This document shows, in pieces, positions 1-28,055 of a stretch of 28,055 nucleotides of DNA; the first letter of the stretch is position 1; each line of letters starts with the position of its first letter. Source of the stretch: a virus. The notes under the pieces are model-generated. The model saw only the letters and a list, made by a program, of their open reading frames with translations, made no database searches and was not told where the DNA came from. Location of the stretch: the IMG/VR virus record IMGVR_UViG_3300036766_002289, positions 1 to 28,055 of that record; one strand, written 5' to 3'. The position numbers and the translations under genes are program-made.

Positions 1-678
1 ATGAAAATAGGATTAATAGGCATTGGGACACTTGGGGAATCTGTATTACAAAGAATGATACGTGTTTTTGATGTAGTGTTTTACGACAAACATATTGTTC
101 GCTGGCCTTTTTGTAGACTCAGTAGACCTTATCGAGAATATAGGGTTTGTGAGTTAACTGAATTACTTAAAGTTGCAGATGGACCGATATTTCTTTGCTT
201 GCCGCCTTCTAATTATATTGTAGAAGAAGTGTGTAAAGATATTAATGATTTAGTTAGGGATATATATTACGACCAAAAAATTCCAAGGGGAACCGCTGGT
301 CGTATCGTTGTTATCAAATCTAAAGTAACACCTCCTATTACTAATGTTTTAAATGCACGATACGAATATTTGCAATGTGTCTATAATCCAGAGACACAGG
401 GGAAAATTGTTCTAGGCGGACCAGATAAGGCTGTGTCTTTTGTCAAGCGAATATACCAAAAAGCATGTCCAGATATGCCTACAATAAAAACTGATGCAGG
501 TACTGCGGAAATGGTAAAGTATGTAGCTGACAATTTTTTGGAGAGAAAAGAGCTATTTGCTTTCGAAATGTGGGAAACGTGTAATAGAGTTGGTGTAGAT
601 TATGATAAAGTAGTAGAATGTGTAATAGATGATACTAGATTAGGAACGACCCATTGGGGCATTAAAGGAGAAATATGA
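1..678 (+). CDS. Truncated UDP-glucose/GDP-mannose dehydrogenase-like protein
   Basis: The protein has an N-terminal Rossmann NAD-binding motif (GIGTLG, residues 7-12), the CVYNPETQGKIVLGG segment typical of nucleotide-sugar 6-dehydrogenases, and a central helix (EMVKYVADNFLERK) matching the family's KYxxNxxLxxK helix. These enzymes oxidise UDP-glucose to UDP-glucuronate in two NAD-dependent steps. At 225 residues it is about half the usual length. It stops at the RLGTTHWGIKGE segment, just where the family's GFGGxC catalytic-cysteine motif should follow. The catalytic cysteine and the C-terminal UDP-binding domain are therefore absent. The stop overlaps the GroES start as ATGA. The ATG is the first base of the window, so upstream context is unknown. 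It may be a degenerate or repurposed protein, or one half of a split enzyme. Confidence 0.7.
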   Translation: MKIGLIGIGTLGESVLQRMIRVFDVVFYDKHIVRWPFCRLSRPYREYRVCELTELLKVADGPIFLCLPPSNYIVEEVCKDINDLVRDIYYDQKIPRGTAGRIVVIKSKVTPPITNVLNARYEYLQCVYNPETQGKIVLGGPDKAVSFVKRIYQKACPDMPTIKTDAGTAEMVKYVADNFLERKELFAFEMWETCNRVGVDYDKVVECVIDDTRLGTTHWGIKGEI

Positions 679-1028
679 AAAAGAATTTAATAGTTGGCGA
701 CTATGTTGCCAAGAAGGTAAAGCAGGTTACGGGGGCCAAGGCTACTGGTACTTTTATTTTGGTTGAGAAGTTGACTGAGGCTGAGTGTGAAAACACGCCT
801 ATTATACTTCCAAATGGAGAGCAAACTAAGAATAGTAATCAGGCTTATGTAGTAGATATAGGGCCTGCTTTAGAGAAGGATAAGTGGGGACTTGCTGTAG
901 GAAGTAGGGTTTTATTACAGGGGACTTTCGTGCCAGTCCCAGCAAAGAGTCCTGGCGGTAGAGAATTGGCTATTGTAACGCCGCATGACGTAAAATGCGT
1001 TTTGATTGAAGAATCACTTGTTGATTAA
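675..1028 (+). CDS. GroES-like co-chaperonin
   Basis: This 117-residue protein shows the GroES beta-barrel pattern: GDYVAKKV near the N-terminus, a polar central segment where the GroEL-binding mobile loop would lie, then VVDIGPA, KWGLAVGSRVLL and a C-terminal VKCVLIEE strand. GroES caps the host GroEL chamber. Phages such as T4 (gp31) carry their own version to help fold the capsid protein. It is translationally coupled to the upstream gene (ATGA overlap, with AAAGGAG upstream) and followed closely by dnaJ, making a small chaperone operon. No GroEL is encoded in the window, so it would act with the host chaperonin. Confidence 0.78.
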   Translation: MKKNLIVGDYVAKKVKQVTGAKATGTFILVEKLTEAECENTPIILPNGEQTKNSNQAYVVDIGPALEKDKWGLAVGSRVLLQGTFVPVPAKSPGGRELAIVTPHDVKCVLIEESLVD

Positions 1029-1037
1029 AGGAGTTGG

Positions 1038-2078
1038 ATGGATTTCTATAAGCTTTTAGAAATAGATAAAAAGGCTACTGAAGAAGAGATTAAAAAAGCT
1101 TATCGTAAGAAAGCGATGGATAATCATCCTGACCGCAATCCAGGTGATGCCAATGCCGAAAAAAGATTCAAAGAAATCCAAGAAGCTTATGAAGTTTTAG
1201 GTGATGTACATAAAAGAGCGCAATATGACAGCACTGGAAGTGCCACCAGAACTTCCAGTGCTGCTCCATTTAATAGTGGTTGGTCTTTTTTTGGGGAAGG
1301 TCATGCACCGCACACTGTTACGGAACGTGGCAGAAATATACAACTCAATGTTTCACTTGATTTAATCGAAGTCCTGAACGGCGCTAGTAAGAAAATTTCT
1401 GTTCCACAGAGAGAACGTTGCATTAATTGCGAAGGCCAAGGTTATACAGATTTTAAGTCATGCACGGCTTGTCATGGCAGTGGCAAGACCGCTATTAAGC
1501 AATCTCCATTCAATATTTATATGAGTTGTGGTGCGTGCAAAGCCACAGGGCGTTCAGGCACTGTAAGTTGCGGCACATGCAATGGCGAAGGGTTTATCAC
1601 TAAGAGTAATTTAGAAATAGCGGTAAACATCCCACCAGGAGCGGATTCTGGTCATCAAGTGAGAATCGGTGGTTATGGGGAGCCTTCCAAGCATCCTTTT
1701 GGAGCAAATGGGGACTTAGTTTTAGTTATTTTAATTAAAGATCATCCAATCTTCAAAAGAAATGGGGCTAACTTAACATTAGAATTCCCAATAGGTTTTA
1801 ATGAGTTATGCTTGGGAACAAGTGTTGAAGTGCCAACTTTAACAGGCTCAGCAATATTGACAGTGCCACCAAGGACTATAGATGGCACACAATTCCGATT
1901 AAAGGGAATGGGTTTACCTTATTACCAGGGTGGAAAAGGTGATTTGATATTGGCCGTTAAATTGGTAATCCCACCACAGGATAACATTGAGTCTAGCAAG
2001 AAATTGTTTGAGAATATCTCCAAGTTTGAGAATGCTTACTTGACAACTGAGAGAGAAAGATTTAAAATTAACAAATAG
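1038..2078 (+). CDS. dnaJ: DnaJ (Hsp40) co-chaperone
   Basis: A full-length type I DnaJ of 346 residues. The J domain occupies residues 1-68 with the HPD signature (NHPDRNPG) that stimulates the ATPase of DnaK. A short Ser/Thr/Gly/Phe linker follows. The zinc-finger region lies at about 130-190 with four cysteine modules (CINCEGQG, CTACHGSG, CGACKATG, CGTCNGEG); the third departs from CxxCxGxG. The C-terminal substrate-binding domains end the protein (for example GDLVLVILIKDHPIFKRNG). An AAAGGAG ribosome site precedes the ATG. No DnaK is seen in the window, so it probably recruits the host Hsp70 during replication or assembly. Confidence 0.95.
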   Translation: MDFYKLLEIDKKATEEEIKKAYRKKAMDNHPDRNPGDANAEKRFKEIQEAYEVLGDVHKRAQYDSTGSATRTSSAAPFNSGWSFFGEGHAPHTVTERGRNIQLNVSLDLIEVLNGASKKISVPQRERCINCEGQGYTDFKSCTACHGSGKTAIKQSPFNIYMSCGACKATGRSGTVSCGTCNGEGFITKSNLEIAVNIPPGADSGHQVRIGGYGEPSKHPFGANGDLVLVILIKDHPIFKRNGANLTLEFPIGFNELCLGTSVEVPTLTGSAILTVPPRTIDGTQFRLKGMGLPYYQGGKGDLILAVKLVIPPQDNIESSKKLFENISKFENAYLTTERERFKINK

Positions 2079-2088
2079 GAGAGATATC

Positions 2089-2565
2089 ATGAAAAATTAT
2101 CTAATACTTGGCGGGATTGCTTTTGTTGCTGTATTTATGGGGCAATTACTTTCGGCGTATATTACGTCAAGTAGACCTAACAACGTGTCAAAATTCAACG
2201 TGAAAGAAGAAATGATAGCCAGAGACTTGGATGGACGGGTTATTCAGCTGGCAGGTGGACAAGTTTGGCCATTAGATAGCTCGCAAAATATTAGAGTTAA
2301 AGTGGAAGGCAAGAAGCCTTTAGATGAGTATGTGGTGGTGATAGTAGAAGTTAGTGCATCAGCACAGGTGCAACAAGAAACCCCAGCAGGTCCAAAGGAG
2401 CAATTCTCAACGACACCTAATTCAAAAGATGTGCCTAAGACCCAGAAATTGCCAACCAAACTTCAGCTAAAAGGCATGATGAAACTTACTTATGAGTTAG
2501 TTGATAGTAATTGGTATCTAATTGGTGCAGAAGGACTTGGGATGAAAGCCTATCCCTTGGATTAG
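2089..2565 (+). CDS. Small membrane-anchored protein, unknown
   Basis: This 158-residue protein starts with one hydrophobic helix (YLILGGIAFVAVFMGQLL, about residues 4-21), followed by a soluble part with a beta-rich segment and a Pro/Thr/Lys linker near 105-125. The topology suggests a single-pass protein with most of it outside the cytoplasm. GGAGAGATATC precedes the ATG and it follows dnaJ after 10 bases. I do not recognise the family. Its 3' end overlaps the convergent gene on the other strand by 4 bases. Confidence 0.6.
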   Translation: MKNYLILGGIAFVAVFMGQLLSAYITSSRPNNVSKFNVKEEMIARDLDGRVIQLAGGQVWPLDSSQNIRVKVEGKKPLDEYVVVIVEVSASAQVQQETPAGPKEQFSTTPNSKDVPKTQKLPTKLQLKGMMKLTYELVDSNWYLIGAEGLGMKAYPLD

Positions 2566-3041
2566 AAGACTTTGATGGTTTGGACTTTAGATGGTGCTTT
2601 GGAAGGATCGTCATTGCGTCGTTGATATACAACGGTTATTGTTCTACCTTGTTCTGGCTCTGGTTGTATCCTTTTAAAGTCATCATATGGAATGTAAATG
2701 GTGTCTACATGGTGTTTGTCGTTCCTGTAGGTTATGATGATTGGGTTGCGTTTTTTGTCTATGTGGGTGATAATACCGCTTCGTTCGGTAGAAGGTAGTT
2801 TTAGGTCAAAGTTATTCTGACTGAAGTTGCTATCGAAATAGCCAGCTTGCCAAGATGGTGGTTCTCCTGGCTGACTACCTGTCCATTGGGCGGTTAATGC
2901 ACCGAAAATTCCTGGTGGATTTGGGATATTAGTGCCAACTGGACCAGTGTTCATGTGTGGCATTTGGCGTACTGAGTGATTAAAGCCAAATGGCGCAAAC
3001 CCTTTTTTCTCCATTAGATAGAAAAATTCTTTGAACTCCAT
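2562..3041 (-). CDS. Probable late (virion?) protein with MxFxxF N-terminus, unknown
   Basis: A 159-residue protein with a Pro/Gly-rich middle (GTNIPNPPGIFGALTAQW) and a beta-rich C-terminal half. It is preceded by an exact T4-type late box TATAAATA ending 5 bases before the ATG, and there is no Shine-Dalgarno site. The N-terminus MEFKEFFYLMEKKGF resembles those of two other late-box genes here (MEGFKYFFEQ at 9133 and MIKFAEFVNRK at 23779). Promoter and N-terminus suggest a virion or assembly protein, but this is inference. No family recognised. Confidence 0.65.
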   Translation of the reverse strand: MEFKEFFYLMEKKGFAPFGFNHSVRQMPHMNTGPVGTNIPNPPGIFGALTAQWTGSQPGEPPSWQAGYFDSNFSQNNFDLKLPSTERSGIITHIDKKRNPIIITYRNDKHHVDTIYIPYDDFKRIQPEPEQGRTITVVYQRRNDDPSKAPSKVQTIKVF

Positions 3042-3046
3042 TACAT

Positions 3047-3054
3047 TATTTATA
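3047..3054 (-). promoter_or_regulatory. Late promoter box TATAAATA
   Basis: Exact T4 late consensus, ending 5 bases before the ATG of the minus-strand gene at 3041; no Shine-Dalgarno site. Confidence 0.72.
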
Positions 3055-3070
3055 GGAACTGTGTGTAATT

Positions 3071-3331
3071 ATGATAGAAATAACAGATATTCGAGTATTG
3101 TTACCTGCATTGGTTAGTTTCAAACAAGATGATAAAGAATTATCAATATTTGTCTATATAGATCAGTTAAAGAAAGACGTAGTTTTGCCAGATATGTCTG
3201 ATATATCTAACCTGGAAGAATTTAAGGCAGCGTTCACCACTTTTTATAATTCAAAAAACAAAGCAAATAAAATTCCGCCATTGCCAAGGAGTGCAATGGA
3301 AAAGGTTGATCCTGAACAATTTAAGGTGTAA
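3071..3331 (+). CDS. Unknown small protein
   Basis: An 86-residue acidic protein with strand-helix patterning and no motif I recognise. It is divergent from the minus-strand late gene; a weak AGGAA lies about 12 bases upstream of its ATG. It ends 5 bases before the preferred dUTPase start, and its last codons supply that gene's AAGGTG ribosome site, so the two are probably co-translated. Confidence 0.55.
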   Translation: MIEITDIRVLLPALVSFKQDDKELSIFVYIDQLKKDVVLPDMSDISNLEEFKAAFTTFYNSKNKANKIPPLPRSAMEKVDPEQFKV

Positions 3332-3335
3332 AATC

Positions 3336-3866
3336 ATGAAAAAGGGAAATATTTCATCCAAAATGCCGCAGACTAATGCCAATGACTATCTTACTAAACA
3401 GAGCAATAAGATACTGACAAAGATAGTTGCGGATTCGTCTGAATTTATTCCTACATACTCAACAAAAGGGGCGGCGTGTTGCGATTTAAAGGCTAATATT
3501 CAAATACTTGAGCCTGATCTTACTGTGGTAAAGAGTATTACTGTGGGTACATTAGAAACAGTTAAGATTGACTGTGGATTCTCAATGCAACTACCAGAAG
3601 GTTTTGAAGCACAAATAAGACCTAGAAGTGGATTTGGTGCCAAGGGTTTGATTGTGCCTAATTCGCCTGGAACAATTGACGAAGATTATAGAGGTAGGAT
3701 GTGCGTTCTACTTACTAATTTAAAGAGTGAACCAGTGGTTATTAATCATCTGGATCGTATAGGGCAAATGGCTTTAAAACCAGTTTGGTACTTTGATTTT
3801 CAATGGGTGGATACTCTTGATAATACAGAACGTGGTATTGGTGGGTTTGGTTCAACAGGAATATAA
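3336..3866 (+). CDS. dut: dUTP diphosphatase
   Basis: Trimeric dUTPase, which hydrolyses dUTP to dUMP and pyrophosphate to keep uracil out of DNA and feed dTMP synthesis. All five motifs are visible: AACCDLKA (1), RPRSGFGAKG (2), PNSPGTIDEDYRG with the catalytic Asp (3), RIGQM (4) and the C-terminal RGIGGFGSTG arm (5). An insertion of about 15 residues separates motif 1 from the strand leading to motif 2. I chose the ATG at 3336 because AAGGTG lies just upstream; a longer frame opens at 3291 but would overlap the previous gene. Length is 176 residues, slightly longer than usual because of the N-terminal extension. Confidence 0.93.
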   Translation: MKKGNISSKMPQTNANDYLTKQSNKILTKIVADSSEFIPTYSTKGAACCDLKANIQILEPDLTVVKSITVGTLETVKIDCGFSMQLPEGFEAQIRPRSGFGAKGLIVPNSPGTIDEDYRGRMCVLLTNLKSEPVVINHLDRIGQMALKPVWYFDFQWVDTLDNTERGIGGFGSTGI

Positions 3867-3874
3867 AGGAACAT

Positions 3875-4798
3875 ATGAAGAATCATTGGTTAAATAAGAA
3901 AAAAGAGAAAGAAGAAGATTTTGATATAGAGTTGGCTTATAGTGAAATAACACCAGGCTTACGGCCTGTATGCATTTCTGGCATCGTAGACCCAACGCTA
4001 ATATCGGTTCAAACAGTTACTATTTCTCCACCTTTTGGGAATGCCCTTCTTAACGTATATGGGTATGTTGATGCGTATTGTAGTATTATACCCCCGTCTA
4101 GCATCGCAGACCCTACCTTGATAACGGTTCAAACAGTCTCATGTATGGATTTTGAGCCAGGTCAGACCGCACTATCAGAATTAGATGACTTTGCTAAACA
4201 TCATGTATCCCCTGCTGGATTTGGTGGTCGTGATTGCTCACCCAATTTAGAGATTGGTGATGGTAGTATGAAGTATACAAGGGAAATCCAGCTTGGCCCT
4301 TTCACTTTTAAGGACAGCGATCTTGGGATTGATATATTTTTGAATGATGTAAGAATGGGCTGGCTCAATTGTAGGGGTGAGGAAAGTTTATTTGCTTGGT
4401 TGAAGGAAAAGCACACTGCCAAGCAAGATGGCCCAGATCAAAACTATTGTTTGAAGAGTCTTTCCAATTACTCCATCAGCTGCACTTGCAGGGACACTCT
4501 GTTTTCAGAAGAATTGGTCTTATTTGGGAGAATACCAGACGGATATGATGGAGATTTAGGTGAGAGTTTTTATAAATTTGACCATGATAATGTTGTTCCT
4601 GGAAGTTTAGTGGTAACTTTTAATGGGAAAATAGTTCAAATACCAGCTTACGGTCACGAAGTTTGTGCAGAACTATTTGATATAGGCGTAAAAACCATTA
4701 GTGTTGATTACAATAAAGGAAATATTTCAATAGAATGGTCTAAAACACCTGGGGTAATTAACGTTAATCTGCAATATGAATATGAGGTTAAAGTATGA
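3875..4798 (+). CDS. Unknown protein with internal repeat and MKNHWL tag
   Basis: A 307-residue protein. Residues about 36-90 contain an imperfect duplication, seen as IVDPTLISVQTV and IADPTLITVQTV about 40 residues apart; the matching DNA (CGGTTCAAACAGT twice) shows a tandem duplication. The rest is beta-rich with scattered cysteines. Its first residues, MKNHWLNKK, match those of the protein encoded at 7990 on the minus strand (MKNHWLQKA), although the bodies do not look alike. This suggests a short shared tag. A structural role is possible but not shown. AAAGGAAC precedes the start. Confidence 0.6.
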   Translation: MKNHWLNKKKEKEEDFDIELAYSEITPGLRPVCISGIVDPTLISVQTVTISPPFGNALLNVYGYVDAYCSIIPPSSIADPTLITVQTVSCMDFEPGQTALSELDDFAKHHVSPAGFGGRDCSPNLEIGDGSMKYTREIQLGPFTFKDSDLGIDIFLNDVRMGWLNCRGEESLFAWLKEKHTAKQDGPDQNYCLKSLSNYSISCTCRDTLFSEELVLFGRIPDGYDGDLGESFYKFDHDNVVPGSLVVTFNGKIVQIPAYGHEVCAELFDIGVKTISVDYNKGNISIEWSKTPGVINVNLQYEYEVKV

Positions 4799-5010
4799 AA
4801 ATATATTGTATTACTACAGTTGGTCGTCAGGTAGATGGCGATATAGTATCAATTAGGTTTGAAAAGGCTTTTAAGTCCAAGATTAAATCCGATGCTTTCG
4901 CTAAGGATTTAACTAAGGTTTGGACAGAAAACGTGAGTACTCCTACTGGCCCTGTCCAGTTTGTTTTAGAAAGGGGTGTTCAAGAAGTTGAACTAGATGA
5001 AGAAGAGTAA
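4795..5010 (+). CDS. Unknown 71-residue protein
   Basis: A small protein with two predicted beta-strands, a Lys-rich helix (EKAFKSKIKSDAFAKDL) and an acidic C-terminus. It is coupled to the upstream gene by an ATGA overlap and so belongs to the same operon. No motif recognised. Confidence 0.55.
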   Translation: MKIYCITTVGRQVDGDIVSIRFEKAFKSKIKSDAFAKDLTKVWTENVSTPTGPVQFVLERGVQEVELDEEE

Positions 5011-5025
5011 TTTTATAAGGAGAAT

Positions 5026-5766
5026 ATGAATATAACACCGCACAATCCCTTAGAAGGGCCAGCATCACAATTAACAATTCCGCTTCACGATGGCACAGAT
5101 GAACAAGTCTCTATAGTTGTTGTTCACAACAACAAACCAGAATATCTTAATCTTTGCCTGCAAAGTATTGCAGTAACCAGTTCTAACAATAACTACGAAT
5201 TAATTGTAGTCGATAACAATTCTGGTAAAGAATCTCAAGCTTTTCTAGATGAGATAGAAGAAGATGGCGTTAAAATAATTAGAAATGAGAAGAACCTACA
5301 TTGGAGTGCTGCTGCAAATAAAGGTGCCGAAGCAGCGTCCAAGAACTCAAAGTATATTATTTTCTTGCATCATGACGTTGTAATCATCAACCCAGCCTGG
5401 ATTGATCTTTTGATTAACGTCTCTGAATCCCAACAGTCTGGCATGGTTGGTCTAGAATTGGGCCAGTATTACATGCAGAATCAAAAAGTAGACTTTGTAC
5501 AAGAATGGTGTTTGTTGTTCAGTAAGGAATCCTGGAAGCAAATAGGTCCATTCCCAGAGACCTTGCCACAAATAGGTCATTCGTTTATAATGACCATGAA
5601 AGCTCAGTTGAAGGGTCTGAAGCCACAGGTGATGAAGAATCCAGTAGCGCATCATTACCATGTGTTTGCTTTGGATATTAATGAATTTGAAAGATTCACT
5701 GAGAGAGCTATGAATGAGATTCCAAGATTGATGCGTGAATTACAAACTATGCCAGTAACGAGGTAA
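5026..5766 (+). CDS. Family 2 (GT-A) glycosyltransferase
   Basis: A 246-residue GT2-fold enzyme. The nucleotide-sugar binding start VSIVVVHNNKPEYLNLCLQS lies at about 28-47, VVDNNSGKES follows, the acceptor-side RNEKNLHWSAAANKGA comes next, and HHDV fills the place of the metal-binding DxD at about 115. Such enzymes transfer one sugar to a glycan, lipid or modified base. No membrane segment is seen. GGAG lies 6 bases before the ATG. Other sugar genes in the window (14000, 15714, 19588, 20262) suggest a glycan-modification theme. Confidence 0.85.
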   Translation: MNITPHNPLEGPASQLTIPLHDGTDEQVSIVVVHNNKPEYLNLCLQSIAVTSSNNNYELIVVDNNSGKESQAFLDEIEEDGVKIIRNEKNLHWSAAANKGAEAASKNSKYIIFLHHDVVIINPAWIDLLINVSESQQSGMVGLELGQYYMQNQKVDFVQEWCLLFSKESWKQIGPFPETLPQIGHSFIMTMKAQLKGLKPQVMKNPVAHHYHVFALDINEFERFTERAMNEIPRLMRELQTMPVTR

Positions 5767-5768
5767 AT

Positions 5769-6143
5769 ATGGATTTGAACTTAACTCTTTTTTCTTATAA
5801 AGATGACCGCTTAGATTTTGTGGTAAAATGGAAGCATCGTCCACAAATACATTTCAATGAAACCTATATTAATGGTGATTTACATGCTTGGCATTGTCAT
5901 TGGGAACCATTGAAGGTTTCGACGGCGGACCCAGATGCGGATTCTAAAGTTCATGATTTTCATGTTAAAGAATTGTCGGAATACAAACATCTTTCAGGTC
6001 ACGCAATTTTAGAAAATGATTTGGAGAAATGGACACTCCAAGGTTGCCGAATTACTAATTACGAAATTATAGATGAGATTCGCTTAATCGAGTTAACATA
6101 TGATGGGGTTAATTATATCAATAAAGGATGTAAACATGAATAA
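5769..6143 (+). CDS. Unknown protein
   Basis: A 124-residue protein rich in Trp, His and charged residues, with a HAWHCHWEP cluster near residue 40. It is probably beta-rich. The start follows the glycosyltransferase stop by 2 bases and the end overlaps the next gene by 8 bases, so it is part of the same operon. Function not recognised. Confidence 0.55.
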   Translation: MDLNLTLFSYKDDRLDFVVKWKHRPQIHFNETYINGDLHAWHCHWEPLKVSTADPDADSKVHDFHVKELSEYKHLSGHAILENDLEKWTLQGCRITNYEIIDEIRLIELTYDGVNYINKGCKHE

Positions 6144-6486
6144 TGATGTTATAGATTTGCTTAATAGGATTAAGTGCTGTGTAGATGATGACGAACTTCG
6201 TGTTGGATGTGGTTTTATTCCACACGGTAGTTCAAGACATTGGATTTTTCACGGCTCATATGATGTTTTAGAGAATGCTGCTGATGCTCGCATTTATGAA
6301 AAAGTCATGAATGATAGGTTGAATGAAGCTAAAGCATTAGGCTTAATCATTAACCAAACTGGTAAGGAAAAATGGTTGGTGAGTGAAAATTGGTTACTCA
6401 CTGAAGCTGGTGAGGCGTATCTTGGCCAGCGCACAAGGGGAAAGATAGTAGAGGATGAACCTAAAAGTAATTTTGGATTTGAATAA
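6136..6486 (+). CDS. Unknown protein, possible winged-helix fold
   Basis: A 116-residue protein. The start at 6136 is chosen because AAAGGATG lies just upstream; an in-frame ATG at 6100 lies deep in the preceding gene. The C-terminal half (NEAKALGLI, then WLLTEAGEAYL) has the helix-turn-strand pattern of small winged-helix domains, but this is weak evidence. The stop overlaps the next ATG as TAATG. Confidence 0.5.
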   Translation: MNNDVIDLLNRIKCCVDDDELRVGCGFIPHGSSRHWIFHGSYDVLENAADARIYEKVMNDRLNEAKALGLIINQTGKEKWLVSENWLLTEAGEAYLGQRTRGKIVEDEPKSNFGFE

Positions 6487-7268
6487 TGAACCGTAGAGAA
6501 TTTTTAAAGACTTCTGCTGCAATAGCGGTTACTGCTGCCATACCTATGGATATTATGGCAACAGAAACAAAAAGTCCTTTTATTGACTTCGCAGAAAAGA
6601 ATTTCAAAATAAATCATTGGGAAAAAGGTCTTATTCCTTATGAAAGTACTAAACATCATAAAGAATTAGCCAAAATCTATGATGATGAAAGATTTGTATT
6701 AGTAAAGAAGTATAGACAAGGTGGTTTTACTACTATGTCTGTACTTTATGCATTACATCAATGTCTAACTAAGATTGATTTTAGGTGTGCGTTTATCTCA
6801 AAATATGACAGTATGTCTAGGGCTGTTAAGGAGCGTATCATTAATCCCACCTTAGATTTAATGAGTTATTTAAAGCCAGATATTAAAAGAAGTAACAGTC
6901 ATTTGTTAGAATTTGAGCATGGTAGCAGGATTGATTTTCGCTGTGCAAGTAACCTTTGTGGTTGTGGTGTGAGAACTGACTTGTTCATATTTGATGAAGC
7001 TGCGTTTATAGGAAAAATGGACGAATTATACGCAGCAATTTATCCATGTGCTTCGATGGGTGGCAAGATATTTTTGGTCTCGACCCCGAATAGGCCAAGA
7101 GAATTTTTCTATAAAACCTATGAAGCGGCAATGAAGGGTAAGAACAAATATAAAGTATACGCCCCGAGTTGCTTTGAACATCCAAACTATACGCCAGAGA
7201 AAATTGCGTTGCTAAAAGGATATCTTGGTGAGAAGGGTTGGAAACAAGAGTGTTTGGCTGAATTTTAA
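6486..7268 (+). CDS. Terminase large-subunit-like ATPase domain with Tat-type leader
   Basis: Residues 60-260 match the N-terminal ATPase of phage DNA-packaging terminases. They show a deviant Walker A (VKKYRQGGFTT), a middle segment ending SKYDSMSRAVKERII, Walker B with catalytic Glu (DLFIFDEAAF) and the coupling motif KIFLVSTPNRP. The protein stops at CLAEF, where full terminases continue into an RNase H-like nuclease domain, which is missing. The first 24 residues (MNRREFLKTSAAIAVTAAIP...) form a textbook twin-arginine signal, which makes no sense for a cytoplasmic packaging motor. It may be a paralogue exported or membrane-attached, a split terminase, or a chance leader. The next in-frame Met codons lie at 6546 and 6555, without a clear ribosome site. 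Confidence 0.75.
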   Translation: MNRREFLKTSAAIAVTAAIPMDIMATETKSPFIDFAEKNFKINHWEKGLIPYESTKHHKELAKIYDDERFVLVKKYRQGGFTTMSVLYALHQCLTKIDFRCAFISKYDSMSRAVKERIINPTLDLMSYLKPDIKRSNSHLLEFEHGSRIDFRCASNLCGCGVRTDLFIFDEAAFIGKMDELYAAIYPCASMGGKIFLVSTPNRPREFFYKTYEAAMKGKNKYKVYAPSCFEHPNYTPEKIALLKGYLGEKGWKQECLAEF

Positions 7269-7279
7269 GATGAACCTTA

Positions 7280-7990
7280 TTAACAATGAATGCTAAATGG
7301 ATTGATCTTAGAAACATAGTCTTCAACTTGTTTTTTGATGTCGCTCATTATTTCTTCTATTAATCTTCTATCACAGTCTTTCTTCCATTGCTCTGTCCAC
7401 AAACGTCCATCATGTTGTCCATCATATTGAATTTTTAGCTTAATGTCTAGAGTTTCTTGCGGCAAGAATGTATCTGGGTTTAAAGTTACTTGTGGATTTG
7501 CTACTGCTGATACGTTGTATTGAGGGCTGAACCATCTTGGTCTACCTGGAAAATATTCTGGGATTATATTATAACCATCTAAGCTATTATCAATCTGAAT
7601 TCTGAATTCAGCAAAAGTAAATACTTCATAATCGTTCCAGAGTCTGTCTAGGGTTACAACATACCAGTTATGTCCATCATCAGTACTGTAACGGTCACTG
7701 ATTTTACCAGTTAGTTTTCCTGATTCCACGTCTACCATCACACGACTACTTATTTCATGCATGAATGGCTTGAATTCCACATCTTTAGGTTGTTTGCCAA
7801 AATAGGTTAACTTAATAATTTTCCTGTCGTCCATAGCATTCTCTATTGCGATTATATCTAAAGCATCACTACATTTTATCATGTCTTTTATTATGGTTGC
7901 TTTTTTAAGTTCCGCTATAATTTCCTTATCTATTTCTTTTGTAATCTGAGTGGGAATGTCTTCAGCCTTTTGTAACCAATGATTTTTCAT
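7280..7990 (-). CDS. Probable late protein with MKNHWL tag, unknown
   Basis: A 236-residue protein with a charged helical N-terminus, then a beta-rich body with aromatic residues and a C-terminal amphipathic helix. The late box CTATATTA ends 4 bases before the ATG with no Shine-Dalgarno site. Its first six residues are identical to those of the protein at 3875. A virion role is plausible from the promoter class; no family recognised. It is convergent with the terminase-like gene, 11 bases apart. Confidence 0.65.
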   Translation of the reverse strand: MKNHWLQKAEDIPTQITKEIDKEIIAELKKATIIKDMIKCSDALDIIAIENAMDDRKIIKLTYFGKQPKDVEFKPFMHEISSRVMVDVESGKLTGKISDRYSTDDGHNWYVVTLDRLWNDYEVFTFAEFRIQIDNSLDGYNIIPEYFPGRPRWFSPQYNVSAVANPQVTLNPDTFLPQETLDIKLKIQYDGQHDGRLWTEQWKKDCDRRLIEEIMSDIKKQVEDYVSKINPFSIHC

Positions 7991-7994
7991 ATTT

Positions 7995-8002
7995 TAATAT
8001 AG
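7995..8002 (-). promoter_or_regulatory. Late promoter box CTATATTA
   Basis: Ends 4 bases before the ATG at 7990. The 89-base divergent region 7991-8079 holds this box and the one at 8067 and nothing else I can identify. Confidence 0.55.
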
Positions 8003-8066
8003 TTAAGCACTTTAGATTTATTTTACACGAATTAGTATTTTTACTATAAAAAAATTTCATGTATTA

Positions 8067-8075
8067 CTATATATA
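8067..8075 (+). promoter_or_regulatory. Late promoter box CTATATATA
   Basis: Ends 4 bases before the ATG of the HNH gene; no Shine-Dalgarno site. Confidence 0.58.
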
Positions 8076-8079
8076 GTAT

Positions 8080-8691
8080 ATGGGTACTAAAACAATTTGG
8101 CTACAAAAAAGAAAGAAAGATGGTAAGTGCTTGCAATGCGGGAAGCTATCTGGCCCTAAATCTAAAGTTTATTGTAATAAATGTTTGATGAAATTCAATG
8201 ATAACTCTAAAAAACGTGTCAAAAAATTGTTAGAACAAGGTCTTTGTGCGCAATGTAGGAAGCCTTCAGATAAGCGTGTATGTCGAGATTGTAGTGATAA
8301 AAATAATACGAGAAGAATGGAAAAATTTAAAGTGAGGGAAAGTGCTGGCATCTGTATCAGATGTGGGAAAATGCCATCCGTATTAAATAATAGAAAATGC
8401 ACTGTTTGCTGTTTGAAACATAGTGCATGGACATATTTTCGTGATGGCAACAAATGGGTAAATTTACAAGAATTGTTTGATAGCCAAAAAGGCTTATGTC
8501 CTTATACGGGTAGGCAGTTGACAATAGGCTTAGATGCAGAAATTGACCATATCATCTCAAGGCATCAAGGTGGGAAAGATGAAATCTCTAATTTTCAGTG
8601 GGTGTATCGTGATATAAACAAAATGAAGGCTCATCAATCTCATGAACAATTTATTGATTTGATACGCGAGGTAGTCCAGTATTGTCTGTAG
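8080..8691 (+). CDS. HNH endonuclease with zinc-finger N-terminus
   Basis: A 203-residue protein. The N-terminal 120 residues contain several CxxC pairs (CLQC, CNKC, CAQC, CRDC, CIRC, CTVC), forming probably three zinc knuckles for DNA binding. The C-terminal HNH nuclease core has EIDHIISRHQGG followed by NFQWVYRDINKMKAH. Free-standing phage HNH enzymes of this type are usually homing endonucleases. The late box CTATATATA ends 4 bases before the ATG and no ribosome site is seen. It starts MGTKTIWLQKRK; the WLQK echoes the MKNHWLQK tag of the divergent neighbour. The 3' end overlaps the convergent gene by 41 bases. Confidence 0.85.
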   Translation: MGTKTIWLQKRKKDGKCLQCGKLSGPKSKVYCNKCLMKFNDNSKKRVKKLLEQGLCAQCRKPSDKRVCRDCSDKNNTRRMEKFKVRESAGICIRCGKMPSVLNNRKCTVCCLKHSAWTYFRDGNKWVNLQELFDSQKGLCPYTGRQLTIGLDAEIDHIISRHQGGKDEISNFQWVYRDINKMKAHQSHEQFIDLIREVVQYCL

Positions 8692-9133
8692 ATTTACAAA
8701 ATTCTTTCATATAAGCTTCCCATGCAGGATGTGTGTGAACAACTATTTTGTGTTTAACAAAATGATTTGCATAACACATGCACCAAAGTTCTTCATCGTT
8801 TTGTTTTTGTCTATTTGGATTTTTTTTAACTATTTTTGCCCATTTTTCTTTCCACTTTGTTGAGCAGAATTTATTAAAAACCAAATGACCAATCTCGTGC
8901 AAAAAGGTAAATTCTCTTCCAAAACTATAGGGAGCGGCGACTGTTATAGTCCTATCATTAGGATTTATGATGCCAACATGTTCGTCGTCACCATCTAGGA
9001 CGTTATCGCACTGCCATTTGATTTTATAACCCTTAATCAGGCCACTATGTTTTTTTGGTAGCTTGTTAAGGGTTTTCTTTATATTTTCTTCTTGTTCGGC
9101 AGTTTGCTCAAAAAAATATTTAAAACCTTCCAT
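8651..9133 (-). CDS. HEIGH zinc metallopeptidase-like late protein
   Basis: A 160-residue protein. The zincin motif FTFLHEIGHLVF lies at about residues 78-89, followed by EELWCMCYANHF, which could supply the third zinc ligand as in ImmA/IrrE-type peptidases. The frame is open to 9190, but the ATG at 9133 is preferred because the late box CTAAATATA ends 5 bases upstream and the N-terminus (MEGFKYFFEQ) matches other late proteins here. It could be a virion-carried or assembly protease. No helix-turn-helix is present, which argues against an ImmA-type anti-repressor. Confidence 0.7.
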   Translation of the reverse strand: MEGFKYFFEQTAEQEENIKKTLNKLPKKHSGLIKGYKIKWQCDNVLDGDDEHVGIINPNDRTITVAAPYSFGREFTFLHEIGHLVFNKFCSTKWKEKWAKIVKKNPNRQKQNDEELWCMCYANHFVKHKIVVHTHPAWEAYMKEFCKSTDNTGLPRVSNQ

Positions 9134-9138
9134 TGTGT

Positions 9139-9147
9139 TATATTTAG
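9139..9147 (-). promoter_or_regulatory. Late promoter box CTAAATATA
   Basis: Ends 5 bases before the preferred ATG (9133) of the metallopeptidase-like gene and decides that start. Confidence 0.58.
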
Positions 9148-9156
9148 TGAGCAAAC

Positions 9157-9164
9157 CATAAATA
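9157..9164 (+). promoter_or_regulatory. Late promoter box CATAAATA
   Basis: Ends 4 bases before the GTG at 9169 and decides that start; same 11-base context as at 23767. Confidence 0.6.
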
Positions 9165-9168
9165 ATGT

Positions 9169-9612
9169 GTGGCAACTCCTTTTGGGGCATGGGGCGGGAT
9201 GCCTGGTAGCACTGGTACTGGTTTCTCGGATTATTTAGCGAACAAAGGCTATAGTAATGAAAAAGACATTCTGTGGCTTCTACCGCGACTAGATAAAGTC
9301 CAGCAAGTCGAAATGGATATCAAATTAAACAACAACGGAATGGATACTTTCCCAAGGCACAAAAGCCTGTTAAGTTCCGATATTGGCTGGAAGAAGGAGT
9401 TAATTAAGGTGTTCAGAAGTGGGACAAATGACCCAAATTTGATTAAATCATTGATTGCGGTGGTCAAAAGAGGTATAGAAAGCCACGAAAACAGGGCATC
9501 AAACCAACTCACTGGTAGTGATCGTTGGAATGAAACTTGGATTGAAGTTTATAATCAGTGGCTTAAAGAATTGTACAAACTAGGAGACATGTATGCGCAG
9601 AGAGAAGGCTAA
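9169..9612 (+). CDS. Probable late protein with GTG start, unknown
   Basis: A 147-residue protein with a Gly-rich start (residues 6-18), then largely helical and charged. GTG is the start: CATAAATA ends 4 bases before it, exactly as in the gene at 23779, and no Shine-Dalgarno site is present. It overlaps the PhoH gene by 20 bases. A late or virion role is inferred from the promoter only. Confidence 0.6.
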   Translation: MATPFGAWGGMPGSTGTGFSDYLANKGYSNEKDILWLLPRLDKVQQVEMDIKLNNNGMDTFPRHKSLLSSDIGWKKELIKVFRSGTNDPNLIKSLIAVVKRGIESHENRASNQLTGSDRWNETWIEVYNQWLKELYKLGDMYAQREG

Positions 9613-10261
9613 GTCTATTGCATTGCCCTCGAAGTCTAGAAAAGCGTTTCATATGGAGTTTAAGAATACCGCCCAGAAAATAGCATGGACGAATTTTGAA
9701 CAAAATGATGTTTTATTCCTATTAGGCCCCGCTGGTGTAGGTAAAACCTTCTTGGCTATGGCATTCGCAATTAGTGAGATTCTTAGTAAGAAAAAGAAGA
9801 AGATAATTCTTACAAGACCTATCGTAGATGCAGGTGAGCATTTAGGCTATTTGCCAGGAACTTTCCAAGAGAAAATCAATCCTTATTTAGCTCCACTGTA
9901 TGACTCAATGGATGCTTTAGTAGGTGTTGACACACAAGAAAGAGACAGAGTGAATGGAGCAATAGAGATTGCACCAATGGCCTACCTCAGAGGCAGAACA
10001 TTTGTTAATTCGGTGTGTATCTTAGACGAAGCCCAAAATTGTACTAAGGCTCAGATTATACTGTTCCTTACAAGATTAGGAGAAGATTCAAAAATCATTG
10101 TTACGGGTGATCCTACGCAGTCAGATTTACATGGGACTCCGTATATTAATGAGGCAGTTAAACTATTGGAATCAGTGCCTGGAATAGGCATGATGCAGTT
10201 TACTGAAGAACAGATTGTAAGACACCCGTTGGTAGGTAGGATTTTAGAAAAGTTAAAGTAA
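9593..10261 (+). CDS. phoH: PhoH-like ATPase
   Basis: A 222-residue P-loop ATPase of the PhoH family. It has Walker A GPAGVGKTF (about residues 45-53), the family segment LTRPIVDAGEHLGYLPG, Walker B VCILDEAQN and the sensor-like VTGDPTQ. PhoH proteins resemble the helicase core of superfamily 1; in phages their role is unsettled, with RNA helicase or phosphate-stress functions proposed. TAGGAG precedes the ATG, which lies inside the previous gene. The stop overlaps the next start as TAATG. Confidence 0.92.
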   Translation: MRREKAKSIALPSKSRKAFHMEFKNTAQKIAWTNFEQNDVLFLLGPAGVGKTFLAMAFAISEILSKKKKKIILTRPIVDAGEHLGYLPGTFQEKINPYLAPLYDSMDALVGVDTQERDRVNGAIEIAPMAYLRGRTFVNSVCILDEAQNCTKAQIILFLTRLGEDSKIIVTGDPTQSDLHGTPYINEAVKLLESVPGIGMMQFTEEQIVRHPLVGRILEKLK

Positions 10262-11493
10262 TGCTTAATGTACCAAAAATAGCTAATGTTATACCAGTTA
10301 ATGCCCCATTTATGCGGCTGAATATGCTCCCTGAATTCAGCACACCCATAGATGAGACAATGGATTTTCAGTTCAACATTGAAGCTTTTGCCACGTTTAG
10401 CTGTACTTTTCAATATCACGTAGGAGAAGGACCACTTTACTGGTACAGAATAGATTGGTATCCGTCTAATTGTCCTGCTCCTAGTTGTATAAGCATTTCA
10501 CCAACCATAGAATATATTGCTCCCAATTGTCCCTATGAAATAATAGACAATTGTATTGTTTTGGAGCCAGAGTGTCCATGTGAGCCATCTTGCACGCCAG
10601 GTGAGTGCGTAACAACGACTGTGGAAGTTTGGCATATGTTGGCAACTAGTGTTGAACATTTGTGTGAGAGAATTAATCAGGAGTGTTGTAGCAGACCGCC
10701 GCCTGGCTTTATGAGAAGTGTAAAACAGTATATGAGACCAGCCTTATGTTGCGACGTAGAAGTTAATGGCCCTGGTAATGATAACTACATGGATGTAGAT
10801 TTTATCAAGTGTGAATGCGGCAATTTAGTTGACCCTTGTATCGCTCAAATCATTTATCCTTGCTATATTAATAGGTGTGGTATTAATGGGCCAGCGTTTG
10901 AAGGGCCAGACCCCATTCCTGCTCAGACCATAAACTTCACAAGTGACCTTTTAGGACATAATCCAGTGCCTCTAGAAGATCATACAGAGTTAGGGATGGT
11001 TCAGCCAATTGAACTTGAGCCACCTAGTAAGCCAGGGAACAAGTTTGGTTCAACTATACCTGAAATTATTCACTGCACTCATAACTTAGACGAATGCAAT
11101 TTATTTAAAGACTTTCTAAAACGCACAAAAACTCAGTTTAATAACATTGATCTCTATTATAATAATGAGTATAAATCATGGCAGGGAACTAAGAATTTCA
11201 AGGAGTGGAAGTTCATACTAGAATGGGTTCCTAATCATGGAGGTTATAACTTTAACTTATTTGTTGATAATAAGAATTTAAAAAGTAAATTATTTCTTGT
11301 CGTAAAATTGGATAGTTTCGTAAAATTGGATAGTTTCCTAAATGACAGAAGTATTTTCGAAATAGACTTAGATTTAAATACTAAAAATGGAAATTTTAAA
11401 AATTCTGTTTTGCAGTCTAAGATTATGCATGATGATATAGGGATTTTTAAGAATTCCTGGGGCAATGAATTAAAAGTAAATATGAGAGGCTAA
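10261..11493 (+). CDS. Large Cys-rich protein, unknown
   Basis: A 410-residue protein. Residues about 45-215 hold more than 20 cysteines, often paired or with proline (ECPCEPSCTPGEC, ECCSRPPPG), which suggests zinc binding or disulphides. The C-terminal 140 residues are Lys/Asn/Phe-rich and carry an in-frame 18-bp tandem duplication (VKLDSF twice). No signal peptide or membrane segment is seen. It is directly coupled to phoH. I do not recognise the family; a structural role is possible. Confidence 0.6.
   Translation: MLNVPKIANVIPVNAPFMRLNMLPEFSTPIDETMDFQFNIEAFATFSCTFQYHVGEGPLYWYRIDWYPSNCPAPSCISISPTIEYIAPNCPYEIIDNCIVLEPECPCEPSCTPGECVTTTVEVWHMLATSVEHLCERINQECCSRPPPGFMRSVKQYMRPALCCDVEVNGPGNDNYMDVDFIKCECGNLVDPCIAQIIYPCYINRCGINGPAFEGPDPIPAQTINFTSDLLGHNPVPLEDHTELGMVQPIELEPPSKPGNKFGSTIPEIIHCTHNLDECNLFKDFLKRTKTQFNNIDLYYNNEYKSWQGTKNFKEWKFILEWVPNHGGYNFNLFVDNKNLKSKLFLVVKLDSFVKLDSFLNDRSIFEIDLDLNTKNGNFKNSVLQSKIMHDDIGIFKNSWGNELKVNMRG
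11301..11336 (+). repeat. 18-bp perfect tandem duplication
   Basis: Two exact copies of an 18-base unit (11301-11318 and 11319-11336) sit head to tail inside the Cys-rich gene and duplicate six residues in frame. It looks like a recent slippage or copy event. Confidence 0.9.
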
Positions 11494-11495
11494 TT

Positions 11496-11705
11496 ATGGA
11501 AATCGCAATTTTAATTATTTTGGCGTTAGCATGTACTGGTAACATTATTTTACAAATCAGTAATTCTCTTCTACTGATTAAAGTTTTTGAGATTTTGAAA
11601 GGCATTCAAGAAGATGCCAACTTGAAGGACGAGGCAAAATTAAAAGCAACTGGTCTAGTAGAAGTGGCGACTGAACAATCAAATTATCCACTTCGTTTAA
11701 GATAA
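11496..11705 (+). CDS. Small membrane protein
   Basis: A 69-residue protein with one N-terminal hydrophobic helix (about residues 3-30) and a charged, probably helical, C-terminal tail. It follows the Cys-rich gene by 2 bases. Small one-helix proteins such as holin-like or anchoring factors fit this outline, but nothing here identifies one. Confidence 0.5.
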   Translation: MEIAILIILALACTGNIILQISNSLLLIKVFEILKGIQEDANLKDEAKLKATGLVEVATEQSNYPLRLR

Positions 11706-11708
11706 ATA

Positions 11709-11737
11709 TTGACTCGTTAAACGAAATAATTTATACT
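11709..11737 (+). promoter_or_regulatory. Sigma70-type promoter of the sigma-factor operon
   Basis: TTGACT, 17 bases, TATACT: near consensus and about 65 bases upstream of the sigma gene. A second AT-rich box (CTATATAA near 11758) resembles the phage late box and could add late transcription. Confidence 0.7.
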
Positions 11738-11800
11738 AAAACTATCACTAATATTACTATATAATATTAACTATTTAACTGTATTTTACGGAGTAAAACT

Positions 11801-12283
11801 ATGTTGACTAAAGAAACTCAGAGACTCGTCGTTGAATTCATGCCTTTCGCAGACTCAATTGCAGCTAATAAATTCAAATCTACGCCACCCCAGATTCAGC
11901 TTGATGAACTTAAATCTGCTGCTTATCTTGGTTTATGTGATGCGGCAACTCGTTATGATGGAAAACAAGATTTTAAACCTTTGGCAGCGATACGCATACT
12001 TGGTCAAATCAAGGATTATCTAAGAAGTTTGGGACGCAGTGTAAAAGCGCGATCTATTCCAGAAGACTATGATGTTGAAGCTAAAGCAGTTGCGCCAATT
12101 TTTGAAGAAGTGCTTGACGATGTTTGCAAAAAAAACGTTTCTCCTATTGCCAAGAAGATTTTCGCCATGTATTATGGTCAAGGCTTAACGATGGCTGAAA
12201 TCGCAAGAGAAATCAATCTCACCCCAGCAAGAGTGTGTCAATTAATCAAAACTAACACAGAGACGCTGCGAAATGTCGCTTAA
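11801..12283 (+). CDS. Phage sigma factor of the sigma-70 family (candidate late sigma)
   Basis: A 160-residue protein with two sigma regions. Region 2 (about 25-85) includes LDELKSAAYLGLCDAATRYD and a following helix ending QIKDYLRSLG, close to FliA-like factors. Region 4 (about 118-158) ends with a helix-turn-helix (LTMAEIAREINLTPARVCQL). Region 1 and a long region 3 are missing, as in minimal phage or group 4 factors. An ACGGAG site precedes the ATG. Because ten genes here carry T4-type late boxes, and in T4 such boxes are read by the small sigma gp55, this protein is the obvious candidate to read them; that is inference. Confidence 0.85.
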   Translation: MLTKETQRLVVEFMPFADSIAANKFKSTPPQIQLDELKSAAYLGLCDAATRYDGKQDFKPLAAIRILGQIKDYLRSLGRSVKARSIPEDYDVEAKAVAPIFEEVLDDVCKKNVSPIAKKIFAMYYGQGLTMAEIAREINLTPARVCQLIKTNTETLRNVA

Positions 12284-12824
12284 TAATTTTTCAGTGATAC
12301 CAAAAGAAATTGTTTCTCCAGAAAGAATAGAATCTACTCTTGTGAATGTACTTGCCAAAAGTATAGCTGGCACAAGGAAAGTTCAATTGGTGTGTTTGGA
12401 TGGAAGTGTTAGGCAAAATTTTTCTAATAACGAAATTATAGGAGAATTTTGCACACAGATAAGAAGAGAAATGAGAGAGTATGAACCCATACTCAGAAAT
12501 TTTAGAATTGCAAAGACATGTATGTGGGAAGGAATTGGCAGGCCACATCACTCTTTTGCTTGGAATTTTTCTTACGAAACAACTGAAGGGATGAAACAAA
12601 TGACAGCTTTACACGCTGAGCAATTTTGTGTAGTAGCGGCAAGAAAGGCTGCTAATTCTATGACTATGGAAGATGAATTTCGAGAAATTAATGTTAAAAT
12701 GTCAAATCTGTTTACCGAAATGATTGTACTTCAAACATTGAATAAGAGAGCTTATTCAATTAATGATGAGGCGAACGTTGTTTTAGAGAATCTCTGTAAA
12801 GTTGCAGAGAAACTAGCTTCTTAG
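12273..12824 (+). CDS. Unknown protein in sigma operon
   Basis: A 183-residue mostly helical protein, translationally coupled to the sigma gene (11-base overlap). A conserved-looking segment WEGIGRPHHSFAWNFSYE lies near residue 90. No recognised domain. Its position suggests a partner of the sigma factor, but nothing in the sequence shows that. Confidence 0.6.
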   Translation: MSLNNFSVIPKEIVSPERIESTLVNVLAKSIAGTRKVQLVCLDGSVRQNFSNNEIIGEFCTQIRREMREYEPILRNFRIAKTCMWEGIGRPHHSFAWNFSYETTEGMKQMTALHAEQFCVVAARKAANSMTMEDEFREINVKMSNLFTEMIVLQTLNKRAYSINDEANVVLENLCKVAEKLAS

Positions 12825-12838
12825 GAAAGGATCGTTCA

Positions 12839-13177
12839 ATGGCAGACAAGACCAATGCGGAGAAGTTGCAGGACTTGCTTAGCTTCGACCCAGCTAAGCG
12901 TCCTAATCTGACACAGGAGTTAATGTCAGAAGTTGTGAAGGAAATCACGGAGGAACGAACCAAGGAGGCCAAGACCAGGGCTAAAGAGCAACTGGTTAAG
13001 GCTATGCAACTACGAGAGCAAATGTCAAAGGCCAAGAAGGACTTTGATAACCAGCATCAGAAGATGGAAAAGGAACTTGGCAAGATCATGGGCCAAATTC
13101 AAGGCATTTTAACTGGTAGGTGTCCAGAAGAAAACAAGGAAGAGTGTCCTAATAAGGACGAACCAGCAACAGTGTAA
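12839..13177 (+). CDS. Coiled-coil protein, unknown
   Basis: A 112-residue, highly charged, almost wholly helical protein with heptad-like spacing over about residues 30-90, ending in a Cys/Pro/Glu-rich tail. AGGATC precedes the ATG. Codon choice (AAG, GCC, CGT) looks more GC-rich by eye than the neighbours, as in the genes at 22630 and 24541. It is the last gene before a strong terminator. Confidence 0.6.
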   Translation: MADKTNAEKLQDLLSFDPAKRPNLTQELMSEVVKEITEERTKEAKTRAKEQLVKAMQLREQMSKAKKDFDNQHQKMEKELGKIMGQIQGILTGRCPEENKEECPNKDEPATV

Positions 13178-13183
13178 GAAATA

Positions 13184-13217
13184 AAAAGCCTTAGTAGGGA
13201 AAACTACTAAGGCTTTT
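13184..13217 (+). terminator. Intrinsic terminator
   Basis: A 14-bp perfect stem (AAAAGCCTTAGTAG with its complement) and a six-base loop, ending in TTTT. It closes the sigma operon. The late box of the next gene starts directly after it. Confidence 0.92.
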
Positions 13218-13225
13218 CTATTATA
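13218..13225 (+). promoter_or_regulatory. Late promoter box CTATTATA
   Basis: T4-like late box ending 4 bases before the ATG at 13230, with no Shine-Dalgarno site; predicts a leaderless mRNA. It abuts the terminator. Confidence 0.6.
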
Positions 13226-13229
13226 GTGT

Positions 13230-13580
13230 ATGATTAAAGTTGATTTTCTGAAGGCCACTGGTTTTAGGGATGGTATAGATGACCATGATTATGGACGACC
13301 TGACCTGTCTCTTACTGCGAGCGTGAATGATTATGGCTATTTTTATCTAGAAGGGTATAAAAAAGGTTATGAAATAGCTGCAATAAAATCCTGGTATATG
13401 GTTAGCTATGAAAAAGTAACTAATAAAATTGACGGCTATTTTATTGATTTGGGTGAAAAAGGTAACGATTGGACTAGCGATAAGGGAAAAGCAACAAAGT
13501 TCCCTACGAGAGAAGCGGTTTCTAATAGATTAAATTCATTTTCGTGTGGTCGTAAGAATTATGGAATGACATGGGAGTAA
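13230..13580 (+). CDS. Unknown late protein, paralogue of the gene at 26131
   Basis: A 116-residue protein sharing an ordered set of motifs with the protein at 26131: YLEGYKKGYE, KSWYMV, a Tyr/Asp-rich strand, ATKFPTREA and a C-terminal YGMTWE. The other copy has YLEGYTKGYE, KSWYIV, ATKFPTRAA and CGMTLE. Both genes directly follow a terminator and have the same CTATTATA late box, so the whole unit appears duplicated. Function unknown. Confidence 0.7.
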   Translation: MIKVDFLKATGFRDGIDDHDYGRPDLSLTASVNDYGYFYLEGYKKGYEIAAIKSWYMVSYEKVTNKIDGYFIDLGEKGNDWTSDKGKATKFPTREAVSNRLNSFSCGRKNYGMTWE

Positions 13581-13584
13581 AAAT

Positions 13585-13821
13585 ATGAATTGTTGTTTAA
13601 ATCCTTATGAAATCCCAATAAATGGCGCGTGGTTAGTCGAAAATAACACCATGAACAGTATTTACGCGGGAAGACTTGTGACACTTGCGACTATTAGTAT
13701 GAGATTGAATAATATATGGCAATACAAAGAAAGAACTTCCTTGTGTGCTAATTGCAGAGAATATCTTGATAACGGTGAGAAGCTTTTGAAGCTTCAATTA
13801 AAGGCAATATTAAGGGATTAA
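13585..13821 (+). CDS. Unknown 78-residue protein
   Basis: A small protein with an N-terminal NCC and a later CANC pair that could bind zinc, then a Leu/Lys helix. It starts 4 bases after the preceding gene. No family recognised. Confidence 0.5.
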   Translation: MNCCLNPYEIPINGAWLVENNTMNSIYAGRLVTLATISMRLNNIWQYKERTSLCANCREYLDNGEKLLKLQLKAILRD

Positions 13822-13824
13822 CCA

Positions 13825-14019
13825 ATGTATGCGGTTCATGCGCAGCTATACAAGCCAGAAAACACTGATTATTGTCTAATTGCTTTGTTCACAACAGAGG
13901 AAAACGCACATAATTTTGTGTTAAAGCTTAAAGAAAAGTTCCCTGATGATTTTGAGGTTTCAGAATGGCATCAACCAATTATAGACCCAAAAGAGGTAAA
14001 TGAAGTTTTCCCATCTTGA
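13825..14019 (+). CDS. Unknown 64-residue protein
   Basis: A small alpha/beta protein (strand, helix ENAHNFVLKLKEKF, strand). It follows the previous gene by 3 bases and overlaps the next by 20 bases. No family recognised. Confidence 0.5.
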   Translation: MYAVHAQLYKPENTDYCLIALFTTEENAHNFVLKLKEKFPDDFEVSEWHQPIIDPKEVNEVFPS

Positions 14020-14773
14020 CAGTAAATTTAAAGTACGTTTAGTCCCGAATAAGCCATCTATTGGTCTAGTCATAGGCACTTATGGCTCTCCAGCCTATAT
14101 TCATCTCTTCTTGGAAGTAGCTAAAGCACATTTCCCTGTTCCTATCTTAATACATGACGATTGTAGTGACAAACAATGTGAATTGAAACGTTTGACGGGA
14201 CAATATGGCTGTGATTTTTCTTCCAACAATGAAAGATACGGTCATGGTTCAGGCGATATTGCGGTGTTTGCTGAAGGCTTAGCATGGGCAAAGAATAAAG
14301 GTTTGGATATTTTGGTTAAAATGTCCAGAAGGTTCATTCCTTTATTTGATTGGCGTCCTAGTTTGATTCAAACTGCATTAAAGAGTCAGCATATTACTTA
14401 CACCAATCACTGTGAGTATTTCAAGTTTGATTTCAGGAGTGAATGTGTGGGCATGTATGTGCCAGAATGGTCAAAATACATTGAAGACTTGAGAACCCTG
14501 GCTACAATACCTGTTGAAGTTGAAAAAGACATGATGGAATTCGTGAGTGAATTCCCAAAACCTACATGTGTTGTCAATGAAACCTATCTTCGTGCAAATT
14601 ATGAAAATAAATATTGCCAACAGTATGGTGTTTGGGATACAATAGGCAGCAATAGGATGAAGATAAACCCACAAATCATTTGGCACGATCATTGTCAACC
14701 AGCATCATATTTGAACAAAGCAAGGGTTTATGGACTCAAATACGATATAAAGGATTTTACTTATGATATCTGA
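14000..14773 (+). CDS. GT-A-type glycosyltransferase-like protein
   Basis: A 257-residue protein. The N-terminal IGLVIGTYGSPAYIHLFLEV and ILIHDDCSD segments (about residues 22-56) match the first two strands of GT2/GT-A sugar transferases. The usual DxD site is less clear (DILVKMSRRF near 105 is in the right place). A conserved-looking WHDHC near 230 could be a metal or base site. Shorter and more divergent than the enzyme at 5026. It is coupled to neighbours on both sides by overlaps. Confidence 0.65.
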   Translation: MKFSHLDSKFKVRLVPNKPSIGLVIGTYGSPAYIHLFLEVAKAHFPVPILIHDDCSDKQCELKRLTGQYGCDFSSNNERYGHGSGDIAVFAEGLAWAKNKGLDILVKMSRRFIPLFDWRPSLIQTALKSQHITYTNHCEYFKFDFRSECVGMYVPEWSKYIEDLRTLATIPVEVEKDMMEFVSEFPKPTCVVNETYLRANYENKYCQQYGVWDTIGSNRMKINPQIIWHDHCQPASYLNKARVYGLKYDIKDFTYDI

Positions 14774-14987
14774 AGAAGTAATTGCAGGCTTGAAGAAGCA
14801 ATTCCCAGACATTCATCCTTTGATTTTTCATCGCTCATTGGAACGTGCCAAAACTCCTGGTGAGTTGTTTGATATTCTCTATTCTATGCCGACTGAGTAC
14901 CCAATTGTATGGAACGAAGAAGGTAAGAAATGGCTCACAACAAAGGACTTATTCCAGGCAAAGAATTGCAAATTTAATGATGAATAA
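14763..14987 (+). CDS. Unknown 74-residue protein
   Basis: A mainly helical small protein overlapping the glycosyltransferase by 11 bases. No motif recognised. Its 3' flank (AAAGGG) probably serves as the ribosome site of the next gene. Confidence 0.5.
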   Translation: MISEEVIAGLKKQFPDIHPLIFHRSLERAKTPGELFDILYSMPTEYPIVWNEEGKKWLTTKDLFQAKNCKFNDE

Positions 14988-14998
14988 AGGGTTTATTT

Positions 14999-15415
14999 AT
15001 GCGTGAAGTTACAACAAGATATATAGCTAAAGATGATCTTAAGAAGCTGGGCGAACTCGACCGAGAAAATGAAAATGATATTATTAATTTGTTGACTGGA
15101 CATGAAGTTGTCAATGGTATGGTTGCAGAAACTAACGATGTTGTTGGGTTTTGTATTTATAGTCTTGAAAATCCAGAAACTTTTAGTATTCTTCACTTAG
15201 TCGTAGATAAAGATTTTTGTAGGAAAGGAATAGGTACAAAGATAATAAATAGAATGAAGTCCAAATTAAATGAACAAAGAAAAATTTTGGATTATGAGGT
15301 TCCAGAGAGCTATCTGGATATGCAATTATTCTTAAAAGCAATGGGGTTTAAAGCCATACTAATAAGGAACAAACACGAAGATATATTCAAGTTTACATAT
15401 ACGGAGAACAAATGA
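14999..15415 (+). CDS. GNAT N-acetyltransferase
   Basis: A 138-residue GNAT-fold enzyme. The acetyl-CoA pyrophosphate loop is LHLVVDKDFCRKGIGTKII (about residues 64-82, R/K-x-x-G-I-G), preceded by VVGFCIYSLE and followed by a beta-bulge region FLKAMGFKAILIRN. The layout recalls RimI-like protein acetyltransferases; the substrate cannot be told from sequence. ATGA overlap with thioredoxin. Confidence 0.82.
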   Translation: MREVTTRYIAKDDLKKLGELDRENENDIINLLTGHEVVNGMVAETNDVVGFCIYSLENPETFSILHLVVDKDFCRKGIGTKIINRMKSKLNEQRKILDYEVPESYLDMQLFLKAMGFKAILIRNKHEDIFKFTYTENK

Positions 15416-15717
15416 TCTTAGAATTTACAGACAACCTATTTGACGTTTCTAGTGGTTTAGTGGTAGTTGATTTTTGGGGAGCTAGGTGCGGACCTTGTGT
15501 TGCAATGACTCCTATTTTTGAAAGTGTCTCCAAAAGCAATCCAGATGTAACCTTTGCTAAGGTGGATACTTCTGAAAATCAAAATGTGAGTAAGTTTTAC
15601 TCTATTAGTGCTATACCAACGCTATTGTTCTTTAAGCATGGGGAGTTAGTTAAGAGAGTAGTTGGCTTTCAATCTGAAATGCAACTAAGTAAGGTCATAG
15701 CAGAGTTAAGAAAATGA
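15412..15717 (+). CDS. Thioredoxin
   Basis: A 101-residue protein with the full thioredoxin pattern: VVVDFWGARCGPCVAM active site (CGPC, about residues 22-31), the buried strand VTFAKVDTSE and the cis-proline loop AIPTLLFF. The residue before the active-site Cys is Arg instead of the usual Trp. It reduces disulphides with host thioredoxin reductase and in phages can serve ribonucleotide reductase or polymerase processivity. Coupled to both neighbours by ATGA overlaps. Confidence 0.92.
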   Translation: MILEFTDNLFDVSSGLVVVDFWGARCGPCVAMTPIFESVSKSNPDVTFAKVDTSENQNVSKFYSISAIPTLLFFKHGELVKRVVGFQSEMQLSKVIAELRK

Positions 15718-16733
15718 AAAAAGTAATTATAACTGGAATCGGTGGTTTTGTTGGCGCACATGTTTTAGAATATTTCCTAGAAAAAACAGATTGGAATATC
15801 ATAGGGATAGATTCTTTCCGACATAAAGGTACTTACAGCCGCATTAATGAAATAGTTGGTTATAATGTTGGCCGAGTAAAAATATTTAACCATGATCTAG
15901 TGGCACCTATTGATATCCAACTAGAAAACCAAATTATAGGCAAGACATTAGAAAGTAACGGCAAACCCGTTGATTATATCATCAATATAGCTTCCGACAG
16001 TGCAGTAGAACGTTCAATTACAGACCCAGGCCCATGCTGGATGAATAACTGTAACTTGATGTTTAATATGCTGGAGTTTAGCAGAAGAGTTAAACCTAAG
16101 TTATTTTTGCACTTTAGTACGGATGAAGTTTATGGTGAAGCCGCACCAGACAAAGCACATCATGAATGGGACGTAATTCTACCTTCAAACCCTTATAGTG
16201 CAAGTAAAGCAGCACAGGAAGCATTAGCAATCTCGTATTGGCGAACTTATGATGTTCCATTATTGTTGCTTAACGTAATGAACATTATTGGTGAATGGCA
16301 AGATAAGGAAAAGTTCCTGCCTAAGTTGATTTATAAAGTGGCTACATGCCAGAAAATGCAGATTTATGGAGAGCCAGGCAAGATTGGTTCTCGTTTCTAC
16401 ATACATGCTAACAATATAGCTGATGCAATTATCTATTTATCTGATTTTGAGCCAGTCAAATATGGGACTCATCAACGACCAGATCGCTATAATGTTGTTG
16501 GAGATATGGAATTAGACAATTTGCAAATGGCACAGTATGTTGCCAAGATCATTGGCCAACCACTTAATTACGAATTAATCCCTTCTGAGATAGCAAGACG
16601 TGGCTATGACAAGAGATATGCTTTGGATGGCAGCAAACTGAAAAGATTAGGTTGGAAACATCCAAAATCTACGTTAGACTCGATTGAGCAAATTGTTAAA
16701 TGGACTATGGAACACCCCCATTGGTTGGTATAA
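15714..16733 (+). CDS. NAD-dependent nucleotide-sugar epimerase/dehydratase (extended SDR)
   Basis: A 339-residue protein. The NAD-binding GxxGxxG is GIGGFVG (residues 7-13). The catalytic STDEVYGE segment lies at about 138-145 and the YSASK Tyr/Lys pair near 162-166, with a C-terminal sugar-binding domain containing GSRFYIHANNIADAI. The TDE triad points to dTDP-glucose 4,6-dehydratase-like enzymes rather than plain epimerases. It would supply a deoxy-sugar nucleotide for the phage glycosyltransferases; that link is inference. Confidence 0.88.
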   Translation: MKKVIITGIGGFVGAHVLEYFLEKTDWNIIGIDSFRHKGTYSRINEIVGYNVGRVKIFNHDLVAPIDIQLENQIIGKTLESNGKPVDYIINIASDSAVERSITDPGPCWMNNCNLMFNMLEFSRRVKPKLFLHFSTDEVYGEAAPDKAHHEWDVILPSNPYSASKAAQEALAISYWRTYDVPLLLLNVMNIIGEWQDKEKFLPKLIYKVATCQKMQIYGEPGKIGSRFYIHANNIADAIIYLSDFEPVKYGTHQRPDRYNVVGDMELDNLQMAQYVAKIIGQPLNYELIPSEIARRGYDKRYALDGSKLKRLGWKHPKSTLDSIEQIVKWTMEHPHWLV

Positions 16734-16735
16734 AA

Positions 16736-17302
16736 ATGAACAGAAGAACTTTTATCAAAACGGCAGCAATTAGTAGTGCGGCTTTAATGACTGGTAATTT
16801 AGCAATTGCTGCGACAGAGCCAATAAAATATGACTTTATTGAGCCAAAGTATTTGCTTCATATTTTGAAGAAACTGAGAGAATATCCTAGTAGATCGACG
16901 GATTATGATAGTCCAGTGTCGTCATCAATTTCTGAAATGTACAAAAATTATTGCTATATTACCCCAGAAATGATGAAGTTTGAAGAAAAGATTTATATTC
17001 CATTAATTGGAATTTCTAACATTCTCAGGCGTACAACACTTGGGGAGAATTCAACTGTAGATAAGACTTGGGTAGTTTTGAGTGAATCAGAAATTGATTT
17101 GTTTAATTTTACTGGTTCTAGTTTAAAACACCAAGAAACGGGGCATCCTTTAATGAAATATTGGGGTGCATGTTGTTGTGCGTGGCCACTTTATACATAT
17201 AAATATTGGCCCAAGGGATGGTTCTTATTAGGTCATGGGAAAGTTTTAAGGAAAAAAAGAAGTCAGTATGCTACGTTGCAAGTTAAGAGGAAAGAAAAAT
17301 GA
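16736..17302 (+). CDS. Tat-leader protein, unknown
   Basis: A 188-residue protein with a twin-arginine leader (MNRRTFIKTAAISSAALM) and a signal-peptidase-like AIAATE near 30. The start at 16736 restores this leader; a longer frame from 16700 would overlap the upstream gene. The mature part has a CCC cluster (WGACCCAWPLY, about residue 146) and a basic C-terminus. With the terminase-like gene at 6486 it is one of two proteins here that start MNRR(E/T)F(L/I)KT. The Tat pathway exports folded proteins, so a periplasmic role is possible; the body is not recognised. Confidence 0.65.
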   Translation: MNRRTFIKTAAISSAALMTGNLAIAATEPIKYDFIEPKYLLHILKKLREYPSRSTDYDSPVSSSISEMYKNYCYITPEMMKFEEKIYIPLIGISNILRRTTLGENSTVDKTWVVLSESEIDLFNFTGSSLKHQETGHPLMKYWGACCCAWPLYTYKYWPKGWFLLGHGKVLRKKRSQYATLQVKRKEK

Positions 17303-18033
17303 GTATGAGAAATGTCGTTGATGGAGATACTTGGTTTTATGTTAAACCCATTGCAGACAATGGACAAATATTAGGAATTTCCAAGCATAGTGGTGCCCTA
17401 ATTAACATTATAGCGATAACCAGACGATCTGGCGGCGTAAAATATACTATAAATAGTGCTATTAATTTTACGTTAATTTATAAGCAGGCAGAGTTACTTG
17501 TTAAATATCTAAGAGAGTGTCATGAAAAATCAAAGACTATTAGTAAAAACGATTGGGGTGGTCTAGGCACGTATATAAAAAGAACAATAGAACTAGAATA
17601 TGGCACTGTCGTTGACGTAGTTTCTTATGGTGATGGAGAAGTTTGGCTGAGCGTATTGAATACCGACAAGAGGGGGATTCATTTCATGAATTCAGCAAAT
17701 GAACTCACTTTTACGTTAACCAAAGAGGGACTTAGAGATGTTCTGTCCGCTTTAGGAACTGAACTTGGCAAAATAACTGACCAAGCGAAACTACGGGCCT
17801 TAGAATATGAATTAAAAAAAGAAAAAGAGCGAGCAGCGATTAGTAAACCGCCGATCATTGACTCGAACGGTAAATGTTACATAGATAAGTTTATTTCTGT
17901 TGAAGATTTGACCAAAAGAATTAACAGTTATCTTATCAAGCACAGTGCAGACCCTGCCAATGTCGTGTTGGACTTGGAATATCAGGAAAATTGGGAAGAA
18001 GATGGCCCAAGAATAATATTAAGGCCAAAGTGA
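17299..18033 (+). CDS. Unknown protein
   Basis: A 244-residue protein: a beta-rich N-terminal half, a charged helical linker (about residues 165-190) and a short C-terminal alpha/beta domain with conserved-looking DLEYQENWEEDGPR. ATGA overlap with the upstream gene. No family recognised. Confidence 0.55.
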   Translation: MSMRNVVDGDTWFYVKPIADNGQILGISKHSGALINIIAITRRSGGVKYTINSAINFTLIYKQAELLVKYLRECHEKSKTISKNDWGGLGTYIKRTIELEYGTVVDVVSYGDGEVWLSVLNTDKRGIHFMNSANELTFTLTKEGLRDVLSALGTELGKITDQAKLRALEYELKKEKERAAISKPPIIDSNGKCYIDKFISVEDLTKRINSYLIKHSADPANVVLDLEYQENWEEDGPRIILRPK

Positions 18034-18039
18034 AAGTAG

Positions 18040-18067
18040 TTTACATTCTGTGTTTTTGGACTATAAT
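18040..18067 (+). promoter_or_regulatory. Sigma70-type promoter
   Basis: TTTACA, 16 bases, perfect TATAAT. It lies about 78 bases upstream of the phosphoesterase gene; the leader between them has no open frame of note and ends with AAAGGAG. Confidence 0.78.
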
Positions 18068-18144
18068 GAAGATAGCTAGCTGATGTTAGGTTAGTGATGA
18101 TTTATGACGGTAAAAGAGACGACGGAGAGTAAAAAAGGAGAATT

Positions 18145-18864
18145 ATGAGTACGTTTTTTAGTGCGGATTTCCATTATAATCATGGAAACATTATCAAGTA
18201 TTGCAACAGGCCATTTCTAGCGGAAGAAGACCTAGCAGCACTTAATCGAGACGGTAAATGGCATGATGGTGATTGGAAAGGACCAACATCAAGTCAACAT
18301 CGCATTTCACGCGCAGGCGTAGAAATGATGAACGATGCAATTGTTAACAACATTAACAAGGTCGTTCATAAAAATGACACACTTTGGTTTTTAGGTGACT
18401 GGTGTTTTGGTGGTAAGAATAATTACTATCAGATTGCGAGAGAGTTTCGTGATCGACTTAGGTGCCAGAACATCAACATGATTTGGGGAAACCACGATCA
18501 TCGTAATATTCGGGATTTGTTCAATGAATGTTATGACTTATTTGAGACCTACGTAAATGGTCAAAGAATGGTTTTATGCCATTACGCTATGGCTGTTTGG
18601 GACAAATCCCATCGAGGGTCTTGGCAATTGTACGGTCACTCCCACAGCACAATGGAAGAATGGATGGCGAAAGCCATGCCTGGACGCCGTTCAATGGATG
18701 TAGGCATTGATAATGCTGCTAAATTGATTGGTGACTATCACCCATTCTCTTTTGAAGAGATTGCCCATATCATGAACAGTAAGCCTGGATTTTTTGCTGA
18801 CCATCATGGGAATGAAGGTGGCATTAGAACGGGTCCAACTGAAGAGGAATTATCAGATAAATAA
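18145..18864 (+). CDS. Calcineurin-like metallophosphoesterase
   Basis: A 239-residue protein with all the metallophosphoesterase motifs: SADFHYNHGN (in place of DxH), LGDWCFG (GDxxxxG), WGNHDHR (GNHD), LCHYAMAVW and GHSHS. Two metal ions would be bound. The layout matches phage and bacterial single-domain phosphoesterases; the substrate (nucleotide, RNA 2',3'-cyclic phosphate or protein) is open. AAAGGAGAATT precedes the ATG. The stop overlaps the next start by one base. Confidence 0.92.
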   Translation: MSTFFSADFHYNHGNIIKYCNRPFLAEEDLAALNRDGKWHDGDWKGPTSSQHRISRAGVEMMNDAIVNNINKVVHKNDTLWFLGDWCFGGKNNYYQIAREFRDRLRCQNINMIWGNHDHRNIRDLFNECYDLFETYVNGQRMVLCHYAMAVWDKSHRGSWQLYGHSHSTMEEWMAKAMPGRRSMDVGIDNAAKLIGDYHPFSFEEIAHIMNSKPGFFADHHGNEGGIRTGPTEEELSDK

Positions 18865-19616
18865 TGTGGACTAAACCCGTCAGTCAGTTAAATTGGCAAG
18901 ACATATCAACCATTTGTCCTATTTGTGATGAGCGAATGGGACGACCAAGTTATTATCATGCTGAATGTTCGCAAGGGCATTACGAAGTGTCTGCGGGTAA
19001 TTATCATGTTGATTTTTATGTTAATGGTGAGTGGGTCCATTCTGATGAGTTGAGTAATAAAGAAGATGCCATTTTAGAAAAATTAATACCTGAAGCAAGG
19101 AAAAAGTGGCAAGAGTCACGTACTCCAGTAAACAAATGCCCTTATCGTTCACCACAGATTATATCCGAAACAATAAAAGATATAATCTGCGATAAGGTCG
19201 TTTGTGAACTAGGAAGTGCTGAAGGCGATAATTTAGTCTTCATGTCCAAATATGCCAAGAAAGTTATTGGCATCGAACGTGACCTTAAAAGACATGAGAA
19301 GGCAGTAGCAAGGGGTCTTGATGTTAGAGTAGGTGATTATAAATTAGACCCATCGCCAGAAGCAGATGTATATTATTTCTGGCCAAATGATGGCGAAGCT
19401 GACAATGAGTTCCTTGTAAACAAGATACTCAGCAATAATTTCAAGGGAATAATCATTATTGCTGGGGATATGGGACACCCGCCTGAAATACCTAGTGTCA
19501 AAAGATGTGCCGAAAAAGGTAAATTATTGACGGTTCCGTTTAATGAGGGAAATGGCTGGAGAGAAAATGGAGTTTTTCTTCTCGCTATTATTGATGCAAA
19601 GGATATCCATAGGTGA
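18864..19616 (+). CDS. Zinc-ribbon plus class I SAM-dependent methyltransferase
   Basis: A 250-residue protein. The N-terminal CPICDE and ECSQGH (residues 18-39) make a small zinc ribbon. The C-terminal half has the Rossmann methyltransferase start VVCELGSAEGDNLVFMS (about 113-129) and an acidic ribose-binding strand KVIGIERD, followed by DVRVGDY. Motif IV (DVYYFWPND) is unusual and may hint at a nucleic acid or small-molecule target. Its 3' end overlaps the convergent sulfotransferase by 29 bases. Confidence 0.72.
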   Translation: MWTKPVSQLNWQDISTICPICDERMGRPSYYHAECSQGHYEVSAGNYHVDFYVNGEWVHSDELSNKEDAILEKLIPEARKKWQESRTPVNKCPYRSPQIISETIKDIICDKVVCELGSAEGDNLVFMSKYAKKVIGIERDLKRHEKAVARGLDVRVGDYKLDPSPEADVYYFWPNDGEADNEFLVNKILSNNFKGIIIIAGDMGHPPEIPSVKRCAEKGKLLTVPFNEGNGWRENGVFLLAIIDAKDIHR

Positions 19617-20265
19617 AATCTATCGCATACAAGGTCTCAATTTCTTTCCTAAGTTCTTTATTATAGAAATCTTCATAATTTGGCACGACGTAATTAAGTA
19701 AGTCTGCTTGTTTCTTGAATTTGGTTTCACCAACAAATACTCCCGACTTGTCTTTTTTTGTTAGATGATGCCAACTACTTTGCTCTGGTTCGAAGTTTGT
19801 TTTAAGTAAATCATTTATCTGCTGCATACCTTCTTTAAAGTTTTCTATTTTAACTATTTTGTCTAAAGGTTTATCCAAAGGTATTTCTTTTGTTTGTGCC
19901 CGCCAGTGGAGATTGCAGTATTTCAAATTTTGAGTTTCTAAAAAATGAATAAATTCTGCAAATGATGATTCATTTGGATAAGTGCTTTCTAAGTAATAGA
20001 AGTAACTGCTAACTGCGCGGTCATAAGGGTTTCTTACAACTTTAAACTTAAAGTATTCTGGATTTAAATAATCGTCAAGGAACACTAAGCCAAAATGATT
20101 GTAGAAAAAAGCTTCTCTATAATCATGTACCCATGAACTGTAGGCCAACGCTGTTTCTAATATGCCCATATGTTTGAAAAACATTCTAACGGCAAGAGTA
20201 CAGCCTGCTTTAGCTGACCAGTCCATTATTATTTTATTTTTTCTATCTATTAGTGCTTCCATCAT
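19588..20265 (-). CDS. Sulfotransferase family protein
   Basis: A 225-residue protein. The 5'-phosphosulfate loop is DWSAKAGCTLAVRMFF (about residues 15-30) and the 3'-phosphate motif is FKVVRNPYDRAVSSYFYY (about 73-90), the two PAPS-binding signatures of Golgi-type/carbohydrate sulfotransferases. It would transfer sulfate from PAPS to a glycan. Coupled by ATGA to the upstream deacetylase. A deacetylase next to a sulfotransferase recalls glycan-decorating pathways such as Nod factor or heparan-type modification; this is only an analogy. Confidence 0.85.
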   Translation of the reverse strand: MMEALIDRKNKIIMDWSAKAGCTLAVRMFFKHMGILETALAYSSWVHDYREAFFYNHFGLVFLDDYLNPEYFKFKVVRNPYDRAVSSYFYYLESTYPNESSFAEFIHFLETQNLKYCNLHWRAQTKEIPLDKPLDKIVKIENFKEGMQQINDLLKTNFEPEQSSWHHLTKKDKSGVFVGETKFKKQADLLNYVVPNYEDFYNKELRKEIETLYAIDFTYGYPLHQ

Positions 20266-20910
20266 ATTATGTCCTTTAGTGCCATTACTTTGTAGTCATT
20301 TAGATAAAGATGCATCATACACTTCATGAAGGTGGCGTGGGTTGTGGTAGTCTCATGTGGATTTTCTGATAGTTCTTTAACAACGTCATGCACACAAAAG
20401 ATTCCATATTCATTGTTTTGTACTTTTTCTAAGTCTGCTATAAAATCTCCAAAAGTGTAAGTGTTGCTGAATATACCAGTGCATTTAATGTCTAATGGGT
20501 CATGAATTTTTGGTTTAAAGGGGTCTCCAGCACCCGACCTAGCATATTGAAAACCTGCTTGTTTTATTATTTCTTTTGCTTCATCATTGATGAAATAGGC
20601 TGGATATGCGAAGGAAGTTGGTTTTTTTAAGCCAACTGTATGGAATACTTGATTCAAATGTTCAATTTCTCGTTTATTGATTTCTTCGCTTGTTTCTGTC
20701 ATATGGACATGGCTAAAAAAGGTGATTACCCAATTCAAATCCGTTTCTTTCAAACTCTCTTAGATGTTCTCGTTTGAATATTTTGCAGGTGCCTAAGTAG
20801 TAACCAGATACGAAAAATGTGGCTTTGAAGTCTAGTTCTTCTAGCAATGGCTTGACAAGCAATAGGTGGGAATCGTAGCAGTCATCAAATGTTAGGACTA
20901 TGTTCTTCAT
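20262..20910 (-). pseudogene. NodB-type polysaccharide deacetylase, frameshifted
   Basis: Two overlapping frames make one carbohydrate esterase 4 protein. The first (20910-20713) has the metal-binding VLTFDDCYDSH and ends GFELGNHLF then stop. The second (20753-20262) resumes SHVHMT..., FAYPAYF and CVHDVV. The zinc motif H-x-x-x-H lies exactly across the break, which falls in a run of six T (minus strand). Removing one T restores GNHLFSHVHM. Either the gene is broken, the run is misread, or slippage on the T-run rescues some product. A late box (CTACAATA) ends 4 bases before the first ATG. Confidence 0.82.
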
Positions 20911-20914
20911 GTAT

Positions 20915-20922
20915 TATTGTAG
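20915..20922 (-). promoter_or_regulatory. Late promoter box CTACAATA
   Basis: Late-type box ending 4 bases before the ATG of the deacetylase, with no Shine-Dalgarno site. It is the weakest match of the ten. Confidence 0.45.
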
Positions 20923-20993
20923 TTTATGAAATTTCAAAATGTACAGGGTATGGAAAGTAGTAATAAAATATTTTCTGAATATTTGAAATTTTC

Positions 20994-21021
20994 TTGACAA
21001 AAATAAAAAGGATACTATTAT
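20994..21021 (+). promoter_or_regulatory. Promoter at the head of the RNA locus
   Basis: TTGACA, 16 bases, TATTAT. The transcript would begin with a short hairpin (GTCGT 21029-21033 with ACGAC 21050-21054) and run into the tRNA/Y RNA genes. Confidence 0.65.
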
Positions 21022-21079
21022 ATACCTAGTCGTTAAGCGGAGAATCTTCACGACAAGTAAGAAAAGTTTTAGAATGAGA

Positions 21080-21108
21080 TTGACAAACCTTGAATACGAT
21101 AGTAAGAT
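21080..21108 (+). promoter_or_regulatory. Promoter of the first tRNA-Y chimera
   Basis: TTGACA, 17 bases, TAAGAT, ending about 16 bases before the tRNA-like gene at 21124. The -10 surroundings (TAGTAAGATA) are repeated in the promoter at 21336, so the two look copied. Confidence 0.65.
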
Positions 21109-21123
21109 AGGTGAGTCAGATAT

Positions 21124-21241
21124 GAGTGGGTAGCTAAAAGATTGCTTTGGCAACTTAGACAAGTAATTGTCTCCAACCCTGAAGCTTACAAGCACTAGTA
21201 TTTGAAACTAAAGAATGTTGGTTCAAGTCCAACCCCACTCG
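21124..21241 (+). tRNA. tRNA-Gln-like (UUG) gene with a Y-type helix in its D-loop
   Basis: Acceptor stem GAGTGGG/CCCACTC, T-arm GTTGG-TTCAAGT-CCAAC and an anticodon arm with loop ATTTGAA (anticodon TTG) are clear. The D-stem is reduced to GCT (21133) and AGC (21191-21193), and the D-loop lacks GG. In its place sits a hairpin of the repeated Y motif (21144-21185) followed by TTACAAGC. Total length is 118 bases. Either the insert is removed to give a tRNA, or, more likely because no proper D-loop remains after removal, this is a tRNA-mimic RNA like the bacterial YrlA class. Confidence 0.7.
21144..21193 (+). ncRNA. Y-type Ro-binding helix, copy 1 (inside tRNA-Gln-like)
   Basis: Outer stem GCTTTGG/CCTGAAGC, then CAACTT, inner stem AGACAA/TTGTCT closed by GTAA, CCAA, and TTACAAGC after the outer stem. 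The octamer has one change from the consensus TTACAAAC. Confidence 0.7.
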
Positions 21242-21248
21242 CTTAGTA

Positions 21249-21326
21249 GCGTCCCCTAAAGGAAGAACTTACAAACAACAGGAATATGTTAAAAATAGTT
21301 CTTTAAACTTGGACGCAACTTTTTTT
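21249..21326 (+). ncRNA. Stand-alone Y RNA, copy 2
   Basis: 5' GCGTCC pairs with 3' GGACGC (21311-21316) to form the terminal stem. Inside are CCTAAA on the 5' side and AAACTT on the 3' side, then stem GTTCTTT/GGAAGAAC, and a loop beginning TTACAAAC and holding a small hairpin (AACA/TGTT). A seven-T run follows. Terminal paired ends, a purine-rich 5' bulge opposite ACUU and a U-tail are the layout of Y RNAs. This is the circular permutation of copies 1, 3, 4 and 5. Confidence 0.75.
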
Positions 21327-21335
21327 GAAAAGAAC

Positions 21336-21363
21336 TTGACAAGGATAGGAAAAGTAGTAAGAT
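21336..21363 (+). promoter_or_regulatory. Promoter of the tRNA-Lys/Y chimera
   Basis: TTGACA, 16 bases, TAAGAT, about 14 bases before the tRNA gene at 21378; resembles the promoter at 21080. Confidence 0.62.
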
Positions 21364-21377
21364 AAGGAAGTAACGCT

Positions 21378-21501
21378 GGGGGATAAAGAAAGCTTTCGCA
21401 ACTTGGACAAGAAATTGTCCCCAACGGTTTGAGCTTACAAACTTTTAGGTAAAGAAAAGACTTTTAATCTTTTTAAATCGGTTCGACTCCGATATCCTCC
21501 A
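21378..21501 (+). tRNA. tRNA-Lys (UUU) interrupted by a Y-type helix after the acceptor stem
   Basis: Acceptor GGGGGAT/ATCCTCC with discriminator A, D-arm CTTT-TAGGT-AAAG with GG present, anticodon arm AAAGA-CTTTTAA-TCTTT (anticodon TTT) and T-arm ATCGG-TTCGACT-CCGAT. All arms are intact, but about 55 extra bases, including a Y motif hairpin and TTACAAAC, lie between acceptor base 7 and the D-stem (around tRNA positions 8-9). Removal of the insert would leave a normal tRNA-Lys, so this one could be processed; no known intron class fits. Confidence 0.75.
21392..21442 (+). ncRNA. Y-type Ro-binding helix, copy 3 (inside tRNA-Lys)
   Basis: Outer stem GCTT..TCG/CGG..GAGC with a small bulge, CAACTT, inner stem GGACAA/TTGTCC with a GAAA tetraloop, CCAA, then TTACAAAC. 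It shares GCTTTNGCAACTT with copy 1. Confidence 0.7.
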
Positions 21502-21504
21502 CTA

Positions 21505-21568
21505 AGGCTTTCACTGAGCCTAGATTTTGTGTGACGGTCGCCTAGACCCAGAGCAAAACGATCAGTGA
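21505..21568 (+). ncRNA. Possible pseudoknotted RNA A
   Basis: Hairpin AGGCT-TTCACTG-AGCCT, then TTTTG/CAAAA enclosing GGTC/GACC, and TCAGTGA (21562-21568) complementary to the first hairpin's loop region (21511-21517). Seen by eye only; could be a spacer with chance pairing. Confidence 0.3.
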
Positions 21569-21626
21569 TAAACGGGGTTTAAAAAGGCTGGATTATGGTT
21601 GACGATAGCGGCAGATTTTACTATTT

Positions 21627-21677
21627 GCTGCTAAAACTTAGACAGGAAACTGTCTCCAAAAGTAGTAGCTTACAAAC
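21627..21677 (+). ncRNA. Y-type helix, copy 4 (not in an evident tRNA)
   Basis: Outer stem GCTGCTA/TAGTAGC, AAACTT, inner stem AGACAG/CTGTCT with a GAAA loop, CCAAAA, then TTACAAAC. The flanks (21569-21626 and 21678-21735) show no tRNA arms that I can find; CGG 21609-21611 and CCG 21677-21679 could close it. The RNA may extend further on both sides. Confidence 0.68.
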
Positions 21678-21735
21678 CGAATATAACTTTAAGATTTAAC
21701 CAAGAGACTAAATAAAATGAACAGTAGTTAAAAAT

Positions 21736-21806
21736 GGGGCTATAGTGAAGCGGGATCACGTTAGAATGGCATTCTGAAATCTGGGGTTCAAATCCCCATA
21801 GCTCCA
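21736..21806 (+). tRNA. tRNA-Ala (GGC)
   Basis: Ordinary cloverleaf: acceptor GGGGCTA/TAGCTCC with discriminator A, D-arm GTGA-AGCGGGA-TCAC, anticodon arm TTAGA-ATGGCAT-TCTGA (anticodon GGC), T-arm TGGGG-TTCAAAT-CCCCA. No CCA is encoded. Confidence 0.82.
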
Positions 21807-21807
21807 C

Positions 21808-21869
21808 TCGGGACTGTACGTTCTTTCCGCAGTTGGATATGTCGCTTGAACGGAACCAACCAGTCCTGA
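21808..21869 (+). ncRNA. Possible pseudoknotted RNA B
   Basis: Outer stem TCGGGACTG/CAGTCCTGA (9 pairs), inner stem CGTTC/GAACG, and GTTGG in its loop complementary to CCAAC just 3' of the inner stem, an H-type pseudoknot. It fills exactly the gap between tRNA-Ala and tRNA-Cys. No known class recognised. Confidence 0.4.
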
Positions 21870-21872
21870 ATT

Positions 21873-21944
21873 GTCTGGGTAGCCAAGCGGTAAGGCATCA
21901 GTCTGCAAAGCTGAATAGCGTAGGTTCAAATCCTACCCCAGACT
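21873..21944 (+). tRNA. tRNA-Cys (GCA)
   Basis: Acceptor GTCTGGG/CCCAGAC with discriminator T, anticodon arm TCAGT-CTGCAAA-GCTGA (anticodon GCA) and T-arm GTAGG-TTCAAAT-CCTAC. Its last 12 bases overlap the 3' end of the convergent endonuclease gene. Confidence 0.87.
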
Positions 21945-22529
21945 TATTATTTCTGTTATGTGTTTTTTAATTTGTAGGAATGCTTCTTTAACGTAATGTT
22001 CTTTAGATACTAAGTCAGGGACAACAATTAGGTTTATATGGTTTTGATTTGCTAAGGCTAGTTTTTCTTTGTCTCTTTCTTGTATTCTGTTCAACTTGTT
22101 TTGGCCGTAAATTGGTTTGAAATGTACGATGCCGTTCCATTCTATTGCTAATTTTATAGATGGAATAGCAATGTCTACTTCATAACCAGGCAATAGAGTT
22201 TTATCATTAGGTATTATCTCCAATGATTGAAATTCTTCCTTTAAAAGGTCAAACAATATTTTTTCGCATCTTGAACGACGGGATTTACGTTTTTTAGTAT
22301 TATTGAAGGTTGTGGCGCAAGATTTACTACAAAAGGTGTTGGCTTTGATTTCGCTTGGGCGTCTGTAGAATTTTTCACCGCAAAGATGACAAGATACTTC
22401 TAGTTTTGTTTGGGTGTATGACGAAGAACATTTTCTTGAACAAAAAGGATTATTTCTTTTTTTGTAGTTTGATGTTCTTGAGAATTCTCTTTTGCAAAAG
22501 GTGCAGATAAGTTTGTGTGTTAATAGCAT
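21933..22529 (-). CDS. Vsr-like/EDxHD-type homing endonuclease with zinc fingers
   Basis: A 198-residue protein. Two N-terminal Cys modules (CTFC...FCSRKC and CHLC...FCSKSC) are followed by a basic linker and a nuclease domain: SRCEK (Glu), YEVDI (Asp), IEWNGIVHF and ERDKEKLALANQN, the layout of Vsr-fold phage endonucleases. The ATG at 22529 is chosen over 22637 because the late box CTATATAA ends 5 bases upstream and the longer frame would run through another promoter. The stop lies inside tRNA-Cys, a typical homing-endonuclease neighbourhood. Confidence 0.78.
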   Translation of the reverse strand: MLLTHKLICTFCKREFSRTSNYKKRNNPFCSRKCSSSYTQTKLEVSCHLCGEKFYRRPSEIKANTFCSKSCATTFNNTKKRKSRRSRCEKILFDLLKEEFQSLEIIPNDKTLLPGYEVDIAIPSIKLAIEWNGIVHFKPIYGQNKLNRIQERDKEKLALANQNHINLIVVPDLVSKEHYVKEAFLQIKKHITEIISLG

Positions 22530-22534
22530 ATATA

Positions 22535-22542
22535 TTATATAG
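22535..22542 (-). promoter_or_regulatory. Late promoter box CTATATAA
   Basis: Late-type box ending 5 bases before the endonuclease ATG, with no Shine-Dalgarno site. Confidence 0.5.
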
Positions 22543-22582
22543 TAGGATTGGAACGTTTCTGAACCTACTGCTGACTTTTGAC

Positions 22583-22610
22583 TTGACAATGCGGAAAGTT
22601 GTGGTATAGT
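22583..22610 (+). promoter_or_regulatory. Sigma70-type promoter of the small beta-grasp-like gene
   Basis: TTGACA, 16 bases, TATAGT, followed at once by AAAAAGGAGGG, an unusually strong ribosome site. The transcript may continue into the second half of the RNA locus. Confidence 0.78.
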
Positions 22611-22629
22611 AAAAAGGAGGGAAGGAAAA

Positions 22630-22863
22630 ATGGACAATCAAGTATTAGACGCGGTTCCTCAGATTCACATTCGCTACGACGGACGTAGCATTGATATTCC
22701 TTTGAGCGAAGTGGACATTGGTGTTTTGTCTACCGACGATCAGATTCGCAACGCAGTTGCGGAAAACATGGGCGTTCCAGTAGCTAAGCTCCGCGCTTTT
22801 GCTATTGATAAGAACGTAGAAACGAATCACATCACGCTTCGACCAGAAGCTGTGTTTGGTTGA
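22630..22863 (+). CDS. Small protein, possible ubiquitin-like beta-grasp fold
   Basis: A 77-residue protein. The strand-turn-strand QIHIRYDGRSIDIPL, helix DDQIRNAVAENMGVPVAKLR and final strand HITLRPEAVFG give a beta-beta-alpha-beta order. GVPVAKLRAF sits where ubiquitin has GIPPDQQRLIF. No C-terminal Gly-Gly is present; it ends in a single Gly. It has its own strong promoter and ribosome site, host-like codons (CGC, CGT) and lies inside the tRNA/Y RNA locus, so it may belong to the Ro/Y system. The fold call is inference. Confidence 0.55.
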   Translation: MDNQVLDAVPQIHIRYDGRSIDIPLSEVDIGVLSTDDQIRNAVAENMGVPVAKLRAFAIDKNVETNHITLRPEAVFG

Positions 22864-22874
22864 GATTTTTTAAT

Positions 22875-22944
22875 CCCCAGGCATGGGGCTGACTTGGTGG
22901 GGAGTTCCGAAAGGAATTACCAAGTGATAGTTTGAAACCATGCC
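22875..22944 (+). ncRNA. Structured RNA C between the small gene and the next chimera
   Basis: Nested stems GGCATGG/CCATGCC (22880 and 22938), ACTTGGT/ACCAAGT (22892 and 22919) and AGTTCC-GAAA-GGAATT. CCCC at 22875 could pair with GGGG at 22899 (pseudoknot) or locally at 22885. The three nested stems are strong for such a short stretch. It may be the 3' end or terminator of the preceding mRNA or an independent RNA. Confidence 0.5.
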
Positions 22945-22948
22945 AATT

Positions 22949-23078
22949 GCAGGAGTAGCTGAAAAGTTAATAGTTTTTTGTACTTGGACGGTTTAAACCC
23001 GTCCCCGACTTAAAAAACTTACAAACAAGCGTCAGTAACCTAAACTGAAGAATGTAGGTGCGAATCCTACCTCCTGCT
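22949..23078 (+). tRNA. tRNA-Arg-like (CCU) gene with a Y-type helix in its D-loop
   Basis: Acceptor GCAGGAG/CTCCTGC, T-arm GTAGG-TGCGAAT-CCTAC and anticodon arm TCAGT-AACCTAA-ACTGA. The loop has A instead of the invariant U33, and the D-stem is again only GCT/AGC with a Y motif hairpin as its loop. Variable loop AGAAT equals that of the chimera at 21124. The missing U33 and missing D-loop GG argue for a non-decoding tRNA mimic. Confidence 0.7.
22973..23026 (+). ncRNA. Y-type Ro-binding helix, copy 5 (inside tRNA-Arg-like)
   Basis: Outer stem GTTTTTT/AAAAAAC, GTACTT, inner stem GGACGG/CCGTCC with a seven-base loop, CCGACTT, then TTACAAAC. It departs most from CCAA but keeps ACTT, the inner stem and the octamer. 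Confidence 0.68.
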
Positions 23079-23084
23079 CTTTAT

Positions 23085-23164
23085 TCCGTCTCCTAAATGG
23101 AAAACTTACAAACAATGCAATGAATAGTTTAAATAGTTTTCTGAACTTAGACGGATTATTTTTA
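23085..23164 (+). ncRNA. Stand-alone Y RNA, copy 6
   Basis: Terminal stem TCCGTCT/AGACGGA, CCTAAAT on the 5' side and GAACTT on the 3' side, upper stem GTTTTCT/GGAAAAC, and a loop starting TTACAAAC. An AT-rich T-run (TTATTTTTATTTT) follows. Same order of parts as copy 2. Confidence 0.74.
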
Positions 23165-23178
23165 TTTTAAGTGACTTG

Positions 23179-23305
23179 TTTTGTCTCCAATGATGGGAAC
23201 TTACAAACAATTTGCTCAATGGTAGAGCATCAACTTTAGACGTTGAAGAGTGTTGGTTCAATTCCAACATTGTTTTCCAAAACAGTTTTCATGACTTAGA
23301 CAAAA
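23179..23305 (+). ncRNA. Y RNA copy 7 carrying a complete tRNA as its loop
   Basis: Terminal stem TTTTGTCT/AGACAAAA, CCAAT on the 5' side and GACTT on the 3' side, upper stem GTTTTCAT/GATGGGAAC, then TTAC followed directly by a tRNA (23205-23276). The octamer's AAAC is also the first four bases of the tRNA acceptor. This is the plainest tRNA-plus-Ro-helix layout in the window. Confidence 0.74.
23205..23279 (+). tRNA. tRNA with UAG anticodon inside Y RNA copy 7
   Basis: Acceptor AAACAAT/ATTGTTT, discriminator T, encoded CCA (23277-23279), D-arm GCTC-AATGGTA-GAGC, anticodon arm TCAAC-TTTAGAC-GTTGA (anticodon TAG, Leu CUA) and T-arm GTTGG-TTCAATT-CCAAC. The variable loop is five bases (AGAGT), whereas true tRNA-Leu has a long arm, so its charging identity is uncertain. 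Confidence 0.75.
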
Positions 23306-23310
23306 TGAGA

Positions 23311-23404
23311 TGGCTGCTAGCTTAACGGTATGAAGCGCTTGTGAATTCGGGCTTTAAATCCTGATGAAACTTGAGAAGTAGGGTTCAACTCCTTACGTGG
23401 CCAC
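23311..23404 (+). tRNA. tRNA-like gene with an enlarged anticodon arm
   Basis: Acceptor TGGCTGC/GTGGCCA (two G-U pairs), D-arm GCTT-AACGGTATG-AAGC and T-arm GTAGG...CTTAC with TTCAACT are visible. The central arm is about 16 bases too long: TCGGG-CTTTAAAT-CCTGA is the best inner stem, with weak outer pairing CTTG/TGAG. No clear anticodon can be assigned. It is either a tRNA with a small insert or a further tRNA mimic. Confidence 0.5.
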
Positions 23405-23488
23405 TTTCTGTCCCCCAAAGGTAAAGCTTACAAACATTACCCAAATTCAGTGTTAAACAGCTTTATAAACTTGGACAGAAATTTTTTT
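23405..23488 (+). ncRNA. Stand-alone Y RNA, copy 8
   Basis: Terminal stem TTTCTGTCC/GGACAGAAA (9 pairs), CCCAAA on the 5' side and AAACTT on the 3' side, upper stem GCTTTAT/GGTAAAGC, and a loop starting TTACAAAC. It ends in a seven-T run. Same order of parts as copies 2 and 6, with the longest terminal stem. Confidence 0.76.
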
Positions 23489-23507
23489 ACTTCAAGATAT
23501 AAGGACA

Positions 23508-23584
23508 GCGCGGTAAGAAGACAGGTGATTGTGGTCTTCCTTCTGACTAGCGGGAAAAAGCGCATTTACCGAGCAAAAGTTCTC
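23508..23584 (+). ncRNA. Possible structured RNA D
   Basis: GCG-CGGTAA (23508-23516) pairs with TTACCG-AGC (23576-23584), enclosing GAAGAC/GTCTTC. It lies at the 3' end of the RNA locus in a gene-free stretch; a CCGAG/CTCGG alternative exists. Weak evidence. Confidence 0.3.
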
Positions 23585-23655
23585 TTTCATCGGAATGACT
23601 CGGCATTAGCCAACTTTATGATAGGGCAAGCTAGTTAATATCTTGGGGTGTAAAA

Positions 23656-23775
23656 ATGTCTGAAGCAGAGATTTTAGTGCAAAAGATTAAAGCCGCCATA
23701 CAGGCCCATAAAGACAAAGAATCAAATAAAATCAATAATTTAGTAAAGCAAATTAATAAAGTCATCCATAAATAA
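23656..23775 (+). CDS. 39-residue helical peptide
   Basis: A short frame (MSEAEILVQKIK...) that is wholly helical, amphipathic and Lys-rich. GGGGTG lies upstream of the ATG. Its stop overlaps the late box of the next gene. No homology judged possible at this length. Confidence 0.45.
   Translation: MSEAEILVQKIKAAIQAHKDKESNKINNLVKQINKVIHK
23767..23774 (+). promoter_or_regulatory. Late promoter box CATAAATA
   Basis: Ends 4 bases before the ATG at 23779 with no Shine-Dalgarno site; the same 11 bases (CATAAATAATG) occur at 9157. Confidence 0.62.
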
Positions 23776-23778
23776 TGC

Positions 23779-24411
23779 ATGATTAAATTTGCAGAATTCG
23801 TAAACAGAAAGCAATTTTCTGTTACAGTTGATGAATCAAGTAGATTATTAACTAAGATTAATATCAAATCTGAAGATTATTTAAATTACTTATTTGAACA
23901 TGAAGAACTTTGGGATAAAGACCCTGTAAAGGTTCTGAATGAGATTAATCCGTTTTCAGCAGGTTGGTCTGCCTTAAAAGGGGGTTTAGGAGCTATGGGC
24001 GGCAATAGAAATGCTGCTTATTATCAAAAGCTTTTAGACCAAGCTAAAACTTTGCCACCAGAGAAATTGCAACAGGCTGGTTTAACTCCAGAAGATTTAA
24101 ATGCATTAGACCAAATGCGAGCGGATTCTGCAAAACAAGGTGCCGCTGGATTCTTTGGTGGTATGAAACAAGGTTGGGAAAACAGTCGTCAGCAGCAAGT
24201 TTTAAACAAATTAAGCCAAGCATTAGGTAAAGGTGCTTATTCTCAACAAACCCAACAACAGCAGCAACAGGGTCAAAACCAACAAAGTCAGGGTCAACAA
24301 CAGCAAAGTGGTCAGCAAATGTCACAGGTTAACCCACAGGCTTTAAGACAGGTGCAAGGACATTTACAGGCTTTGAACCAAGCTATTTCTGGAATGCTTC
24401 AAGGTGGGTAA
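23779..24411 (+). CDS. Gln-rich late protein, probable virion component
   Basis: A 210-residue protein. The N-terminus MIKFAEFVNRK is of the MxxFxxF type seen in other late-box genes. A Gly-rich middle (FSAGWSALKGGLGAMGG) is followed by a helical section and a low-complexity Gln/Ser/Gly tract at about 155-185, then a final helix. Virion or assembly role inferred from promoter and N-terminus; no family recognised. Confidence 0.6.
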   Translation: MIKFAEFVNRKQFSVTVDESSRLLTKINIKSEDYLNYLFEHEELWDKDPVKVLNEINPFSAGWSALKGGLGAMGGNRNAAYYQKLLDQAKTLPPEKLQQAGLTPEDLNALDQMRADSAKQGAAGFFGGMKQGWENSRQQQVLNKLSQALGKGAYSQQTQQQQQQGQNQQSQGQQQQSGQQMSQVNPQALRQVQGHLQALNQAISGMLQGG

Positions 24412-24431
24412 AATTTTCATCACAATAAATT

Positions 24432-24456
24432 AAATCCGTTGAAAAACGGATTTTTT
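24432..24456 (+). terminator. Intrinsic terminator
   Basis: Nine-pair stem AAATCCGTT with its complement, GAAA loop and a T-run, closing the Gln-rich gene. Confidence 0.88.
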
Positions 24457-24458
24457 CG

Positions 24459-24486
24459 TTTACATACTCAGAAATTGTAGTATCAT
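24459..24486 (+). promoter_or_regulatory. Promoter of the Ro60 gene
   Basis: TTTACA, 16 bases, TATCAT. Transcription would start near 24492, so the mRNA begins almost exactly at the Y-like hairpin. Confidence 0.65.
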
Positions 24487-24490
24487 ACAG

Positions 24491-26043
<1,553 letters not shown>

Positions 26044-26063
26044 AGAAAGCTTTGGAGGTCCAC

Positions 26064-26105
26064 AGACAATATCCACCTTTTACAGTGGATATTGTCTTTT
26101 ATTTT
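26064..26105 (+). terminator. Intrinsic terminator after Ro60
   Basis: A 13-bp perfect stem (AGACAATATCCAC with its complement), an eight-base loop and TTTTATTTT. As at 13184, a CTATTATA late box follows directly. Confidence 0.9.
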
Positions 26106-26117
26106 GTCTTGAACTTT

Positions 26118-26125
26118 CTATTATA
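26118..26125 (+). promoter_or_regulatory. Late promoter box CTATTATA
   Basis: Identical to the box at 13218; ends 5 bases before the ATG at 26131, with no Shine-Dalgarno site. Confidence 0.6.
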
Positions 26126-26130
26126 TGAAT

Positions 26131-26484
26131 ATGAAAGCCGATGAAAAATTTTTCTACATGGGGGTCCAACATGGTATAAGTGACCAATGTAATAAGTATT
26201 CCAATATGGTTACTAACATCATGGCTATCAAGAACCATCCATGTACCCGAGTATATCCAGCTAAGTATTTGGAAGGGTATACCAAAGGTTATGAAGATAC
26301 TAAGGGTAAATCTTGGTACATAGTTACCGTTGCCAATACTAAGATTAAGTCTTACTACGCTGATGGGCAATGGTTAGATACTAAAGATAATGCTACTAAG
26401 TTCCCTACTAGGGCCGCGTTAGAATTGGTAATGAAGAAAATTCCAAGCCAGCGTGGTGGTAAGTGTGGCATGACATTAGAATAG
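26131..26484 (+). CDS. Unknown late protein, paralogue of the gene at 13230
   Basis: A 117-residue protein. Shared motifs with the other copy are YLEGYTKGYE, KSWYIV, ATKFPTRAA and a final CGMTLE. The N-terminal 45 residues differ and are longer. I place the start at 26131 because the upstream ATG (26125) overlaps the late box. Function unknown; the pair may be virion decoration or small accessory proteins. Confidence 0.68.
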   Translation: MKADEKFFYMGVQHGISDQCNKYSNMVTNIMAIKNHPCTRVYPAKYLEGYTKGYEDTKGKSWYIVTVANTKIKSYYADGQWLDTKDNATKFPTRAALELVMKKIPSQRGGKCGMTLE

Positions 26485-26999
26485 GAGATACACCAAATGT
26501 CACTATAAATTTGGATGAAGCCAAACTAAAAATGGACAAAACAATTCAATTATTAGAAGAACAATTGAAGGGCATCAGAAGGTCATCTATTAGTGCTGGT
26601 TTCATTGAAACTGTTAAAGTCCCTTATTATGGGCAAATGACGCCTATACGTTTTATAGGTATTGTCGGTAAATGTCAAAATGGTATAACCATAACTCCAC
26701 ATGACTCAAGTTTGGTAAATGGTATTGCTAAGTTTCTTCAGGATGAAAACTTACTTAATGCTTATGCATTCTCAAAAACAACGGTTGTTATTAGTATTCC
26801 ACCTGCAAACACAGGTGAAATTGAGAGAGTTAAAAATCATATTAAGAAGTTGGGCGAAGACTCCAAGATTTCAATAAGGAATTTGAGGAAAAGTATAAGG
26901 AAATCCTTATCTAAGGAAGAATTGAAGGAAGCAGAAAAAGATTTACAAATCCTAACAGATGAGGCTTGTAACAAAATAGAGGAAATGACTCATGACTAA
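26463..26999 (+). CDS. frr: Ribosome recycling factor homologue
   Basis: The body matches RRF end to end: KMDKTIQLLEEQLKGIRRSS, VPYYGQMTPIR, NGITITPHDSS, VVISIPPANTGEIERVKNHI, ISIRNLRKSIRK with the essential Arg, and a final helix ILTDEACNKIEEM. RRF with EF-G splits the post-termination ribosome. The start is uncertain. A GTG at 26463 lies inside the previous gene without a good ribosome site. The only strong site (AGGAG 26483) points to an out-of-frame ATG at 26497 that makes a three-codon frame ending TAA, two bases before an in-frame TTG (26511). The family's usual N-terminus would begin near 26500-26511. Confidence 0.82.
   Translation: MWHDIRIGDTPNVTINLDEAKLKMDKTIQLLEEQLKGIRRSSISAGFIETVKVPYYGQMTPIRFIGIVGKCQNGITITPHDSSLVNGIAKFLQDENLLNAYAFSKTTVVISIPPANTGEIERVKNHIKKLGEDSKISIRNLRKSIRKSLSKEELKEAEKDLQILTDEACNKIEEMTHD
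26497..26508 (+). promoter_or_regulatory. Possible three-codon leader frame of the RRF gene
   Basis: AGGAG, nine bases, then ATG TCA CTA TAA. The stop lies two bases upstream of an in-frame TTG that could begin RRF. Reinitiation after this stop would depend on unrecycled ribosomes, so RRF could limit its own synthesis. A one-base deletion in a normal start region would look the same. Confidence 0.4.
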
Positions 27000-27216
27000 A
27001 CAAGAAATATTGGCTTTGGGAAAAATAGAAAACGATCAACAGTTGGACGAAGCTGTTGATTTGTTAGATGAATATATTATGGATAAGTTTGATACTTTAA
27101 ATGCGACTGAGCTTAAGGAATTAGAAATTCTTTCTGATCTTATTTATGAGTATGAAGAACATACTGATATTTTGAACCGTCCTTACGAGATTGGCGATGG
27201 TGGAATATGCTCGTAA
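26992..27216 (+). CDS. Unknown acidic 74-residue protein
   Basis: A helical, strongly acidic small protein (rich in Asp/Glu) overlapping the RRF gene by 8 bases and the next gene by 10. No motif recognised; co-translated with RRF. Confidence 0.55.
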   Translation: MTKQEILALGKIENDQQLDEAVDLLDEYIMDKFDTLNATELKELEILSDLIYEYEEHTDILNRPYEIGDGGICS

Positions 27217-27455
27217 ATTATGATGAAGTGATGAGACAGATAAAGGTTAGGGCAGCTTTGAATAGATTGTCGTTTGAAGAAATTGAATGGGTTAGAGATG
27301 ATGGAACTAAAATTGAGTTTGATAAAAGACTCGCAGAGGAATGGAAGTTTTTTGGGCTTAGTAATGTCAATTTTCCAGAATTGGTTCTTTCAAGGGTTGT
27401 GGCTGGAGAACAGAAAGAACTCTTAGAAGAATTAGTATGGAAGATTGATAGTTGA
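27207..27455 (+). CDS. Unknown 82-residue protein
   Basis: A helical small protein with FEEIEWVRDDGTKIEFD near residue 23. It overlaps the preceding gene by 10 bases; its stop lies within the next promoter's -35 box. No family recognised. Confidence 0.55.
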   Translation: MLVNYDEVMRQIKVRAALNRLSFEEIEWVRDDGTKIEFDKRLAEEWKFFGLSNVNFPELVLSRVVAGEQKELLEELVWKIDS

Positions 27456-27481
27456 CAATTGTGCGGCATTTCTGCGATAAT
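27452..27481 (+). promoter_or_regulatory. Sigma70-type promoter
   Basis: TTGACA, 18 bases, GATAAT, about 50 bases upstream of the gene at 27534, which has an ACGGAG site. Confidence 0.6.
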
Positions 27482-27533
27482 ATAGGAAGAAAGCTTAGTT
27501 GTACTGACATACATAGGTAAACGGAGAAAAAAA

Positions 27534-27737
27534 ATGAATCTTGTCAAAAACTCAATGTATAAAGTTAAACATACTCACACAGATCACCCAGGTAGAATTG
27601 GTAGATTTGAATTTCTAGGTGGTCCAAGAGCGGAATTTATTCTTTTGTCTGATTACACCGACCCATTGCGTTTATTTGCAGTTGGTCTATATGACATAGT
27701 TGACTTTGATCCTAAAGTTGATAATGTTGTGGAGTAA
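27534..27737 (+). CDS. Unknown 67-residue beta-rich protein
   Basis: A small protein with short strands and turns (YKVKHTHTDHPGRIGRFEFL), consistent with a small barrel such as an SH3-like fold, but no family is recognised. ACGGAG precedes the ATG. Confidence 0.55.
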   Translation: MNLVKNSMYKVKHTHTDHPGRIGRFEFLGGPRAEFILLSDYTDPLRLFAVGLYDIVDFDPKVDNVVE

Positions 27738-27742
27738 TACAA

Positions 27743-28055
27743 ATGCCACGTCTAAAGTGGGTAACTGTCAATGAGTATGGAACTCCTTGGCTTAAGGCAT
27801 CCAATGTCGTAAATTTGGACATAATGGATTTATGCGAGGGTAGGTTTTGGGGCGGGCATCAAATTTACATTGCCATTAATTTCTCTATTCATAAAAGAAA
27901 TTTCGAAAAAGGACCAGATGATTGGTCACATCAATTATTAGCCCCAAATGGTGTCCACATCTATCTTCACAGTGTAGAAGAAGGCAAGGAACTTGCAGAA
28001 ATTATCTATGCTAGAATCTTAGTCTCATTAGTACCCAAGGAAACGCCTTTAATTA
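27743..28055 (+). CDS. Unknown protein, 3' end beyond the window
   Basis: An open frame of at least 104 codons (MPRLKWVTVNEYG...) that runs off the window. It starts 5 bases after the previous stop, with GGAG inside that gene's end. Trp/His-rich with alternating strands and a helix near the visible end (EEGKELAEIIYARI). No family recognised. Confidence 0.6.
   Translation, partial: MPRLKWVTVNEYGTPWLKASNVVNLDIMDLCEGRFWGGHQIYIAINFSIHKRNFEKGPDDWSHQLLAPNGVHIYLHSVEEGKELAEIIYARILVSLVPKETPLI

Follow-up and report, generated by a model that had tools for sequence, protein, structure and literature searches.

The terminase-like gene and its leader

The window analysed here is a stretch of 28,055 nucleotides within a 390,039-bp viral record (G000). 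On its plus strand, an open reading frame (ORF) at 6486-7268 encodes a protein of 260 aa, whose N-terminus reads MNRREFLKTSAAIAVTAAIPMDIMATETK and is followed by a terminase ATPase domain. The elements of this ORF are the following:

6486..6557 (+), Tat-type leader MNRREFLKTSAAIAVTAAIPMDIM, with twin arginine, phenylalanine at +2 and an uncharged h-region
6558..7268 (+), ATPase domain of a large terminase subunit (TerL) without nuclease, paralogous to but diverged from the TerL of this phage (33% identity)
6708..6734 (+), Walker A motif KYRQGGFTT, conserved with complete TerLs
6960..6965 (+), A-R of the near-invariant A-R-G before Walker B (columns A159 and R160), lost
6981..6998 (+), Walker B and catalytic Glu, LFIFDE, conserved
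7080..7085 (+), Ser-Thr of the coupling motif (STPN), conserved

The body of the protein is matched by the PHROG family terminase large subunit (E 1.1e-21), and positions 64-297 of the clade TerL profile correspond to residues 31-260 (E about 1e-41 to 1e-45). An AlphaFold model of modest confidence (pLDDT 62) has the ATPase domain of T4 gp17 as its best Foldseek match (E 2e-13, TM 0.72). Alignment with ten complete TerLs reveals that K75, R77, Q78, G80, T82, T83, D170, E171, S199 and T200 are kept. The A-R-G is retained in the complete TerLs, whereas the ORF has SNLCGCGVR at that place. The P74-26 terminase has a trans-acting arginine (PMC5727402), and the arginine lost here would fall at or near the same region, a placement that is inferred and not a superposition. 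The protein ends at residue 260 with ...QECLAEF, the stretch after which complete TerLs continue into the nuclease, and the RNase H-type nuclease domain is missing. Since an opposite-strand gene starts 12 bp past the stop codon, no nuclease is hidden 3' of the ORF.

The leader was detected with Pfam TAT_signal in a six-frame search of the whole viral record, which scored 6486-6542 at 25.3 bits against a cut-off of 22.7. Only two matches were obtained in the six frames of the genome, of which this one is the best and the other (16733-16795) also lies in the window; scored as a single protein, the ORF reaches 21.7 bits, slightly below the cut-off. Reading of the sequence yields IMA/TE as the only candidate for an A-x-A-type site. 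The start codon overlaps the stop of the upstream ORF (TAATG), so that no upstream extension is possible, and in-frame Met codons follow at 6546 and 6555. Local similarity between the leader DNAs of the two Tat-leader ORFs in the window is unconvincing as a sign of recent copying, and a promoter scan returned no more sites than shuffled sequence. Searches of viral contigs and bacterial genomes revealed no close relatives of this exact protein. The preliminary description of the locus, a TerL ATPase domain that begins with a Tat leader and ends where the nuclease should begin, is thus borne out by TAT_signal, PHROG and the clade TerL profile.

A complete terminase elsewhere in the genome

The same phage encodes a complete, leaderless TerL of 614 aa at 368 kb, in which the genome's single nuclease match falls. 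The ORF shares 33% identity with this protein over residues 32-260. A split terminase, which had been among the options proposed earlier, fails on a search of the genome for a complete TerL or a free nuclease half: the presence of the complete TerL and the status of the ORF as a diverged paralogue rule it out, and with a complete leaderless TerL in the same phage the ORF is neither half of a split enzyme nor the packaging motor. Sequence comparison instead identifies it as a duplicated TerL ATPase domain, in which the N-terminal region of about 65 residues has evidently been swapped for a Tat leader and the nuclease has gone.

A second, short TerL copy is absent from all 19 related records examined. 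The ORF shares 37-38% identity with the TerLs of other clade phages, slightly more than the 33% it shares with the TerL of its own phage. This difference is unreliable because the ORF sits on a very long branch (1.76) of a phylogeny in which it takes no firm position. Compared with T4-type gp17/TerL, the fold of the ATPase domain and the ATP-site motifs are shared, whereas the nuclease and A-R-G are lost, the N-terminal region is replaced by the Tat leader and a complete TerL is encoded elsewhere in the same phage. The twin-arginine n-region and the uncharged h-region (Pfam TAT_signal) are also found in bacterial Tat substrates, but here the predicted cargo is a phage packaging domain and not a cofactor enzyme.

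Further Tat-leader genes in this phage and a relative

Called ORFs of G000, of the related phage LR756511 (W01), whose TerL is 67% identical to that of G000, and of ten other related records were scanned for twin arginines (RR) followed by an uncharged hydrophobic stretch. This filter is a regular expression and not a trained predictor, and some of its matches are clearly not Tat leaders; gene calls are greedy ORF picks, and G000 and several contigs are perhaps incomplete. The following RR-leader ORFs carry bodies that resemble virion or packaging proteins:

G000 6486, TerL ATPase body
G000 69954, C-terminus of the portal protein (E 3e-25)
G000 63495 and its W01 counterpart 224453, mosaic of gp13 and portal, 42% identical over the full length, leader included
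W01 410484, portal segment
W01 217923, gp15 tail-sheath stabiliser (E 6e-27)
W01 242240, prohead protease (E 3e-28)
16736..17302 (+), the other ORF of the window with a Tat leader (MNRRTFIKTAAISSAALMTGNLAIA), weak likeness to the phage's major capsid protein (C-terminal half)
W01 220448, capsid and neck motif, weaker match
W01 129141, gp13-linked family via intermediates, weaker

G000 and W01 together have 14 RR-leader ORFs, of which 7 give confident matches to virion families, against 22 of the 1,714 other genes, which include normal full-length virion genes (Fisher 5e-10, an indicative value, as the choice of families followed the first matches). None of the 58 ORFs with Sec/TM-type leaders in the two genomes has a virion-family body (2e-6 versus RR leaders). 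In the mosaics, the order of the gp13 and portal pieces is permuted relative to the parent proteins. The capsid match of the second ORF in the window is weak, with an in-order score of 4.9 where 300 shuffles reach at most 2.2. Enrichment of cysteine as a mark of export is not observed (2.2% versus 1.8-2.1% in the proteome), and the closely related phages G003, G010 and G017 are without Tat-leader genes for virion pieces. The preliminary description had treated a single case, which holds; the complete TerL and the further Tat-leader ORFs derived from other virion genes lay beyond it. W01 also contains a Tat-leader ORF with five cysteines (157861-158208, minus strand), for which the only related protein is a small one encoded at W01 331122 (E 1e-5).

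The copied prohead proteases carry altered motifs. In the W01 protein, ELGMP stands in place of ELDHP, which is invariant in nine normal proteases, and SSRG has become RSRG. A second Tat-leader protease, encoded on the contig G023 and homologous to the W01 copy (E 7e-10), likewise has GMP at the ELDHP position. In the S77 family, the His and Ser at these places are established as the catalytic pair, and both proteins look like inactivated mimics as judged from their motifs.

Tat-leader genes in other phages

Three scans of IMG/VR used the leader only as query and ignored the body, with the third covering the matches listed. Tandem clusters with 14 RR-leader ORFs occur on the contig G019 (84.5 kb), six such ORFs lie on G020 (36.7 kb) and nine follow one another on one strand of G023 (138 kb) at 91-102 kb; a few further entries in the RR lists of these contigs are spurious ORFs. 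These three contigs share genes with the large clade of G000 and are not fully independent of it. Several genes in the arrays have the leader MNRRDFLKGTAAAGAAAVLPLSIL in common while differing in their bodies; ten copies of the leader DNA have a mean identity of 90% and a pN/pS of 0.36 over 45 pairs, a ratio that points to constraint at the protein level. The bodies comprise capsid pieces, near-complete capsid proteins without the insertion domain, neck pieces and a protease, and one Tat body of G023 is a DnaB-like helicase ATPase, so that the class is not strictly one of virion proteins.

Outside the clade, Tat-leader ORFs among the matches listed resemble the major head protein (L279, L400, L367) or a virion structural protein (L284), mostly with weak scores. 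Full-length TerLs behind Tat leaders are present in unrelated phages, namely L249 and the pair L337/L345, among the matches listed. The complete TerL of L249 lies in the TerS-TerL-portal region of a 42-kb contig (G026), in which no second TerL was found; the leader of the L337/L345 TerL has a dN/dS of 0.23 based on few changes. The PHROG families with a named function that are hit by 68 Tat ORFs all belong to head, packaging or tail, a tally that is influenced by the preference of PHROG naming for such genes, and family scans gave no name to several Tat bodies. Two further Tat-leader ORFs from contigs classified as viral, L352:2015-3241 (+) and L361:4042-5280 (+), resemble DUF1501 proteins of host type, which hints at Tat-rich hosts, e.g. 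Planctomycetota.

Taken as sequences, these genes well support a class of phage genes, including ORF 6486-7268, in which a Tat leader is joined to recycled and often incomplete pieces of core proteins: terminase, portal, neck, capsid, prohead protease, tail terminator and, once, a DnaB-type helicase ATPase. The class was previously unnoticed; the open-access literature yielded no precedent for a leader fused to a phage core piece, and an older or closed paper could exist. A Tat leader in front of a virion-protein piece offers a search handle for such genes, which current annotations label terminase, capsid or hypothetical.

A possible mimic directed to the Tat pathway or the membrane

The reading we favour, tentatively, is that ORF 6486-7268 encodes a mimic that engages a partner of the real terminase and is not a DNA motor; of the options in the preliminary description, a paralogue that is secreted or held at the membrane and has taken on a new role fits best. 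As a proposed mechanism, the Tat leader would take the folded ATPase domain to the Tat receptor or the inner membrane, perhaps across it, and the terminase-like surface would bind a cytoplasmic partner that recognises or works with genuine terminase. This partner might be removed from play by tethering or by co-export as a Tat 'hitchhiker', while the leaderless TerL at 368 kb would package the DNA. A host immune sensor would be the likeliest partner because Avs-type sensors recognise terminase and portal, followed by a packaging factor of a competitor or satellite. Avs1-4 recognise TerL and portal (PMC12931631), and Tat transports folded proteins together with bound hitchhiking partners (PMC4273604, PMC6708511).

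The favoured mimic gains support from the complete TerL elsewhere in the genome, from the loss of the nuclease and A-R-G alongside intact ATP-site motifs and from the apparent inactivation of both GMP-bearing Tat-proteases. The enrichment of virion bodies behind RR leaders (7/14 versus 22/1,714), the constraint on the shared leaders (pN/pS 0.36), the inclusion of TerL and portal, the targets of Avs1-4 (PMC12931631), among the copied proteins and the capacity of Tat for folded cargo with riding partners (PMC4273604, PMC6708511) also argue for it. The two triggers of Avs (AVAST), terminase and portal, are the same two proteins that are copied behind the leader; Avs itself is a sensor of the host, whereas a phage decoy for it is what we infer. 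Several observations count against the mimic: the one TerL found in G026 bears a Tat leader, so full export cannot be its meaning there; the retained ATPase motifs would be useless in the ATP-free periplasm; cysteine enrichment that would mark an oxidising destination is absent; and the DnaB-like body makes the class not purely virion. The wider proposal, in which arrays of Tat-tagged mimics of terminase, portal, capsid, protease and neck proteins allow large phages to neutralise immune sensors in the cytoplasm by pulling them to the Tat translocon or through it, i.e. immune-receptor removal by hitchhiker export, is distinctly doubtful. If the pattern is real, phages apply the folded-protein export route of the host to duplicates of their packaging and capsid components, be it as immune decoys exported with their sensor, as a membrane address for head assembly or as a factory of exported effectors made from virion genes.

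Alternative explanations

Next in plausibility, though doubtful, is a membrane-docking tag: the leader would keep assembly and packaging proteins on the inner face of the membrane and would not translocate them, and the Tat-tagged pieces would locally nucleate or regulate the assembly of the portal vertex. T4 proheads begin on the inner membrane from a membrane-bound portal (PMC9958956, PMC4493910), and the T4 portal initiation complex (gp20, gp40, YidC), from which head assembly starts at that membrane, supplies a possible reason for a membrane tag; it differs in that gp20 is without a recognisable transmembrane sequence (PMC4493910). The tagged bodies are portal-vertex and head proteins. Unrelated phages have complete TerLs behind Tat leaders, and the one of G026 is the sole TerL found there and lies in a TerS-TerL-portal region. 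Quantitative export would make that protein useless, and for this reason the earlier option of a leader reused as a binding tag may apply. Shuffled mosaics with permuted gp13 and portal pieces are, however, a poor design for assembly factors, G003, G010 and G017 assemble without such genes, and one body is a DnaB-like ATPase. A mimic at the Tat receptor or membrane would fit the paralogues, where a normal copy usually exists, whereas the complete Tat-TerLs would argue for docking at the membrane instead; both could be true, in different phages.

Rather doubtful is the view that phages build new exported effectors out of virion genes, with a Tat leader that truly exports the folded domain and a new function unrelated to packaging or virions. 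Common leaders with bodies shuffled within tandem arrays, virion-gene fragments behind other N-termini such as MKN[HY]WL and the very long branch of the TerL copy agree with this, but it leaves the over-representation of virion and packaging proteins behind the leader unexplained, and the kept ATP-site motifs and the lack of cysteine gain count against it. That the tagged fragments poison a competitor or satellite, co-assembling with or trapping the homologous subunits of a rival and blocking its packaging, is improbable. In its favour, the bodies are fragments of oligomeric proteins without catalytic parts, and the TerL copy is slightly closer to other clade TerLs than to its own; against it, the long branch undermines that difference (37-38% versus 33%) and self-poisoning must be avoided. 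Chance or decay, with the true start at a downstream Met or a dying duplicate and a meaningless leader, is very improbable. The Met codons at 6546 and 6555 and the lack of a close relative of the exact gene in viral contigs or genomes would suit it, whereas the above-cut-off TAT_signal score in the genome search, the coupling of the start to the upstream stop, the intact ATP motifs, the constrained leaders of relatives and the recurrence of leader and core-protein piece in this genome and others all speak against it.

Other features of the window and related genomes

A second N-terminal tag, MKN[HY]WL, recurs on otherwise different proteins, two of which are encoded in the window:

3875..4798 (+), MKNHWL-tag ORF, C-terminus weakly like the capsid insertion domain (E 0.005)
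7280..7990 (-), MKNHWL-tag ORF adjoining ORF 6486-7268, body without identified family

Elsewhere in G000 the tag is found at 49579, 50028, 383198 and 383585, and in relatives at W01 306665, G003 199338 and G010 21317, 45608, 63512 and 162703. Three of these proteins carry fragments of the capsid insertion domain (E < 1e-9). Eleven fragments of the major capsid protein that have no leader are spread over four of the five genomes surveyed (G000 49579, 50028 and 155149; W01 125926, 195953, 306665, 430481 and 588119; G017 46019 and 177667; G010 244431). The portal ORF of G000 (372360-374927, 855 aa) contains a long intein-like insert ending in VHNC, and the portals of relatives are of similar length. 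At 0.8 kb downstream of ORF 6486-7268, an ORF (8080-8691, plus strand) that combines repeats rich in cysteine with an HNH-like motif may encode a homing-type endonuclease, and four tRNA matches, one of them marginal, lie at 21181-23276 (+).
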